A stretch of DNA of 64,000 bases from Tildeniella nuda ZEHNDER 1965/U140 (GTDB taxonomy: Bacteria; Cyanobacteriota; Cyanobacteriia; Leptolyngbyales; Leptolyngbyaceae): contig JAHHIG010000016.1 of the NCBI GenBank assembly GCA_019358895.1, positions 62,001 to 126,000 of the forward strand. Direction: 5' to 3'. The notes beneath the pieces are model-generated. The model did not search any database, had not been told where the DNA came from, and saw nothing but the letters and a program-made list of their open reading frames with translations. The first letter of the stretch is position 1. Each line of letters starts with the position of its first letter. Of the stretch, positions 1 through 64,000 are shown piece by piece. A program made the translations under genes and the position numbers.

Positions 1-1
1 G

Positions 2-286
2 TTCCGTGCGATCGATGGCATGGTAGTTGCCCTCAACACCATCGGCAGCTATAACCAGTCGCTAGAGTTGCTCAACGATCGGCTACGGGTTGCCCATATG
101 CTGGAGAACGATCGTCAGGAACTGATCTCGCTACAAGCGTTGGGTCAACTCTACGAAAAAGTAGGTGATGCGCCCAAAGCACAGCAGAGCTACCAACAGG
201 CGATCGAAATTGCCCGCAATCTAGACGATGCCAAACAAGAAGGACTTCTGCGGGAAAGACTCGTCAGCCTGACGCGAAAACAGTAA
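2..286 (+). CDS. TPR-repeat protein, C-terminal fragment
   Basis: The window opens inside this gene; an open frame runs from base 2 to a TAA at 284-286. The visible 94 residues are helical and hold tetratricopeptide-like units (for example YEKVGDAPKAQQSYQQAIEIAR with the usual small and aromatic spacing). TPR proteins act as protein-protein scaffolds; no catalytic part is visible here. The 5' end and any N-terminal domain lie outside the window. It is convergent with nadE, which ends 58 bases downstream. Family level is well supported; specific function is unknown. Confidence 0.7.
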   Translation, partial: FRAIDGMVVALNTIGSYNQSLELLNDRLRVAHMLENDRQELISLQALGQLYEKVGDAPKAQQSYQQAIEIARNLDDAKQEGLLRERLVSLTRKQ

Positions 287-343
287 TCAGTTCCCCAGTA
301 GCTTTGTTCAGAGAAGATAGCGAGTCGCTTCTACTTGTAGAGA

Positions 344-2236
344 TTAAGGCGTTACATGACAGGCGATCGGCATTCGCCAACCAGTCCCAAAGGCGCGATC
401 GGTCACTTTGAGCACGGGTGGGGCTTGCCGCCGCTTAAACTCGGCGCGTGTCACCAGCTTCACAATCGTATCGACAATTTGAGGCTCATGTCCCGCTGAC
501 ACGATCTGATCGGGAGTCTGACGGTGATGAATCAACCGCGCCAGAATATCATCCAGCGTGTCATAGTCAGGCAGCGAATCCTGATCAACCTGACCAGGCT
601 TGAGTTCGGCACTAGGAGGCTTGGTGAGAATATTTGCCGGAATGATTTCGGTTTTGAGCTTTGAGTTTTGAGTAGCGCTTTGCGCCGCTACGCTAGAGAG
701 TGTTGAGTGTTGAGTGCTGCAAGCTAATGGCTGATAGCTGATGGCTGACGGCTGAAAGCTATTGAGCCACCGACACAGTGAGTAAACACGAGTTTTTGGT
801 ACATCGGCGATCGCGGCTAACCCACCGTTCATATCGCCGTAGAGCGTACAGTAGCCGACTGCCATCTCAGATTTGTTGCCGGTCGAAAGCAGCAGATGAC
901 CAAATTTATTGGAGATTGCCATCAGCAAATTGCCACGAATCCGCGACTGAATGTTTTCTTCTGCCAGCCCAAACTCGGTGCCTGCAAACAGATTGGCAAA
1001 CGTGTGATCGTACGCCTGCATTAGATCGCCAATGGGTAGGGTTTCGGTATGAATGCCCAGATTTTTAGCCAACGCCAGCGCATCTTTGATGGAATGGTCG
1101 GAACTGTAGGTGGAGGGCATGAGAACACCCAGAACGTTTTCACAGCCGAGTGCTTCAACAGCGATCGCCGCTACCAGGGCTGAGTCAATACCACCGCTCA
1201 ACCCGATGACAACCTTTGAAAAGCCGCACTTTTGGGCGTAATCCCGCACTCCCAAAACCAGCGCTGCCCAAATTTCAGCGTCTTCGCTTTCTGGCAAAGC
1301 GTTAATAACACCGGGCTGCAAGTCACCATCCTGAAACTCCAGCAGCACCAGGTCTGTTTCAAACGCACGCGCACGACAGACAAGTTCCCCTTGACGGTTG
1401 AACGCGACACTACAGCCATCAAAAATCAGGTCGTCGTTGCCACCAACCTGATTAGCGTAGATAACAGGCTGAGCAAAACGAGTCGCACTGTGCTTGAGCA
1501 TGGCTTCGCGTAACCGTTGTTTGCCCACTGTGTAAGGAGACGCAGACAAGTTGATGGTGAGATCAACGCCCTGCTGCGCCAGTTCCGCGATCGGATTCGC
1601 TGTATAGCTACGTTTGCCCCAAAATTCTTCATCGTTCCAGAGGTCTTCGCAAATGGTTACGCCGATGCGGAGGGAGTGGGGAGTGGGGAGTGGGGAGTGG
1701 GGAGTGGGGGAGTGAGGGGGTGAGGGGGTGAGGGGGGCAGAAAGTTGAAATTTCTGGTTCCTAACTCCTGACTGCTGACTGCTGACTGCTGACTGCTGAC
1801 TGCCAATCTCCAACACAAAATGATTCGCCTGCTGCCCTGGCTCAAAGTAGCGGTCTTCGTCAAACACATCGTAGGTGGGCAGAAGGCGCTTATGAAAAAT
1901 TTGTCGGACTTTGCCGTGTTCAAGGAGTGCCATGCTGTTGAACAGTGGCTTGCCGCCTTTCAACAAAGCGTGTGGATTTACCTCTACAGTGCCAACTAGG
2001 GCAATGAGCGATCGCGGCAGGTCGTGGGCTAACTGTTCCAATGTTTTTGCCATTGATGCAATAAAACCAGGATGCATCAACAAATCACGGGGTGGATAGC
2101 CACACAGTGAAAGTTCTGGTGTTAATAACAGTCGTGCGCCCTGGTTTGCGGCTTGTTGTGCGGCTGCCAGAATTTTTTGGGCGTTGCCTGTTAGATCGCC
2201 GATGGTGGGATTGAGTTGTGCGATCGCAATCTTCAT
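344..2236 (-). CDS. nadE: Glutamine-dependent NAD+ synthetase with two in-frame STRR inserts
   Basis: Last step of NAD synthesis: amidates nicotinate adenine dinucleotide using ammonia from glutamine. Residues 1-300 form the nitrilase-type glutaminase (Glu41 in ELSLCGYP, Lys117 in KRLLP, Cys196 in TICEDLW); residues 325-630 are the synthetase with the ATP motif SGGIDS at 347-352 and STGNKSE near 451. At 630 residues it is longer than usual. The excess is two low-complexity blocks, residues about 145-188 and 493-529, encoded by short tandem repeat DNA; the first falls just before the catalytic Cys strand, the second inside the synthetase domain. The frame stays open through both, so the gene looks functional. 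ATG start; only 3 bases separate it from the NYN gene upstream, implying co-transcription. Confidence 0.95.
   Translation of the reverse strand: MKIAIAQLNPTIGDLTGNAQKILAAAQQAANQGARLLLTPELSLCGYPPRDLLMHPGFIASMAKTLEQLAHDLPRSLIALVGTVEVNPHALLKGGKPLFNSMALLEHGKVRQIFHKRLLPTYDVFDEDRYFEPGQQANHFVLEIGSQQSAVSSQQSGVRNQKFQLSAPLTPSPPHSPTPHSPLPTPHSLRIGVTICEDLWNDEEFWGKRSYTANPIAELAQQGVDLTINLSASPYTVGKQRLREAMLKHSATRFAQPVIYANQVGGNDDLIFDGCSVAFNRQGELVCRARAFETDLVLLEFQDGDLQPGVINALPESEDAEIWAALVLGVRDYAQKCGFSKVVIGLSGGIDSALVAAIAVEALGCENVLGVLMPSTYSSDHSIKDALALAKNLGIHTETLPIGDLMQAYDHTFANLFAGTEFGLAEENIQSRIRGNLLMAISNKFGHLLLSTGNKSEMAVGYCTLYGDMNGGLAAIADVPKTRVYSLCRWLNSFQPSAISYQPLACSTQHSTLSSVAAQSATQNSKLKTEIIPANILTKPPSAELKPGQVDQDSLPDYDTLDDILARLIHHRQTPDQIVSAGHEPQIVDTIVKLVTRAEFKRRQAPPVLKVTDRAFGTGWRMPIACHVTP
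650..775. repeat. STRR block inside nadE (C-terminal insert)
   Basis: Runs of ttttgagt, gtgttgag and gctgatggctgac type short repeats, the same families seen in intergenic DNA of this window. They encode about 37 Ser/Gln/Thr-rich residues (493-529) between RVYSLCRWLN and the conserved IIPANILTKPPSAEL of the synthetase domain. Length keeps the frame. Confidence 0.85.
1673..1804. repeat. STRR block inside nadE (N-terminal insert)
   Basis: Two adjacent arrays: ggagtgg/gagggggt repeats (about 1673-1737) and gactgct repeats (about 1763-1802). On the coding strand they give about 44 residues of Pro/His/Ser then Ser/Gln low complexity between HFVLEIG and LRIGVTICEDLW, which are contiguous in ordinary NAD synthetases. 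Confidence 0.9.
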
Positions 2237-2239
2237 ACG

Positions 2240-3052
2240 TCAAGACTTGAATTTGATGTGTATTTGCTTAGCAGCCGGATTCTTATCGTGAGGAATTTCT
2301 CTCACTTCAAACATGTCAGTTGCTCGAACTAAACTCCCCAGCTTTTCATACCCGTAATTGCGTTGATCAAAGGAGGGCGAAATTTTGGTTAGTTGTGCTC
2401 CAAATGATCCTAGATTTGCCCAGCCGTCTTCTTCGGCGATCGCTTGATACGCATCTTTGAGTAAATCAACTAATTCCCGATCGCGCTTTAACGTTTGGCT
2501 ATTCAGCGCTTCTACTTTTTGGCTTGAGCTATCTTTAGCTAAATTTTTGGTATCTTTCTCGATAGCGCTATCAGTTGAAGTAGCTGGGGTCGATTCCTTT
2601 GCTTGCCCTAAAATCTCGGTATAGATAAATTTATCACAAGCACTGATAAAAGCTAACGGTGTTTTCTTCTCACCAAACCCATACACAACCAAGCCAGATT
2701 CCCGAATGCGACTTGCTAATCTTGTAAAGTCACTATCGCTTGAAACAATACAAAAGCCGTCAAAGTTTCGCGTATACAGCAAATCCATTGCATCGATAAT
2801 TAACGCACTATCGGTTGCATTTTTACCAACGGTATAACGAAATTGCTGAATGGGTTGAATGGCAAATTTATTCAGTTTATCTTTCCATTTGCCAAGCTGT
2901 GTGCTAGTCCAATCGCCATAAATGCGCTTAACATGCGATGTGCCATATTTAGCGACTTCTTTCAGCAACGATTCAATCAAATCAGCATTCGCATTGTCTG
3001 CATCAATCAACACAGCCAAGCGATCGGACTTAAATTGCACTTCTCTACTCAT
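2240..3052 (-). CDS. NYN-domain RNase-like protein with C-terminal OST-HTH/LOTUS domain
   Basis: Residues 10-145 match the NYN (PIN-like, LabA/DUF88) fold: VLIDADNAN near the start, a central NATDSALIIDAMDLL and SSDSDFTRLASRIRE provide the acidic residues expected to bind metal. Residues about 190-270 look like an OST-HTH/LOTUS RNA-binding domain (RELVDLLKDAYQ, WANLGSFGAQL, YGYEKLGSLVRAT). Known proteins of this architecture are RNA-processing or RNA-decay factors; substrate here is unknown. It lies 3 bases upstream of nadE and downstream of a nuclease-like gene. Base composition is visibly more AT-rich than nadE or pncB, suggesting later insertion into the NAD operon. Confidence 0.85.
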   Translation of the reverse strand: MSREVQFKSDRLAVLIDADNANADLIESLLKEVAKYGTSHVKRIYGDWTSTQLGKWKDKLNKFAIQPIQQFRYTVGKNATDSALIIDAMDLLYTRNFDGFCIVSSDSDFTRLASRIRESGLVVYGFGEKKTPLAFISACDKFIYTEILGQAKESTPATSTDSAIEKDTKNLAKDSSSQKVEALNSQTLKRDRELVDLLKDAYQAIAEEDGWANLGSFGAQLTKISPSFDQRNYGYEKLGSLVRATDMFEVREIPHDKNPAAKQIHIKFKS

Positions 3053-3111
3053 AATATTTTTTAGATAATATTTCGCTTTTACTTAGTTAAAAGAATTCAA
3101 AATTCTATCTG

Positions 3112-4020
3112 CTAAAGAGCATCAACAGCTTCAAAATCAGCTTGATTTGGTTCCTCTTCATCAACTTGATTTAGCTCTTCTCTACAATACGCACCTACAT
3201 CCCAGGTGTGCCCACTTAATTTAATGGCAACAGCTTTTGGAACATTTTTTCCAACCCATCTCATGAAAGCATATACTCCAATCGTTGAAGGAACTCTTAC
3301 AGAGACAAACTTGGGACTACCAGAAGGTGTATACTCATTCAACCGAATCTTAAAAAACTTAGAGCCTTTAGCAGTGAACTTTGCTTTACTAGCGGCAAGT
3401 TCCTCTGGGCTGACATCTGGCAAGCCTAGCTTATGGGCACAGCGAACTCTGACGTAATGATGTAGAATCCGATCAATCTTTTCTTGCTTTAGTTCTTTTT
3501 CAGAGCGTTCGCCACTATCTTCTTTATGCTCCTGGGATGAAGAAATTAAAACCTGTGCATAACGCGCTTTCTTCAAATCGCTTAGTATAAAGCAGATTGA
3601 CTTATCTTCTAATTCTGAGATTTCGTAAGTTAAAAACTCAATTTCTAACGCGCTATATTTTTGATCAATTAAATTGTGTTCATGATATGCAGGCGCGATC
3701 GCAATCAAGCGAATGGGCAAGTTATAGTCTATTTCGGCAGCAAGTGGCTTTTCGGCGATGAGGCGATCGTAGTAGCGAGTTAGTTGCTGGACTATGTAGC
3801 GATCGGCTGTGTTCTTCAGTTCCAGAACTGTTAATGCTCCGATTTCATCAATGGCTAAAATGTCGCATACATCTTGTTTGAGCATATGTTGACGTTTTAA
3901 TCCTTTAAGTGCAAAAAGGTCATTTAAGTGAACCCAAACAAAATCTTCTAAATCTCGCTCACTTTTAAAGCAAAGTTTCTTCTTACGTCGATGTAGCATT
4001 GGAAATCGTACTTCTAACAA
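3112..4020 (-). CDS. PD-(D/E)XK nuclease-like protein
   Basis: 302 residues. The N-terminal half contains DVCDILAIDEIGALTVLELKN (Asp then an E-x-K on adjacent strands), the usual core of PD-(D/E)XK nucleases of the NucS/RecB-like type, preceded by a helix with SERDLEDFV that could supply the first acid. The C-terminal half (about 190-302) is a separate mixed domain I do not recognise, ending in an acidic tail. An internal Met at residue 8 is an alternative start. It sits 14 bases after nrtR and 59 bases before the NYN gene, is AT-rich like the NYN gene, and is the second nuclease-like gene interrupting the NAD operon. Function is inferred from motif only. Confidence 0.6.
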   Translation of the reverse strand: MLEVRFPMLHRRKKKLCFKSERDLEDFVWVHLNDLFALKGLKRQHMLKQDVCDILAIDEIGALTVLELKNTADRYIVQQLTRYYDRLIAEKPLAAEIDYNLPIRLIAIAPAYHEHNLIDQKYSALEIEFLTYEISELEDKSICFILSDLKKARYAQVLISSSQEHKEDSGERSEKELKQEKIDRILHHYVRVRCAHKLGLPDVSPEELAASKAKFTAKGSKFFKIRLNEYTPSGSPKFVSVRVPSTIGVYAFMRWVGKNVPKAVAIKLSGHTWDVGAYCREELNQVDEEEPNQADFEAVDAL

Positions 4021-4034
4021 CTAACAACCAAAAA

Positions 4035-4793
4035 CTAGATAAAGACTAAAGGCTTATCTTTTAGAGGTGCAAACGCTTCGGCATCAAAGCGATAAAGGCT
4101 TGCAGGTCTGCCAGCGCCTCTAGAGGCTTTTACGCCTGTATCTGATAGGAAGCCAAGCTTTAAGAGGCGCGATCGAAAGTTGGAGTAATCAGAAAAGTTC
4201 TCGCCTAAAACGGTTGTATAAAGTTGATACAAATCGCTGAGTGTAAACAGTTCGGGTAACACTTCAAACGCAACGGGGCTATATTCCAGCTTGTTGCGGA
4301 GGCGACGATGACCGTATTCCAGCACTTCGTTATGGTCAAACGCAAGTTGGGGCACCTGATCGAGTGGATACCAGGCAATACCGCTCACTCCATCGGCAAT
4401 GAGTTCGGCTTCAGCAAAGCGAACGAGAGCAAAGTAGCTGACAGACAGATAGCGGATGCCGTAGCTGTCCATTGCCTCGCGGGGATCGCGGTTAGGACCG
4501 CCAAAGGTATAAAGCTGCTCCAGGTAAAGATTGCGGGCGCGAATTTTTTCAGCAAGGATACGGTAGGCGGCATCTTCAAGCGATTCACCGCGTCGCACAA
4601 GGGTACCAGGGAAACTCCACTGTCCGAGAAACGGTTCTTCTTGCCGCATCACCAGGAGTACCAGCAGCCGATTTTGTGCGGTATCGACCGAGAAAATCAC
4701 GTTGTCAACGCCCACTTTGAAGTCTGCAAGGGCACGATCGCTCAATGCATGGGTTGGTGAATGGGCTGCTTTTCGTTGGAGGCGTTCTGGCAT
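4035..4793 (-). CDS. nrtR: NrtR-type Nudix-related transcriptional regulator
   Basis: 252 residues: a Nudix-fold domain (about 25-160) followed by a winged-helix region (about 165-240, with TLSDLYQLY and GRPASLYRFD). The Nudix box is degenerate: GTLVRRGESLEDAAYRILAE keeps the loop glycine and GE but the REXXEE core reads RILAEK, so pyrophosphatase activity is unlikely. That combination is the signature of NrtR, a repressor of NAD genes that senses ADP-ribose or NAD-related ligands. Location between nadD and nadE supports this. The assigned start gives a 52-base overlap with nadD; an initiation closer to ALADFKVGVDN would shorten the overlap, but no better start codon with a clear ribosome site was seen. 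I could not identify an operator. Confidence 0.85.
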   Translation of the reverse strand: MPERLQRKAAHSPTHALSDRALADFKVGVDNVIFSVDTAQNRLLVLLVMRQEEPFLGQWSFPGTLVRRGESLEDAAYRILAEKIRARNLYLEQLYTFGGPNRDPREAMDSYGIRYLSVSYFALVRFAEAELIADGVSGIAWYPLDQVPQLAFDHNEVLEYGHRRLRNKLEYSPVAFEVLPELFTLSDLYQLYTTVLGENFSDYSNFRSRLLKLGFLSDTGVKASRGAGRPASLYRFDAEAFAPLKDKPLVFI

Positions 4794-5353
4794 GGGTATA
4801 AGTGCTCCCGGTGGATGTAAGCTTCGATGGGAGGTGTCAGTGCATCAGTATCTCCATGCTCACGATATGCGGTGGAGGATGTATCGGGACCCGTCAAGTC
4901 GGCGATCGTCAGTCGTGCTCCCCGTCGCCTCAATTCTGCCAGAGCCATATCGTTTGGCACAAATCCCGGTCGTGGAATGATCAATAAATTAACCCGTTCT
5001 AGCAGCGTTTCAACTTGATACCAATTGGGCAGTTGGTAAATCAAGTCAGAGCCAATCACTAAAGTAAAGATGGCATCAGTCCACAGGGCTTCGGCAATTT
5101 CTAAGGTATGAATGGTGCGCGATTTGCTCAGCTCTGGATCGAGATGGAGGTTGTGGCGAGGCGGGTTGATGTCGTCAATCAACAGTTGCAGCATTGCCAT
5201 CCGATGGATGAGCGGCGTTTGATGCGACTTAAAGGGATTGTCTGCTGCCCATACGGCTACGCGATCGAAGTATTGAGACAACCAAACTAAAATTGCCTGA
5301 TGTCCTGCGGTCGGTGGATCGGCGCTGGTACCAAAGAGAGCAATGGTGAGCAT
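4742..5353 (-). CDS. nadD: Nicotinate-nucleotide adenylyltransferase
   Basis: Transfers AMP from ATP to nicotinate mononucleotide, the step between PncB and NadE. The N-terminus has the nucleotidyltransferase motif as FGTSADPPTAGH (GxFDPxHxGH class) at residues 8-19; SSTAYRE near residue 162 corresponds to the C-terminal ISSTxIR motif. 203 residues, usual for the family. ATG at 5353. It overlaps nrtR by 52 bases and follows pncB after a 99-base spacer filled with STRR repeats, consistent with one transcript. The last 20 or so residues are poorly conserved in character. Confidence 0.92.
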   Translation of the reverse strand: MLTIALFGTSADPPTAGHQAILVWLSQYFDRVAVWAADNPFKSHQTPLIHRMAMLQLLIDDINPPRHNLHLDPELSKSRTIHTLEIAEALWTDAIFTLVIGSDLIYQLPNWYQVETLLERVNLLIIPRPGFVPNDMALAELRRRGARLTIADLTGPDTSSTAYREHGDTDALTPPIEAYIHREHLYPCQNASNEKQPIHQPMH

Positions 5354-5425
5354 GGGGAGTGGGGAGTGGGGAGTGGGGATTAGGGAGTGGGGATTAGGGA
5401 GTGGGGATTAGGGATTAGGGAGTAA
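5354..5425. repeat. STRR array between pncB and nadD
   Basis: Tandem ggggagt and ggggattaggga units (7 and 7-12 bases) fill most of the spacer. Same repeat family as the nadE N-terminal insert. Confidence 0.9.
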
Positions 5426-5452
5426 ATATATAAAGGAGGTTGTTTTAAGCTA

Positions 5453-6997
<1,545 letters not shown>

Positions 6998-7311
6998 CGA
7001 TCGACTCGTGAGATGTACGTTTCTTGATTATAGTCAGAAAAACCAAAACTAGAAAACAGAAGCCAAAGTGAACACCGGAATTTCCCCTCCAAAACGCCTA
7101 AAGTATCTTGTTAATCAAAGAGAAACACTATTTTTTACCATCTAAAAGCCTTTTGTTTATAGTGAATCTCATTAAAACACCTGTTTTTCTCATCGGTTCT
7201 TGACCCTGCTCAAGGCTCGCTAATCAGTACGGCTGTGCTCAGCGGTCTCAAACCATATGGTTGCCTGAAGAATCATCAAAGTAGCCACGCTCGATCGCAA
7301 CCAATCAACTC
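6998..7311. other. Leader of pncB, no gene seen
   Basis: AT-rich DNA upstream of pncB. It should carry the operon promoter and any NrtR site, but I could not assign either with confidence. No open frame with coding character on either strand. Confidence 0.5.
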
Positions 7312-7493
7312 TAAGAGGATGTTTAAAGAGTCCTCCTGTTAGTAGCAAAAAGCTAGATCCCCCTCAATCCTCCTTAAACCTCAATCCTCCTTAAAAAGGG
7401 GGACTACAGACATATTTTCCCCCTTTTTAAGGGGGCAGGGGGGATCGCTGAGTGCTTAAGCTTACAGACCATACCTTTTCAGACATCCTCTAA
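7312..7493. mobile_element. MITE-like element, copy 1
   Basis: About 182 bases bounded by imperfect terminal inverted repeats: left TAAGAGGATGTTTAAAG, right end read inward TAGAGGATGTCTGAAAAGG. A TA dinucleotide at each outer edge fits a TA target duplication as made by IS630/Tc1-mariner elements (inference). The interior is itself an inverted repeat of ttaaaaaggggg and ccccctttttaag. No coding capacity. Copy 2 lies at 11831-12008. Confidence 0.75.
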
Positions 7494-7623
7494 ACAATTA
7501 ATACGAAAAAGATTCCTTTTCTGCTGCTACGGCATAATAAAAGTGTTGATGTATGCAGTGTTGAAAACAAAGCTTTGCTGCTGTTGAACTCAAATTAAGC
7601 TATGTTTCTTTGAGGTAACGTTT

Positions 7624-7773
7624 ATGTCTGTTTTCAAGCAGTTTGATAACGTGGTTCAATACTTCTCAGGTGCGTTTGTACGCATTTTTGGACCCAGCGA
7701 TGATGCCTACCCCGAAACTGGTGTGCAGCCGTTCGAGGGTACACCAAACAAGAAGACGAAGCCACTTGACTGA
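7624..7773 (+). CDS. Small conserved-looking cyanobacterial protein, 49 residues
   Basis: ATG at 7624 to TGA at 7771. Translation starts MSVFKQFDNVVQYFSGAF and continues VRIFGPSDDAYPETGVQPFEGTP before a Lys-rich tail. The FGPSDDxYPxxGVQPFEG block has the look of a short cyanobacterial family I have seen under misleading names; its function is unknown. A TTTGAGGTAAC ribosome site lies just upstream at proper spacing, and codon use is like neighbours. A short amphipathic helix followed by an acidic turn is all that can be said of structure. Its stop is only 2 bases before a nine-copy 16-bp tandem array, which would form the 3' end of the message. Confidence 0.72.
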   Translation: MSVFKQFDNVVQYFSGAFVRIFGPSDDAYPETGVQPFEGTPNKKTKPLD

Positions 7774-7775
7774 TG

Positions 7776-7919
7776 GTCTGACAAGAAGTGCGTCTGGCAA
7801 GAAGTGCGTCTGGCAAGAAGTGCGTCTGGCAAGAAGTAAGTCTGGCAAGAAGTAAGTCTGGCAAGAAGTAAGTCTGACAGAAAGTGAGTCTGACAGAAAG
7901 TGAGTCTGGCAAGAAGTTA
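7776..7919. repeat. Tandem array, nine copies of a 16-bp unit
   Basis: Units of the type gtctggcaagaagtgc, head to tail without spacers. The first six vary only at position 6 or in the last two bases (gc or aa); copies 7-8 read gtctgacagaaagtga and copy 9 returns to the main form. Unit length is not a multiple of three, so it is not a coding array. Confidence 0.95.
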
Positions 7920-8064
7920 AGGCTGCGATCGCAACAAACGCGTAGTCCTAATGAGTACAGCACTTAACTAACCGTCTTCATGCTTTGAGACTCACTAAAT
8001 AAAGCAAAGCTGGCAAGAGGAGATCATTTTTCTCTCCGCTAGCTTTGTGCTGATCATAAAGTTG

Positions 8065-8102
8065 AACGTTTATGTTTAACTGTGCAGTTAAACATAAACG
8101 TT
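8065..8102. terminator. Perfect 17-bp hairpin at the end of pgeF
   Basis: Arms AACGTTTATGTTTAACT and its exact complement around the loop GTGC. The distal arm overlaps the first base of the pgeF stop codon region, so on the minus strand it is placed as a terminator; no long T run follows, so an RNA-stability or protein-binding role is also possible. Confidence 0.7.
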
Positions 8103-8887
8103 TAGCGACTGACAATGCCAGACCACTGAGCTTTTTTCTCGCGGTTACGACGATAGGAAAAAAACCGATCGGGTGTTTGATACGTGCAGTACGGCGCGAT
8201 CGCCACTTGTTCAGCGTGAATGCCCAGTTGCTCTAGCTGTAGCGCATTCACGCGACGCACATCCAGTCGCACCCGTCCTGGTTCAGGATCGTTTAACAAT
8301 GGAGAATCTGGCAGTTGGTGTAAGGCATCCAGCAATGCGGCTTGATCGTCAAGCGTAACGACGGTAGATCCGACCTCAGCCGCAACATGCTCGGAGACTT
8401 GATAGACCTCACCCGCGATCGCGGGACCCATTGCCACACGCAGGTTTTGCAATTGACTGCCTTGACTACATAGACGGGCGATCGCTTGCGGCACAATTTT
8501 TAGTGCGGTGCCCCGCCAGCCAGCATGAACGGCTGCGACTTGCCCCGTGACAGTATCAGCAATGAGAACGGGTGTGCAATCGGCGCTACACGCCCAAACT
8601 GCCTGATTGCTTTGCTCCGTGATCAATCCATCTGCTGGCGGAGCCTCGTTTGACTCGCAAGCTTTGACTTCGGACGGTGTCAAGACTGTGTTGCCATGCA
8701 CTTGCTTGACTCGATACGCCTGAGCCATTGGCTCCAAAATCTCAGTCAGCTCGTTGGGCGATCGCTGCCAAAACTGCTGTGTGAAAAAGCCATGTGACCA
8801 CGGTTCTAATAAGCTACAGGTGAGGTAGGGCAGTTCATTCCAGGTTTGCCAGTGCCAGGTATGCATGGGGTATAAAGAAGAGAGCAA
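8102..8887 (-). CDS. pgeF: Peptidoglycan editing factor (YfiH/laccase-domain family)
   Basis: 261 residues matching the DUF152/laccase-domain family now known as PgeF, a cytoplasmic amidase that removes misincorporated L-Ser from UDP-MurNAc precursors. Visible metal-site motifs: KQVHGNTVL with His near 72, WACSADCTPVLIAD with the conserved Cys near 107, and AVHAGWRGTA with His near 125. Usual length. ATG at 8887; a second ATG seven codons in (MHTWHWQ) is a possible start. Ends in a perfect hairpin. Divergent from the M23 peptidase gene, another cell wall enzyme. Confidence 0.9.
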   Translation of the reverse strand: MLSSLYPMHTWHWQTWNELPYLTCSLLEPWSHGFFTQQFWQRSPNELTEILEPMAQAYRVKQVHGNTVLTPSEVKACESNEAPPADGLITEQSNQAVWACSADCTPVLIADTVTGQVAAVHAGWRGTALKIVPQAIARLCSQGSQLQNLRVAMGPAIAGEVYQVSEHVAAEVGSTVVTLDDQAALLDALHQLPDSPLLNDPEPGRVRLDVRRVNALQLEQLGIHAEQVAIAPYCTYQTPDRFFSYRRNREKKAQWSGIVSR

Positions 8888-9160
8888 AGAACGCGAAAAT
8901 CGACTGAACGTATTCTTACTGAAGAAGGTTTTTCAAAGCCAGGTACAATGATCGAGGCTGTGAGCTATAGGTTGAATGAGTGCTTCGTTATGAGCTTGAC
9001 CTTGCAACCACATCACAACGTATCGACTAAGATTGCTACAGACATAAGATGGCTACAAGCTTTAGTCTAGAGTCCATTGCTCATTCCTTGCGGAACTAAG
9101 CAGTCCATCTGCACGACTAGGTTGCTAGCCCCAAACCGATCGCCCCTTCAGGAACTGCAA

Positions 9161-10204
9161 ATGACTTTAAACGCCTGTCCCGCGCTGCCCGATCGTCGAA
9201 CCCGCGTCCTACTTATTTGTGGGCTTAGCTGTGTTGGAGTGAGTCTACTGAGCAGCATGGCGCTGGCTCAAGGGGCAACCGATGCGGTGCAGATAGCCTC
9301 ACCTGCTGTTTCTCCAGTAGAGGTTAGTCCTTCAGTGACGGCTCCTGTAGCGTTGCCAAGCACAGAAGCGGCAATACCGCATTTGGTGGTGACACCGACA
9401 GCACCGGAGAAGATCGTACAGCCAAGCATCGTACAGCCAAGCCCAACCAACTCCCGTCCCGACGATGGCTACGACGCACCAACCTCGATCGTGCTGACGG
9501 AACGCTCAACGGGATGCCGTGCCGTCTTGCAGAGTGGGCAAGTGTTAGAGGGAAGTCCGTGTGCCTTAGACGAACGGCGGCAGACACCCAAAGCGTCGAT
9601 CGCGTCAGGTGGCTTACCAGCGGTTAGCGTCAGCGCTTTGGCGAGTGTGACTGGACTTGGAACGAGTGCCTCCCCTACCTGGCAAGCGTATTACAAACGT
9701 ACAGCACGTCCGTCTGGACGGTTGGGAAATGGCAACATTCGCCTTATATTTCCGCTCTCAATTCCAGCTCCCATCTCCTCCCTTTTCGGTTGGCGTGTGC
9801 ATCCTGTGACGGGCGCACAGCGGTTTCATTCGGGCACCGATTTAGCAGCACCGCTGGGCACACCCGTTTTAGCAGCTTATGCTGGCAAAGTGGCGATCGC
9901 TGATTTTCTAGGTGGCTATGGTCTTGCCGTTGCCCTCGATCACAACAAAGGCACACAGGGAACCGTTTATGCTCATCTTTCCGAAATCTTCGTCAAGCCG
10001 GGGGAATGGGTCAAGCAGGGCATGGTGATTGGTCGCGTGGGTAGCACAGGGCTGTCTACTGGACCTCACCTACACTTTGAGTTTCGTCAACTGACTCCCG
10101 AAGGCTGGGTCGCTATGGATGCAGGGGCACAGTTAGAATACGCGTTGGCGCAGCTAGTGACAGCCATGCAGGTCGCTCAAGCAAAGGCAGCACCAAAGGG
10201 TTAG
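9161..10204 (+). CDS. Exported M23 family metallopeptidase
   Basis: Start set at ATG 9161, where a typical signal peptide begins (charged stretch RRTR, hydrophobic VLLICGLSCVGVSLLSS, ALA-type cleavage before QG). A Pro/Thr-rich linker follows, then the lysostaphin-type fold from about residue 205: FGWRVHPVTGAQRFHSGTDLAAP gives the first zinc His and Asp, and GLSTGPHLHFEFR the HxH ligand. Members cut peptide crossbridges of peptidoglycan or act as division activators of the NlpD/EnvC sort. An in-frame ATG 84 bases upstream would put 28 extra residues before the signal peptide and is less likely. The gene is monocistronic. Confidence 0.88.
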   Translation: MTLNACPALPDRRTRVLLICGLSCVGVSLLSSMALAQGATDAVQIASPAVSPVEVSPSVTAPVALPSTEAAIPHLVVTPTAPEKIVQPSIVQPSPTNSRPDDGYDAPTSIVLTERSTGCRAVLQSGQVLEGSPCALDERRQTPKASIASGGLPAVSVSALASVTGLGTSASPTWQAYYKRTARPSGRLGNGNIRLIFPLSIPAPISSLFGWRVHPVTGAQRFHSGTDLAAPLGTPVLAAYAGKVAIADFLGGYGLAVALDHNKGTQGTVYAHLSEIFVKPGEWVKQGMVIGRVGSTGLSTGPHLHFEFRQLTPEGWVAMDAGAQLEYALAQLVTAMQVAQAKAAPKG

Positions 10205-10373
10205 GGCGCGTCATCAATTAGCTCTAAAACCTTGCGGTATCAGCCTGATCGCGCCCGCCCCAACACATCAGGCTAGGGGCTTGAACCCTTGCTGCAAGTC
10301 ATGTGTAGTGGTCATTGATGACAGCCCATAGTCAATAACCAGAGGGCAAACCGTATGGTGAGAACACCGCTCT

Positions 10374-10799
10374 TCAGGAAAGACGCAGCAGTGAAGCTGG
10401 CAAGTTAAGGTGACGCTCGATCGCGGCTGCCAGGGTTTCCATCTCATAGGGCTTGCAAACATAGCCATCACAGCCTGAAGCAAGCGCCAAGTCTTGATCG
10501 AGCGATCGAGCCATTGCTGTCACAGCAATAATCGGAATCTTCTGCGTCTGAGGCATTTCCCTTAGACGGCGCGCAACCTCAAAGCCATCCATTTCAGGCA
10601 GCATGATGTCTAACAGAATCAAGTCTGGCTCGTACGTTTCAGCCAATGACAGTGCTGTTTGACCATCCTGGGCGCTGAGCACGGTGCAGTCGAGCAACTG
10701 TAGCAATTGGTAATTGACGAGCAACAGGTTATCTTGATCGTCATCAACGACTAGAATCTTTACCTGAGCACCGATCGCAGGGGAAGGTTGGATATCCAT
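10374..10799 (-). CDS. Stand-alone response regulator receiver (CheY-like)
   Basis: 141 residues, a single receiver domain. ILVVDDDQDN gives the acidic pocket, LILLDIMLPEMDG the phospho-accepting Asp near residue 62, AVTA the Thr/Ser, and YVCKPYE the Lys-Pro. There is no output domain, so it works through partners. No kinase is adjacent; the hybrid kinase at 19290-23561 and others elsewhere are possible donors. ATG at 10799. Confidence 0.92.
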   Translation of the reverse strand: MDIQPSPAIGAQVKILVVDDDQDNLLLVNYQLLQLLDCTVLSAQDGQTALSLAETYEPDLILLDIMLPEMDGFEVARRLREMPQTQKIPIIAVTAMARSLDQDLALASGCDGYVCKPYEMETLAAAIERHLNLPASLLRLS

Positions 10800-11179
10800 A
10801 CTCCTTTCAGCAAAAACGCAGTCTCTGAAAAAGGAAGGACGAAGTTCTTTAAGCGGCTAGACGGCGCTCTCAATGACTCATCTTAGTGCAAACACCAGGT
10901 TGTATCGCTGTGACCTCAGACAGTGCAACAAGCTAGTGAAGCTGAGACTTATTTCTAAAATTATACATTCAGCTACATTTTAGAGCATGATCTTAAACGA
11001 AGCAATTAAAAACGGATAGCTTCTGAGTAAAAATAAGCCCTCTGTAGAAGATTAGCCTGTAGTTACTTTCTGGCGGTTATTGGGCTAAAAGTTGAGATTA
11101 CTCTTGCGATATGTGGCTTAAACAGTCTAATCTCACTTATCTGCCATATCAAGATTATTTCCTTCGTCATCAGCCATCT
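10800..11179. other. Intergenic region, nothing definite
   Basis: Divergent spacer between the receiver gene and the DUF2294 gene. AT-rich towards 10950-11060. It must hold two promoters, but no convincing -10/-35 pair, repeat or hairpin stands out. Confidence 0.4.
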
Positions 11180-11572
11180 ATGAGTACTAAACTTCCCACA
11201 CGCGGTCAGCTCGAACGATCGCTTTCCCAACGCATTCGAGCACTTTATCTTAGCCAGCTAGGGCATCGCGTGAGCGAAGTGGACTGCGAACTTTTAGAGG
11301 CAAAGATTGCGATCGTCCTGGAGCAATCAGTGACTCAACCAGAGCAGCTTTTAGTCGGACAGGGTGAAGATGAGCTAGTCGAGGAACTTCATGATGAACT
11401 GGATGAGGCGATTCGACCACACCTGAAGAACTTAATCGAGGAGATTGTGGGAGTTCCTGTCATTGATTTGTTGAGCGATGCCACCCTTGAAACCGAGCGC
11501 ACGGGTATCATCGCCATTCTTGCAGAAGCTCCACAACTCCGTGATGCGGTCAACACTGCTTCTACGAAGTAA
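11180..11572 (+). CDS. DUF2294 (MpsC-like) domain protein
   Basis: 130 residues from the ATG at 11180 (MSTKLPTRGQLERSLSQRI), preferred over an ATG 23 codons upstream because the family starts at the GQLER block. Features are the N-terminal helix with a Gly and Arg-rich motif, a central acidic helix (DELVEELHDELDEAIRPHL) and IGVPVIDLLSDATLETERTGIIAIL at the end, all typical of DUF2294. The family includes MpsC of a sodium-related membrane-potential system in Gram positives; the cyanobacterial role is unknown. Soluble, no signal peptide. Confidence 0.75.
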   Translation: MSTKLPTRGQLERSLSQRIRALYLSQLGHRVSEVDCELLEAKIAIVLEQSVTQPEQLLVGQGEDELVEELHDELDEAIRPHLKNLIEEIVGVPVIDLLSDATLETERTGIIAILAEAPQLRDAVNTASTK

Positions 11573-11830
11573 ACCTGCGCGGCAGACGTTTAACATAGCG
11601 GGTGTTGCTGAATTGATGTATGAATGCCTCAACTTGCCCACGCTTTTGGAAGCAAGCGACACCCTAGCTCTCTTCCAAAAGGAGAGGGAACAAAAGTTCT
11701 ATCAGTTAACCAGCGGTTCAGTCTTGACGCATCACTTTGCGGCTCCCAAAGACAACGCCTGCGTTTATCCGTCGGAACGCGACGCGAACAATCGCTTCTA
11801 ACCGAGAAGTATTGGGTTAAACTGTCCTTC
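11573..11830. other. Intergenic DNA with dispersed-repeat character
   Basis: No gene supported. The segment 11600-11640 (ggtgttgctgaattgatgta) and 11665-11700 (ctctcttccaaaaggagag) look like small dispersed cyanobacterial repeats. Two overlapping open frames here have biased, Arg/Ser-rich translations without family resemblance. Confidence 0.45.
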
Positions 11831-12008
11831 TTAGAGGATGTTTTAAAAGTCCAGATGCGTGTAGCTCTGGCGACTGAAGTCGCGGCTACACGCACAAAAC
11901 CTGCCTACGCAGGTTCCAAAACTCTCGTGCTGAGGTAGTCCGCGCAGGCGGACTTTGTTGATGTAGTCGCGGTTTTAACCGCCAGACACTTTTCAAACAG
12001 CCTCTTAG
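11831..12008. mobile_element. MITE-like element, copy 2
   Basis: About 178 bases. Left end TTAGAGGATGTTTTAAAAGT; right end read inward CTAAGAGGCTGTTTGAAAAG. Ends match copy 1 at 7312-7493 in reversed orientation, one end TAGAGG and the other TAAGAGG in both. The core differs from copy 1: it is a palindromic repeat with aacctgcctacgcaggtt and ccgcgcaggcggactttg, related to the repeat at 13810-13915. Confidence 0.75.
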
Positions 12009-12032
12009 TTAATCACCGACGATTTAACGCTT

Positions 12033-13325
12033 GTGCCGCCTTTGGATGCTCCCGCCGCTACAACAAAACAAGCCCGCTATCGTAGTGAAATCAACCAGCT
12101 TTTTACTGCTGACCACGCGGCACACAACTGGTACAGGTTCGTGCTTTCCTTTCCACCCCATCTGGTGCGGGAGTATCTGCAACGCTTTGGGGTGACATCG
12201 GAGCATCGGGTATTAGATCCGTTTTGCGGGACGGGCACAACGGTTGTGGAATGTAAAAAGTTGGGTATTCCCAGCGTGGGGGTTGAGGCGAACCCAATGG
12301 CGCATTTTGCTGGGCAGGTAAAAGTCGATTGGTGCCCCGATCCCGATCGCCTGCTTGCCCATGCCACGCAAGTAGCTGAAGCCACGATCGCGGAGTTAGA
12401 TCGCGCGATTGCGACTGAATGCCTGCGATCGTTGAACAGTGAGCAAGAAAAGCTGATCCTTAAGAACTCCATCAGTCCTCTCCCGCTGCATAAAACCCTG
12501 GTGCTGCTCGATCACCTCCAGCAGCAAGCGGATGCATCATTCTCTGACCACGAGCGTCTGGCTCTAGCCCAGTCGGTCGTTAACACCATCAGCAATCTAC
12601 ACTTTGGTCCTGAGGTCGGTGTTGGTCGTGCGAAGCTCGATGCACCCGTTGTTGACGTTTGGCTAGCCGCGATCGCCACCATTGCCAGCGATCTGCGTGA
12701 ATTGGGACAGTCTCCACCCGTAGAGGCGATCGTGCATCATGCCGACTCGCGCCAGTTACTGAGTGTTCTAGAACCACAGTCGATCGATGCCGTCATTACC
12801 TCACCACCTTATCCCAACGAGAAGGACTATACGCGCACTACTCGCTTAGAATCTGTGCTGCTGGGCTTCATTAAGGACAAAGCGGATCTGCGCTCCCTGA
12901 AGCAAGGACTGGTGCGGTCTAACACCAGAAATGTCTATACCGTCGATGACGACGATCGCTGGGTGGCTGAACAACCTGAAGTGCAACGGATTGCGAACGA
13001 AATCGAGGCTCGACGCATTGCCCTGGGTAAAACGAGCGGATTTGAGCGACTCTACGCGAGAGCGACCAGACTCTATTTTGGTGGGATGGCACGACATCTC
13101 GCAGAACTCCGACAGATTTTGCGCCCCGGTGCCCAACTTGCCTATGTGGTCGGCGATCAAGCGTCTTACTTACGGGTCATGATCCGCACGGGACAGATTC
13201 TGGCGGACATTGCGCGATCGCTCGGCTACGAAGTTGTGGCGATCGACCTCTTTCGGACGCGGCTTGCAACTGCCACCAATGAACAAATGCGAGAAGAGGT
13301 CGTTGTTTTGCGCTGGCGAGGGTGA
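12033..13325 (+). CDS. DNA methyltransferase, SPPY type, orphan
   Basis: 430 residues from a GTG at 12033 (an in-frame stop lies nine codons upstream, so no earlier start). Motif I, DPFCGTGTTVVEC, near residue 68 binds S-adenosylmethionine; the catalytic motif IV TSPPY is near residue 255; a late block RPGAQLAYVVGDQ resembles motif VI. SPPY is typical of N4-cytosine or some N6-adenine enzymes. Target cannot be read from sequence. No restriction endonuclease is adjacent, so it is either a solitary epigenetic or protective enzyme or a relic of a system. It lies between a MITE-like element and a repeat-rich tract, which suggests an acquired segment. Confidence 0.88.
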   Translation: MPPLDAPAATTKQARYRSEINQLFTADHAAHNWYRFVLSFPPHLVREYLQRFGVTSEHRVLDPFCGTGTTVVECKKLGIPSVGVEANPMAHFAGQVKVDWCPDPDRLLAHATQVAEATIAELDRAIATECLRSLNSEQEKLILKNSISPLPLHKTLVLLDHLQQQADASFSDHERLALAQSVVNTISNLHFGPEVGVGRAKLDAPVVDVWLAAIATIASDLRELGQSPPVEAIVHHADSRQLLSVLEPQSIDAVITSPPYPNEKDYTRTTRLESVLLGFIKDKADLRSLKQGLVRSNTRNVYTVDDDDRWVAEQPEVQRIANEIEARRIALGKTSGFERLYARATRLYFGGMARHLAELRQILRPGAQLAYVVGDQASYLRVMIRTGQILADIARSLGYEVVAIDLFRTRLATATNEQMREEVVVLRWRG

Positions 13326-13339
13326 GCGCTATCGTCTTG

Positions 13340-13591
13340 GAGACGCATTAAGTAACATGCCGATCTTGCTTTGCGTGATCGCGATCAAACTTTGTAACGT
13401 CACGATGTTGCTTTGTATGATCACGATGTTGCTTTGTATGATCGCGATCATACTTTGTAACGTCGCGATGTTACTTTGCGTGATCGCGATCGCACTAAGT
13501 AATGCGCCGATCTTGCTTTGTGTGGTCACGATGTTGCTTTGCATGATCGCGATGTTACTTTGTCTGATCACGATCGCGCTAAGTCATACCG
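13340..13591. repeat. 21-bp tandem array encoding heptads on both strands
   Basis: About twelve 21-bp units of the form cgatgttgctttgtatgatc(a/g), phased from 13361. A higher-order pattern is visible: the pair containing cactaagtaatgc then cgatcttgctttg recurs 147 bases (7 units) apart. Because 21 is a multiple of three, frames stay open: the minus strand from 13571 reads seven-residue repeats IAIxQSN (80 residues, GTG start), the plus strand reads a very hydrophobic Leu/Cys/Met repeat. The minus-strand heptad peptide is the more protein-like; neither is proven. Confidence 0.9.
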
Positions 13592-13635
13592 ACTTAAACA
13601 AGGCAGGACTGATTAAGCGTCAACGATCGCAGTTT

Positions 13636-13799
13636 AATACCACATCAAATTGCAAAGGCTACAGATCTTTTGCCCTCATCCCCAGCCCTTCTCCCCAGGG
13701 AGAAGGGAGCTAAAGGCAAAGTCCCTCGCCCCTTGGGAGAGGGATTTAGGGTGAGGGCGGATCGATTGATCTGTAGCGTCTATTTTTAGATTTGGTATA
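13636..13799. mobile_element. MITE-like inverted repeat element
   Basis: Ends are imperfect inverted repeats: left aataccacatcaaattgc...gctacagatc, right gatctgtagcg...agatttggtata. The inner part is a second inverted repeat, ccctcatccccagccctt against gagagggatttagggtgaggg, a sequence type common between cyanobacterial genes. No coding capacity. Confidence 0.7.
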
Positions 13800-13809
13800 G
13801 TTCGGTATT

Positions 13810-13915
13810 GTAGTGGCGGTTAAAACCGCCACTACAGAAACAAAACCGCCTGTGCGGGTTAAAACTTTGGCTGTCAGCCTGCGGAGGCAGACTTGGTTCA
13901 AGTAGGCGCGTCCAA
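13810..13915. repeat. Palindromic dispersed repeat
   Basis: Begins with a perfect 12-bp inverted repeat GTAGTGGCGGTT-aa-AACCGCCACTAC (13810-13835), then acaaaaccgcctgtgcgggtt and cctgcggaggcagacttggtt. The order and spacing of these blocks match the core of the MITE-like element at 11831-12008, but the TAGAGG ends are absent. Confidence 0.7.
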
Positions 13916-13927
13916 CTGCCAGCAACT

Positions 13928-16009
13928 CTAAAGTGGCACTAGGTGGGCAAGCACCTGCGCTTTACCCAGTTCACGTGCAAGGCGCTGTGCCTGGTGCTTG
14001 TAGAGCGGAACGGGCAAAATGCCTGGAAGTTGATTCATCCGATCGCGTGCCACGTTGATACTACAGCCAGAGATCCGCGCGATCGTGGTCGCACCATCAA
14101 ACAGAGCGTCTTTAGATAAGGCTTTGTCAATGCAGACCTGCCATTGACGGGGCAGCAGTTCACCGCGCTCAATCTGCTGCAAACTGTTGATGGTTGCCAG
14201 GACGACCAGACGATCGCCCACTTCCAGGCGAGTGTCATCCGATGGCAGCAAGCGGACAGAAGCCTGCGTCGATCGCTGGTGCAAGATCGGTACAGCACCG
14301 TAACCATAGGCAACCTCAGCCAGTAACTGTCCTTGTAGATGGTCATCTGGTGCAACGGTGTATTCAGTGACCAGAACCGTCTGTTCGTTCAGGCGAATCA
14401 GATTGAGCACGTTTTCACCAAAGGCTGTGGCGACAAACGCTTCCGCTGCTAGATCGTAAGCACACAGCACTTTTGCGTAGGGCAACAGGCGATCGATACT
14501 GGCACTAAACCGTGCATCAAACGTGCGAATCACCAGCGCACAATGAGGATTGGCAGCATGTACCATCAAGCCAAGCTCCAGGTTTGCCATTTCATCATCG
14601 GTTGCAATCACTACGCTTTTCGCCGTCGCCAAATTCACTTTCGTTAAAGTGTTAGTGAGTTCATTCACGACTAGCGGCATCTGAGGCAACAGGTTAGGAT
14701 CGACTGCCTGATTGCTAACCCCTATCAGCGGTTGCTTGATCTGCTGTAGAAACGTAGCAACCCGTCGCCCCACCCGACCCAAACCAATCAGCACCACATG
14801 GTCTTGCTGCGGCAACGGGGGGCGCTTTTTGGGCAATTGAAACTTGGCAGCTAAAAGTGTTTCGGTTAACAGCGCATAGAGTACCGCAATGGATGCTGTG
14901 CCTGCCATCATGTAGCTCAGATTCATCAACCGCATCCACAGAGGAATCGCATCTTGGGGGCTGAGAATGCCAAACACTGTGTCATACGAACCGAGCAGCA
15001 TGACCCCTGCTGTGTAGAATGCTTGAAGCCAGCCAACGCCGGGTTGCGCCAGCTTGAAAATCACAGTGCCACAGACTAACAGTAAGAGCATGGTACTGCC
15101 CACCACGATCGCCACTCGTTTGGTTTGCTGCTGCGCTGTAGCACGCCAGAATGACAGTAGCTTCTGCCGTAAGTAGCTGACCGACAGAACCTGTCGTCGC
15201 TTTTGCCAGAGGTGCTTGACACGACTTTCCGAGCGAGAGGCTAAAGCTGTCGTAGCGGCAAGATCGGCTAAATTTCCCGTGACTTCAACGTAGGCAACCA
15301 GATCACCCGCCTGTACTCTGGCATCTGGTTCCCATTGATGGAATTCTGTTGGCAACGGTTGGCTGTTTGGAATGTGGCTAAGCAATCGTCGGGTTGATGT
15401 GTTGAGTTCATGCAGCAGGCGCAAATCTCGCCAGCGGTGATCAGCGTCGATCGGCACTTTCACCACGCGCAGCAACGCTTCACCCAGATTGATAAAACCC
15501 CGCACTTCACTCGCCAGAGCCGCGATCGCAAAAGCAGGAGCAGGCAGTTGAGTGGCTTCAAACGCTACAAAATTACCCAGACTCTCACCCAATAGTGCAT
15601 TCAAATTTTGTTTTGCCGATCGCACCACCAGTCGCACCTCTGGATTGAGCAACCGAATAGCGAACGCTGCCTCAACATTGACCCGCTCATCACTCGTCAC
15701 CAGTAAGACCGCACGACAGGCGTGTATCTTTGCTTTCTCCAGGCTCTCTGGCTGACGGCAATCACCAATGACCAGATCATCCAGCAGTCCTGGCAGCTTT
15801 GTGCTCTCCCAGCTTTCCGGCATTGGGTTTGTGAGGGCACTCACAGGCACCTCAAATTCTTTGAGCACCATCGCGCAATACTGCCCCAAACTGCCGAGTC
15901 CGCAAACCAGAAAACGCGATCGCTCAGAGCAGTGAACGTTGTTGGGCGGGCGATCGTCTGTCTCAGAGGTATTTGCGCTCAACGGAGGCTCTGGTTCCTG
16001 TGGCAGCAT
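13928..16009 (-). CDS. Two-TM channel-like protein with tandem RCK (TrkA-N) domains
   Basis: 693 residues. Order: disordered N-terminus; first Rossmann RCK with GLGSLG at 37-42; TrkA-C-like region about 160-245; membrane helix 298-321; a pore-loop-like segment 329-348; membrane helix 362-386; second Rossmann RCK with GLGRVG at 409-414; second TrkA-C region ending near 640. RCK domains bind NAD(H), other nucleotides or ions and gate K+ channels. Unusually the pore segment reads TAGVMLLGSYDTVFG where K+ channels have TVGYGD, so selectivity may differ or the pore may be closed. One RCK lies before and one after the pore, as in few bacterial proteins. Single gene, no partner subunit beside it. 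Confidence 0.8.
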   Translation of the reverse strand: MLPQEPEPPLSANTSETDDRPPNNVHCSERSRFLVCGLGSLGQYCAMVLKEFEVPVSALTNPMPESWESTKLPGLLDDLVIGDCRQPESLEKAKIHACRAVLLVTSDERVNVEAAFAIRLLNPEVRLVVRSAKQNLNALLGESLGNFVAFEATQLPAPAFAIAALASEVRGFINLGEALLRVVKVPIDADHRWRDLRLLHELNTSTRRLLSHIPNSQPLPTEFHQWEPDARVQAGDLVAYVEVTGNLADLAATTALASRSESRVKHLWQKRRQVLSVSYLRQKLLSFWRATAQQQTKRVAIVVGSTMLLLLVCGTVIFKLAQPGVGWLQAFYTAGVMLLGSYDTVFGILSPQDAIPLWMRLMNLSYMMAGTASIAVLYALLTETLLAAKFQLPKKRPPLPQQDHVVLIGLGRVGRRVATFLQQIKQPLIGVSNQAVDPNLLPQMPLVVNELTNTLTKVNLATAKSVVIATDDEMANLELGLMVHAANPHCALVIRTFDARFSASIDRLLPYAKVLCAYDLAAEAFVATAFGENVLNLIRLNEQTVLVTEYTVAPDDHLQGQLLAEVAYGYGAVPILHQRSTQASVRLLPSDDTRLEVGDRLVVLATINSLQQIERGELLPRQWQVCIDKALSKDALFDGATTIARISGCSINVARDRMNQLPGILPVPLYKHQAQRLARELGKAQVLAHLVPL

Positions 16010-16087
16010 AACAGGTGTTTGGTGAAGAGCAAGTTAATCTCACCACTACTATGCCCAAGAACGCGTTAAATACCCACAAGTAAGGGA

Positions 16088-16140
16088 GGAGGGCTAAAGG
16101 CTAAAGGCTAAAGGCTAAAGGCTGAAGGCTGAAGGCTAAA
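16088..16140. repeat. STRR array (ggctaaa units)
   Basis: About seven tandem ggctaaa/ggctgaa units in the spacer between the channel-like gene and the response regulator gene, followed at 16166-16204 by ccctcac-type repeats. Confidence 0.9.
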
Positions 16141-16199
16141 AAGGGCATCAGAAGACTTAAATTGCGTCTTCTCCCTCACCCCCTCGCCCCCTCACTCTC

Positions 16200-16859
16200 T
16201 CAACCCAAATTCTCTAGGAGAGGCAAAAATGAGTTGGCAAAAAGCGCTGCTTGAGTGCGATCGCGCAGATGCAGGCGACTCAAGATATTGGTGACATAGT
16301 TTTTAACCGTGCTTTCAGCAATGTGGAGTGCTTCGGCAATTTCACGATTGTTTGCTCCTCCAGCAATCAGGCACAGCACTTCACGTTCTCTAGGGGTGAG
16401 TTCTGCCAATTCCTGGGGCAGCACGATCGGAGGTACGGCAGGTTCAGCAGGGGCTGAGAAGGCTTTTTCAAGCAAACCGGGTCCCAGTTGCGTATAGCCG
16501 CGATGGATCAAGCGAATGGCAAGCGCCACTTCATCTGAAGGGGTGTCTTTGAGCAGGTAGCCGTTTGCGCCAACGCGCATCGCTTGAGCAACATACTCAT
16601 CATCATCAAACGTGGTTAACACCAGAACTTTGGTGTTTGCAAATTTTTGGGTGATTGATTGGGTTGCTGCAACTCCATCCATACCGGGCATACGAATATC
16701 CATCAGCACCACGTCCGGTTGCAGCGTTTCGACCTGCTGAAGCGCTTTCTGACCATTCTCCGCTTCCCCCACCACCGTCAAATCGGGCTTCGACTCCAGC
16801 AAACTCCGCAAGCCCTGGCGAATAATGGTCTGATCGTCAACTAACAGGACGCGAATCAT
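16200..16859 (-). CDS. NarL/FixJ-family response regulator
   Basis: 219 residues: receiver 1-120 (VLLVDDQ, phospho-Asp in [13 protein letters not shown] near residue 54, LTTF, LKDT) and a LuxR-type HTH at about 150-210 ([39 protein letters not shown]). DNA-binding transcription factor. Start ATG overlaps the stop of the kinase gene by four bases (ATGA), so the two are translationally coupled and form one two-component system. Targets unknown; the Spy-like gene at 18313 is divergent from the operon and is a reasonable candidate. Confidence 0.94.
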
Positions 16860-18079
16860 AGGAACTGTCTCGATAAGGGTATGACCGCCGCAATCTGGCA
16901 GCCTGTTTGAGGTTGACTGGTAATGGTGAAGTGTCCGCCCAGGACGATCGCCCGCTCTCGCATTCCTTTCAAACCAAAGCCTGTCGTGTTTTGATCGGGG
17001 TGAAAACCAAAGCCATTATCTTCGACCAGCAAATGAACGCCGTCTGGTTTTTCCCAGAGTTGTAGGGAGACTTGGGTAGCAGCAGCGTGTTTGGCAATAT
17101 TGGTCAGCGCTTCCTGAAGAATGCGGTAAATGCCAGTGCTTACGTCACAGGGTAGGGGCGATCGCACCTCTAGAATGGTGTCTGGAATGATGCTTGTTGT
17201 TTGCTGAAAATTCTTGACTAGATAGGCGATCGCAGTCTCCAACGATTTTCCCCGCAAGGGATCAGATCGTAAAGTGGCAACCGATTGCCGGACTTCGTGC
17301 AGGGCACCAGAGCCAAGCTGTCTTGCTTCAGTGAGAAAGGTCTGCGTTTTCTCTGCCTCTGGCGGCAAAAAGAGCAGCGCGTTTTCAAGCTGAATGCTTT
17401 GTGCTGTGAGCAAGTGCCCTAATGAGTCATGAATTTCACGGGCGATCCGGTTGCGCTCTTGTAAGGTCGCCTGATTCTCAATGCGTAACGCATATTGGCG
17501 TAGTTGTTCATTGGCGGTTGCCAACTGCTCACGGCTTTCACGTTCTGCCAGCAGTGCATTCACCAGAAGCAGCACAAACCCCAGCGTGAGTCCAAAGGTC
17601 AGTGTGGCGTTTAACTTTAAGGTGAAGACCGTCATCCCATTTAGCTCTTGCATCATTGCATTAGCCGAGTGATGCGGCAGCGGAGGCATTCGGAAAAAAA
17701 TGGTCAGTACAAAAGAAAGGAAGGTTAGACCTGCAACCACTAGACGACCGCGTGGTTGAAACATGGCACAACTGCGAATCGCCACGATCAAATAAAGCAG
17801 CGGAAAGAGACCAACTCCACTGTTGAAAGGGTGTAGCAGAATAATCAACCCAAATTCCAGGCTGGTGTAGAGCAGCTTGACAACCAGCCGATCTTTAGGG
17901 ACGCATAACCCCATTAGTCCCAACACTACGATCGCTGGGATGGTAAGTAACGGCAACGGCGTAAACCGATTCATCGGGTTGGGCAAAAGTGAAGCCAGTA
18001 TAGCGATACCCAGCAAGAGCCACTCTAAGCAGAGAAGCAGACGAAAGACATTGCGCTGCACTGGAAACACCTGTTTCAC
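16856..18079 (-). CDS. Membrane sensor histidine kinase, HisKA_3 (NarX/DesK-like)
   Basis: 407 residues. Residues 10-180 hold about six hydrophobic helices with short loops and no large periplasmic domain, so the sensor is membrane-embedded as in DesK-type kinases (inference). Then a coiled segment, the HisKA_3 phospho-acceptor His217 in [12 protein letters not shown], and an HATPase domain ([11 protein letters not shown] box near 322, VEDNGFGF near 356, [10 protein letters not shown] near 372). Pairs with the NarL-type regulator overlapping its 3' end. Such systems often respond to membrane state or envelope stress. Confidence 0.93.
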
Positions 18080-18312
18080 AACCGTTAACCATCAGTAGTT
18101 TGACTTGTCTTTACTGTAGGTCACGAAGCCCTGTGCGACCAGAAACTAGCGTCATGGTTACTCATCATGAGTCATGACTATAGTACTGATCCAGTGCAGT
18201 ACTTCTGGGCTGAGAGAGTCAGGACTTCTGCTTCATGTGCAACCGATCGCACCCTTCTACGATGAACCCACGGTCTTCAATTTATCCACTGAAGACCGTA
18301 AGAGGTGCTCAC

Positions 18313-18711
18313 ATGAAGCTGATCGGTTACTCGATCGGTGTGCTAACGGTTTCGGGGGCAATTTCAGCCATTGCCCCCGTTTTGTCTCTTGCTCAGCCAG
18401 CACTGTCTAGTTTTCCTGGACTACCGGGTATCACCTTGGCTTCAGAGCAAGCAGAACCTATGAACCAACTCGACGCACAGACGCGATCGGAACTGCAAAC
18501 CATCCTCACATCAAAACAACTGACACAACTTGAAGCTGTTCTAGAGAGTACCGATGGCATCAGTCAGGCGGCGATCGTAGCGCTTAACCTGTCTCCAGCG
18601 CAGCAAACCGAACTCATGCAAATCTTGATGTCCACACGGCAGCAGGCAACTGATGTGCTGACACCAGACCAAATTGAGAGCGTGCGCCGCAAGCTTCCGT
18701 TTCACCCATGA
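18313..18711 (+). CDS. Small exported Spy/CpxP-like (LTxxQ) protein
   Basis: 132 residues from ATG 18313, chosen because an AAGAGGTG ribosome site precedes it and a signal peptide starts there (MKLIGYSIGVLTVSGAIS, cleavage near SLAQP). The mature helical part contains three spaced motifs LTSKQ (65-69), LSPAQ (93-97) and LTPDQ (116-120), resembling the LTxxQ motif of the periplasmic chaperone/stress sensors Spy and CpxP. Assignment rests on these motifs and size. It is divergent from the NarL-type two-component operon about 230 bases away, which would fit a regulated envelope-stress output or a feedback partner. Confidence 0.55.
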   Translation: MKLIGYSIGVLTVSGAISAIAPVLSLAQPALSSFPGLPGITLASEQAEPMNQLDAQTRSELQTILTSKQLTQLEAVLESTDGISQAAIVALNLSPAQQTELMQILMSTRQQATDVLTPDQIESVRRKLPFHP

Positions 18712-18715
18712 GCAA

Positions 18716-18885
18716 TTAGCTTTTAGCGGTCAGCTTTCAGCGGTCAGCGGTCAGCTTTCAGCTTTCAGCGGTCAGCTCTTCGCGGAAGTAAGGTGTGAGG
18801 TGTGAGGTGTATTAGCTTCTGCCCTCTGCCTCCTGCCTCCTGCCTTCTGCCTCCTGCCTCCTGCCTCCTGCCTCCTGCCTTACCT
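18716..18885. repeat. STRR arrays (agcggtc and cctcctg units)
   Basis: First agctttcagcggtc repeats (18716-18780), then eight or so cctcctg/ccttctg units (18825-18885). Lies between the Spy-like and zinc-ribbon genes. Confidence 0.92.
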
Positions 18886-18944
18886 AAACGGCAGTCGATC
18901 GAGAATTGCTAGAGTAGGAGACGATATGCCCTACTCCATCATTG

Positions 18945-19298
18945 ATGCCAGACTGTCCTCGTTGTCACCAGCCCGTTGAGCCACAAGCGATCGCCTGTCC
19001 TCATTGCCGTACTCTGCTGAAAGCGTATGGACATCCGGGAATGCCGCTTTACCAGGCTACAGGAGATGAGCCGCTGTGCCTGACATGCACCTATCATGCG
19101 GACAATACCTGCACCTTTCCCAAACGACCGTTGGCAATGGACTGTACGCTGTATACCGACGTGAGAAAGCAGTTATTAGTGGCTCGTCCTGGTTATACAG
19201 GCAGTTTTCGCCTCCAAGCCTGGGTGAAGCGCAAAGCTGGTTTACTGGCACTCATTGGTCTGGTATTGATCAGTTTGCTGCTGGTGCTACTACGCTGA
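18945..19298 (+). CDS. Zinc-ribbon protein with C-terminal membrane anchor
   Basis: 117 residues from ATG 18945. CPRC and CPHC near residues 4-21 form a zinc ribbon; a second Cys set ([12 protein letters not shown], then DC) follows at about 46-67. The C-terminal hydrophobic stretch [17 protein letters not shown] is a tail anchor, placing the metal domain in the cytoplasm. Looks like a small cyanobacterial family of unknown role. Its last nine bases overlap the last nine bases of the convergent hybrid kinase gene. Confidence 0.75.
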
Positions 19299-22200
19299 GG
19301 TTTGACGGGTACGCGCAGTAGCTTGAAGAAGCTGGCTTCCTTTAGCAAGCTTTGTTTGTAAATCTTCTATACGTACAGGCTTGCTGAGATAGTCATCCAT
19401 ACCAGCGTCAAGGCAGCGATCGCGGTCTTCTTTCATCGCGTTTGCCGTCATAGCAATAATGATGGTGTGCTGGTTTGAGTGTTCTGCCGCACGAATCGCA
19501 CGTGTTGCTTCATAGCCATCCATCACTGGCATCTGGCAATCCATTAGCACCACATCGTAGTGAATCGTTGCCATTAAAGCTAGAACTTCTTGACCGTTAG
19601 CAGCTACATCAGCGGCATAACCCAGCTTTTTTAATTGATGGAGTGCCACTTTTTGATTGACAGCACTATCTTCTGCCAGCAATATTTTTAACTTAGCAGT
19701 AAGCGGCAAAGGTGAAGGCTGCTGTGAAGCGATCGAATTAATTGCTTGTAATGCGTTCTGTACTGGTTTTATCGTTTGGGGCATAGCAGCATACGGCATT
19801 TGCATGAGAGCATCAGCGAGGCAATTCAACAGCCGCGATCGACGAATTGGCTTCACAAGATAGGATACAAACCCAGCGTCTAGCAGTTGCTTTATGTCTC
19901 GTTGGTTCAGTGAAGTCATGGCAATCAATGGGATTTGATTGAGCGCGTCATCGGTTTTAATTTGTCGAGCTAACTGTTCGCCATCTGTAGCTGGCATTTG
20001 CAGATCTAGAAGGACTACATCGTAAGGTTTACCGTCTAACGCTGCTTGTTTGAGTGCTTTTAAAGCAGCGATCGCACCATCGGCTTCATCTACTGCCAGA
20101 CCCCAAGCAACCGTTTGACAGCGTACACTTTCACGATGAGTCGCATTGTCATCAACAATCAGTAATCGGCGTTGCTTAAATTGATGTGTACGGTCATCCA
20201 GACTTTTGTCTGCTAATAATGGCTTCTCAAACGTTAGCGTGAACCAAAATTGTGATCCTTGATCGGCACTACTTTCGACTCCGATCGTGCCACCCATGCG
20301 CTCGACTAACTGTTTACAAATCGCCAGTCCTAACCCTGTACCACCATATTTTCGTGTCGTTGAGGCATCTACTTGTGTAAAAGGCTCAAACAATAACGCC
20401 TGGGCTGCTTTTGGAATGCCCACGCCCGTATCATCAACAGAAAAGGCGATCGTTGCAGTGGTGTCGGTTTCTGTCGCTAACGTCAGTCGTATAATGACTT
20501 CTCCGCGATGCGTAAACTTAATCGCATTACTGGTTAGATTGATCAAGATCTGGCGCAACCGAGTCACATCACCACGTAGAGCAACGGGCACATTTGTTGG
20601 AATAAAAGTGGTAATTTCTAAGCCTTTGGTTTGAGCAGTGGTGGCTAATAGGTCAGCCACTTCTTCCACACACGTTGTGAGATCAAAGGTAAGTATTTCT
20701 AGCTCTACCTCTCCCGCTTCCAGCTTTGAGAAATCGAGTATTTCATTAATTAAGGTCAGCAGATTATCACCACTACGACAAATCGTCTCAGCAAAATCCT
20801 GCTGCTGTGAGTCTAAGGCTGTATCCAGCAACAAACCTGTCATACCGATGACCGCATTCATTGGTGTGCGAATTTCGTGACTCATGGTTGCGAGAAAGTT
20901 GCTCTTTGCTTCTGCTGCTTGCTCTGCTGCTTTGCGTGCTTGCTCTGCTGCTTCACGTGCTTGTTTCAATGCCTGGTTTTGCTGTGTGAGTTGTTCGCGT
21001 TGCTGTACCTCTACCGTCAAGAGGCGAACCTGCGCTAGAGCGATGCCAACTTGATCTGCCAGTTGGTTAAGAAACTCAATTTCAAACGGTTTCCAGTGTC
21101 GCGGCTCTGAGCATTGATCGGCAAACAGTAAGCCCCACAACTGGTCGTTCTCTAGAATCGGCACACCCAGAGCGGCTTGAATTTGAAATTGGCTGAGTAA
21201 GTCTTTGTGCCATTGGGGTACGTCGGGTTGCTCAAGGCTATCGATCGCGATGATCTGTCCCATGAGACACTTGTGCAGCAGCCCATGTTCAAAGTAGGCA
21301 CTCGGCATTTGAAAGCCAAGCAGGGGCATCCAGTCAGCGCCAACCGATTCAACCACAATTGTGCTGTCGCAATGATTGTGAAACTTATAGATCAGCACTC
21401 GATCGGCGCGCAAAAACTCTCGTACTTCTGCAACGGTGGTGCTGAGAATCGCATCCAGATCTAGCGATTGTCGGATACGGAGGGTCATGGCAGAGAGGAG
21501 GTGCGATCGCTGACTCTGCCGCTGCATAGCTTCTTCTACCCGCTTGCGCTCGATAAATTGACCGATCTGCCGCCCGATCGCGGTCATCATCGCGAGCAAA
21601 TCATCATCAGATTGTTGCGGCTTCTGGTTGAAGACAGAAATAATGCCCAAGACTGTGTCTTCAGCCAGAATGGGAAAGGCGCACGCTTGCTTAAAGCCTG
21701 CGTCCAGGGCAGTCGATCGACGCTGAAAGTTTTGCTCTTGAGCGATATCAACCACCCAAACCGATTTTTTCTCTGCCCAAACGCGACCGACCAGCCCAAC
21801 GCCAGGGGTGAAAGTCAATTGTTGCGTATGGGCTTCAAACTCAGCGACATCAAGCGCGGGTTGATGCCAGGTCGCGATAAAGTGCATCATGGCAGCTTCG
21901 GCATCAATGCGCCAAAGCTGTCCTAAATCCCAATGCAAGCTTTCGCATAGAGCCTGTAAAATCCGGGGAGTAGCTTCAGCCAGCGTTGTGGACTCTGCCA
22001 AAACTTTTGTGATGGCATATTGAGCATGGCGACGGTGCTCAGCTTGCTCCTGCTCAGTAATGTCTCTCAGCGTCCCGCAAACGCCGATCGCGTCTCCATC
22101 CACACTGGTGGTCAAGCGCACAGAAACGTTTACCCAGCGAACATCGCCCATTTTCGTGAGATAGCGAGTTTTGTAGCGATGGTAGTCTTTCTGTCCGGTG

Positions 22201-23561
22201 AGTACGGGCTGGAGAGAGTGCAAAACGTACGGGCGATCGTCAGGATGAACAAAGTCCAAAAAGTATCTGCCCAAGCTTTCGCTGACTGAAAAGCCCATGA
22301 CTTCTGTCCAGGCTGGGTTGAGAAACATCCACTGACCAGCCAGATCGTGCTGAAAAATAATCTCTTTGACGCTATCAACGACTGAACGGTAGCGATGCTC
22401 ACTTGCTTGTAAAGCCGCTTCAGAACGCCGCAGCTCAGTAATATCAGTGCCCGTCTGGACAAAGTACTCCACCGTATGGTTGGCAGCCAAAAGGCTTGTG
22501 GTAGACCAGGCAATCAGGCGACGATCGCCCGATCGTGTGAGCCAGTAATGCTCATACTGGCTAGTTAGCTGCTGCTTTGTTTGCAAGCGCTCCAGCACGG
22601 CTTGCATGGGTTTTATAGCCTCGGCTGGTAGCAATACCTCGTCCAACCGCCTGCCGTTTAGTTCCTCAAAAGTGTAGCCTGTTGCCTGTTCACACGCTTG
22701 ATTAAAGCAAACAATGCAGCCCTGGCGATCAAGTACGACGATCAATACGGCAGCCGTATCTGTAATCGCAGCTGTTAGATCGCGCTCCTGTTTGAGTTGA
22801 CTCTCAGTCTGCTGCCGTTTGGTGATTTCTCGATAACTCAGGTAAGAGATGAGTAGCAGTGTGCTGACGTTGAGCAAGAGGCTGCCAATCAGTTGGTCGA
22901 TCGTGACGCCGTTAACGTTCCAGTACGATGCAATGCTAATGTCAATCAATACTGCTGAAGCAAGACTCAAGCCCAATGCTGCTGTTTGTAACCACTGCCA
23001 GCGCGGCTTCGTTAGCGACTGACGGACTACTGCTGTACGCTTCCATCCTGCGATGCTACGCCGTAGTTCAAGCTGCTTTGCTATTTGCCTTGCTAGAGTA
23101 TATAGCGCCTTGATTTGTTCTGTATTAAGCTGTCGAGGCACCGTATCAATGACGCAAAGCGTACCTAGTGCATAGCCCTCAACGGTGGTTAATGGCACTC
23201 CAGCATAGAAGCGGATCTGTGGCGCACCTGTGACCAGGGGATTTTGGGCAAAGCGATCGTCCTTCAGCGTATCAGGCACCACGAAAATTTCTGGCTGCAA
23301 AATAGCGTGGGCACAAAAAGCTAAATCACGGTGTGTCTGTGTAGCCTCTAGCCCAACTCTCGCTTTGAACCACTGGCGCTCTGCATCAATCAGACTCACC
23401 AGTGCGATCGGCGTTTGGCAAAGATAAGCAGCCAACTGGGTTAGGTCATCAAACGCTTGTTCTGGCTTTGTATCTAAAATTTTGCATTCTAGCAAAGCCT
23501 GTCGTCGGGCAGGCTCATTTTCAGGCAAAGGGGCGTGGAGTTGATTGCTTCGTGTTGCCAT
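19290..23561 (-). CDS. Hybrid sensor histidine kinase GAF-TM-PAS-PAS-GAF-GAF-HK-REC-REC
   Basis: 1423 residues. N-terminal GAF (about 25-165), two membrane helices (about 192-245), PAS (about 265-380), PAS/PAC (about 390-505), GAF (about 525-665), a second GAF of the cyanobacterial phytochrome-like sort (about 690-850) with no evident bilin-binding Cys, an Ala-rich coiled coil, HisKA with the His near 895 in [14 protein letters not shown], HATPase ([18 protein letters not shown]), then two receivers with LLIVDDN/LLDLQMP and [17 protein letters not shown] near 1135 and 1290. A multi-input phosphorelay kinase; signals unknown. It could phosphorylate the lone receiver at 10374. Stop overlaps the convergent zinc-ribbon gene by nine bases. 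Confidence 0.93.
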
Positions 23562-23800
23562 TTTGGTCGCTGAAGGGCGGGAGAGGGTATCGCGATCGCT
23601 CCATCTCGCAAATTAGCACTAACACCCTTCAGTCCGAATCGTAGATAACCCTTAAGTTCAACCATGAGCGTACGGCTACATGACACAGGTAGCATGATAG
23701 TATTTCAAATCTGTTGGCTCTTTCGACAGAGCAGCGACAGACTGCAACGCCCTAGACTATAGCTAGAACGCAAGCAGCCAATGATCTCAGTAAACGATTT

Positions 23801-24646
23801 CTAGTAATGAAAAGGCACTGTTAGCAAAGGCAGGCAGACCAGTAGCAGCCAAGTCCACATCCAGGGATTGGCTGGTTGCAAGGCTTCTGGTACTGACAGC
23901 AACGCATCAATGCGCTCCTCAAGACGGTTGCGTGGTGTAGCGCTACTAAACGTGGCACAGATCGTTTCAGCGTAAAGTTCGGGTGCTTGCACCATTTGCA
24001 GTAGTGATTCAGCTAGTAGTAATGGATCAACCGTTTGGGCTGCCCAGCGATCGGCTCGGCGTTCTCGCAGCAGCAGCAGTTCTTGCCACAGCGCTTCAGT
24101 TTGCGGCAGCCAGGTACTAAGATGGCGCAACCAGCCCAACCAAAAAAACCAGAACGTATCGTGGTAGTGAGCGTGAGCCTGCTCATGGGTTAACACTGCA
24201 TCTAGATGGTCGGTGCTGAAGGTATCCAACAAGCCCTGACTGACTACTAGTTCAGATCGCCAAAACCCAACTTGTGCAATAAACGGAATTGGCGTTGCTA
24301 ATAGACGACCGTACCGTCCTCTCAAAGCCACTTGAGAATATGTATGCACTTGGCGGAGCGATCGCTGTCCTTCCACCATAAGCTTGAGTATCAGAACGCC
24401 TGCAACCGCCAGAAACCCGACTGCTAGCCAGTAGCTCATCCAGCCTTCCCACCAGCGCACCATCTGCCCCTGCGGTCCCATACAAACGAGAGCCACGGCT
24501 GTCATCAGCAATATGAGCGGCGGAAAGAGAAAGAGACCTAGCGATCGTTGCCAGCGCTCTTGCCACGTACCCTCAGGGCGCATCTCTAGCAGTCGCAGCC
24601 CACAAGCGCAAGACAACCCGAAAAACAGCAGCGTCAAATGCATCAC
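23801..24646 (-). CDS. M56 family membrane metallopeptidase (BlaR1-like)
   Basis: 281 residues with membrane helices at about 3-20, 36-56, 70-92 and a C-terminal one. Zinc protease signature THEQAH at 153-158, with ERRAD at 195-199 as the likely third ligand region. There is no extracellular penicillin-binding sensor, so it is the short cyanobacterial form. Paired with the BlaI-type repressor gene upstream (4-base overlap if the GTG at 24646 is used; an ATG lies one codon later). Expected role: signal-dependent cleavage of the repressor. Confidence 0.88.
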   Translation of the reverse strand: MMHLTLLFFGLSCACGLRLLEMRPEGTWQERWQRSLGLFLFPPLILLMTAVALVCMGPQGQMVRWWEGWMSYWLAVGFLAVAGVLILKLMVEGQRSLRQVHTYSQVALRGRYGRLLATPIPFIAQVGFWRSELVVSQGLLDTFSTDHLDAVLTHEQAHAHYHDTFWFFWLGWLRHLSTWLPQTEALWQELLLLRERRADRWAAQTVDPLLLAESLLQMVQAPELYAETICATFSSATPRNRLEERIDALLSVPEALQPANPWMWTWLLLVCLPLLTVPFHY

Positions 24647-25062
24647 TGATCCTCTCTTGCTTCACGAATGGCGCGGAGTCTCTGAGCGATCGCTTCCAGT
24701 TGATCCACGCTGGTTTGGTCTAGGCTGTCGGCAAAGGCGGCTACCACATCAGGGTTACCGACTGCCAAAAATTGGTTGAGCTGTTCATACGCCCGCAATG
24801 CAAGCGCTTGTTCCTTTGAGATGAGTGCCTGCCACGTGTAAACTCGACTCTGGCGATCGCAGAGTAGCCAGCCTTTCTGAGTCAAACGCTGAAGGATCGT
24901 CGTGACCGATGTGTAAGCTAGTTCACGCTCTGGGTCAGACAAAATGCGATCATGCACATCTTTGACCGTCACGGTACCAATGTCCCAAACGATGTGTAAG
25001 ATCTCAGCCTCTAGGGGACCGAGCGAAAGCTGTTTGGGACGGTGGTAGGGCAGTGCAGCCAT
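24643..25062 (-). CDS. BlaI/MecI/CopY-family repressor
   Basis: 139 residues from ATG 25062. Winged-helix N-terminus LGPLEAEILHIVWDIGTVTVKDVHDRI and TSVTTILQRLTQKGWL, then a helical dimerisation tail, as in BlaI. It should repress its own operon and be inactivated by the M56 protease encoded next. A 10-bp palindrome AATGTACATT at 25072-25081, ten bases upstream of the start, resembles the TACA/TGTA operators of this family and is the likely autoregulatory site. Confidence 0.9.
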   Translation of the reverse strand: MAALPYHRPKQLSLGPLEAEILHIVWDIGTVTVKDVHDRILSDPERELAYTSVTTILQRLTQKGWLLCDRQSRVYTWQALISKEQALALRAYEQLNQFLAVGNPDVVAAFADSLDQTSVDQLEAIAQRLRAIREAREDQ

Positions 25063-25071
25063 CAAGCGTTA

Positions 25072-25081
25072 AATGTACATT
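25072..25081. promoter_or_regulatory. Candidate BlaI-type operator
   Basis: Perfect palindrome AATGTACATT just upstream of the repressor start. BlaI/MecI bind TACA-n-TGTA sites; the short core here matches half of that pattern. Inference from position and symmetry. Confidence 0.5.
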
Positions 25082-25170
25082 GCAAGCATTATCTCACGTC
25101 AGTGTGACCTTCCCAAGTTATGAGCAGCTAACTTTCTTAGCTGACATACAGATAGCGTACGATCGCTCAC

Positions 25171-25611
25171 TTACTCAGCTTGAAGGTAATGAACAAGTGC
25201 TTGCAACCCAAGGCGATAGCTGTCAGCCCCGAAACCGCTAATTTGACCAATGGCAACAGGGGCAATGTATGAGTGATGGCGGAATGCCTCACGACGGTAA
25301 AGGTTGCTGAGATGCACTTCTACGGTGGGAATAGCAACAGCCGCGATCGCATCTCGAAGTGCCACACTGGTGTGGGTGTAAGCCCCTGCGTTAATCAAGA
25401 TGCCTTGATACCGCGCAAACGCATCGTGGATGGCATCGACCAAAACACCTTCATGGTTAGACTGAAGCGATGTTGTACTGACCTGAAGTGCCTTAGCCTC
25501 TTGCTCTAGCTGAGCATTGATCGTTTCCAGCGTTGTGGAACCGTAGATGCCCGGTTCTCGTTGACCCAGTAAGTTCAAGTTTGGTCCGTGCAGCACCAAA
25601 ATACCAATCAA
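25171..25611 (-). CDS. aroQ: Type II 3-dehydroquinate dehydratase
   Basis: Third step of the shikimate pathway. Type II signature [21 protein letters not shown] at the N-terminus (catalytic Tyr in IYG), NPGAYTH equivalent as [13 protein letters not shown], and [22 protein letters not shown] with the catalytic His. Open frame continues upstream to 25752, but that adds 47 Arg/Phe-rich residues with no counterpart in the family. I prefer the TTG at 25611, with AGGTCAAGAGG about ten bases before it; this gives 146 residues, the family norm. Confidence 0.9.
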
Positions 25612-25789
25612 CCGTGCCAAGCCTCTTGACCTACAAAATGAGCAAAAAAGTTGCCTGCCTAAGAAAGCTGTTTGTCCAAAAAATTGCTCACCGAAGTCGC
25701 TCTCACGCCTGCCTCTCTTACCGCCTGTCGATACACGGCGGTTACGATACATGCCGAAAAGGGAAGCGTAACAACATGTGAACCGACGA

Positions 25790-25924
25790 CTAACGGCGCT
25801 GGGAGTCTTTCACCGGAATCGGGATTAACTCGCCTTCAGGCTGGGCTTCGGGACCAAGAATCGCCTCAATCAGCTTACGCGCCCATTCCTTAACTTTTTC
25901 AAGCACCTTTTCAAGGTAATCCAT
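25790..25924 (-). CDS. Small charged cyanobacterial protein, 44 residues
   Basis: ATG at 25924 to TAG at 25790. Translation [20 protein letters not shown] then [18 protein letters not shown] and a basic end. One amphipathic helix followed by a Pro/Glu tail; function unknown. AAAGGAGC ribosome site lies 13 bases upstream. The amphipathic periodicity, good ribosome site and ordinary codon use support a real gene, and it looks like a short family found in other cyanobacteria. It lies 180 bases upstream of the aroQ start on the same strand. Confidence 0.7.
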
Positions 25925-26149
25925 CGAACAGATTGCTCCTTTGCTAAAGCCTAGCTGCCGCCTACGCCTCTGAATTGCGATCGCAGGGCAGACTGAGCCT
26001 GGTTACTTATCTAGAATTGTACCCAATTTATCAATTAGTTAACAGCCCGGAAAGAAACTGTATAAATTTCGTAAATTATGAGTACCTGATTTAAGTCTTA
26101 ATCAAACGTTGCAAATAAGCAAGCGCATCGGGCAGAGATTTCGATTTTA

Positions 26150-27406
26150 TTAATGATTTATTAACAATTGCCGTCGCAAGTAATCTAGCGCCGTAGCCGC
26201 ACTGAGTCTGCGAATCCAATCTCGCCCGCGTAGTGCGCCAAATTGATACTCAACGCTTTGCACCTCATCCAGCCCCGCCAGCCCAATGTAAACTAAGCCG
26301 ACAGGTTTTTCTGGAGTGCCGCCGTCGGGTCCAGCGATGCCTGTGATACTGAGTCCCCAGGTGGTGCCGAGGCGCGATCGTGCCCCTTCTGCCATTTGTT
26401 TGGCGATAGTATGGCTGACGGCACCATGCGCGTTCAGGTCTTGCTCGTTGACATCCAGCAGTCGTACTTTAATGGCGTTGTCGTAGGAAATGATGCCGCC
26501 CCAAAAATAGCTGGAGCTGCCAGGGACGGACGTAATTGCTTCGCCTAAGCCGCCGCCTGTGCAGGATTCGGCAACGGCAAGGGTCGATCGCGTGGTTTTA
26601 AGCAACGCACCAACCACGAATGCCAGAGAGTCGCTATCTGCACCGTAACAATCTAAACCGCCGATCGCACGAAGCTGTGTTTCGATCGGTGCAATGAGCT
26701 GCTGTGCCTCTGCTTCTGAGTTGGCGCGGGCAGAAATTCGCAGCTTTACTTCGCCATGATTGGCATAGGGCGCAACAGTCGGGTTCTGGAGATCGAAAAA
26801 TGAGTTTACTTTTTCTGCCAGCAACGATTCAGAAATGCCCCAAAACTTGAGTGTCCGGCTGTGAATCGTTGTTTGCCCCCAGCCCTGGCTGCGTAAATAG
26901 GGTATAGCGACTTCGCGCCACATGCGCTGCATCTCGGCTGGCACACCGGGAAAGGTCAGGATCGTAAGACCAGGACGGGGTTGCCAGATGATGCCAGGAG
27001 CACTGCCTGAATCATTCGTTAGCACTGCTGCGCCTTCAGGTAGCAACGCCTGCTTGTGATTGTTGGCGGTCATGGTGCGTCCGCGCTGGGCGAATTTACG
27101 GGTGATGTCGGCAAGAATGGCGGGATGCTCTACAAGGGAAACGCCGAAGCAGTCTGCTAGCGTTTCGTGGGTAAGATCGTCGGGTGTGGGACCCAAGCCG
27201 CCTGTAAAGATGAGGAGTTGCGATCGCTTGCCCGCAGCCTTAACCACCCCTTTGATACGTTCGGGATTATCGCCCACCACCGTTTGATAGTAATGAGCCA
27301 TCCCTAGTTGCGCCAGTTCCCGCGCTAAGAACTGGGCATTGCTGTTAAGAATGTCACCCAGGAGCAGTTCGGTGCCAACGCAGATAATTTCAACACTTTG
27401 AGTCAT
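26150..27406 (-). CDS. cinA: CinA-like protein / nicotinamide-nucleotide amidase
   Basis: 418 residues, two domains. Residues 1-170: molybdopterin-binding-like COG1058 fold (ICVGTELLLGDILNSNAQFLA, TGGLGPTPDDLT), associated with ADP-ribose pyrophosphatase activity. Residues 255-418: CinA/PncC domain with the catalytic Ser in AESCTGGGLGEAIT and SITGIAGPDGGTPEKPVGLVYIG, which deamidates nicotinamide mononucleotide to nicotinate mononucleotide. It thus feeds the same NAD pathway as the pncB-nadD-nadE operon, though transcribed separately. Confidence 0.93.
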   Translation of the reverse strand: MTQSVEIICVGTELLLGDILNSNAQFLARELAQLGMAHYYQTVVGDNPERIKGVVKAAGKRSQLLIFTGGLGPTPDDLTHETLADCFGVSLVEHPAILADITRKFAQRGRTMTANNHKQALLPEGAAVLTNDSGSAPGIIWQPRPGLTILTFPGVPAEMQRMWREVAIPYLRSQGWGQTTIHSRTLKFWGISESLLAEKVNSFFDLQNPTVAPYANHGEVKLRISARANSEAEAQQLIAPIETQLRAIGGLDCYGADSDSLAFVVGALLKTTRSTLAVAESCTGGGLGEAITSVPGSSSYFWGGIISYDNAIKVRLLDVNEQDLNAHGAVSHTIAKQMAEGARSRLGTTWGLSITGIAGPDGGTPEKPVGLVYIGLAGLDEVQSVEYQFGALRGRDWIRRLSAATALDYLRRQLLINH

Positions 27407-27525
27407 GAGAAATAATACTCAAGTCTAGTACAGCTTTTGGCACTTTAAAATACATCGTGTCTTCGCTACTCAGTTATTAGTTGCTTTAACTCACTAAGCC
27501 AGCAGATTTCAGGTTTCATTATTCA

Positions 27526-28302
27526 TTAAGCGTTTGTTTCTTTTACCTTTCTAAATTTCTGGAAAAACAAGAAGACTCCTAGTTGTCCTTCGTGATCAGT
27601 ATACTCAACGTAAAAGTTACATATTCCCGTACTTTGGATTAAGAACAGTAGCTCATTCAAATTGTATAAATTCATTTGCATCTCTGGATCTCGATGTGGC
27701 AACACTCTAAGAAAAGCTTTAACGAGTTTTTTAAGTGGGTTTAATAACCTTTCTCCTGATGTCTCTAGACCATAGCTTTTTTCATATTTTGTTTTGGCGT
27801 ATGTGAACTGCATAGCGCCAATACCTCCATTCTCTAGGTGCTTTAGAAGATTCATTAAAATAAGCTTTCCTCTACTGGGAGCTATGTGCTGAAAGACAAG
27901 AGCTGAATGAATAAAATCAAAACAGCCATCTAAGGAGAAAAGGTTATCATCAGACTTGAGAAAGCTGACATTGCTGATAGAGCGCTCCTCGCAGTTTTTA
28001 CAAGCTTCATCTAGCATTGAGTTGGAGACATCAAGTCCAACAACGTGTTCAGCTATCTCTGCAAGTGGCATGACAATTCTTCCAGTCCCGCATCCGAAGT
28101 CTAAAGCTCGTTTAGGTGTAAAACCTTGATCAAGATGCTGTCTACAGACTTCTAGTACATGGCTAACATGGTCTTTACCAAATTCAAAAAACTCTTCTTT
28201 TGCTTCTTGGGTGAGATTTTCCGCCCGAAATTTAGCATTAGTAATGACTGCAAAGTAAGGATCTACCTTGCCCCATTTCTCCCACTCTTGATCTGTACTC
28301 AT
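27526..28302 (-). CDS. Class I SAM-dependent methyltransferase
   Basis: 258 residues. Motif I LDFGCGTGRIVMPLA near residue 70, VVGLDVSNSMLDEA near 92, DFIHSALVFQHI near 135: a small-molecule or lipid-type methyltransferase (Methyltransf_11/25). The C-terminal third is not recognisable. DNA is clearly more AT-rich than cinA and uvrA on either side and codon choice shifts to A/T endings, which suggests recent transfer. Substrate unknown; no glycan or secondary-metabolite genes adjoin it. Confidence 0.82.
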   Translation of the reverse strand: MSTDQEWEKWGKVDPYFAVITNAKFRAENLTQEAKEEFFEFGKDHVSHVLEVCRQHLDQGFTPKRALDFGCGTGRIVMPLAEIAEHVVGLDVSNSMLDEACKNCEERSISNVSFLKSDDNLFSLDGCFDFIHSALVFQHIAPSRGKLILMNLLKHLENGGIGAMQFTYAKTKYEKSYGLETSGERLLNPLKKLVKAFLRVLPHRDPEMQMNLYNLNELLFLIQSTGICNFYVEYTDHEGQLGVFLFFQKFRKVKETNA

Positions 28303-28390
28303 ATATTTTCAGCAGTAGTCCATAGCAATAAAGTATCAATCTTATTGCTAAATGTCGAAGTCAATTATCTTGCTGTCCTATACTGCTAGC

Positions 28391-31300
28391 TCATGCGGTG
28401 GCAGGTACCGACGGATACTGCTGCAACACCTGTTTGAGATAGTGCCCTGTGTAAGAGCGAGTGTTTTCGGCAACGTCTTCGGGGGTGCCCACTGCGATAA
28501 TTTCGCCACCCCGATCGCCGCCTTCGGGTCCCAGGTCGATCACCCAATCAGAACAACGGATCACGTCCAGGTTGTGTTCGATCACCAGAACCGTGTTGCC
28601 TTTGTCTACAAGGCGTTGCAGCACGTCTAACAGTTTGTGGACATCATAAAAGGAGAGTCCGGTGGTGGGTTCATCAATGAGGTAAAGGGTTTTGCCTGTA
28701 GCACGGCGAGAAAGTTCTGTTGCCAGTTTGACCCGTTGCGCTTCACCACCAGAAAGGGTGGGTGCGGTTTGTCCTAAGCGAACGTAACCCAGACCCACAT
28801 CTACCAGCGTTTGTAGCCGTGCTGCCGCCTGGGGAATATTTTGGCAAAACTCCAGCGCTTCATCGACGGTCATGCCCAACACATCGGCGATCGACTTCCC
28901 TTTGAACTTTACCTGAAGCGTTTCGCGGCTGTAGCGGGCACCTTTACAGACTTCGCACTGTACATAGACATCGGGCAAGAAGTTCATCTCAATGACGTTT
29001 ACGCCCTGACCACCACACGCCTCACAGCGTCCACCTTTGACGTTAAAGGAGAACTGACCGGGCTTGTAGCCTCTTGCTTTCGCTTCGACCGTTTCAGCAA
29101 ACACATCCCGAATGATATCGAAGGTGCCTGTGTAGGTCGCAGGGTTGGAGCGAGGAGTCCGCCCGATCGGAGATTGGTCAATGACGATCGCCTTGTCCAA
29201 TGCACTTAAGCCAGCGATCGGCTCCATCTCCTTTGGTTGTGGGGTCTTGCTGCCAAAGTGGTTTTGCAGCGCTGGATAGAGCAGTTCATTAATCAGGGTA
29301 GATTTGCCAGAGCCAGAGACACCCGTCACTGAAACCAGTGCGCCGAGAGGAATATCGACATCGATCTGCTTCAGATTATTGCGATAAGCATTACGAATTT
29401 TGAGGACGCGCCCATTGCCCGATCGACGCTGAGCAGGCGTTGCAATGACTTCTCGCCCTGACAAATATGCTCCTGTGAGAGAATCGGGAGCGTCTAACAT
29501 AGCCTGCAAGCTGCCTTGAGATACGATGCGTCCACCATGCACCCCAGCACCCGGACCAATATCCACGACATAGTCGGCTGCCCGAATCGTCTCTTCATCA
29601 TGCTCAACCACGATTAGCGTATTGCCTAAATTCCGCAGTCGGTGGAGCGTTTTGAGCAAGCGGGCATTGTCGCGCTGATGCAGTCCAATGCTGGGCTCAT
29701 CCAGGACGTAGAGAACGCCAGTTAGTCCAGAGCCAATCTGCGTTGCCAGACGAATGCGCTGCGCTTCGCCGCCCGACAGCGTCATCGCCGTCCGGTTGAG
29801 TGTGAGGTAGTCTAAGCCCACATCCAGCAAAAATTGCAAGCGGGCTTTGATTTCGCGGAGGACAAGATCGGCAATTTGCGCCTGTCGTGCGCTCAACGCA
29901 ATGCTGTTCACCTGGTTCAGACAGTCTCGAATCGAAACGCCCGTCAGGTCGGCAATGCGGAACTGTCCCAGCTTCACAGACAGCGCTTCGGGCTTGAGCC
30001 GCTTCCCCTTACAGTCTTCACAGGGTTGATCAACCAGATATTGCTCTAGCTTCTGTTTGTAAACGTCTGAATTGGCTTCTTGATACTGCTTCTCTAACAG
30101 CGGTAATGCGCCTTCATATTTCCGCTGGTAGCCTTTGTTTTGCCGATAGCGAGAATCGGTTTCAATCCAAATCGCCTCTTTGGAACCGTGCAGCAAGATG
30201 TGGCGCTGCTCATCCGTTAACTGGCTCCATTGGGTCTGAATATCGAACCCAAACGCAGCGGCGACGCTACAAAGCAGCGATAGATAGTACGTGTTGTCTT
30301 TGTCTGACCAGGGCGCGATCGCCGCATACACAGGCAGATCGGGATTCGGCACCACCAGCTCTGCCGAAAACTTGCGATGGCTCCCCAAGCCGTGACAGGC
30401 AGGGCAGGCACCATAGGGCGAGTTAAAAGAAAACAGGCGAGGCGATAGTTCTTCCATCACTGCGCCGTGTTCGGGGCAGGCGAAGTTTTCGGAGAAGACG
30501 AGGGGTGTGGGGTGTGGGGTGTGGGGTGTGGGGTTGTTGCCGTAGTCGCCTCCTTTTTCAGCGGCGCGGAGAGCTTGTCCAGTAGGGAGTTCGACCACGT
30601 TGCCTTCTGCCTTCTGCCCTCTGCCTTCTGCCTCCTGACTTTTAGCTGCCTCCCCTTGCAGAATGTCAATCACGGCAATGCCACCCGAATGCTTGAGGCA
30701 AGTGCCAAGAGAATCCGTCAGGCGTTCTTCGATGCCTGCTTTTTTGACTAAGCGATCGACCACAATCTCGATCGTGTGCGACTGGTTTTTATCGAGTTCA
30801 ATCGCGTCACTCAGTTCTCGCACTTCACCATTAATGCGAACGCGCACAAAGCCATCGGCTGCGAGACTGGATAGCTGCTTTTTGTGTGTCCCTTTTTTGC
30901 CACGCACGACAGGCGCGAGGATCTGAAAGCGGGTGCGATCGGGCAGTTCCATGACCCGATCGACCATTTGATCGATGGACTGAGGTGAAATGGAGCGATC
31001 GCAATGAGGACAGTGAGGAATACCTGCTCGTCCGTACAACAACCGCAGGTAATCGTAAATCTCGGTGACGGTGCCGACGGTTGAACGGGGATTGTGCGAG
31101 GTGGATTTCTGGTCGATGGAGATGGCGGGACTTAAGCCTTCGATCGCATCCACATCGGGTTTGTCAACCTGTCCCAAAAACTGACGGGCATAGGCGCTCA
31201 GTGATTCGACGTAGCGACGCTGACCTTCAGCAAAAATGGTGTCAAACGCCAGCGAGGACTTGCCTGACCCAGAAACGCCTGTAAAGACAATCAGGCGATC

Positions 31301-31465
31301 GCGCGGCAACTCCAGATCAATATCTTTCAGGTTGTGCTGGCGCGCTCCCCGGATGCGAATCGTATTTTGAGCGATGGCATGACTGGCGGGATGACCATCA
31401 TGCGACTCAGCCACGGCGTTCTTGGAACCGTTAGCTTTCTTAGAACCGTCAGCGCGATCGGGCAT
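28391..31465 (-). CDS. uvrA: Excinuclease ABC subunit A with in-frame STRR insert
   Basis: Damage-recognition ATPase of nucleotide excision repair. Two ABC modules: first Walker A GVSGSGKS at 63-70, second VTGVSGSGKSTL near 715; signature LSGGEAQR twice; LDEPSIGLH; CxxC zinc sites (HCPHC at 151-155, CPACHG near 357, CEACGG and CEVCKG further on). 1024 residues, longer than the usual 940-960. The excess includes residues about 274-321, encoded by gtgtggg and ccttctgcc repeats at 30503-30648, placed in the UvrB-binding/insertion region just before SENFACPEHG. The first 30 residues are also low complexity. Confidence 0.96.
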   Translation of the reverse strand: MPDRADGSKKANGSKNAVAESHDGHPASHAIAQNTIRIRGARQHNLKDIDLELPRDRLIVFTGVSGSGKSSLAFDTIFAEGQRRYVESLSAYARQFLGQVDKPDVDAIEGLSPAISIDQKSTSHNPRSTVGTVTEIYDYLRLLYGRAGIPHCPHCDRSISPQSIDQMVDRVMELPDRTRFQILAPVVRGKKGTHKKQLSSLAADGFVRVRINGEVRELSDAIELDKNQSHTIEIVVDRLVKKAGIEERLTDSLGTCLKHSGGIAVIDILQGEAAKSQEAEGRGQKAEGNVVELPTGQALRAAEKGGDYGNNPTPHTPHPTPLVFSENFACPEHGAVMEELSPRLFSFNSPYGACPACHGLGSHRKFSAELVVPNPDLPVYAAIAPWSDKDNTYYLSLLCSVAAAFGFDIQTQWSQLTDEQRHILLHGSKEAIWIETDSRYRQNKGYQRKYEGALPLLEKQYQEANSDVYKQKLEQYLVDQPCEDCKGKRLKPEALSVKLGQFRIADLTGVSIRDCLNQVNSIALSARQAQIADLVLREIKARLQFLLDVGLDYLTLNRTAMTLSGGEAQRIRLATQIGSGLTGVLYVLDEPSIGLHQRDNARLLKTLHRLRNLGNTLIVVEHDEETIRAADYVVDIGPGAGVHGGRIVSQGSLQAMLDAPDSLTGAYLSGREVIATPAQRRSGNGRVLKIRNAYRNNLKQIDVDIPLGALVSVTGVSGSGKSTLINELLYPALQNHFGSKTPQPKEMEPIAGLSALDKAIVIDQSPIGRTPRSNPATYTGTFDIIRDVFAETVEAKARGYKPGQFSFNVKGGRCEACGGQGVNVIEMNFLPDVYVQCEVCKGARYSRETLQVKFKGKSIADVLGMTVDEALEFCQNIPQAAARLQTLVDVGLGYVRLGQTAPTLSGGEAQRVKLATELSRRATGKTLYLIDEPTTGLSFYDVHKLLDVLQRLVDKGNTVLVIEHNLDVIRCSDWVIDLGPEGGDRGGEIIAVGTPEDVAENTRSYTGHYLKQVLQQYPSVPATA
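30503..30648. repeat. STRR composite insert inside uvrA
   Basis: gtgtggg units (30506-30535), a unique middle, then cttctgcc/ctctgcc units (30603-30640). Translated in frame as Ala/Gln/Glu/Gly then Thr/Pro/His residues. Confidence 0.9.
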
Positions 31466-31535
31466 AGAAACAGGAAAAAATAATCTTTCCCATTCTATCG
31501 CTCTACGCTCCGAGTCATGACCGAAAGGATTCTCG

Positions 31536-32090
31536 CTATTGGCTCAAGTCTTGCCAACCCGTATGGCATTGAGAAAGAGTCCCAGTAGCAACACTAGGCG
31601 TAACACCTGCCGGATCACCAACGGATGGCTTTTGAGACTGGCAAAGAATAGCGATGGCAGTAAAGATCCCCGTATTTACATTGTCAAGCTCAACCGCGCC
31701 TGTGTATGCCCGCAACGCCGTCGCACTCCGTGGGTAGGAGACGTTGCGGACGATCGCCGAGGTGCTGCCAGCCGTCGTGTCAACGGCATAAGTAAAGTTA
31801 TTCGTGCTGGTCTTGACACCAATGCCCAGTGATGTGAATTCCGCTGCAAATTGGTTTCGTTCCAGATAATACGCCTGCTGGGCACGATTAGCTGCACCAA
31901 TCAACTGCGTTGCTTCGGACTCTTTGGCTTTGCTCGCTTGATTGAGGAACGACGGTAAGGCGATCGCCGATAGGATGCCAATGATCATGATCACCACCAG
32001 CAGTTCAATCAACGTGAACCCCTGACTCTGCCGTTGTTGCACAAGATGTTGCAGTTTAGCTTCAAACGCGGTTTTCACTCGCTTGAGCAC
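31536..32090 (-). CDS. Type IV pilin-like protein
   Basis: 184 residues with a prepilin signal: basic leader ending QSQG then FTLIELLVVIMIIGILSAIALPSF, processed by PilD between Gly24 and Phe25. The globular part ends with two Cys (AILCQSQ and LSQCHTG) likely forming the D-region disulfide of major pilins. Size and Ala/Thr-rich composition fit a major or major-like pilin used for motility or DNA uptake. Monocistronic; no assembly genes in the window. It could be a minor pilin. Confidence 0.88.
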   Translation of the reverse strand: MLKRVKTAFEAKLQHLVQQRQSQGFTLIELLVVIMIIGILSAIALPSFLNQASKAKESEATQLIGAANRAQQAYYLERNQFAAEFTSLGIGVKTSTNNFTYAVDTTAGSTSAIVRNVSYPRSATALRAYTGAVELDNVNTGIFTAIAILCQSQKPSVGDPAGVTPSVATGTLSQCHTGWQDLSQ

Positions 32091-32374
32091 TCCCCAAGTG
32101 GACGTTACTTTGTTAGCGTTCCCACGAGGGCAAGCGCTACTGCTCAGTAAGATTCCTGATTTTTTGTCGAACGGATATCAAGTGGTCAAGATGCTGAGTT
32201 ACTTGAACACGTGCGATCGCTATAGGACTGACGCACGATTTTTGCATCAAATGAGGGTCTGGTGCGCCTTTGCCCATAGAGTGACGCAGCAAACGAACAG
32301 ATTTCAGAAGATTAGCTAGGCTTAAGAAGCATTAGTGAAACTGCTGACGTATCGCTCCTGACCGAGGTACAACT

Positions 32375-33403
32375 ATGTATGAGCAAGAATTGATTGCTAC
32401 AGCAAACGCAATGGTCGCCCCTGCTAAAGGTATTCTGGCGGCTGACGAGAGCTACAGCACTGCGAATAAGCGCTTTGAGAAGCTTGGCATTCCTACAACC
32501 GAAGAAATGCGTCGGGCATACCGCGAGATGCTCTTTACTGCTCCTGGTATCGGCGATTTTTTCAGCGGCGTGATTTTATTTGACGAGACGATCCGCCAAG
32601 CAGCGAAGGACGGCACTCCCTTCACGAAAGTCTTGCTGGACGCTGGCATTATTCCCGGCATCAAGTTGGACGAAGGTGCAAAACCGCTGGCAAAAGCACC
32701 TGGTGAAACAGTGACAGAAGGCTTGGATGGCTTGCGCGATCGCATTGCCGAGTACTACAAAATGGGTGCGCGGTTTGCCAAATGGCGTGCTGTCATTACG
32801 ATCGGTGACGGCATTCCCTCCCACAAATGTATTGATACCAACGCTCACGCGCTTGCCCGTTACGCCGCGCTTTGTCAGGAAGGGGGACTGGTGCCGATCG
32901 TTGAACCCGAAGTGCTCATGGATGGCGATCACACCTTAGAACAAAGCTACGGTGTGCATCACGAAGTCCTCAAGACCGTATTCGATGCGTTGTATGTTCA
33001 GGGCGTGGAACCGGATCAAATGATCCTCAAGCCCAGCATGGTCATTCCTGGCGAGAAGTGTCCTCAGCAGGCGAGCGTTGAAGATGTTGCACGGTGGACT
33101 GTGAAGTGCTTGAGAGAGCGTGTTCCGGCTGCTGTTCCTGGCTGTGCTTTTCTCTCTGGTGGACAAAGTGACGAAGCGGCGACGGCTCACTTGAATGCAA
33201 TGCATGTGTTGTTCAAAGACCAACTGCCGTGGCAACTGACGTTTTCCTATGGTCGTGCGCTCCAGCAAGCGGCTATGCAGACCTGGAACGGGCAGGATGC
33301 GAATGTTGCAGCGGCTCAGAAGGAACTGTATCGTCGAGCAAAACTCAATAGTGCCGCAGCGTTGGGGCAGTATGAGCCTGAGATGGAGGCGATCGCGGCT
33401 TAG
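32375..33403 (+). CDS. fda: Class I fructose-bisphosphate aldolase
   Basis: 342 residues. Opens YEQELIATANAMVAPAKGILAADES, the class I aldolase start; catalytic Lys residues in FAKWRAVI and ILKPSMVIPG (Schiff base) and Glu in VPIVEPEV. Cleaves or forms fructose 1,6-bisphosphate in glycolysis and, with sedoheptulose substrates, the Calvin cycle. Cyanobacteria usually carry this beside a class II enzyme. ATG at 32375 with CCGAGGT upstream. About 280 bases of leader precede it. Confidence 0.95.
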   Translation: MYEQELIATANAMVAPAKGILAADESYSTANKRFEKLGIPTTEEMRRAYREMLFTAPGIGDFFSGVILFDETIRQAAKDGTPFTKVLLDAGIIPGIKLDEGAKPLAKAPGETVTEGLDGLRDRIAEYYKMGARFAKWRAVITIGDGIPSHKCIDTNAHALARYAALCQEGGLVPIVEPEVLMDGDHTLEQSYGVHHEVLKTVFDALYVQGVEPDQMILKPSMVIPGEKCPQQASVEDVARWTVKCLRERVPAAVPGCAFLSGGQSDEAATAHLNAMHVLFKDQLPWQLTFSYGRALQQAAMQTWNGQDANVAAAQKELYRRAKLNSAAALGQYEPEMEAIAA

Positions 33404-33418
33404 AGAGTTCTGAGTTTT

Positions 33419-33517
33419 AAGTTTTGAGTTCGGAGTGAGCCTCTGCCTCCCCTGCTTCCCTTGCCCCTCTGCTTCCTCCTGCTTCTGAATTCCGGGGTTA
33501 AGTTGAACTCAAAACTT
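33419..33517. repeat. STRR-filled inverted repeat between convergent genes
   Basis: Perfect 13-bp inverted repeat AAGTTTTGAGTTC (33419-33431) and its complement (33505-33517) enclosing cctcccctgcttccc-type repeats. May act as a terminator for fda and the convergent gene, or be a small mobile repeat. Confidence 0.7.
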
Positions 33518-33525
33518 GAACCGTA

Positions 33526-34077
33526 TTACTTTCCTGCTAACGCTGTCGGCAGACCATCAATGCTGACAGCGTTTTTTTGCTGCTGATATTCGCGTAAGCC
33601 CTCTTCCCCCTTTTTGTCAGCCCATTTAACTAGCGATTCTCGCTGTCCGATGTATTCATATAGCGGCACGCCCATCCCGCAGGATGTTTGAACGCGATCG
33701 ATGTCTGCAACAATCATCTGACGAGTCCCAGGAATGGGTGAAAATAGTGCGTAGAGCTTAGCCCATTCTGGTGCATCGGGTAAGATAGTCTTCCCCGTGC
33801 CGTAGAGCCGCAGAATGGAAGGAGGCTCCTGAAACGCACAAAACATAAGGGTAATGCGCCCATTCTCCTGCAAATGCGCGGACGTTTCATTGCCGCTGCC
33901 AGTCACATCAAGATAGACAACTCGACTAGGAGAGAGAATGCGAAAGCTGTCTAAACCCTTTGGAGACACGTTAATGTGCCCATCGGCTGTAAGCGGAGCG
34001 GTGGCGACAAAAAACATCTGTTGCGCCTCAATAAAGCGCTGAAGGTCGTTGGTAATGGAGGCAAAAACTTTAGCCAT
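33526..34077 (-). CDS. Pyridoxamine 5'-phosphate oxidase family protein
   Basis: 183 residues from ATG 34077 (MAKVFASITNDLQRFIEAQ). Upstream in-frame Met at 34143 would overlap the MFS stop and adds an atypical leader. Split-barrel flavin fold: MFFVATAPLTADGHINVSPKGLDSFRIL and RVVYLDVTGSGNETSAHL, GRITLMFCAF. This subgroup binds FMN or a related cofactor and is of unspecified oxidoreductase function. It follows the MFS gene after 65 bases on the same strand. Confidence 0.82.
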   Translation of the reverse strand: MAKVFASITNDLQRFIEAQQMFFVATAPLTADGHINVSPKGLDSFRILSPSRVVYLDVTGSGNETSAHLQENGRITLMFCAFQEPPSILRLYGTGKTILPDAPEWAKLYALFSPIPGTRQMIVADIDRVQTSCGMGVPLYEYIGQRESLVKWADKKGEEGLREYQQQKNAVSIDGLPTALAGK

Positions 34078-34142
34078 TGGTAAAGCGATCAGCTCAAGGT
34101 TTTTTGGAAAAGGTGCGCTACATCTGCAAAGGACGGCTTGCA

Positions 34143-35387
34143 TTAGATAACATCTTGCAACACGCGGCGTGTACTATACCATGCCCACAGTCCAGCCAGG
34201 CTGACGATCGTACCCATGCCCAACATCACCACTCTCAGTCCAACGGCATGGGTCAGTGGTTCTGCGATCGCCAGCGGTAGGCTCAGGGCAATATTCACGA
34301 CATTGTTCTGAAAGCCAAACACCTTGCCACGCATCGACTCTGGCGTTTGCCGCTGAATCAACGTCTGCATCGGTACGCCAACCATTGATGCTCCGAGACC
34401 CAGCAGTACACTTAACGTCAAGCCCAGCCACAGATTATTAGTGAATGTAAACATGGTCAAACTCGCCGCCATGATGAGGAATCCAATGAGCGGAAGCGGT
34501 TTGTGGTGCAAACGATCGCCCCAGTGCCCTAATACAGCAGCTCCGAAGACCATGCCGATGCCTGCGGCAGCTAGCAGAAAGCCAAACTGAGTTTCTTTCA
34601 GCCCAATTTTTGGCACCAGTTTGATCGCCAGCACGGTCAGGGCGGCAAAGACAGAATACAAAATGGTCAACTGCACCATCGCACTGCTGACCAAGCGATC
34701 GCTTCTCAAATAAGCCAACCCTGCTTTAAAGTCATGCCAGGGGTGCGCTTGCACAATTTGGGGATCAGCGCCACTTTTACGAATCGGCAGAAAATACAAG
34801 ATAGCAGCACCCAAGATATACAGTCCACCTAACAGAATTTCTTGACCAAACTGCCCGCCTGTTTTTGCCAGAGTCAGCAGCGGTTCACCGATCGCAAAAC
34901 CCACGATCAAAGATCCCATCAGCGTGGTCGTAAACAGTGCATTGGCACTCATCAAGCCCTGCCGTGGCACCAATAGCGGAATGGCAGCCTGCTCTGCTGG
35001 CGCAAAAAACTGAGTTAAAACAGACTCCGCAAACCCAATGATGATCAGGATGACAAATTCTCTGGGCAACAGCGGCATGGCGAGAATGAGCAACCCGCGT
35101 AAGAGATTACAGCCCACCAGAATTTGCCGTTTATCGAAGCGATCGACAAAGATTCCGGCTGCTGAACCAAACAAGATGGCAGGCAACGTGATCGCAAACA
35201 GGAGTGCTGAGCGAGCCGAATTCTCCAACCCAGGAGGTGGCTGATAGTTAACGAGCAGCGCAATCAGAAACACAAAGAAAATCTTATCGGCAACCTGCGA
35301 CAAAACCTGCGCCGTCCACAGCGCCAGAAAGGGTCGATTTTTCAGCAGTGTACCGAACCCACCATCAGAAGAGCTGGTTGGAAGCAT
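34143..35387 (-). CDS. MFS transporter
   Basis: 414 residues from ATG 35387 (MLPTSSSDGGFGTLLKNRPFLALW); the open frame begins 25 codons earlier without a membrane-protein start. About twelve hydrophobic helices; loop motif DRFDKRQILVG between helices 2 and 3 is the MFS A-motif variant of the MFS_3/enterobactin-exporter-like group. Likely exports a small molecule; substrate not predictable. Upstream of and probably co-transcribed with the flavin-fold gene. Confidence 0.88.
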   Translation of the reverse strand: MLPTSSSDGGFGTLLKNRPFLALWTAQVLSQVADKIFFVFLIALLVNYQPPPGLENSARSALLFAITLPAILFGSAAGIFVDRFDKRQILVGCNLLRGLLILAMPLLPREFVILIIIGFAESVLTQFFAPAEQAAIPLLVPRQGLMSANALFTTTLMGSLIVGFAIGEPLLTLAKTGGQFGQEILLGGLYILGAAILYFLPIRKSGADPQIVQAHPWHDFKAGLAYLRSDRLVSSAMVQLTILYSVFAALTVLAIKLVPKIGLKETQFGFLLAAAGIGMVFGAAVLGHWGDRLHHKPLPLIGFLIMAASLTMFTFTNNLWLGLTLSVLLGLGASMVGVPMQTLIQRQTPESMRGKVFGFQNNVVNIALSLPLAIAEPLTHAVGLRVVMLGMGTIVSLAGLWAWYSTRRVLQDVI

Positions 35388-35584
35388 AGCGTCTCGTCTA
35401 GAAAAGCGTTTGGGAACCAGTTGAACGTCCTCCCTCGTTTGCGTCGTTGCGGTGAAGCACAACTCCCCGTTGCAGTTTTAAATCAGATTCGGTAACAGCT
35501 AATACCTAATCCAACACTACAAGCTGAGCTATTCTAGTGTTCCCACCTGCAACAAAAAAGTTTTTCTTAGTCTAAGTTCGCTCA

Positions 35585-36160
35585 TTACAGCTCACCATAG
35601 CGGTGCAACAGGGCAGTTAGAAAACTGGCAGCCGAGATGGCGACGGGAAGTTGTCGTTGATCGGGTACAAGCCACCAACCGTCGGCAGCTTGTGGCGATC
35701 GCCAGAGTTCGAGATGCGCTACAGCAGGGTCAGCATAAAAACTGTCCTCTCCAGCGCCCAAGAGTGCTGAGCTCCAATGTGTGAAAGTATCGTGACTGAG
35801 TCGGTGCATGGGGAACCTACCCACAAGCGGTACGCCCCAACCGTCGATCGCAAACAGTGCTGTTACCGTTCCACCCATCGCTTGCCAAGCAGAAGCAGCA
35901 CTGACGGCACCGACGACACCCGCACTAAACCCAATTAATACTATCGGTGTGCTGAACGCCAAATCCGGATCACGCTGGCTAAGCTGTTCGTGGAGAAAGC
36001 GCAAAATGTGCAGTCCTGAGTACGCAGGATAACGTTCGACTGGAAAAACCAGCAGCGATTCTGGACGTAAGCTTGTGTTATCGGCAGCTTCCAGCAATCC
36101 TTGAATGAACTGCTGCGTTAGCCTCCGATCGTGTATTCCAGGGCAGAGCACAATCCCCAC
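35585..36160 (-). CDS. Alpha/beta hydrolase-like protein
   Basis: 191 residues. Starts IVLCPGIHDRRLTQQF, has a nucleophile elbow GFSAG near residue 75 and a late AIDGWGVPLVG; a His near SHDTFTHW could complete a triad. Compact lipase/esterase-like fold without signal peptide. Probably a cyanobacterial family without known substrate. The catalytic assignment is inferred from the elbow. Confidence 0.7.
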   Translation of the reverse strand: MGIVLCPGIHDRRLTQQFIQGLLEAADNTSLRPESLLVFPVERYPAYSGLHILRFLHEQLSQRDPDLAFSTPIVLIGFSAGVVGAVSAASAWQAMGGTVTALFAIDGWGVPLVGRFPMHRLSHDTFTHWSSALLGAGEDSFYADPAVAHLELWRSPQAADGWWLVPDQRQLPVAISAASFLTALLHRYGEL

Positions 36161-36485
36161 TTTGTTATTCCTCTCGAAACTGAGGATGAGCTAAAAAGTT
36201 AAGATGACTGTCGTAGTGGCTGTTCATCTTTAATCGTGTCTGGTCTCGATTCCGTGTTTTCTCGTACTGATTTAGCTACGTCCTAGAAGCAGGACTGACG
36301 CGTTTTGACTGCGTGAGTCCTAATGAGACAACTTAGTGCCAGTTTTATGCCCTCCCCCTGGATAGGATGTTAGTCTAGTAAGGGTCAATTAGGCTTTTGA
36401 GTTGAACACTGCCTGTGCAGGGCAGTGAACCGACTGCTTAAGCGATCGTGACTAAAACCAGTACAACAACGTTGAGGCAGTATCA
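36161..36485. other. Intergenic region with two hairpins
   Basis: Leader of the chelatase gene. Holds AGGACTgACGC...GCGTgAGTCCT (36291-36321), a short form of the dispersed AGGACTTACGCA repeat, and a perfect 7-bp hairpin CACTGCC-TGTGCAG-GGCAGTG (36407-36427). No cobalamin or other known riboswitch recognised. Confidence 0.6.
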
Positions 36486-37643
36486 GTGGTCGCTACTCCT
36501 GAAAAAACCCAGCCATTAGCTAACGTCTCTTTCCCTCAGGATCGGGTGGCAGTGCTGTTAATGGGCTATGGTGAGGTCGAAAGCTACGAAGACTTTGCCA
36601 ACTATAATGAGCAAGCGTTGAACCTATTGACAGCGAAGTTTGCGCCTGTGCCAACATGGATCTATCCACCGCTAGCCAAATTGTTAGCCGCTTTTGACTT
36701 GCACGAGTGGAGCCATCAGCACGACCACTTTATATCACCGCACAATGCCATTTTTGAGCGCCAGCGCCTTGGCGTTGAGCAGTCTCTTCAAGAGCGTTGG
36801 GGCGATCGCGTTAAAGTCTTTAAAGCCTTCAACTTTTGTGCTCCCTTCCTTCCAGAACAGGTGCTAGCTGAGGTCAAGGCACAAGGATTTGACAAGCTAC
36901 TGATCTATCCCCTTCTGGTCGTCGATTCCATCTTTACGAGTGGCATTGCGGTTGAGCAAGTCAACAAGGCACTCACGCAGTTGGCAGATGGCAATGAGCA
37001 TTGGGTCAAAGGCACTCGCTACATTCCATCCTTCTACAGTGAGCCTGAGTATATCGATCTCATGGCAGGGATGGTTGAGGACAAAATCAAAGCTGATCTG
37101 GCAGTGGCGCATCTTCCCTCGCAGACTGGGATTGTACTGATGAACCACGGTTGCCCTCACAAAGCGAAAGGCTTTACGTCCGGCATTGACGAGAGTCAGG
37201 CGTTGTACGATCGCATCCGCGAAAAGCTGATCTACCGCTATCCCCTTACATCCGTTGGCTGGCTCAACCACCAAACGCCACTCATTGAATGGACGCAGCC
37301 GAACGCAGAACTCGCCGCGAGAAATTTAATTGATCTAGGTGCAACGGCACTTGTTTTCATGCCGATCGGGTTTGCCACTGAGAACCACGAAACCCTCTTG
37401 GATGTGGATCACATCATCCATACGCTGCGTCGCAAGCATCCTGAAGTCACGTATGTGCAGATGGAATGCGCGAACGATCGTCCAGAATTTCTCAAGATGG
37501 TCGCAGACTGGGCACACCCTCAAATTGAGGCACTGTTAGCAGAGCAAGCGCTAGCTGTGAACCCCAGCCTAGCTAAGCATGAGCATCACGATCACCACCA
37601 TGATCATGGGCACCAGCACGGCAACGGACATCACCATCATTGA
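36486..37643 (+). CDS. Ferrochelatase-superfamily protein with His-rich tail
   Basis: 385 residues from a GTG at 36486 with GAGGCAG upstream. Two-lobed chelatase fold: VAVLLMGYGEVESYEDFANY at the start, then LLIYPLLVVDSIFTSG, GIVLMNHGCPHKAKGFTSGIDESQALYDRI and GWLNHQTPLIEWTQPN, with His residues suited to a metal site. Related to HemH but divergent and without the C-terminal chlorophyll-binding hydrophobic domain of cyanobacterial ferrochelatase. The last 25 residues are His/Asp/Gly-rich (HEHHDHHHDHGHQHG...), as in CbiX-type and nickel/cobalt proteins, which implies metal storage or delivery. Could insert Fe, Co or Ni into a tetrapyrrole, or be a chaperone. Confidence 0.75.
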   Translation: MVATPEKTQPLANVSFPQDRVAVLLMGYGEVESYEDFANYNEQALNLLTAKFAPVPTWIYPPLAKLLAAFDLHEWSHQHDHFISPHNAIFERQRLGVEQSLQERWGDRVKVFKAFNFCAPFLPEQVLAEVKAQGFDKLLIYPLLVVDSIFTSGIAVEQVNKALTQLADGNEHWVKGTRYIPSFYSEPEYIDLMAGMVEDKIKADLAVAHLPSQTGIVLMNHGCPHKAKGFTSGIDESQALYDRIREKLIYRYPLTSVGWLNHQTPLIEWTQPNAELAARNLIDLGATALVFMPIGFATENHETLLDVDHIIHTLRRKHPEVTYVQMECANDRPEFLKMVADWAHPQIEALLAEQALAVNPSLAKHEHHDHHHDHGHQHGNGHHHH

Positions 37644-37654
37644 AATAGCCGTCA

Positions 37655-37738
37655 GCAGCCAGCGGTCAGAAAAATAAGAGCTGTCAGCCGTCAGCCATCA
37701 GTAAAAGCTGATCGCTGATAGCTGATAACTGACCGCTC
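37655..37738. repeat. STRR array (gctgata and cagcggt units)
   Basis: gtcagccgtcagcc and gctgatcgctgatagctgataactgac units in the spacer between the convergent chelatase and flavin reductase genes. Confidence 0.88.
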
Positions 37739-37740
37739 CT

Positions 37741-38286
37741 TCAACCGACTTCTCTCAGCTTTTGCGTATTTTCGACCAGGCTTTGAGCAAACTGATCGAA
37801 GCGTTCTGATAACTTTTCATCCTGTAACTTGCCATCGGCACCAAAGGCTTTCCAGGCTTGCGCGATCGCAATCTGTTCAGGAATCGCCCAGGCGTGAACC
37901 CAGCGTAAGATAAGGCGCAGATCATTCAGCGCGTTGCTGTTTGGCTGCCCGCCTAAAACGCTAACCAGTCCAGCCACTTTACCCGATAGCTGGTCGAAAC
38001 TCATTAGATCTAGCGCGTTTTTAATCACACCGCTGACACTGCCGTGATATTCCGGTGTGACCAAAATCATGCCATCTGCTTGATGAAACGCCTGACGCAG
38101 CCGATCGACATCTGGGTGATCTGGATACTCTTTGCCACCATCACAAAACGGCAGCTTTAAAGTCCGAAGATCGAGAATTTCGACCGTTGCTCCCAACGCC
38201 TCTAATCGCTGCGCTACAAGTTGTAATGCCTGCTGGCTGTAGGAATCAGCTCGGAGACTACCAGCAATACCTACGAATCTAACCAT
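37741..38286 (-). CDS. NADPH-dependent FMN reductase
   Basis: 181 residues, flavodoxin-like fold. FVGIAGSLRADSYSQQAL binds FMN phosphate; VTPEYHGSVSGVIKNALDLMS is the family block around the isoalloxazine; VLGGQPNSNALNDLRLILR closes the site. Members reduce FMN, quinones, azo dyes or chromate with NAD(P)H. Cytoplasmic. Monocistronic. The specific substrate is not predictable. Confidence 0.9.
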   Translation of the reverse strand: MVRFVGIAGSLRADSYSQQALQLVAQRLEALGATVEILDLRTLKLPFCDGGKEYPDHPDVDRLRQAFHQADGMILVTPEYHGSVSGVIKNALDLMSFDQLSGKVAGLVSVLGGQPNSNALNDLRLILRWVHAWAIPEQIAIAQAWKAFGADGKLQDEKLSERFDQFAQSLVENTQKLREVG

Positions 38287-38847
38287 TGTTCAGAAACCCT
38301 TTTGCGTGAGATTGGATAGCTTAGACTGCGATGCTCGAGTAGCGCCAAATCAAGTTGCGCTCACGGCACATATCTGTAGGAGGGGGTTTGTCTTAAAGCA
38401 ACAGCAAAACCGACTCCATAGTGCTCAAACCGACAGTGCTCAAACCGACCCCTTCGACTGCCCCACACATCGTGAGAACGGTTTAAATCGGTGTAACGTT
38501 TACCAGAACGATTGTTTTTTCTATTAGAGCGCTTGATGTAGCGACCCCGCAGAAAATAAACTCATAACGACTACGATTTAATCATAGCGATTTATTTTTC
38601 ACACTGTCAATTTTCACGCTGTCAATTTTTGAGTGCTAAGTGTGGTTTCATTTCTTCTCTGGCAACGATGGCTTTGCCTAGAAGCACTCCACTCACCAGT
38701 ATTTCGTTCGCTAGGATAAAGATGAGTGAGCTAAACTTGGAAGAAGTCCCGTCAGTTTTGTGCTTACGCTGAAAGAAGCGATCGAGCAGTGCCGTAAAGC
38801 GGGGGCATCATCAGCAAAACAAAGGTAACAGGTAGAAGGCGCTACGT
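38287..38847. other. Long leader of ftsH, no gene seen
   Basis: 560 bases. Contains two direct copies of gtgctcaaaccgac (38421-38450) and two of ttttcac(a/g)ctgtcaa (about 38596-38625). An open frame at 38306-38527 has no protein-like features. The ftsH promoter must lie here but is not assigned. Confidence 0.45.
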
Positions 38848-40755
38848 ATGAAAGGTTCCTGGACAAATGCACTGGTAAAACGACTGCCCCGACGAGGTTC
38901 TACCGCCGTGGGAATCGCCACCGCTTTTTGGGTCATTGCTCATGGGATGACGCTCAGCTTACCTGTCGCTGCACAAAGCACTCGTGAGCCGCTGAGCTAC
39001 AGTGCGTTGCTGACAGAAATTGATGCTGGCAAGGTCAATCGGATTGAAATCGATCCGACGCAGCGGGTTGCACGCGTGACGATGGAAGGGCAGAAGAAAG
39101 GCGATCCGCCGCGCGAAGTGCCATTGTTTGACAATTACGGTGAAGTGACAAAGAAAGCTTTAGCCAATAAAGTTGACATCACCGTGCAGCCAACGCAAGA
39201 TAACAGCGCCGTCATGGGAATTTTGGCAAACCTACTGCTGTTTTTCTTGCTGATTGGCGGTTTGCTCATGATTTTGCGCCGCTCCAGTAATGCTCCCGGT
39301 GGTCCTGGACAGGCGATGAGCTTCGGCAAGTCCCGCGCCCGCTTTCAGATGGAAGCGAAAACAGGCGTGATGTTTGATGATGTCGCGGGCATTGAAGAGG
39401 CAAAAGAAGAACTGCAAGAAGTGGTGACGTTCCTCAAAAAGCCCGAACGCTTTACGGCAGTGGGTGCCAAAATTCCCAAAGGGGTGCTGCTCATCGGACC
39501 GCCGGGTACGGGAAAAACCTTACTAGCCAAGGCGATCGCGGGTGAAGCGGGCGTACCCTTCTTCAGCATCTCTGGTTCTGAGTTTGTGGAGATGTTTGTG
39601 GGTGTGGGTGCCTCTCGCGTCCGTGACCTGTTCAAGAAAGCGAAAGAGAATGCGCCGTGCATCATCTTCATTGATGAGATTGATGCTGTGGGACGGCAGC
39701 GCGGTGCAGGCATTGGTGGCGGCAACGATGAGCGGGAGCAAACCCTCAACCAGTTGCTGACCGAGATGGATGGCTTTGAGGGTAATACGGGCATCATCAT
39801 CATCGCGGCAACCAACCGCCCTGATGTGTTGGATTCGGCGCTGCTGCGTCCTGGTCGTTTCGATCGGCAGGTGATGGTCGATTTGCCCACCTACAAAGGG
39901 CGATTGGGTATTTTGGAGGTTCACGCTCGCAACAAGAAGCTGGACACAGATATTTCTCTAGAGGCGATCGCTCGTCGGACTCCTGGTTTTTCGGGTGCGG
40001 AACTGGCAAACCTGCTCAATGAAGCTGCCATTCTCACTGCACGTCGTCGTAAAGATGCCGTCACGATGCTGGAGATTGACGATGCGATCGATCGCGTCAC
40101 GATCGGTTTAACTCTTACGCCTCTACTTGACAGCAAGAAAAAACGGCTGATTGCCTATCACGAAATTGGTCATGCGCTGCTGATGACCCTGCTCAAAAAC
40201 TCCGACCCGCTCAACAAAGTGACCATCATTCCGCGATCGGGTGGCATTGGCGGTTTTGCTCAGCAGGCATTTAATGAAGATATGATCGACAGCGGTCTTT
40301 ACACTCGTGGCTGGTTAACCGATCGCATTACGATTGCGCTAGGTGGACGCGCCGCCGAAGTGGAGGTGTTTGGGGATGCTGAAGTGACAGCAGGTGCCAG
40401 CAGCGATATTAAAGCGGTGGCTGATTTGGCGCGAGAAATGGTCACGCGCTACGGCATGTCTGAGCTAGGACTGGTCGCGCTGGAAAGCGCAGGCAGTGAG
40501 GTTTTTCTAGGTCGTGGCTTGTCACCCCGCACCGAATACTCGGAAGACATGTCTACGCAGATTGACCAGCAAGTGCGGGGCATTGCCGTTAAATGCTACG
40601 AAGAAGCGAGAAAGGTGATTCGGGAAAACCGCACGCTGGTCGATCGCCTGGTTGACCTGCTATTAGAGGAAGAAACGATCGAAGGTGAGGATTTTCGTCG
40701 CATTGTCACCGAGGTAACAGGTCAGCCAGTTGCCGTGAGCGCATCCGTCTCATAG
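38848..40755 (+). CDS. ftsH: ATP-dependent zinc metalloprotease FtsH
   Basis: 635 residues. N-terminal membrane helix or signal-anchor (about 20-42), a lumenal/periplasmic domain, second helix (about 123-143), AAA module with Walker A GPPGTGKT at 217-224, Walker [10 protein letters not shown] at 272-280 and SRH with RPGRFDR at 335-341, then the M41 protease with HEIGH at 438-442 and the third-ligand Asp in GASSDIKAV. Cyanobacteria have four FtsH types; [18 protein letters not shown] suggests the FtsH4/FtsH1 side rather than the PSII-repair FtsH2, but this is not settled. AGAAGG ribosome site; strong terminator 30 bases downstream. Confidence 0.95.
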
Positions 40756-40783
40756 CGATCTAACCTCACCTTTAGAAAACGAG

Positions 40784-40817
40784 AAAACCTCAGAGCCATA
40801 TTGCCTCTGGGGTTTTT
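40784..40817 (+). terminator. Rho-independent terminator of ftsH
   Basis: 12-bp stem AAAACCTCAGAG/CTCTGGGGTTTT with one G-T pair, 9-base loop and T tract. It isolates ftsH from the operon that starts at 40999. Confidence 0.85.
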
Positions 40818-40998
40818 CTCCTTTATGGTGGTCTAAGGCTGCTGCCTTCATCCGCAGAGCCGTTAGGTATGACACACCTAAAAATCTTTTAGATGTGGTG
40901 AGTGCCTTCAAGAACCGCGCCCTTCTATATTCCTAATTGATTGATGTCCCATCCACTGACTCAACACATTCTCTGAAACACTAAAAAGAGGTCGATCA

Positions 40999-41619
40999 AT
41001 GGAAAACCGATTGACACAGGCACAGCTAACAAGACTGGTTGGCGAAGTCGAACGGCTTTCTCAACGACAGCAAGACGAACTCGATCGTGGTCAGGTGCAA
41101 GACATTCTGCGGGAACTCAACCTGTCGCCCGATCTGCTAGATGAGGCAATGATCCAGCTACAGCGCAAGGATGCGTTGATCGTGCAACAACGCCGCCAAC
41201 GTTGGCTAATCGGTGGTGCGATCGCCAGTTTGGTCGTGGCGATCGCAGGTGTCACAGTTTTCATGCAGCAGCAAAATCAAACCCTTAATCGCGTTTCGGC
41301 AGAGCAAAGCTGTGTTGCTTTAGCTCAGGATAGCTGCGACGATCGAACCCTGTCTCGCCAAAGCAGTCCAGAGTTGTTTTACAATGTGACGCTGAACGAT
41401 GCGCCAGTGGGTAAAAAGCTCCCCCTCACTTGCGATTGGGTTGCCCCTAACGGACAGGTTGTCAAACAAAATCGTTATGAGACTCGCCAAATTGACACAG
41501 CGGTTTGGACGACTCACTGCCGCTATCGGCTTGATGCCTCTGCACCAACGGGAACCTGGCAGGTGCGGCTGCGGTTAGACGATCGCCCACTCAGCGATGC
41601 CAAATTTGACGTAAAGTAG
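40999..41619 (+). CDS. Membrane-anchored protein with C-terminal beta domain (DUF3859-like)
   Basis: 206 residues. Cytoplasmic helical N-terminus (1-65, rich in Gln/Arg/Glu), one membrane helix (about 70-90, WLIGGAIASLVVAIAGVTVF), then an extracytoplasmic part with four Cys and a predicted beta-sandwich (LPLTCDWVAPNGQVVKQNRYETRQ, TWQVRLRLDDRPLSDAKFDV) that resembles DUF3859-type domains. GAGGTCG ribosome site. First gene of a compact operon: 21 bases to the asparagine-synthetase-like gene. Role unknown; it may link the pathway to the membrane or be incidental. Confidence 0.65.
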   Translation: MENRLTQAQLTRLVGEVERLSQRQQDELDRGQVQDILRELNLSPDLLDEAMIQLQRKDALIVQQRRQRWLIGGAIASLVVAIAGVTVFMQQQNQTLNRVSAEQSCVALAQDSCDDRTLSRQSSPELFYNVTLNDAPVGKKLPLTCDWVAPNGQVVKQNRYETRQIDTAVWTTHCRYRLDASAPTGTWQVRLRLDDRPLSDAKFDVK

Positions 41620-41640
41620 TCTGCACTAAAGCTATTTGCT

Positions 41641-43467
41641 ATGGGTAAGGCAATTCTGACTGCAATCAAGCCTCATCATGCAGTCGGTTACTGGGGGTAT
41701 GGCAGCCAAGCTGACCTGGAACAGATGCTGACCTGTGTGCTTGGCAGTGTGAGTGCCAATCATGGTAGCAATCAATGCACACGCCAACTGGGTCAATCGT
41801 CCAGTGATGTTAGGCAGGTTTGGGGTGTTGCTTACCTGGGGTTGCAGTTATCTGACGGTTCACAGTTGCCAGTAAGAACGATCGCCGCCCTCGCTGCGTC
41901 TGGTCAGTGTCAGCAAGCCGATGGTGCTTCCTTACTGGATGGTTGGGCAACACTGGGCGGCGATCGCTTCACGCTGGGTCGAGAACTCTTTGGACGGATG
42001 CCGCTGTACTGGACTCAAAGGGGACAGGTGCTCTGGTTTGCCTCACGCCTGAGTCTACTGCTGCCTCTAGTGGAAGCGCCCCAGGTCAGCATTCCTGCGC
42101 TCTATGGCTATAGTTACTTTTCCTATGTGCCGACTCCACTGACCCCTGTTGCTCAGATTCACTCTGTACCAGCCGGAACCGAGCAAACCTGGATCGCTGA
42201 TCAGGATACCTGCACGTTGTCGGCACTCAATGAAACACGATCGCTCGAATGGCAGGAAGCGTCAGAGCAAATTCAGGATGAGGCGATCGCGATCGCCCAA
42301 CTGCGATCGTTGCTCAAGGACGCAGTGGAACGCCAAATCACGGATCTGAGCGATGAACCAGTGGGTGTTTTGCTGTCAGGTGGGCTAGATTCGTCGATCG
42401 TGGCTGCCTTGTTAGTAGAAGCAGGCATCAAAGTCCGTGCCTATACCCTTGATTTTGGGACCGATGGCATTTCAGAGTATCCCTACGCCGAGCAGGTAGC
42501 TGAATTTCTCAATATTCCGTTGGTCAAAGTCGATGCCAGTCCCAAACGTGTGCGGCAAGCGCTGATCTCGACCGTACGAGCGCTGGATCTGCCCTTTGGT
42601 GATGGTGTGACGGTGCCACTGTTTCTCGTAATGCAGGCTGCCAGCCAGGATGTACGGGTGATCTTTAATGGTGAAGGAGGCGATCAACTGTTTGCAGGTT
42701 GGACGAATAAACCCTTGATTGCAGCCGATCTGTATCAAACCGTGCAGGCAGTAGAGTCCTTTGAGCAGCAATACCTTCGTACTTTTCATCGCTTGTGGGG
42801 CTACGAGGCAGAAATTTTTCAGCCAACGGTTCTGGCTCAACTGCCAGCGATCGCGCCGCAAACTTGGCTGCACGAGGCATTGAATCCAAGCTTTTCGCGC
42901 ACATTGCTACATCGTCTCCGTCGCGCTACCTTAATGCTGAAAGGGGCACAGAATATTCATCCCCGTGCAACAAATTTAGGGCTGGCACATGGCTTGCAAG
43001 TGCGATCGCCCTTTTGCGACTTAGCCCTCGCGCAATGGTCATTTCAACTCGCAGGCGAACTGCACCTGAACGCTGCCTGCGAGAAGTACATTCTGAAACG
43101 AGCGGTGGAACCCTGGCTACCAGCGGACATTGTCTGGCGGCAGAAGCGTGGCATGGGTGTGCCTTTAACCTCCTGGTGTTTAGATGGTCTGTGGCATGAA
43201 CTGGGTGTCTGGCTGAACCCTGGTTGTTTGCGCGACGAAGGTGTGTGGCAGCCTCATGTGGCAACTCGGATTGCGGCTGGCAAGCTTGGCACTATTCAAG
43301 GTCGCCGTATCGGTGAGAGCCTTTGGTTGCTTATGATGTGGCAGGTGTGGCAACACGTCGTTCTCGGTACGACACGCCCATCTGCTTCGTTGGATCATCC
43401 CTTCTGGCTGCCTGCTTTGCTGGGACGGCAATACCTTCGGCTGCAACGGGAGGCTCAGCAATGGTAG
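41641..43467 (+). CDS. Asparagine-synthetase-like enzyme lacking the glutaminase Cys
   Basis: 608 residues. C-terminal synthetase domain is intact: PP-loop SGGLDSS at 246-252, FNGEGGDQLFAGW near 342-354, LQVRSPFCDLALAQWS and EKYILKRAVEPWLP, so ATP-driven adenylation of a carboxylate is expected. The N-terminal domain still shows the amidotransferase fold (GRELFGRMPLYW, VLWFASRLSLLL) but starts MGKAILTAIKP instead of MCGI, so glutamine cannot be hydrolysed in the normal way. Enzymes that lost this Cys include beta-lactam synthetase, carbapenam synthetase and lasso peptide cyclase, which form amide bonds from other amines. Overlaps the next gene by seven bases. Product unknown. Confidence 0.85.
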   Translation: MGKAILTAIKPHHAVGYWGYGSQADLEQMLTCVLGSVSANHGSNQCTRQLGQSSSDVRQVWGVAYLGLQLSDGSQLPVRTIAALAASGQCQQADGASLLDGWATLGGDRFTLGRELFGRMPLYWTQRGQVLWFASRLSLLLPLVEAPQVSIPALYGYSYFSYVPTPLTPVAQIHSVPAGTEQTWIADQDTCTLSALNETRSLEWQEASEQIQDEAIAIAQLRSLLKDAVERQITDLSDEPVGVLLSGGLDSSIVAALLVEAGIKVRAYTLDFGTDGISEYPYAEQVAEFLNIPLVKVDASPKRVRQALISTVRALDLPFGDGVTVPLFLVMQAASQDVRVIFNGEGGDQLFAGWTNKPLIAADLYQTVQAVESFEQQYLRTFHRLWGYEAEIFQPTVLAQLPAIAPQTWLHEALNPSFSRTLLHRLRRATLMLKGAQNIHPRATNLGLAHGLQVRSPFCDLALAQWSFQLAGELHLNAACEKYILKRAVEPWLPADIVWRQKRGMGVPLTSWCLDGLWHELGVWLNPGCLRDEGVWQPHVATRIAAGKLGTIQGRRIGESLWLLMMWQVWQHVVLGTTRPSASLDHPFWLPALLGRQYLRLQREAQQW

Positions 43468-44891
43468 CGGTTTCAGCCCCATCTCCACCTTTCTGTCTGG
43501 AGCTGGCAACACAATTACTCACAACGTATGGTTCGCCTTTGTACGTCTATGAGGGCGATCGCCTGCGCCAGACCATTCGACACATCACGCAGTCTATTCT
43601 TTATCCACAGACTCGCTTTCACTTTGCCAGCGTGACCAATGGCAATATTGCCTTACTGCAAATTTTCCGCGAGTCAGGGTGGGGGCTTCATGCCAATACC
43701 CCTGGTGACATTTACCTTGGACTTCATGCAGGCTTTCATCCTAGCCAGATTATCTACAGCGGTAGCAACCTCGATCGCGCTGAAATGGCGCAAGTTCTTC
43801 GCTGGGGCGTTACTACGCTCAACCTCGATAGCCTCGCACAGTTGCAGTTGTGTGGTGAGGTTTGGCGATCGTTGAGCGAGGGATCAGCGAATAAGGTAGA
43901 GGAGGAGGACACCGCAGAGGCGCAGAGGCGCAGAGAAGGCTTATTAGCTCAAAATGTTCTACCGCTTCGGATCGGGCTTCGGCTTAATTTTCCTGCACTG
44001 ACGGGCAAGAGTCGGATTGGGGTGCATCCGGATGACTTTCCCACTGCGGTGAACATGGCTCGGCAAGCTGGACTTAAAATCAGTGGGCTGCACTTTTACA
44101 AAGGGACGGGAACTAACGCCACGACTGCTTTTACAGAGGCGATCGCCATCGTTCTCGCCACTGCCAGCCAACTACCAGATTGGACTTATCTCGACTTTGG
44201 TGGCGGTTTCGGCTATCCCTATCATCACGATGGCGTTACATTCGACTGGCATCAATTTGGTGCTGCCTTGAGCGATCGTCTCTCGCAACTCGATCGACCA
44301 ATTGATCTAGTGATTGAACCAGGACGCGCTGCGATCGCGTCCTGCGCCACACTTCTAACTCAAGTTGTCTCTGTCAAATGGCAAAATAGCAAGCAAATCG
44401 TTGGCGTAGACACCACTGTTGCAAATCTTTCTGTACCATCTGTTCACGGCGGGTACCGAGAAATCGCAGCGTGGCAAGAAGGGCAGAAGGCAGAAGGCAG
44501 AAGGCAGAAGGCAGAACGCAGAGGGCAGAACGCAGAAGGCAGAGGGCAGAAGGCAGAAGGCAGAGCTGATTCAGAATCCACATTCCTCTTCACCCCTTCA
44601 CCCCCTCACCCCCTCACTCCCGACTCCCGACTCCCGACTCCCGACTTTCTCACAAACATCTGCGGCAACACGACCTACTCCCGTGATTATCTAGGCAAAA
44701 ATTGTCAGTTGCCAGCTCTAAAAACAGGTGACATTCTCGCCATTTTGGATGTAGGCGCGTATGGTTATGCAATGTCCTCTCATTTTTTGCACCGTCCCCG
44801 CCCCGCCGAAGTGTTACTAGAAAACAAAAAACATCGCCTGATTCGGACGCGAGAAAGCTACAGCACACTAATAGAAAATCAGGTATTTTAA
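43461..44891 (+). CDS. LysA-fold PLP-type protein without catalytic Lys and Cys
   Basis: 476 residues from ATG 43461 (GGGAGG ribosome site 8 bases before). Diaminopimelate/ornithine decarboxylase fold III: GGGFG at 247-251, EPGRA at 286-290, GAYGYAMSS at 432-440. But the strand that should read YAVKAN is FASVTN (55-60), so the PLP lysine is replaced by Val58, and the GPxCxSxD loop reads GNTTYSRD (402-409), so the catalytic Cys is Thr. The protein is therefore not an ordinary decarboxylase. Two STRR-encoded insertions lie at residues about 144-161 and 338-397. Translationally coupled to the asparagine-synthetase-like gene. Confidence 0.8.
43896..43943. repeat. STRR insert 1 in the LysA-like gene
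   Basis: gaggaggaggac then cgcagaggcgcagaggcgcagag; the latter is the same repeat family as at 52941-52975. Encodes Glu/Arg-rich residues. Confidence 0.85.
44472..44651. repeat. STRR insert 2 in the LysA-like gene
   Basis: About thirteen ggcagaa/ggcagag units followed by accccctc and actcccg units, 180 bases, giving a 60-residue Gln/Lys/Ala/Glu/Gly then Pro/Thr/Ser stretch. Confidence 0.92.
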
Positions 44892-44910
44892 GTTATTCAC
44901 CGGAGGCTAT

Positions 44911-46218
44911 ATGAAATGTATTCGCTGTAGCACTGACAATACATTAAAAGATCGGACGGACAATCAAGGTCGGTGTAAAAGCTGCCAGCACCCGTTTGCG
45001 TTTGAGCCAACAGCGATGGGCAAAGTTAAAGTAACTGATCCAATGTTTGCAAAAGCGATCGCCGATCTTTCAGCAAACAATACGCTCTTTTTTACATCCA
45101 AACAATTCCTTTATTTTCTCGATAAACGCTTTAAAAAGAAGGGGACGATACCAACGATCGGCTGTCTCTTTCTTTACCTTTTCTTAGCAACGATGGCAAC
45201 ATTTACCGCAGGTTCTGTTCTCTTTGAGGGAACAAGAAGCGTTCTGGCTCTCTTTGCACCTGGAATTCTGCTTAGTACCGTTGCAGGAATCATCCTATTC
45301 AAAATAAGTAGTTCTACTAAATCTGATCCTAAACTACGCCAGAGTAGCGCCAGAATCTTGCAAATCATTGGTGGCATCGTTCTGGCAGTAGGCATCATCG
45401 CTGGTATTGTAGGCAACTCATTTTTTCTATTTTTTATCAGCGTTCTTCTAGGAATTGGAATGCTCTACTTAGGTGTTCGTTTGCGCGGACACCAAACACT
45501 GAAATATCAAGAATTTACGGTTGATCCTACTCAGTTTCAAGGTTGGCTCGATCGCTGGCAGCAAATTAATGGTTTGGCATCTAATTTGCTACCACCGACT
45601 CGTGAAAGTGCAACACCTGCAACAGTGAATCCCGATATTACTGCTTATAGCTTTGATCGGCTAGTTGTTTGTAGTAGTGCTGCGATCGCTCAAATCTTAA
45701 TTGCCAACAATTTTCACTTTGAAAATAACTGTGCGATTCTCAGTATTACAGGTTATCCACAGGGTATTTTTGACACCACAATGGCAATGCTACGCCGCAA
45801 TCCTGAACTAAAAGTGTATGCCTTTCATGATTGCAATCCTAGAGGCATCAGCTTGATTCATCAAATCAAAACCAGTCCTAAATGGTTTCAAAATAGCAAC
45901 GTTGAAATTTTTGATGTTGGCTTGCTACCGCGACAAGTTTTTCTCAGTAAATCCATATTTATTCAACGTGCGGCTGATACTATTCAAACCGCAAAACAGA
46001 TGCCATCTGACGTGCGATCGAGCCTTTCAGATGAAGAGATTGCGTGGTTAGAAGCAGGCAATATGGTTGAGCTAGAATCTTTTACGCCTCAACAGCTTAT
46101 CCACATTCTCAATCGCGGTATTGCGGGCAGTCGAGAACTAGGAAGTGATGACAGCAGTCTGATTTTTATCGATAGCGGCTATGGTAATTCTTACTATGTG
46201 GTTGAAAGCTTCGGGTAA
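44911..46218 (+). CDS. Zinc-ribbon, multi-pass membrane protein with Toprim-like C-terminus
   Basis: 435 residues. CIRC (3-6) and CKSC (22-25) make an N-terminal zinc ribbon. Four hydrophobic helices follow at about 84-190. The cytoplasmic C-terminus (about 230-435) has VVCSSAAIAQILIANNF, ILSITGYPQGIFD and LKVYAFHDCNPRGISLIHQI; the last resembles the DxDPxG strand of Toprim domains of Spo11/TopoVI-A, with FHDCNPRG. I do not recognise a characterised family. CGGAGG ribosome site; 19 bases after the LysA-like gene, so probably the last gene of the operon. DNA is more AT-rich than the two genes before it, so its membership is less certain. Confidence 0.6.
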   Translation: MKCIRCSTDNTLKDRTDNQGRCKSCQHPFAFEPTAMGKVKVTDPMFAKAIADLSANNTLFFTSKQFLYFLDKRFKKKGTIPTIGCLFLYLFLATMATFTAGSVLFEGTRSVLALFAPGILLSTVAGIILFKISSSTKSDPKLRQSSARILQIIGGIVLAVGIIAGIVGNSFFLFFISVLLGIGMLYLGVRLRGHQTLKYQEFTVDPTQFQGWLDRWQQINGLASNLLPPTRESATPATVNPDITAYSFDRLVVCSSAAIAQILIANNFHFENNCAILSITGYPQGIFDTTMAMLRRNPELKVYAFHDCNPRGISLIHQIKTSPKWFQNSNVEIFDVGLLPRQVFLSKSIFIQRAADTIQTAKQMPSDVRSSLSDEEIAWLEAGNMVELESFTPQQLIHILNRGIAGSRELGSDDSSLIFIDSGYGNSYYVVESFG

Positions 46219-46272
46219 TCATAATATGTGTTGCTTTAGGAGACGATTGTGCCGTATATACGCAAATATTAA

Positions 46273-46848
46273 TTACCAGATCGATTGAACATTTAGGACA
46301 AATTCAGGTAAGACATCTTCACCCGAAAGTATTGGTGGAGATGCCAAATTTTCTACGGGCTGATGAGGGCGGTAAATTTCCACATTGCGCGTTTTGCGGT
46401 TCAGCAACCAGCCAAGCTTGACACCGTTTTCAATATACTCTCGCATCTTCGCCTGTGCATCGCTGAGTTCATCACTGGGTGACATTAATTCCAGCACAAA
46501 ATCAGGCGCGATCGGTGAAAACTTTGCTTTCTGTGCTGGAGTGAGTGCATCCCAACGGTCTTGTTTAATCCAGGCAACGTCAGGAGAACGGAGCGCTCCA
46601 TTGGGAAGTTTGAAACAGGTTGATGAATCGAAAACGACCCCTAGTTTTGTCTGCCGATTCCAGATCACAAAGTCTGCATTTAATTCAGAGTTATAGCTGC
46701 CTGTTTCGCCGCCTGTGGGTGCCACAATAACTAATTCCCCTTTAGCGGTGCGTTCAAATTTGACATCGGGATTTGCCCGACAAAGCTGCTCTAAATGCTC
46801 GTCAGTCATTTGAACGATCGCATCAAAATTGATAATGAACGCAGTCAT
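46273..46848 (-). CDS. Uma2 family (DUF820) putative endonuclease
   Basis: 191 residues of the family expanded in cyanobacteria. PD-(D/E)XK-like core: SPDVAWIK then [10 protein letters not shown], and [17 protein letters not shown]. Function in vivo unknown; restriction-like fold predicted from structures of relatives. Start overlaps the mnmG stop by four bases, so it is translated with mnmG. Confidence 0.88.
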
Positions 46849-48761
46849 AAAACCCCCACTTTCATCTGTTGACGTGCCTGGATTTCGAGATAAACCAATA
46901 AGGCATTCACATCGGCAGGATTGACACCACCAATACGAGCGGCTTGCCCGATTGTCAACGGTTGCACTTTCGCCAGTTTCTCGCGGGATTCTTTAGACAA
47001 GGTGGCGATCGCGCTGTAGTCTAAATCGGGTGGTAGCTGACGATGCTCTTGACGGACGATCGCGTCAATTTGATGCTGTTGCCGCTGGATATAACCCGCG
47101 TATTTGATGTCAATTTCCGCACCTTCTTTTTCAGCACGATCGCACTCCAGGTTTCCTAAACCAAACTGCTCTAAATTAACGTAGTGAAACCCTGGCTTTC
47201 GCAGCAAGTCAGCTAAAGTCACTGAGCCTTTGATTGCCTGTTGGGTATGCGCTGCAATTTTTTGACCCAGTTCGTCATGCTCTTTCACGCGAGTTTCGTG
47301 CAGGCGTTCTTTTTCGGCAACAATACGTGCTTGTTTGTGGGTGAATAAGTGCCAGCGGCGATCGTCAATCAGTCCAATCTCTCGACCGAGGGGTGTGAGG
47401 CGTTGATCCGCATTGTCCGATCGCAGCAGCAGGCGATATTCCGATCGTGAAGTCAGCACGCGATACGGTTCTCGTAGATCCTTGGTACACAGATCATCAA
47501 TTAAGGTGCCGATGTAGCTCTGCTCACGCGGAAAGATCACCATTTCCTGGTTGTGCACTAGACGCGCGGCGTTGATGCCTGCCACAATGCCCTGTGCTGC
47601 TGCTTCTTCGTAGCCTGTCGTGCCGTTGATCTGTCCCGCACAGAATAGCCCCTCAACTTTTTTGGTCATCAGCGTGGGATAACACTGCGTTGCGGGGAGA
47701 TAGTCGTATTCCACCGCATAGGCGGGACGCAGCATCGCGCAGCTTTCTAAACCGGGGAGCGATCGCAGCATTTGCAGTTGAATGGCTTCAGGCAACCCGG
47801 TTGAAAAGCCCTGGATGTAAAGCTCTGGCGTGTCTCGTCCTTCTGGCTCAATGAAAATCTGATGGCTTTCCTTATCGGCAAAGCGTACAATTTTATCTTC
47901 AATGCTGGGGCAGTAGCGTGGACCTTTGGCATCCACCCAGCCGCCGTAAACGGGTGACAGATGGAGATTGTCACGAATAATGCGGTGAGTTTCAGCCGTA
48001 GTGCGCGTCAGGTAGCAGGGCATCTGTTCACGTTCTACCCATGCGTCTGGGTCGAAGCTAAACCAGCGGACATCCGTATCACCAGGTTGAGGTTCCAGGT
48101 TGGTGAAATCGACGGAGCGGCGATCGACCCTCGCAGGTGTACCCGTTTTCAGCCGTCCCGTCTCAAAGCCAAGCCGATTGAGCGTTTCGGTCATGCCCAC
48201 AGCGGCAAATTCGCCCGCACGTCCGGCTGCCATTGACTTGTTGCCCACCCAGATTTTGCCGCCCAGAAACGTGCCTGTGGTCAGCACCACCGCTTTGCAC
48301 TGAAACGCGACACCAAAGTAGGTTTGCACGCCGATAATTTCATCGTTCTCGCCCAAAACCAAATCGGTTGCCATGCCTTCGCGGATGGTCAGGTTGGGCT
48401 GATTTTCGACGATCGTTTTCATCACAGCCGCATATTCACGCTTGTCCGTCTGCGCCCGCAACGCCCACACCGCAGGACCTCTCGACGCATTCAGCACTCG
48501 CTTTTGCAGATAAGTACGGTCTGCCAGTTTGCCAATTGCACCACCCAAGGCATCCACTTCATGCACCAGTTGTGACTTGGCAGGACCACCCACCGCAGGA
48601 TTACACGGCTGCCACGCAATTTTGTCTAGCGTTAAGGTCAGCAAGAGCGTCCGACAACCCAGCCGAGCGGTTGCCAGTGCTGCCTCACAGCCAGCGTGTC
48701 CGGCTCCTACAACAATGACATCAAAGGCATCCAAAAATTCAACGGACGATCGCACGGTCAT
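46845..48761 (-). CDS. mnmG: tRNA uridine-5-carboxymethylaminomethyl modification enzyme MnmG
   Basis: 638 residues, FAD-dependent partner of MnmE that installs cmnm5 at the tRNA wobble uridine. FAD motif [22 protein letters not shown] near the start, [33 protein letters not shown], and GxCPxxE-like [10 protein letters not shown] with the methylene-transfer Cys. C-terminal helical domain ends [18 protein letters not shown]. MnmE is not in the window. Formerly gidA. Confidence 0.97.
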
Positions 48762-48942
48762 AGCAGACTCTACGGCTTGGGCATCTCACCCCATTTTAGC
48801 GGGTCTGGTCAGTGTCGAACTTCAGTCGCAGCGACAGTGACGGTATGGAGAAAGCGCGGAAAAGTTCGACCCTGTACGTTCTGATACGCCTGCATTGCTT
48901 AAGCTTTGCTAGCGTTAGCCAGTGGTCAGCAAGGTGTGATGT

Positions 48943-49764
48943 ATGGTGCGATCGCTCGTCGGTTCAGTCGCAACGCTCTGGCGCTATCCCGTGAAATCGA
49001 TGCTGGGAGAAGAACTGGAGGCTTCGGAGGTAACGGAGCAGGGATTGCTGGGCGATCGAGCCTACGCGCTGCTGGATACCCAAAGTGGTAGGGTCGCCAG
49101 TGCGAAAAATCCCAAAAAGTGGGCAAAACTGCTGTCATTTCAGGCGGCTTACACGGCAATGCCCATGCGAGAAGCGCTGCCTCCGGTAACCGTCTCTCTG
49201 CCGGATGGGGGTTCTGTTACAAGTGAGGCGATCGACACCAGCAGTATTCTCTCTGGTTTGCTCGGTCGAGATGTGCAGCTACTTTCTTCGGCACCGCAGA
49301 CTGCCAGCCTGGATCAATATTGGCCCAATGTTGAAGGCACCGCACACCAGGAGACGACCACCGAACTGGTTTTGCCTCCCGGTACATTCTTCGATTCGTG
49401 CTTTGTCCACGCGATTACGACCGCAACGTTAGCAAGGCTTCAGGAACTTTACCCAGACGGACAATTTGATCTACGCCGCTTTCGACCCAACATTCTGATT
49501 AAACCGATAGCGGATGAAGCTTCATTCGTGGAAGATGCCTGGGTGGGGAGTGTGCTGGCGATCGGTGACAAAGTGCGCCTCAGCATCGACACCGCCTGTC
49601 CTCGCTGCGTCGTCACCACATTGGCACAAGCTGGTTTACCTAATGATTTGGGCATTTTGCAAACAACTGCGAAGCATAACAACGTCATTGCAGGCATCCG
49701 CGCCTCCGTCTTGCAAAGCGGCAGTATCCGTCGGAGTGATTCAGTTTGGCTGGAGTCACAGTAA
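48943..49764 (+). CDS. MOSC domain protein
   Basis: 273 residues: MOSC N-terminal beta barrel (LWRYPVKSMLGEELEASEVTEQGLLGDRAYALLD) followed by the MOSC domain (RFRPNILIK, and IDTACPRCVVTTLAQ with the conserved metal/sulfur Cys). Such proteins bind molybdenum cofactor, as in mARC and YcbX, and reduce N-hydroxylated compounds. ATG at 48943. Divergent from mnmG. Confidence 0.9.
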   Translation: MVRSLVGSVATLWRYPVKSMLGEELEASEVTEQGLLGDRAYALLDTQSGRVASAKNPKKWAKLLSFQAAYTAMPMREALPPVTVSLPDGGSVTSEAIDTSSILSGLLGRDVQLLSSAPQTASLDQYWPNVEGTAHQETTTELVLPPGTFFDSCFVHAITTATLARLQELYPDGQFDLRRFRPNILIKPIADEASFVEDAWVGSVLAIGDKVRLSIDTACPRCVVTTLAQAGLPNDLGILQTTAKHNNVIAGIRASVLQSGSIRRSDSVWLESQ

Positions 49765-49794
49765 TTGGCTTGGTTTCCTTCTGTAAGACTTTAC

Positions 49795-50157
49795 TTACAA
49801 GCCCCGATCGCGCTCCAAATCGTGGATGACTTTCTCATAGATCCAAACTAAGGAGCGATCGGGATGTTGTTCTTGAGCCTGTTCAACTAAATGCCTTGCC
49901 ATCGATTCGTTCCCGTTGAGCAACATCACTAAGCGACGATGCAGGGGTGCTACTTGCCAGTCAGTTGCAGGGGACGATCGCTGAGTTTGCGTCACCACCT
50001 GTTCGCCTCGCTCAATCAGTTCATCTACTGTTTGCTGCACCTCGACCTGTACCGCTGCGATGCTTTCATCCAAACGCTCGATTTGTTCGATCGTCACTGC
50101 CACCAGCCCTGCCCCAAAATAGAGGGTTTTTTGAAACAGATCGTTCAAGCTGTCCAT
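49795..50157 (-). CDS. Conserved cyanobacterial hypothetical protein (phasin-like helices)
   Basis: 120 residues. N-terminal amphipathic helices (MDSLNDLFQKTLYFGAGLVAVTIEQIERL) and a coiled section resemble short phasin-like proteins; the C-terminus (HRRLVMLLNGNESMARHLVEQAQEQHPDRSLVWIYEKVIHDLERDR) is helical and looks conserved in character. Function unknown. Convergent with the MOSC gene, 30 bases apart. Confidence 0.7.
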   Translation of the reverse strand: MDSLNDLFQKTLYFGAGLVAVTIEQIERLDESIAAVQVEVQQTVDELIERGEQVVTQTQRSSPATDWQVAPLHRRLVMLLNGNESMARHLVEQAQEQHPDRSLVWIYEKVIHDLERDRGL

Positions 50158-50283
50158 AACTAACCACTTCGCTGAGTTGCAACCTTCTTATTCTGCCCTC
50201 GACTCTATCCTACTGTCCAACAATGGAAGACAGTTGATAACCTCCCACAGTTGGACAGCGCGATCGTACTTGCTAATCAATTG

Positions 50284-51660
50284 CTATCTACCGACCAGAC
50301 TGGACAGAATCCGCTGCCAGAAGGGACGCGCATCCCCTTCGATTTGCGGCAGTTTTTTGCGAATGTCCTGAATGTTCCACCCGGTTAAACGCGCCAGGTT
50401 TTGTGCCTGCTGTTCAAACCGCCGGGGGAGCGATCGGCGATACTGGTATGCTGCCTGACATTTCGGCGCTCCGGTAAAGGCATGACGCAACACATAGCGT
50501 CCCTGGAACGTCTCACGGTTGCCCGTTTCCTGGAAGACTAGATCTTCGGGGAATTTATCGCGGGTGTAACGGACATGCAGACGGGTGATGAAAACGCTGG
50601 AGGACGGCGACGGACGGCGGAAACCACCCGATGGGAAAAGAACTGCATCGCTGTCTGAATTGTCGAGCCAGAACACACCTGCTTGCTTCAGTTCTGTTGG
50701 CGATAATGGCTCTGCGGAACAGGGGTCGCAGTTTGCCATGTCCCAGGCGTATTCCATAAAGGCAACTTTGCGGTCTTCGCGATCGTACGCCGTCTGGAAC
50801 ATCGCTTTGTAAAAATCACTAAATTCGTTTTTGACAAACACCGGAATCTCCGAATCCGACGGTACTTTGACGGTGCGATAGTTTGTGACCTCCGTTTGTC
50901 CTTGAGGCGACAGAACGTAGATCAGCAAATCCTGTGCCGTCTTTGCATTGATCATTCCCAACCGAATCGGCAGCATAAAGCGCGGTGACTCATAGGCAAT
51001 TTGCAGGGGACGCAGGGATTGATAGCCCGCTTTGTCGTACTCATCCAGATTAACCTTCGCCACAAAAAACTTCAGCTTTTGCCGGATGTAGGGTTTTAGC
51101 AGTTGGTTTGCACCTTTGGGAATTTTGTAGCCGTTTTGGGTCAGCCAGGTTTGCAGCCCGTCTGACTCCTTGGCGCTCAACAGCAGAATGTCATACTCGC
51201 CAACGGTGTATCGGGCTTCCACAGTGACACCCAGCGAATCTCTACGCGCTCTATTTGACTCCTGAGCCATGCCTGACGCAGCGGAAGGAGCCGGAACTGC
51301 CCGATCGTACAGCCGCTGTTCACAGGGATCTTCGTCAAAATATTCCACCAGACGGGGTGCACTAAACGCATCCAGCCGCTCGATGATTTTCGGGTCAGCC
51401 ACCTTAATCTGATCCTTTCGCAGCACCACCGGGACAGGCACGACGATCGCAAAATCCTTGACCTCACCCTGAAAGTCGTTTGCCATCGTCAGCACCGTGC
51501 GATTACCAGCACGCGCGATCGCCACCTGCGATGCCTGGTTGTACAGTTTGGCATCTGCCTTTGCTACATAAAAGCCGCAAAACGCCCAGGCGCTAGGAGC
51601 GACCAGCAGGCAAACCAGGCAGGTGAAAAATAAGGTAATGAGAATACGGAAGGGTTTCAT
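50284..51660 (-). CDS. DUF2330 exported protein
   Basis: 458 residues from the ATG at 51660. Signal peptide KPFRILITLFFTCLVCLLVAPSAWA then FCGFYVAKADAKLYNQASQVAIAR, the typical DUF2330 start with a conserved Cys, and AIVVPVPVVL. The rest is a long mixed domain with paired Cys (ANCDPCS, DPCEQ). Likely periplasmic or lumenal; role unknown. Placed immediately after the RnfD-like gene on the same strand (about 220 bases apart, spacer filled with repeats), an association suggesting a redox membrane complex. Confidence 0.85.
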   Translation of the reverse strand: MKPFRILITLFFTCLVCLLVAPSAWAFCGFYVAKADAKLYNQASQVAIARAGNRTVLTMANDFQGEVKDFAIVVPVPVVLRKDQIKVADPKIIERLDAFSAPRLVEYFDEDPCEQRLYDRAVPAPSAASGMAQESNRARRDSLGVTVEARYTVGEYDILLLSAKESDGLQTWLTQNGYKIPKGANQLLKPYIRQKLKFFVAKVNLDEYDKAGYQSLRPLQIAYESPRFMLPIRLGMINAKTAQDLLIYVLSPQGQTEVTNYRTVKVPSDSEIPVFVKNEFSDFYKAMFQTAYDREDRKVAFMEYAWDMANCDPCSAEPLSPTELKQAGVFWLDNSDSDAVLFPSGGFRRPSPSSSVFITRLHVRYTRDKFPEDLVFQETGNRETFQGRYVLRHAFTGAPKCQAAYQYRRSLPRRFEQQAQNLARLTGWNIQDIRKKLPQIEGDARPFWQRILSSLVGR

Positions 51661-51699
51661 GATCATAGTTAGGAGTTTTGAGTTGAAAGAAAGGCTAGA

Positions 51700-51780
51700 G
51701 GATGAGGGATGAGGGATGAGGGAGGAGGGAGGAGGGAGGAGGGAGGAAGTATGAAGTATGAAGGCTAAAAGGCTGATAGC
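51700..51780. repeat. STRR array (gatgagg and gaggagg units)
   Basis: gatgagg x3, gaggagg x4 and gtatgaa units directly upstream of the DUF2330 gene. Confidence 0.92.
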
Positions 51781-51879
51781 TGCCTAGATTTACGAGCTTT
51801 ACAGCCGTTTTTATTTGCATTCACCACACCCCAAACCCTACACCCCACACCCATATTCACTGGACTGTGGTTTACCCAA

Positions 51880-52824
51880 TCAGTAACCGCTGTAAGTAAC
51901 CAGTGCTGACATTTCTCGCTCCTCTGCTTCCCCCGCCACCTCTGCTTCCCCTGCTTCCCCTGCTCGGCTCTGCCAAACAAACCGATCGCCCGGAAACACA
52001 GCATCGATCAAAATGCTCAACGGTGCCAGCGCGAAGAGTGCCCAGAAAACGGCGGTTGAAAGAAACAGGTAGTTGCGGAGAAAGAAGGTGAGGAGCGCTA
52101 TCGCCACTGCCCATAGCACTCGTCCAAACCGAGCATTGGGAATTGTGCGCGGGTCGGTAATCATAAACAGGGAAAACATCAGCAGCGAACCACTCATCAA
52201 GCGATGCGCCCAGACATCCCACGTCCAGCCCAGCAAAACGTTGCGGATGGCTTCCAGCACGGCATAGCTACCGAGAAAGGCGATCGTCGTATCCCATCGT
52301 CCGACTCGCCCCACCACCAACCCACCGCAGCTTAAAAACATCAGGGCATACCAGCCTTCTTCGCCCCATTGTCCCGGCGACACCCAGGCATCAGGTGTGA
52401 GCGTGAGAGCTGTCACAATGCCAAAGTTGCCAGGGTTGAAGACATGCTTCCCGTTAACCCGGATGAGAAACTTGCTGACGATCGCTGCCACACATGCCAA
52501 AACTATTGTGCTGTAATGATCAGCGCGAACGAGAATGCTGAGTCCAAGCGAGGTGACGAGGGCACTGGGGAGGGAGGAAAGAAAGGAAGGATAAAGGCTA
52601 AAGGCTAAAGGATAAAGTGTTGAGTCACCTTCTGGCTTCTGGCTTCTAGCTGACCGCTGACCGCTGACCGCTACCATCATCCATTGAGTTGTTACACACG
52701 TTGCGATCGCCACCACAATCATGCCTGGTTGCAGTGTCCAGTCACGTGTACCCAGACCGACCACTAGAAAGAGCGCCAAGAAGAGAATTTGATACGTGCG
52801 GGCATCATTCCATAACAGCATCAA
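51880..52824 (-). CDS. RnfD/NqrB-like membrane protein with STRR inserts
   Basis: 314 residues and about eight membrane helices. NGKHVFNPGNFGIVTAL and GSLLMFSLFMITDPRTIPN are the NQR2/RnfD family blocks. There are no other Rnf genes nearby, so this is the solitary cyanobacterial version. Residues about 51-86 (SGQRSARSQKPEGDSTLYPLAFSLYPSFL) are encoded by gctgacc/ctaaagg repeats and separate two helices; the C-terminal tail from about residue 288 (AGEAGEAEVAGEAEERE) comes from cttcccctg repeats. Possibly works with DUF2330. Confidence 0.78.
   Translation of the reverse strand: MMLLWNDARTYQILFLALFLVVGLGTRDWTLQPGMIVVAIATCVTTQWMMVAVSGQRSARSQKPEGDSTLYPLAFSLYPSFLSSLPSALVTSLGLSILVRADHYSTIVLACVAAIVSKFLIRVNGKHVFNPGNFGIVTALTLTPDAWVSPGQWGEEGWYALMFLSCGGLVVGRVGRWDTTIAFLGSYAVLEAIRNVLLGWTWDVWAHRLMSGSLLMFSLFMITDPRTIPNARFGRVLWAVAIALLTFFLRNYLFLSTAVFWALFALAPLSILIDAVFPGDRFVWQSRAGEAGEAEVAGEAEEREMSALVTYSGY
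51907..51963. repeat. STRR tail of the RnfD-like gene
   Basis: ctctgcttcccc units encoding a Gly/Glu/Ala tail near the C-terminus. Confidence 0.85.
52567..52674. repeat. STRR insert in the RnfD-like gene
   Basis: ggaggaaag, ggctaaa, cttctggctt and gctgacc units in frame between membrane helices. Confidence 0.88.
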
Positions 52825-52940
52825 TAGCCCTCAGCGAAGAACATTGGATGGCTGCTATTATGCCCTTGCTAAAATGAAATCCCTGAATCGTTACAGTTTG
52901 AGAAACAGAATGACCAAACCTGCATTCTCATCACCAAGGT

Positions 52941-52975
52941 TAACCTCTGCGCCCTCTGCGTCTCTGCGGTTTCTA
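52941..52975. repeat. Dispersed cgcagagg-type repeat
   Basis: aacctctgcgccctctgcgtctctgcgg at the 3' end of the following minus-strand gene; same family as the insert at 43896-43943. Confidence 0.8.
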
Positions 52976-55048
52976 CTGCCCGATCGCCTTCTTCCAGATC
53001 TGGATCTCTTGTTGTGCCTCAGCATATACGCTAGAGCGGGAAGGAATCTTTTGAGCCACCGCGATCGCTCCTGGCACATCATAGACTGCCTGACTTTTTG
53101 CCACCTGCAAAAGCTGAGTACTCCATTCATTAATGGCATTATCAGCGTCCGATCGCAGCGCACTACTAGATGGCACCTGAGCAGCGGCTTTGATCGCATT
53201 TGCTAAGCCATCTGGAGAGCCTGTATTGGCTAATTGACGAGCATTCTGAAGGTTCTGCTGCGCTTGTGCCTGAAGCTCTTGAGCGCGTAGCTGACTGCGC
53301 CATTGCTTTACATCGACCTGAGCATCAGCATAGAGCGATCGCCCTGCCCCAATTTGTTCTGCTGTCTGCACGGCTGAGGTTAGATCGCCCGCGTTCGCCA
53401 AGTCTCTAGCACGATCCAGATACGGCTGATCCTGGATTTGCTGAATCTGCCCCGTCCAGTTGCTGACCTTGCCTTGCGCTTCTTTGTAAAGTGCCCGTCC
53501 TTGACCAATCAGGTTTGCCTGAGCCACTGCCGCTTGCAACGATGCAACATCGCCCTGAGTTGCCGTTTGCTCTGCTTGATCTAAAATAGGGCGGTCTTCG
53601 ATCGTTTGAATTTGCGCTGTCCAGGTCTGGATCTGCTGTTGCACTTCATTCCAGCGCGGATTTGAACGAGGAATGGTGGAGGCTTCTGCGATCGCCGCTG
53701 CTAGATCATTCACTGTGCCAGGTTGCGAAAGAATCCGTGCTTTTTCAAGCTGTGCGATCGCCTCGATTTCAAACTGCCAGCGGGCGATCAACTGCTGTGC
53801 TTTGCGGTAAAGGGGACGATCGGGCTGAATGCGTTGCGCCTGCGCGATCGCTTCTTCAATATCGGGTACAGTATTGAGCCAGACTTGAGACTGGGCATTT
53901 GCCAGCAGCGTCATATCCTTCACTTGTTCATTCAGCTTGGCAACATCAGGAATTTTGCTCAGGACATTGAGTGCGCCTTGCAAATCACGTCGATCGAGCA
54001 TCGCCTGTGCCAACTCCACCATCTGCTGTCCAAACTCTCCGATCGCCTTCTGTGCCGCTTGGCGCACGTAGCTAGTTGGGTTAATTGACTGCGCTAACTT
54101 GATCGCTTCTAACAAATTGGTCAGTCCACCTTGATCAGCCAGTCGTTGCGCTTTGCCCAGCGTGTTGCCATCGTCCCGCGAACCGTTGATTTTGCCCGTT
54201 AGCTCGTTGTATTTAGTGGTCTGCCAGAAGGTATTCTCCACATCTAGCAGGCGGACAGCAGAGGAAAATGCCTGTCGCCAATCAAGGTCGCGCAATGACT
54301 GTTCTGCTTTACGGTAAATAGTTTCTGCTTTAGACCAGATGGTTTGCCAGCGCTGCACCCGTTCTTCCACACGTTTGTAGGCAGACGCTTTAGGCGAGAT
54401 GCGTCGTGCTGCCGCGATCGCCTCATTCAGCTTGCCAGCGTTGAAATCGGCTTCTGCCAGTTTCAAGACTTCCAGTGACCAGAGTTCCACCATGCGATCA
54501 GCCTCATCGCGCAGCGGGTGGTCTTTGGGCAAAGAATCGACCAGCGCGATCGCCTCCAGCAAGTCGTTGGAGGTTTGCTTACTGGCTGCCAAACGCGCAC
54601 ACTCAAAGCGCAACGATGCTGAGGCAAGGGGCCAAAAAATCGCCGGACAGTTGGGTAACCCTGGCATTTGCAGCAGCAGCGCCAGTGCCAATGCTCCCGT
54701 CCCAACACAGCCTACACCGGTTGCTAGTAACCAAAACTTCCAGCTATACAGCCAGCGCAGCCAACGACGCGGCGATCGGTTTGCCTTGAGAGTAGACGGC
54801 ATTGGCGTATCGCCGCTCGATCGATTGCTCGATCGATGCCTGGGTTGTTGAGACGGTCTAGGTGGTGGTGGCGGTGGTACAGGCTGCGATCGCCCAGACG
54901 GGTCTACTCTTTTTGTGTGAGAACGCGACTGTGACACTGAAGTCACAGATCTATCTTGAGATGCTGCTTGCCGAGGCAACATCCCATCATGCGTCGGTTT
55001 TGGCGATCGATCTAATGGCTGATGGTCTGGCGTTCCCGGTCTAGTCAT
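52973..55048 (-). CDS. Membrane-anchored helical-repeat protein
   Basis: 691 residues from ATG 55048 (MTRPGTPDHQPLDRSPKP); an upstream start adds 13 residues. N-terminal 115 residues are disordered, Ser/Pro/Arg-rich with a run of Pro. One membrane helix (about 110-135, FWLLATGVGCVGTGALALALLL). The rest is built from repeats of about 50-60 residues with the pattern LxxAIAxAxxIxxxxxxYxxAQxxIxxW, alpha-helical and TPR-like. Cyanobacterial family of unknown role, sometimes labelled chromosome-segregation ATPase-like without any ATPase motif. Confidence 0.75.
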   Translation of the reverse strand: MTRPGTPDHQPLDRSPKPTHDGMLPRQAASQDRSVTSVSQSRSHTKRVDPSGRSQPVPPPPPPRPSQQPRHRSSNRSSGDTPMPSTLKANRSPRRWLRWLYSWKFWLLATGVGCVGTGALALALLLQMPGLPNCPAIFWPLASASLRFECARLAASKQTSNDLLEAIALVDSLPKDHPLRDEADRMVELWSLEVLKLAEADFNAGKLNEAIAAARRISPKASAYKRVEERVQRWQTIWSKAETIYRKAEQSLRDLDWRQAFSSAVRLLDVENTFWQTTKYNELTGKINGSRDDGNTLGKAQRLADQGGLTNLLEAIKLAQSINPTSYVRQAAQKAIGEFGQQMVELAQAMLDRRDLQGALNVLSKIPDVAKLNEQVKDMTLLANAQSQVWLNTVPDIEEAIAQAQRIQPDRPLYRKAQQLIARWQFEIEAIAQLEKARILSQPGTVNDLAAAIAEASTIPRSNPRWNEVQQQIQTWTAQIQTIEDRPILDQAEQTATQGDVASLQAAVAQANLIGQGRALYKEAQGKVSNWTGQIQQIQDQPYLDRARDLANAGDLTSAVQTAEQIGAGRSLYADAQVDVKQWRSQLRAQELQAQAQQNLQNARQLANTGSPDGLANAIKAAAQVPSSSALRSDADNAINEWSTQLLQVAKSQAVYDVPGAIAVAQKIPSRSSVYAEAQQEIQIWKKAIGQ

Positions 55049-55316
55049 ACTCAAAACACAAGCAGCAGTACCGCATGAAGTCATCAAACCTCACGCATAG
55101 ATGCCATGCTACTCTTCAAGCTCCAAAAAGCCAAATTGGTTTGCGCTGTGAACAGGGATCAGACACAGGAAAAGTTGTGCCAGGTATGCAGGTAATGGGC
55201 AGAAGAACCGTTACAGATAGCGCTCCTATTGGATTGGTAACGTTAGGCTGGGTTAGCTTTCAGCACTCAGTGCTCAATCTAAGGGCTTTGCGGTTTAATA
55301 ACCGACCAATGAACCA
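55049..55316. other. Intergenic region, nothing definite
   Basis: Leader of the helical-repeat gene. No gene supported; a plus-strand open frame at 55075-55347 runs into the repeat at 55317 and has no protein-like character. Confidence 0.4.
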
Positions 55317-55369
55317 GGTTTCGACGGCGCTCAACCTTCAGTCATAGCGGGTTGAGCGTAGCCGAAACC
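55317..55369. repeat. Dispersed hairpin repeat (ggtttcgac family)
   Basis: 20-base arms GGTTTCGACGGCGCTCAACC and GGTTGAGCGTAGCCGAAACC, complementary with three mismatches, 13-base loop. Sequence type is common in cyanobacterial spacers. Confidence 0.8.
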
Positions 55370-55515
55370 CAAACCACGGGTATCTTATTTTCTTGCAATC
55401 CCTTAAGCTGACGGCTGACCGCTGAGTGCTCAAACCACTACATACGTTTCATGAATGGTTTAGGACTGCTAGGTAACGGTGCTCCTGCGGAAGGACGCAC
55501 CCGTTTTGCAGGCAC

Positions 55516-55989
55516 CTAAAGCTGGCGATTCTCGAAACGACCATTTTTCAACCAGTGCTCGTAACCACTGCGAATGCTTCTGCGCCTCACCGCTTCTGCG
55601 ACATCTGGGTTCTTAGCTAAGTAGCTGGCTTCACTAAAACGAGGAAAGCGACCTTCAAAACGCCCAGCCTTTTGATAGTGTGTGTAGCCATTTCTAAACT
55701 GTCCTCGTTCAACCGCTGTCTTGACATCCGGGTAAGCCATCAAATAGAAGCGTTCATCAAAGCCATTAGCAGCACTGTTACGGTTGTTGTAGCGGCTGTC
55801 GTTGCGATCGTTGTAGCGATCGTCATTGCGATCGTTGTAACGAGTATCATTGACTACCCTGCCACAGACAACTCTACCGTTTGTCTCCGATTCAATACAG
55901 ACTCTTTGCGCCATTGCGGGTGGTGCTACTAAGGCGATGACAGTGGCTGTCGCCACACTCAGCAATCCGAAAACTTTTGTTGTACTCAT
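55516..55989 (-). CDS. Exported small protein with Asn/Asp/Arg repeats and two PDVxxAV motifs
   Basis: 157 residues. Signal peptide to APPAMAQ. Residues about 48-72 are three copies of an octad RYNDRND(D/S), encoded by 24-bp repeats rich in cgatcgt. Two C-terminal units follow: FYLMAYPDVKTAVERGQF...HYQKAGRFEGR and YLAKNPDVAEAVRRRSI...HWLKNGRFENR. This FDxxxYLxxNPDVxxAVxxGxxxxGxxHYxxxGrxEgR unit is known from secreted and surface proteins of unknown function. Two Cys near the N-terminus may pair. Confidence 0.75.
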   Translation of the reverse strand: MSTTKVFGLLSVATATVIALVAPPAMAQRVCIESETNGRVVCGRVVNDTRYNDRNDDRYNDRNDSRYNNRNSAANGFDERFYLMAYPDVKTAVERGQFRNGYTHYQKAGRFEGRFPRFSEASYLAKNPDVAEAVRRRSIRSGYEHWLKNGRFENRQL

Positions 55990-56173
55990 TGTCTTTAGCC
56001 TTTTGGTTCGCTATAAATTGAACGCGATCGATCTAGCTCCGTGCTAATCGTCAATTCCCTGCTCGTAGAGTAGACGCGCATTCTCTTTCCAGGTTCCTAC
56101 CGTTGGGGCTGGACAGCTTAAGCCTTTACCGGGGGCGATTGGACAAGTAGAGGATAAAGGCATCGATACTGTC

Positions 56174-56271
56174 AGGACTTACACATTTTGACCACAACAT
56201 CAGAGATCTAAGCAGTGCATTGGTGACGCTGCTTGATCCTTGTTAAAACGTCCGAAGGTTGCGTAAGTCCT
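56174..56271. mobile_element. Small element with AGGACTTAC(G/A)CA ends
   Basis: About 98 bases bounded by AGGACTTACACA and TTGCGTAAGTCCT. Related ends occur at 36291-36321 (compact hairpin form) and as a half copy at 32224-32236. A non-coding dispersed repeat. Confidence 0.6.
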
Positions 56272-56282
56272 AGCCTTGGCTC

Positions 56283-57920
56283 TTAAATCGCGCAACTCAA
56301 ATCGCTCGCACGTTGAGTGAACCGGAGGTTTTCTCTATAGTCCACAGGGCAGTCGATGACGGTGGGCACATCTTGTTCTAGCGCTTCTTTAAGGATGGGA
56401 ATCAGATCCAGGCAAGATTCCACGCGATAGCCCTTCAAACCCATGCTCTCAGCGTATTTCACAAAATCGGGGTTGCCAAATTTGATGAAGGCAGAGCTAC
56501 CAAATTGGTTTTGCTGTTTCCATTCAATTAAGCCGTAGCCACCGTCGTTGAAGATCAGCGTGACGAACGGTGTGCCAATTCGCAGTGCCGTTTCGAGTTC
56601 CTGAGAGTTCATCATGAAGCCACCATCGCCTGTGACAGCGACGACACGCTGTTCGGGATGCACCAGCTTAGCGGCGATCGCCCCCGGAATGGCAATGCCC
56701 ATTGCCGCAAAGCCGTTAGAAATAATGCAGGTATTGGGGCGTTCGCAGTGGTAGTGGCGTGCCATCCACATTTTGTGGGCACCGACATCCGAAATCACGA
56801 TGTCGTCGGGTGCCATTACCTGACGCAGGTCGTAAATAACTTTTTGCGGCTTGATGGGGAAACTGTCATCCTTGGCATACTGCACATAGTCGTTACGAAT
56901 CTCGGCGCGTAGCTCCAGCGCATGCGGATCTGGTTTGTTGGCGCGATCGGCACGGTACAGAATCTCTCTGAGCGAATCGGAAATGTCGCCGACAACTTCG
57001 GCAACGGGAATATAGCTGCTGTCCACTTCGGCAGACATTGCCCCAATGTGGACGATCGGAATGGTGCCGTCAGGATTCCACTTTTTGGGTGAGTATTCGA
57101 TCAGGTCATAGCCCACACAAATGACGAGATCGGCGCGATCGAAGCCGCAGCTAATGTAGTCACGTTGCTGCAAACCCACTGCCCAAAGTGCCAACGGATG
57201 GGTATAGCGAATGACACCTTTACCCATAAAGCTATTAGCAACCGGAATGTTTAGCCGCGTGGCAAACTCGGTAAGGTCTTCGCTGGCGTTCGCCCGAATC
57301 GCACCATTGCCGACTAAAATTAGCGGATTTTCTGCTTGAGAAATAAAGTCTGCTGCCTTTTCAATACTTTGAAACGAGGCGTAAGTCTTCTCCTTGTTGT
57401 CTTTTACCAGGGGTTTACCAGGGGCAGCCATTGCGGCAATGTTTTCTGGCAGGTCAATATGCACAGCTCCGGGTTTTTCTGCCTGGGCAATCTTAAACGC
57501 CTTTCGTACAATCTCCGGTGTGTTGCTGGGGCGAACAATTTGGGCATTCCATTTTGTGACAGGGGCAAACATGGCAACCAAATCGAGATATTGATGCGAT
57601 TCAATGTGCATCCGATCGGTGCCGACCTGTCCTGTGATGGCGACTAAGGGAGCGCGATCGAGATTGGCATCGGCAACACCTGTCATCAAGTTGGTTGCAC
57701 CCGGTCCTAAAGTCGAGAGACACACGCCCGGTTTGCCCGTCAGCCGCCCGTATATATCTGCCATGAACGCGGCTCCCTGTTCGTGGCGGGTTGTGATGAA
57801 TTGAATCGACGAGTGCTTCAGCGCTTCCAGCACATGCAGATTTTCCTCCCCCGGCAACCCAAAGATGTAGCGAACGCCTTCATTTTCCAAACAGCGAACT
57901 AGCAGTTCGGCAGTATTCAT
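56283..57920 (-). CDS. 2-oxoglutarate decarboxylase (acetolactate-synthase-like, ThDP enzyme)
   Basis: 545 residues from ATG 57920 (MNTAELLVRCLENEGVRYIFGLPGEEN). ThDP fold: catalytic Glu in RHEQGAAFMADIYGR, GDGGFMMNSQELETALRIGTPFVTLIFNDGGYG as cofactor motif. Sequence alone says acetolactate synthase large subunit, but no regulatory subunit gene adjoins and the next gene upstream is succinic semialdehyde dehydrogenase. In Synechococcus PCC 7002 that pair (A2770/A2771) converts 2-oxoglutarate to succinate and closes the TCA cycle, so I assign this role. Isoleucine/valine biosynthesis remains the alternative. Confidence 0.78.
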   Translation of the reverse strand: MNTAELLVRCLENEGVRYIFGLPGEENLHVLEALKHSSIQFITTRHEQGAAFMADIYGRLTGKPGVCLSTLGPGATNLMTGVADANLDRAPLVAITGQVGTDRMHIESHQYLDLVAMFAPVTKWNAQIVRPSNTPEIVRKAFKIAQAEKPGAVHIDLPENIAAMAAPGKPLVKDNKEKTYASFQSIEKAADFISQAENPLILVGNGAIRANASEDLTEFATRLNIPVANSFMGKGVIRYTHPLALWAVGLQQRDYISCGFDRADLVICVGYDLIEYSPKKWNPDGTIPIVHIGAMSAEVDSSYIPVAEVVGDISDSLREILYRADRANKPDPHALELRAEIRNDYVQYAKDDSFPIKPQKVIYDLRQVMAPDDIVISDVGAHKMWMARHYHCERPNTCIISNGFAAMGIAIPGAIAAKLVHPEQRVVAVTGDGGFMMNSQELETALRIGTPFVTLIFNDGGYGLIEWKQQNQFGSSAFIKFGNPDFVKYAESMGLKGYRVESCLDLIPILKEALEQDVPTVIDCPVDYRENLRFTQRASDLSCAI

Positions 57921-58234
57921 TGCGCCCATGTTCCTTAACCCTCTTCACAAAAACTAAGTATGCCCTTCACCGCATCGTCATGCGCGCTCAATCGATCACC
58001 CAACTATTTATGCCAACCTTCGTAAGACTCTAACAAACACTCCCAACGCTGGAACGTGTCAAACCCGCCCCATCCTGTCTTAACACGTTCTGGAGAATCG
58101 TTCCTCCGTTTTGTTACAAAGAATACAGTCAAAAAAGGAAAATGTTATCTACCACTGACATTTGCTGTGAAGGCTAAAAGCCAAAGGCTAAAGCCCGTTT
58201 TAGCCTTTAGCCTTCATACTTCATCCTTAGCTGT
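57921..58234. other. Spacer between the two bypass genes
   Basis: 314 bases. Contains a 10-bp hairpin GAAGGCTAAA/TTTAGCCTTC (58169-58215) made of STRR-type units just beyond the semialdehyde dehydrogenase stop, probably acting as its terminator or attenuator. No gene. Confidence 0.55.
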
Positions 58235-59599
58235 CTACTTCACCCACACAGTTTTGACATTGACAAACTCATGAATGCCCTGGCTGCTGAGTTCACGACC
58301 AAAGCCCGATCGCTTAATGCCACCAAACGGCAAACGTGGATCAGATTTGACCATGCTGTTGATAAAGACCGATCCCGCTTCAAGCTCATGCGTCAAACGT
58401 GCTTGTTCCCCTTCATCAGTTGTCCAGGCGCTTGCCCCCAAACCAAACGGGGTACTATTGGCAAGCCGAATCGCCTCATCAAGATTTGTCACACGAAATA
58501 GCATTGCCACAGGACCAAAGAGTTCTTCTTGAGCAATCGCGCGCTCTTGTGGAATATGGGTGAGAATCGTTGGTGGATAAAAATTGCCCGCACCGTCAAG
58601 CGGCTTACCACCCACTAATACCCGTGCGCCTTGCTGAATTGCCTTCTGTACTTGCTGATCCAGGTCTTTGAGAATACCAGGAGTCGCCAGCGGACCAATA
58701 TCGGTAGTGGGCAGCAGCGGGTCGCCGACTTTAAGCGCCTGGTATTGCTCAACAAGCCGCGCTTCAAACTCGTCATAAATAGTGTCTGCCACAATAAAGC
58801 GCTTCGCGGCAATGCATGACTGTCCGTTGTTAATCATCCGCGCGGTGACAGCAGTGGCGATCGCAACCTCCAGATCAGCACTGGGCAAAACAATAAAGGG
58901 ATCACTGCCGCCCAGCTCCAGCACCACTTTTTTAATCTGCTTGCCAGCCGTTGCTGCCAGACTGGCACCCGCAGATTCGCTACCAGTGAGGGTTGCAGCT
59001 TTTATGCGATCGTCCGTCACCATTGCCGCCACCTTGTCTGACCCAACCAGCAACGTCTGAAACGCACCCTCTGGAAAGCCTGCTTGATGCAGAATGGCTT
59101 CGATCGCCAGCGCCGACTGTGGCACGTTGGACGCGTGCTTGAGCAGGCACACGTTACCTGCCATCAAGGCTGGAGCCGCAAAGCGAAACACTTGCCAAAA
59201 GGGAAAGTTCCAGGGCATCACCGCTAAGACAGTACCGATCGGCTGATAACGAACGAAGCTTTTGCTAGCATCGGTTTGCACCGTCACATCTGCCAGAAAC
59301 TCAGCCCCATGATCGGCATAAAAACGGCACACAGCCGCACATTTTTCCACTTCACCGATCGCTGCCTTCAGCGGTTTGCCCATCTCCAGCGTCATCATTC
59401 TGCCAAACGCTTCTTTTTCTGCGTCCAAAATCCGAGCAGCGGTGTGGAGCCACTGCGATCGCTGCTCAAAGGTTGTCTGTCGATAGTACTCAAACGTTTG
59501 CTGTGCTAGGGCTAACGCCTGCTCGATGGCAGCATCCGTTAGCGCTTCAAACACCTCGATCGTCTCTCCCGTCGTCGGGTTAATCGTCGCAATCCCCAT
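58235..59599 (-). CDS. gabD: Succinic semialdehyde dehydrogenase
   Basis: 454 residues from ATG 59599, with GGAG seven bases before; the open frame extends 12 codons upstream without support. Aldehyde dehydrogenase fold: PWNFPFWQ near 129, general base Glu228 in LELGGSDP, nucleophile Cys262 in NGQSCIAAKRF. GSDPFIV and the short length match the cyanobacterial succinate-semialdehyde subgroup (NAD(P)-dependent). It oxidises the product of the neighbouring decarboxylase to succinate. Confidence 0.88.
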   Translation of the reverse strand: MGIATINPTTGETIEVFEALTDAAIEQALALAQQTFEYYRQTTFEQRSQWLHTAARILDAEKEAFGRMMTLEMGKPLKAAIGEVEKCAAVCRFYADHGAEFLADVTVQTDASKSFVRYQPIGTVLAVMPWNFPFWQVFRFAAPALMAGNVCLLKHASNVPQSALAIEAILHQAGFPEGAFQTLLVGSDKVAAMVTDDRIKAATLTGSESAGASLAATAGKQIKKVVLELGGSDPFIVLPSADLEVAIATAVTARMINNGQSCIAAKRFIVADTIYDEFEARLVEQYQALKVGDPLLPTTDIGPLATPGILKDLDQQVQKAIQQGARVLVGGKPLDGAGNFYPPTILTHIPQERAIAQEELFGPVAMLFRVTNLDEAIRLANSTPFGLGASAWTTDEGEQARLTHELEAGSVFINSMVKSDPRLPFGGIKRSGFGRELSSQGIHEFVNVKTVWVK

Positions 59600-60040
59600 C
59601 AACGTTCTCCATTTCAAATACACGCTTGACGACAAACTTATCCATTCCGATCAATCTCATGACCCTCGATCGATCTATATCTGTCAAAAATAGTTTGTTA
59701 AGCACCTATAGCGGTTCCTGTTAGAGTGCGGTACAGGGGCTGAAGTTTTAAGGCAGGAGGCAGGAGGCAGAAGGAAAGCCGCCGTGCTCTTTAGCTTCTG
59801 CCCTCTGCCCTCTGCCCCCTGCCCTCTGCCCTCTGCAACAAATAAAGCTTTTTAGTCGCTTTGTACACAGAATTTCATCGAGCCACTTCTTCACAGCATA
59901 TCTACAGATCGCGCGTCAAAGCAATTCAGAGCCTTTGGCTTCAAAAATTCTGTTCTACGATCGTCTCTCCCTTTGTCCCACTCACAGCAAACTGGATCGG
60001 TTGGTCACCAGAAGCCTTAGACTGGATGATGCAGTAAATT
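59600..60040. other. Divergent spacer gabD/tpiA
   Basis: 440 bases. STRR array at 59752-59838 where aggcaggaggcagaagg faces cttctgccctctgcc, so the RNA could fold back. The remainder should carry the tpiA promoter; none assigned. Confidence 0.55.
59752..59838. repeat. STRR array forming an inverted repeat
   Basis: Three ggcagga/ggcagaa units, a short centre, then six ctctgcc/cttctgcc units in opposite sense. Confidence 0.9.
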
Positions 60041-60802
60041 GTGCATTCAACCCAAACTGAGCGACCCGTGCGAAAAATAGTGATTGCTGGCAACTGGAAA
60101 ATGTATAAAACCCAAGCCGACGCGGTAGCGTTTCTTCAGGGTTTCATGCCTCATCTCAACGACATTGCAGACGATCGAGAAGTCGTACTATGCGTCCCCT
60201 TCACCGCGCTAGTAGGCATGTCCCAGTCTTTGCACGGTAGCTTGATTCGCCTGGGTGCTCAAAATGTCCATTGGGAAACCGCTGGTGCCTACACTGGAGA
60301 AGTCGCCGCACCAATGTTGACGGAGCTTGGAGTGCGCTATGTCATTGTGGGTCACAGTGAACGACGGCAGTACTTTGGTGAAACGGACGAAACCGTTAAC
60401 TTACGTTTGAAAGCGGCGCAAACGGCTGGGTTAACTCCCATTCTCTGCGTTGGCGAAACAAAGCAGCAGCGAGACACGGGCGAAACAGAATCGGTGATTT
60501 TTAGCCAGCTTGAAAACGCTCTCAATGGGATTGATCAAACAAACCTGGTGGTTGCCTACGAACCCATCTGGGCGATCGGCACTGGCGATACCTGCGAATC
60601 AGCAGAAGCAAACCGGGTGGTTGGACTCATGCGGGCACAGCTTACAAATCCTGACGTACCAATTCAGTATGGCGGCTCAGTGAAACCTGATAACGTAGAC
60701 GAAATTATGCAACAGCCCGAAATTGACGGAGCGCTAGTCGGTGGAGCCAGTCTGCAACCAAACAGTTTCGCCCGGATCGTCAACTTTTCAGCTAGACGGT
60801 AG
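60041..60802 (+). CDS. tpiA: Triosephosphate isomerase
   Basis: Interconverts glyceraldehyde-3-phosphate and dihydroxyacetone phosphate. [13 protein letters not shown] (Lys), [12 protein letters not shown] (His), [15 protein letters not shown] (Glu) and [11 protein letters not shown] with GALVGGASL for phosphate. 253 residues from GTG 60041; a second GTG at 60068 ([12 protein letters not shown]) would give the more usual N-terminus, and neither has a clear ribosome site, so the start is open between the two. Confidence 0.96.
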
Positions 60803-61193
60803 AACGAAAGCCTTCCAGTGCCTGTCAAGCAACATTGGAGGTTTTCTAGCTACCAGAAATTAGAAGACAGCGACAGAGAAAGGCTGACCGCTGAATGCTG
60901 ATAGCTGAGCGCTAATAGCTGATCCAAACGTGCAGCGTTATTTTTCAACAGGCTTTTGCTAATTTCTGTACTGCTCATAAAGCTTTCGTAAACCTGGCGC
61001 GATCGTTCTGGGTGGTAGCTTCACACGTCCGTAATTGAAACAGTTGTCGTTCAAAGCCTTCATGAAGATCGTCAGTAGACCTCAAAAACGTCAGGAAATT
61101 GCCCTACAAGTGATGTAGGTTAACCTAGCATCTGATTCAGGTCACTCATTCAACGCCACTCTTGTTCTTATACTGTCTGCGAAGCCGCAGAAA
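60803..61193. other. Spacer tpiA/sigC with STRR
   Basis: STRR units (ctgaccgctgaatgctgatagctgagc) at 60882-60925. A short CTGCG-AAGC-CGCAG hairpin at 61177-61190. No gene. Confidence 0.5.
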
Positions 61194-61294
61194 CCGTATG
61201 TCTCTGCTACAAGCTTGTTCGCTTGCTATCCAAGCTAGCAGGTTTCGCTAGCGATCGCACGCTGAAGCTGCCACGAAAAGATGCAGAGACACGG
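61194..61294 (+). promoter_or_regulatory. Structured leader candidate upstream of sigC
   Basis: CCG-ta-TGTCTCTGC (61194-61207) pairs with GCAGAGACA-CGG (61283-61294) to close a loop of about 75 bases that itself contains caagcttgttcgcttg and gctagcaggtttcgctagc short stems. It lies about 120 bases upstream of the sigC start in what should be 5' untranslated RNA. Multi-stem RNA element by inference; it could also be a dispersed repeat. Confidence 0.5.
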
Positions 61295-61416
61295 CAGCTG
61301 ATGAAGAGAACGTAATGGAACTCTCAGTAATGTTCTTTAGTCCTTAATGGCGGGAACACTATCAACAAGCAGCTGACTGAAGCCCACTCTTACCCGGAGC
61401 AACTGAGACGAGCACT

Positions 61417-62661
61417 ATGCCAGCATCTTCTTTTTACGCTGAAGCAGAATACGACGAACAGCTACATGTCCAGGGGTTTCGACCCGGTGATCCCGACACG
61501 GAAAGCACGGCAGATGACCTTGTGAGCATCGAAATGGAGTACGCCGATGCGGCTACTCTCCAGCGCAACGCTAGTCGCCGTACAACCGATCTCGTTCGTC
61601 TGTACCTCCAGGAAATTGGTCGCGTTCGCTTACTCGGTCGTGACGAGGAAGTTTCGGAAGCTCAATGCGTCCAGCGCTACATGCGGTTATTAGAGCTACG
61701 GACGGAAGCCGCCGAAACAGCAGGCGGACCGATTCAGCTCTATGTCCAACTCGTTGATGCGCACGATCGCCTTGCATCACACCTGGGGCACCGTCCTTCT
61801 TTGGAGCGATGGGCACTGGAGGGTGGCGTTGCGGTTGCCGATCTGAAGCCCGCGCTAGCAGAAGGTAAACGGCACTGGGCTGAAATTGCTACCTTGACAG
61901 TGGATGAACTGGAGGATGTCCAGTCTCAAGGTGTCAGGGCGAAGGAGCACATGATCAAGGCAAACTTGCGCCTGGTTGTGTCTGTCGCCAAAAAATACCA
62001 GAATCGCGGGTTGGAGCTGCTCGATCTGATTCAAGAAGGCACGCTAGGGCTGGAACGCGCCGTCGAAAAATTTGACCCCACCAAGGGCTATCGGTTTAGC
62101 ACCTATGCGTACTGGTGGATTCGTCAGGGGATTACACGAGCGATCGCCACTCAAAGCCGCACCATCCGCCTGCCCGTTCACATTACCGAAAAGCTGAACA
62201 AGATCAAGAAAGCTCAGCGCAAAATCTCTCAGGAAAAAGGGCGCACCGCATCCATTGAAGACATCGCTCTAGAATTGGAAATGACTGCGCCCCAAGTGCG
62301 TGAAGTGCTGCTAAGAGTACCTCGCTCTGTTTCCCTCGAAACCAAGGTGGGAAAAGAGAAAGACACTGAGCTAGGCGATCTTCTAGAAACCGATGATGTT
62401 TCGCCTGAAGAAACCCTCATGCGTGAAGCGCTCCGCCGCGATCTACAGCAGCTTCTAGCAGACTTAACGACCCGTGAACGAGATGTCATTCAAATGCGCT
62501 TTGGTTTAGGCGATGGGCATCCGTACTCGCTGGCTGAAATTGGTCGTGCGCTCGATCTCTCACGAGAACGGGTACGCCAAATTGAGGCGAAAGCGCTACA
62601 AAAGTTGCGTCAACCAAAGCGCCGCAATCGTGTGCGCGACTACTTAGAGTCCCTAAGCTGA
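61417..62661 (+). CDS. sigC: Group 2 RNA polymerase sigma factor, SigC type
   Basis: 414 residues. Region 1.2 TTDLVRLYLQEIGRVRLLGRDEE; region 2 IKANLRLVVSVAKKYQNRGLELLDLIQEGTLGLERAVEKFDPTKGYRFSTYAYWWIRQGITRAI; region 3; region 4 SLAEIGRALDLSRERVRQIEAKALQKLR. The N-terminal MPASSFYAEAEYDEQ and the long 1.2-2 linker point to cyanobacterial SigC (stationary phase, nitrogen and temperature responses) rather than primary SigA. Long leader with a structured element suggests post-transcriptional control. Confidence 0.85.
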   Translation: MPASSFYAEAEYDEQLHVQGFRPGDPDTESTADDLVSIEMEYADAATLQRNASRRTTDLVRLYLQEIGRVRLLGRDEEVSEAQCVQRYMRLLELRTEAAETAGGPIQLYVQLVDAHDRLASHLGHRPSLERWALEGGVAVADLKPALAEGKRHWAEIATLTVDELEDVQSQGVRAKEHMIKANLRLVVSVAKKYQNRGLELLDLIQEGTLGLERAVEKFDPTKGYRFSTYAYWWIRQGITRAIATQSRTIRLPVHITEKLNKIKKAQRKISQEKGRTASIEDIALELEMTAPQVREVLLRVPRSVSLETKVGKEKDTELGDLLETDDVSPEETLMREALRRDLQQLLADLTTRERDVIQMRFGLGDGHPYSLAEIGRALDLSRERVRQIEAKALQKLRQPKRRNRVRDYLESLS

Positions 62662-62698
62662 TCGTCTTGGAGCTAACGCCCGTTTAGCGTCCTGATTT

Positions 62699-62740
62699 AA
62701 TCCCTCGACTCTTTACAGACGTTGAGGGATTGCTATTTTT
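62699..62740 (+). terminator. Rho-independent terminator of sigC
   Basis: AATCCCTCGAC (62699-62709) pairs with GTTGAGGGATT (62721-62731), one G-T pair, followed by tgctattttt. Confidence 0.85.
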
Positions 62741-62812
62741 GCCCACTTCAAAGCATTCTTTCTGGGATTTATTCTCAATAAGACACGCTACTTGAAAATA
62801 AAAGTTTTATTG

Positions 62813-62833
62813 TGTATCATTCTCATTAATACA
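62813..62833. promoter_or_regulatory. Fur box in the fur promoter
   Basis: TGTATCATTCTCATTAATAC, reverse AATGAGAATGAT, matches the repeated NAT(A/T)AT hexamers of iron boxes and lies 20-40 bases before the fur start. Flanked by a perfect 10-bp inverted repeat TTCTCAATAA (62772-62781) and TTATTGAGAA (62837-62846). Supports autoregulation. Confidence 0.7.
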
Positions 62834-62853
62834 GAATTATTGAGAAGACGACT

Positions 62854-63309
62854 ATGGCAGTTTCATACACAGTCACTTCACTGAAAGCAGAACTGAACGA
62901 AAAGGGATGGCGGCTCACGCCTCAACGGGAAACCATCTTGCAAGTCTTTCAAAACCTGCCCAAGGGAAACCACCTGAGCGCTGAAGATCTTTACAATCTT
63001 TTGGAAAGCGATGGAGAGGCAATTAGCCTGTCCACTATTTATCGGACGCTCAAGTTGATGGCGCGGATGGGCATTTTACGAGAGCTAGAGCTGGCAGAAG
63101 GGCACAAGCACTATGAACTCAACCAGCCTTCGTACCATCATCACCACTTGATTTGCGTACGCTGCAATAAAACGATCGAGTTCAAGAGCGATTCCATCCT
63201 CAAAGTCGGTGTCAAAACGGCACAAAAAGAGGGCTATCACCTGTTAGATTGCCAGCTCACCATTCATGCCGTTTGCCCCGTTTGTCAGCGATCGCTACTG
63301 CCGATTTAA
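62854..63309 (+). CDS. fur: Ferric uptake regulator, FurA type
   Basis: 151 residues. Winged helix GWRLTPQRETILQVFQNLPKGNHLSAEDLYNLLESDGEAISLSTIYRTLKLMARMG; His-rich metal site YHHHHLICVRC and C-terminal CPVC giving the structural zinc pair. Size, the long N-terminal TSLKAELNEKGW and the CVRC/CPVC pattern match cyanobacterial FurA (iron and redox sensing) rather than Zur or PerR. ATG at 62854 with GAGAAGACG upstream. Confidence 0.92.
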   Translation: MAVSYTVTSLKAELNEKGWRLTPQRETILQVFQNLPKGNHLSAEDLYNLLESDGEAISLSTIYRTLKLMARMGILRELELAEGHKHYELNQPSYHHHHLICVRCNKTIEFKSDSILKVGVKTAQKEGYHLLDCQLTIHAVCPVCQRSLLPI

Positions 63310-63339
63310 ATTCAAGCAAACCAAATCTGGCTTGAGTTT
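63308..63339. terminator. Shared terminator between fur and the convergent gene
   Basis: AAATTCAAGC/GCTTGAGTTT, 10 pairs including one G-T, 12-base loop. A-run before and T-run after the stem allow function in both directions. Confidence 0.7.
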
Positions 63340-63348
63340 AATCCGAGC

Positions 63349-64000
63349 CTAAAAATAGCGCACTTGAGCGTCAAGCCCACGTGCACGAAGGCGAGTTGCT
63401 TCAGCCTCTGCTAAGCCTCGCTGGTCAGAGTCTCCTGCGTAGACATATTTCCCGAGGTTTGAGGAGGCGATAAACGCACCGGGCACATATTGCCTGACTT
63501 GCGTTAAGATAGCGCTATTCTTCAGCGGAACTACGACTACATAACACTTGCGACTACTTGCAGCCAATCCATTTCCACATACCGATCCACTAGCAATTGG
63601 ACTTAGACCCAGCGCATATCGTGTATCAGAACCGACAATACCGTCTGCTACTAAGTTATTGTCTGACTGAAATCGTCGAACAGCACGGTCTGTTTCACTA
63701 CCAAAGATACCATCGACTCTAACTGAGTAGCTACGGGCGTTGAGCTGTTGTTGAAGAGCGCGCACATCTGACCCTCTACTACCGAAGCGCAACAGTCCGC
63801 CAGTACTGAAGGTAGAGTTGGAGGTCGCACTAATGAAGCTACTATTACTAATCGAGTTACTACTAATCGAGCTACTACTAATTAGACTATTACTAATCGA
63901 GCTACTACTGATTGAGCGAAAATTTTCTGAAGTGGCATATGACTGACCCCTCAGTGCTCGCTGGGTCGCTGGTCCAGCAATACCATCAACAGTGAGACCG
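63349..64000 (-). CDS. Peptidoglycan-binding protein with two PGB_1 domains, 5' end missing
   Basis: Frame is open to the window end, so the start is outside. At the window edge LTVDGIAGPATQRALRGQS is the end of one peptidoglycan-binding domain; a Ser/Ile/Asn linker follows, then a complete domain LLRFGSRGSDVRALQQQLNARSYSVRVDGIFGSETDRAVRRFQ and a C-terminal module (CYVVVVPLKNSAILTQVRQYVPGAF...YAGDSDQRGLAEAEATRLRARG) that looks like a SPOR-type fold. Secreted wall-binding protein by inference. The linker is encoded by five 15-bp repeats. Confidence 0.85.
   Translation of the reverse strand, partial: GLTVDGIAGPATQRALRGQSYATSENFRSISSSSISNSLISSSSISSNSISNSSFISATSNSTFSTGGLLRFGSRGSDVRALQQQLNARSYSVRVDGIFGSETDRAVRRFQSDNNLVADGIVGSDTRYALGLSPIASGSVCGNGLAASSRKCYVVVVPLKNSAILTQVRQYVPGAFIASSNLGKYVYAGDSDQRGLAEAEATRLRARGLDAQVRYF
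63844..63918. repeat. 15-bp tandem repeat coding a Ser-rich linker
   Basis: Five units of attactaatcgagtt type. On the minus strand each gives five residues such as SSISN. Confidence 0.9.

Follow-up and report, generated by a model that had tools for sequence, protein, structure and literature searches.

Beta-lactam synthetase is one of the asparagine-synthetase-like (AS-like) amide synthetases. The asparagine synthetase AsnB and the AS-like enzymes (TIGR01536, TIGR03104, TIGR03108; PesC, TsrC and ScdTA; lasso peptide cyclase) have in common an ATP-pyrophosphatase domain with the SGGLDS loop and equivalents of Glu348 and Lys449. According to part of one report (PMC13060819), a Glu-Tyr carboxylate-recognition dyad is conserved in five enzymes of this family, the Tyr of the dyad is essential in PesC, and PesC, TsrC and ScdTA have peptide C-termini as their targets. 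AS-like and LysA-like proteins are paired in the exosortase (XrtA/PEP-CTERM) system (TIGR03108 and TIGR03099). Here we compare with these systems a locus of Tildeniella nuda ZEHNDER 1965/U140 (GCA_019358895.1), in which an AS-like gene is followed by one for a protein with the fold of LysA, the diaminopimelate (DAP) decarboxylase.

The analysed window comprised 64,000 nucleotides of contig JAHHIG010000016.1 (positions 62,001 to 126,000, forward strand). Four open reading frames, g1 to g4, follow one another with gaps of 21, -7 and 19 bases. The region around the upstream hairpin (40776-40826) folded at -20.4 kcal/mol against a mean of -8.2 for shuffled sequences (z -4.9), while the hairpin itself was absent from the output of a simple consensus terminator scan. 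The coordinates and the folding thus agree with the sequence-only reading of a compact operon behind a real terminator. Its view of the operon as a four-gene unit holds for the window; however, the conserved unit includes a fifth gene, g5, a second Cys-less AS-like gene that lies elsewhere in this genome (G000:C35:173556-175340). The product of g1 is predicted to consist of an N-terminal part, a single hydrophobic, TM-like stretch and a C-terminal domain that is weakly MG2-like.

Features of the locus, in window coordinates
Feature	Position	Strand	Basis or remark
Intrinsic terminator of upstream ftsH-like gene	40784..40817	+	Sets operon apart; hairpin folding
Gene 1 (g1), 206 aa	40999..41619	+	Sequence-inferred topology
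Gene 2 (g2), 608 aa, asparagine-synthetase-like putative ligase without glutaminase Cys	41641..43467	+	
Gene 3 (g3), 476 aa, LysA-fold protein without PLP lysine and catalytic Cys	43461..44891	+	
Val58 codon, PLP Schiff-base lysine position	43632..43634	+	Alignment
Simple-repeat insert in gene 3, in frame	44477..44646	+	Between EPGRA and Thr405 motif
Thr405 codon, DAP decarboxylase catalytic-Cys position	44673..44675	+	Alignment
Gene 4 (g4), 435 aa	44911..46218	+	Zinc ribbon, TM-like helices, Toprim-like domain
g4 C-terminal Ser-Phe-Gly, nearly invariant	46207..46215	+	Orthologue comparison

The five genes are passed on nearly all-or-none across cyanobacteria. Among 291 genomes, g4 was present in 37, and g3 and g2 in exactly the same 37; a 38th row for g2, from genome G255, was a g5-type match (125 bits). 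The 37 module genomes all had g5 and g1 as well, which also occurred in three and six others, respectively. At least five genera (genus codes g1, g3, g6, g15 and g17, which are not gene names) mix carriers and non-carriers. Among 58 relatives, g5 was found in 18 carriers, and also as a broken remnant in G057. Linkage of g2 and g3 in other genomes, on which the sequence-only reading had staked itself, was conserved, with the two genes adjacent in 16 of 18 relatives and identical in distribution across the 291 genomes. In the best 80 named loci, g3 and g4 were always present; all five genes lay on the fetched stretch in 45 and g1 to g4 in a further 20, and the median gaps, measured from mechanical ORF starts, were -31 bp (g2-g3) and 29 bp (g3-g4). 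The dN/dS ratios of all five genes fell between 0.108 and 0.141, and the unusual residues described below are conserved; we therefore rejected a sequencing or decay artefact.

Carriers included Nostoc, Calothrix, Microcoleus, Moorena, Okeania, Dolichospermum, Chamaesiphon and one Gloeothece plasmid. Gloeothece verrucosa PCC 7822, which has the whole gene set on this plasmid, is unicellular, so a filament-specific role was rejected. Nine further families occurred in the flanks, each in 6 to 13 of the best 80 loci, and beyond g1 to g5 no family exceeded 13. Five representatives were scanned (glyoxalase-like, DUF7219, short-chain dehydrogenase, AAA ATPase and response regulator); recurrence at this level was too sparse for these families to be accepted as further parts of the module. 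A phage origin was likewise rejected, since no relatives of g3 were found in the viral contigs searched and none of g4 in the phage genomes searched. A known anti-phage defence system was rejected as well, because PADLOC-DB gave no specific match: g2 hit only QueC (26.6 bits, shared ATP-binding fold) and PDC-S21 (10.3 bits), and the other six proteins scanned had no matches.

In profile searches, g2 showed an Asn_synthase domain (206.7 bits), and its GATase domain was a C-terminal scrap below the cut-off. Unlike glutamine-dependent asparagine synthetase, g2 and g5 lack the nucleophilic Cys at the N-terminus of the glutaminase domain: g2 has no MCG start, nor has any of the 65 named orthologues with at least 450 aa, and the start was seen in 0 of 50 g5 sequences. 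An MCG start is present in two further AsnB homologues encoded by this genome. The ATP domain is intact, with the loop (SGGLDS in g2) found in 65/65 g2 and 50/50 g5 sequences, the equivalent of the AsnB general base Glu348 in 65/65 and 50/50, and a Lys449-like catalytic residue in 65/65 and 49/50. The sequence-only description of g2 as Cys-less with an intact ATP domain thus stands. E345, Q349, W354 and K502 of g2 occupy E. coli AsnB positions 348, 352, 357 and 449. The dyad of PesC (Glu363-Tyr368 in its own numbering), equated with E. coli AsnB E352/Y357 from motif spacing, is replaced by Gln/Trp in all 65 g2 sequences and by Pro/Pro in all 50 of g5. Neither protein reached the curated cut-offs that NCBIfam sets for its synthetase and cyclase models; for lasso peptide cyclase (NF033535, cut-off 525 bits) the scores were 61.3 for g2, 151.5 for g5 and 117.5 for a g5-like protein of Streptomyces. 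Because the ATP loop, the general-base Glu and the catalytic Lys are retained, g2 is plausible as a carboxylate-activating ligase. The earlier proposal that g2 activates a carboxylate is supported to this extent; however, with the dyad replaced in both g2 and g5, substrate activation must differ or be lost.

The g3 protein belongs to the LysA family (TIGR01048, 236 bits, under the cut-off of 297.9), and its fold matched that of DAP decarboxylase (Foldseek E 8e-30, TM 0.70). It shares with LysA (2p3e, 1ko0, 3n2b) the GGGFG phosphate-binding loop and the EPGR and GAYG motifs, all three invariant among 35 aligned g3 orthologues. In contrast to LysA, alignment with solved DAP decarboxylases placed Val in the PLP-lysine column (2p3e and 3n2b) and Thr in the catalytic-Cys column, and the second His of HxH is Tyr. 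Each of the best 80 named orthologues has Val at the lysine position, and each has Thr (CGNTTYS) at the Cys position; none restores either residue, in agreement with the sequence-only assignment; close homologues with both would have counted against the sequence-only interpretation. These motif counts leave out G036/L053 and L120_11 (23 bits). G036/L053, a 30% relative that keeps the Lys (YAMKSN), was assigned to a different family. The other LysA of this genome retains the Lys (YASKAW), the Cys (CESGD) and HAHIGSQ. Lacking the usual PLP aldimine lysine, g3 is presumably no ordinary decarboxylase. In addition, its HxHxGS and Cys motifs differ throughout the orthologues, and DAP binding is therefore not implied.

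The g4 protein combines a zinc ribbon (residues 1-33), four helices of TM length predicted at 82-195, a Toprim domain like that of topoisomerase VI A/Spo11 (about 240-405) and a disordered tail. The profile score for PF21180 (23.7 bits) was slightly under its cut-off of 24.1. The predicted model has a Toprim fold and matched PDB 1d3y with a probability of 1.00, at an E value of only 1e-3; among the 50 matches listed of 448, all those at a probability of at least 0.98 were topoisomerase VI A or Spo11. In contrast to topoisomerase VI A, the domain is joined to the zinc ribbon and the TM-like helices, and the Toprim Glu and second Asp are seemingly not kept in cyanobacterial g4; positions that we take, by eye, to be those of the Glu and of DxD read Cys and HDCN or HDCS. 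Among 85 g4 copies with at least 360 aa, 83 end in -FG, and entropy is 0.16-0.37 bits over the last three positions against 2.4-3.4 bits at positions -45 to -8. Most second g4 copies and one 106-aa mini-g4 retain FG.

Actinobacterial cases were sought among plasmids. One from Streptomyces has, in a row, three g4-like ORFs, an ORF for a 179-aa protein with the end -DDDFG and a g5-like gene (486 bits). Of the 269 stop-to-stop frames with at least 60 residues in 30.5 kb, only that of the 179-aa protein ended in FG. By eye, DAD could be read in two of the three g4-like copies. An asparagine-synthetase match in Nonomuraea (SGQGADEVFAGY, on a stretch without a g4-like ORF) was set aside as a non-member.

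Our preferred reading, held tentatively and with rather less than even confidence, is that g1 to g4 work together with the unlinked g5 as a single functional module, in which ATP-dependent amide ligases are tethered to the membrane. In such a system g2 and g5 would activate a carboxylate as its adenylate and couple it to an amine from outside their own glutaminase domains. The g3 protein would keep the LysA-type phosphate-binding cup and form no PLP aldimine through the usual lysine; as a non-decarboxylating partner, it might bind a ligand or activate g2, whose gene it overlaps. The sequence-only idea that g3 supplies the amino partner is speculative. The membrane anchor of the complex may be provided by g4 and g1, and the flexible g4 tail ending in -SFG may dock the soluble ligase or ligases, given its conservation and the one actinobacterial case. 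A single module is supported by G057, where g1 to g4 are missing and g5 is broken into two pieces separated by other ORFs. Against an amide-ligase module count the loss of the dyad in g2 and g5, the intact g5 standing alone in G255, the six genomes with g1 alone and the absence of the g3 family from the Streptomyces plasmid. Overall, the sequence-only interpretation is partly supported; it did not extend to the Toprim-like fold of g4, the nearly invariant g4 terminus or the actinobacterial relative.

The same g4 terminus could be a substrate. On this account, which we consider unlikely, the C-terminal carboxylate of -Ser-Phe-Gly is adenylated by g2 and/or g5 and then amidated or conjugated to an amine that g3 might present; the reaction would tag a protein or modify a precursor at the membrane. 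The activity of PesC, TsrC and ScdTA on peptide C-termini, as described in part of PMC13060819, would fit, as would the persistence of the FG end despite a hypervariable tail, its retention by second and mini-copies, and its place in Streptomyces on a separate small protein adjoining the g5-like gene. However, both ligases lack the carboxylate-recognition dyad, a docking motif would show equally strict conservation, and a 435-aa protein with four TM-like helices is unlike the usual precursor peptides. A specific version, in which two ligases (Q/W and P/P) activate the -SFG end and join it to an amine held on the lysine-less LysA fold for tagging or C-terminal modification, the actinobacterial form being simpler with the tail on its own small protein, seems to us quite unlikely. 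Loss of the dyad also leaves room for a complex in which repurposed enzymes serve sensing or regulation, improbable in our judgement: g2 and g5 would bind ATP or an adenylate but not turn it over, g3 would bind an amino acid or a ligand resembling PLP, g4 would be a degenerate membrane Toprim protein and g1 an outside sensor. The parallel losses (the Cys of both ligases, the Glu/Tyr dyad, the PLP Lys and Cys of g3), the apparent Toprim changes in cyanobacterial g4 (Glu to Cys and DxD to DxN or DxS, by eye) and the lack of any further family in more than 13 of the best 80 loci would suit it. Yet the ATP loop, Glu and Lys of the ligases are kept near-perfectly, beyond the needs of pure binding, and no regulator is conserved alongside, the response-regulator family (C7) reaching only 6 of the best 80 loci.

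The remaining readings borrow known pathways. The nearest relatives of g3 in sequence and fold are DAP decarboxylases, and g1 and g4 probably link the operon to the membrane, as might be expected of a peptidoglycan-directed system in which g3 offers a DAP-like pocket and g2 and g5 attach an amine to, or amidate, a carboxylate of a wall precursor; but the HxHxGS and Cys motifs of g3 differ, no flanking family exceeds 13 of the best 80 loci and the Streptomyces relative lacks g3 on its plasmid, and we consider this very unlikely. A cyanobacterial offshoot of the XrtA/PEP-CTERM amidotransferase and PLP-decarboxylase pair, modifying exopolysaccharide, is extremely unlikely. It shares the AS-like and LysA-like pairing of g2 and g3, a small PEP-CTERM ORF is annotated close to the Gloeothece locus, and the Streptomyces g5-like protein scored higher with TIGR03108 (238.8 bits) than with asparagine synthase (225.7). 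However, TIGR03108 (152.8 bits for g2, 224.5 for g5) and TIGR03099 (103.1 for g3) were secondary matches far under the curated cut-offs of 816.9 and 478.45, and g2, g3 and g5 of the window genome scored higher on the asparagine synthase or LysA models. Furthermore, this decarboxylase homologue lacks the PLP lysine, and only g1 to g5 recur widely, the other families (five of nine identified) reaching at most 13 of 80 loci.

A literature search, judged partly on titles and the starts of abstracts, recognised no description of the module, in keeping with the earlier suggestion of an undescribed system. This nearly all-or-none set of five genes is under strong purifying selection, and no function was found for it. 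Its interest lies in two subfamilies of asparagine synthetase that active-site signatures can diagnose, in a family with the LysA fold but no PLP lysine, and in a predicted membrane protein that combines a Toprim domain like that of topoisomerase VI A with an almost unchanging C-terminus. For its genes, NCBI-style labels such as 'decarboxylase' and 'asparagine synthetase B family' are misleading.

The in-frame insert of g3 is made up of 12.4 copies of the 7-bp unit AGAAGGC, followed by arrays of TCACCCCC and ACTCCCG. Its translated repeat also matched at other sites of the genome.

The four genes of the cassette (g1 to g4) were recovered by ORF calling, and the spacings of 21, -7 and 19 bases given by the sequence-only reading were reproduced from the ORF coordinates. 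The strong intrinsic terminator placed upstream was borne out by folding (z of -4.9), and a consensus terminator scan did not contain it. Searches of the window and the whole source genome gave five Asn_synthase matches, including gene 2 and, outside the window, a Cys-less paralogue of it, g5. Two homologues (L002 and L004) begin with the usual Met-Cys-Gly. The weak fifth match (L005, 29 bits over 56 profile positions) is probably a chance one.

Features discussed in the text; unprefixed positions are those of the window, G000 is the source genome, and L numbers are loci in the source genome or in others
Feature	Position	Content or basis
Upstream intrinsic terminator	40784-40817	
g1-g4 cassette	40999-46218	Four genes in a row (40999-41619, 41641-43467, 43461-44891, 44911-46218; all +); ORF calling
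Simple-repeat insert, in frame inside gene 3	44477-44646	AGAAGGC x12.4, TCACCCCC x4, ACTCCCG x4.4
g5, Cys-less gene 2 paralogue	G000:C35:173556-175340	Asn_synthase match
L005, weak match	G000:C9:194060-194224	
Split g5 of genome G057	L185:8341-11037	
Gloeothece plasmid module	L181:8238-15056	
Membrane protein near Gloeothece module	L181:3450-4769	
Streptomyces sp. NBC_01237 apparent operon (plasmid NZ_CP108509.1)	L182:11746-18140	Cupin-like, three gene 4-like, 179-aa protein, g5-family ligase

We examined how the genes are distributed. Among 58 relatives, the gene 3 family was found in 18 (best matches of at least 64% identity), and gene 2 and g5 occurred in the same 18, gene 2 in G034 merely as a contig-end fragment; a broken g5 was also present in G057, one of the other 40. 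The linkage of genes 2 and 3 was conserved, the two being adjacent in 16 of the 18 carriers; they lie apart in G033 and on different contigs in G034. In a wider set of 291 genomes from the class, 37 had gene 4, and exactly these 37 also had genes 3 and 2; the gene 2 search matched one further genome, G255, through a g5-type sequence (125 bits). Gene 1 occurred in the 37 carriers and in six genomes where it is the sole member of the set, and g5 in the carriers plus G057, G255 and G256. These last three genomes all lack genes 1 to 4: the g5 of G255 is intact (580 aa), that of G256 is a fragment at the end of a contig, and that of G057 is split in two around other ORFs. The intervening ORFs in G057 look like a transposase, and such a split copy is as expected of a leftover part. 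Carriers and non-carriers coexist in at least five genera (genus codes g1, g3, g6, g15 and g17), which suggests that the module was gained or lost as a set several times; the sole non-carrier seen in genus g1 is G003, whose assembly is 91% complete in 700 contigs.

In the best 80 named loci, counted over a stretch of up to 10 kb either side and with several loci cut by contig ends, all five genes were present in 45, genes 1 to 4 in 20, genes 3 and 4 only in 7, genes 3 to 5 in 5 and genes 2 to 5 in 3. g5 was convergent and downstream in 41 of these 80. In G002 and G030 gene 4 is separated from the rest of the cassette, as gene 1 is in G008, G225 and G291. Against Stenomitos frigidus, dN/dS was 0.110, 0.141, 0.108 (repeat regions excluded), 0.113 and 0.127 for genes 1 to 4 and g5, respectively.

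The predicted structure of gene 3 (mean pLDDT of 80) has the LysA (diaminopimelate decarboxylase) fold, matching 1ko0 with an E-value of 7.6e-30 and a TM-score of 0.70. Profile alignment with the solved decarboxylases 2p3e and 3n2b placed Val in the lysine column (AVKAN) and Thr in the Cys column, as the sequence-only reading had claimed, and both substitutions held throughout the single orthologue set from the best 80 named loci: Val at the PLP-lysine position in 80/80 (77 by pattern and 3 by inspection), and Thr at the catalytic-Cys position, within the motif CGNTTYS, in 80/80. The GGGFG phosphate loop, EPGR and GAYG were invariant in 35 aligned orthologues, so that gene 3 has kept its phosphate-cup residues and lost the Schiff-base lysine. 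Of the HxH motif, which has a role in LysA, the second His is replaced by an invariant Tyr (Y213) in the same 35. The source genome has an ordinary LysA on contig C27, with Lys (YASKAW), HAHIGSQ and Cys (CESGD) all kept. Orthologues of gene 3 carry differing insertions at the site of the repeat insert and near residue 145-165, indicating that two loops tolerate insertions. Translated repeats resembling the insert were also found at other sites of the source genome.

Residues of the two ligases were counted in ORFs of at least 450 aa with no masked residues (65 of gene 2 and 50 of g5). Positions in gene 2 were taken from its alignment to 1ct9, and those in the remaining sequences were located by motif. 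g5 shares 29-34% identity with gene 2, at 116 bits or more, in the 18 carriers among the 58 relatives. Beta-lactam synthetase is a point of comparison among asparagine-synthetase-like amide synthetases. The MCG start was found in none of the 65 and none of the 50. The ATP loop SGG(L/I)DS and the equivalent of E. coli AsnB Glu348 were present in all of both sets, and a Lys449-like Lys in 65/65 and 49/50. According to a 2026 preprint (PMC13060819), a Glu-Tyr pair is conserved in PesC, which acts on peptide C-termini, and in four other compared enzymes of the family, and changing its Tyr to Phe abolishes PesC activity. From motif spacing, we infer that this pair corresponds to E352/Y357 of E. coli AsnB. 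At the position so assigned, gene 2 has Gln/Trp (65/65) and g5 has Pro/Pro (50/50). Not every member of the superfamily has this Tyr: in the alignment with gene 2, the hydroxyamidotransferase 7ylz shows His at its position. The two signatures define two asparagine-synthetase subfamilies of which no description was found in the literature consulted, and they warn that substrate activation may be unlike that of known amidating enzymes, or lost.

The model of gene 4 (mean pLDDT of 88, pTM of 0.84) comprises a zinc ribbon, four long helices (82-195) that appear from their sequence to be of the transmembrane type, and a C-terminal, Toprim-like domain. A sequence search of the PDB with gene 4, up to an E-value of 1, gave no matching chain. 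Among the 50 structures listed of 448 matches, all those at a probability of at least 0.98 to the C-terminal domain were topoisomerase VI A subunits or Spo11, with a best E-value of only 1e-3. The last ~25 residues are Ser/Asp/Gly-rich, highly variable and of low confidence (pLDDT about 52). The extreme end is nearly fixed: of the 85 copies with a length of 360 aa or more, 83 end in -FG (78 SFG, 3 TFG and 2 NFG), the exceptions being L152_3 (-SLV) and L179_6 (-QKC). In 42 aligned copies, entropy over the last three positions (-3, -2 and -1) was 0.37, 0.16 and 0.16 bits, compared with roughly 2.4-3.4 bits from -45 to -8. The divergent lineages G123, G142, G184 and G244 end in -TFG or -NFG. More than one gene 4 ORF was found in 16 of the best 80 named loci, and most extra copies retain -FG; those without it are fragments, one masked copy and L152_3. 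Duplicates lie in tandem or nearby in L143 (three copies in a row), L135, L167, L177, L158, L115, L138 and L117, mostly with -FG. The 106-aa L118_13 resembles a miniature gene 4, with a zinc-ribbon start and a tail ending in -ESFG; its length leaves no room for four helices or a Toprim-like domain.

At the level of sequence, the data show module co-inheritance and intact ATP-site motifs. We tentatively propose a membrane-tethered amide-ligase module, in which gene 2 and g5 would adenylate a carboxylate, gene 3 would serve as a binding or activating partner without decarboxylation, and the gene 4 tail would act as a docking site for the ligases. The near-fixed -FG end could instead mark the tail carboxylate itself as the substrate, and asparagine-synthetase-like enzymes that modify peptide C-termini offer a precedent in the preprint (PMC13060819); the Gln/Trp and Pro/Pro signatures are found where PesC has its Glu-Tyr pair, and we consider this reading unlikely. 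A regulatory complex with no turnover would accommodate these signatures and the missing Schiff-base lysine, while the ATP loop is retained in every ligase counted; it too seems improbable. No description of the five-gene module was recognised in the literature; since only open-access literature was covered, this is weak evidence of novelty.

A complete five-gene module was found on a plasmid (NC_014534.1) of the unicellular cyanobacterium Gloeothece verrucosa PCC 7822, a 474-kb record given as linear and typed as conjugative. Its genes are annotated as hypothetical, asparagine synthetase B family, decarboxylase, hypothetical and asparagine synthase-related. A protelomerase-family gene lies about 1.7 kb beyond the Gloeothece g5; on the upstream side, a few kb before the module, is a membrane protein that has a TIGR04222 domain and ends in GCGCGC.

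The gene 4-like ORFs of the Streptomyces plasmid scored 41, 24 and 55 bits in order, with zinc ribbons in the first two, and the gene 3 family was not found on this plasmid (best match of 65 bits). The ligase is a g5-family member (486 bits) with the signature NGEGGDPVFGGP; its best plasmid match is the Gloeothece g5, at 41% and 354 bits, and no other plasmid match exceeds 184 bits. The 179-aa protein has one apparent transmembrane stretch and a Gly/Ser/Asp tail ending in -DDDFG; it alone has the FG end among 269 stop-to-stop frames of at least 60 residues in 30.5 kb of the plasmid. This case, a single one, separates a putative core (Toprim/zinc-ribbon protein, FG tail and ligase) from cyanobacterial additions. 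An aldehyde dehydrogenase gene follows the g5-like ligase.
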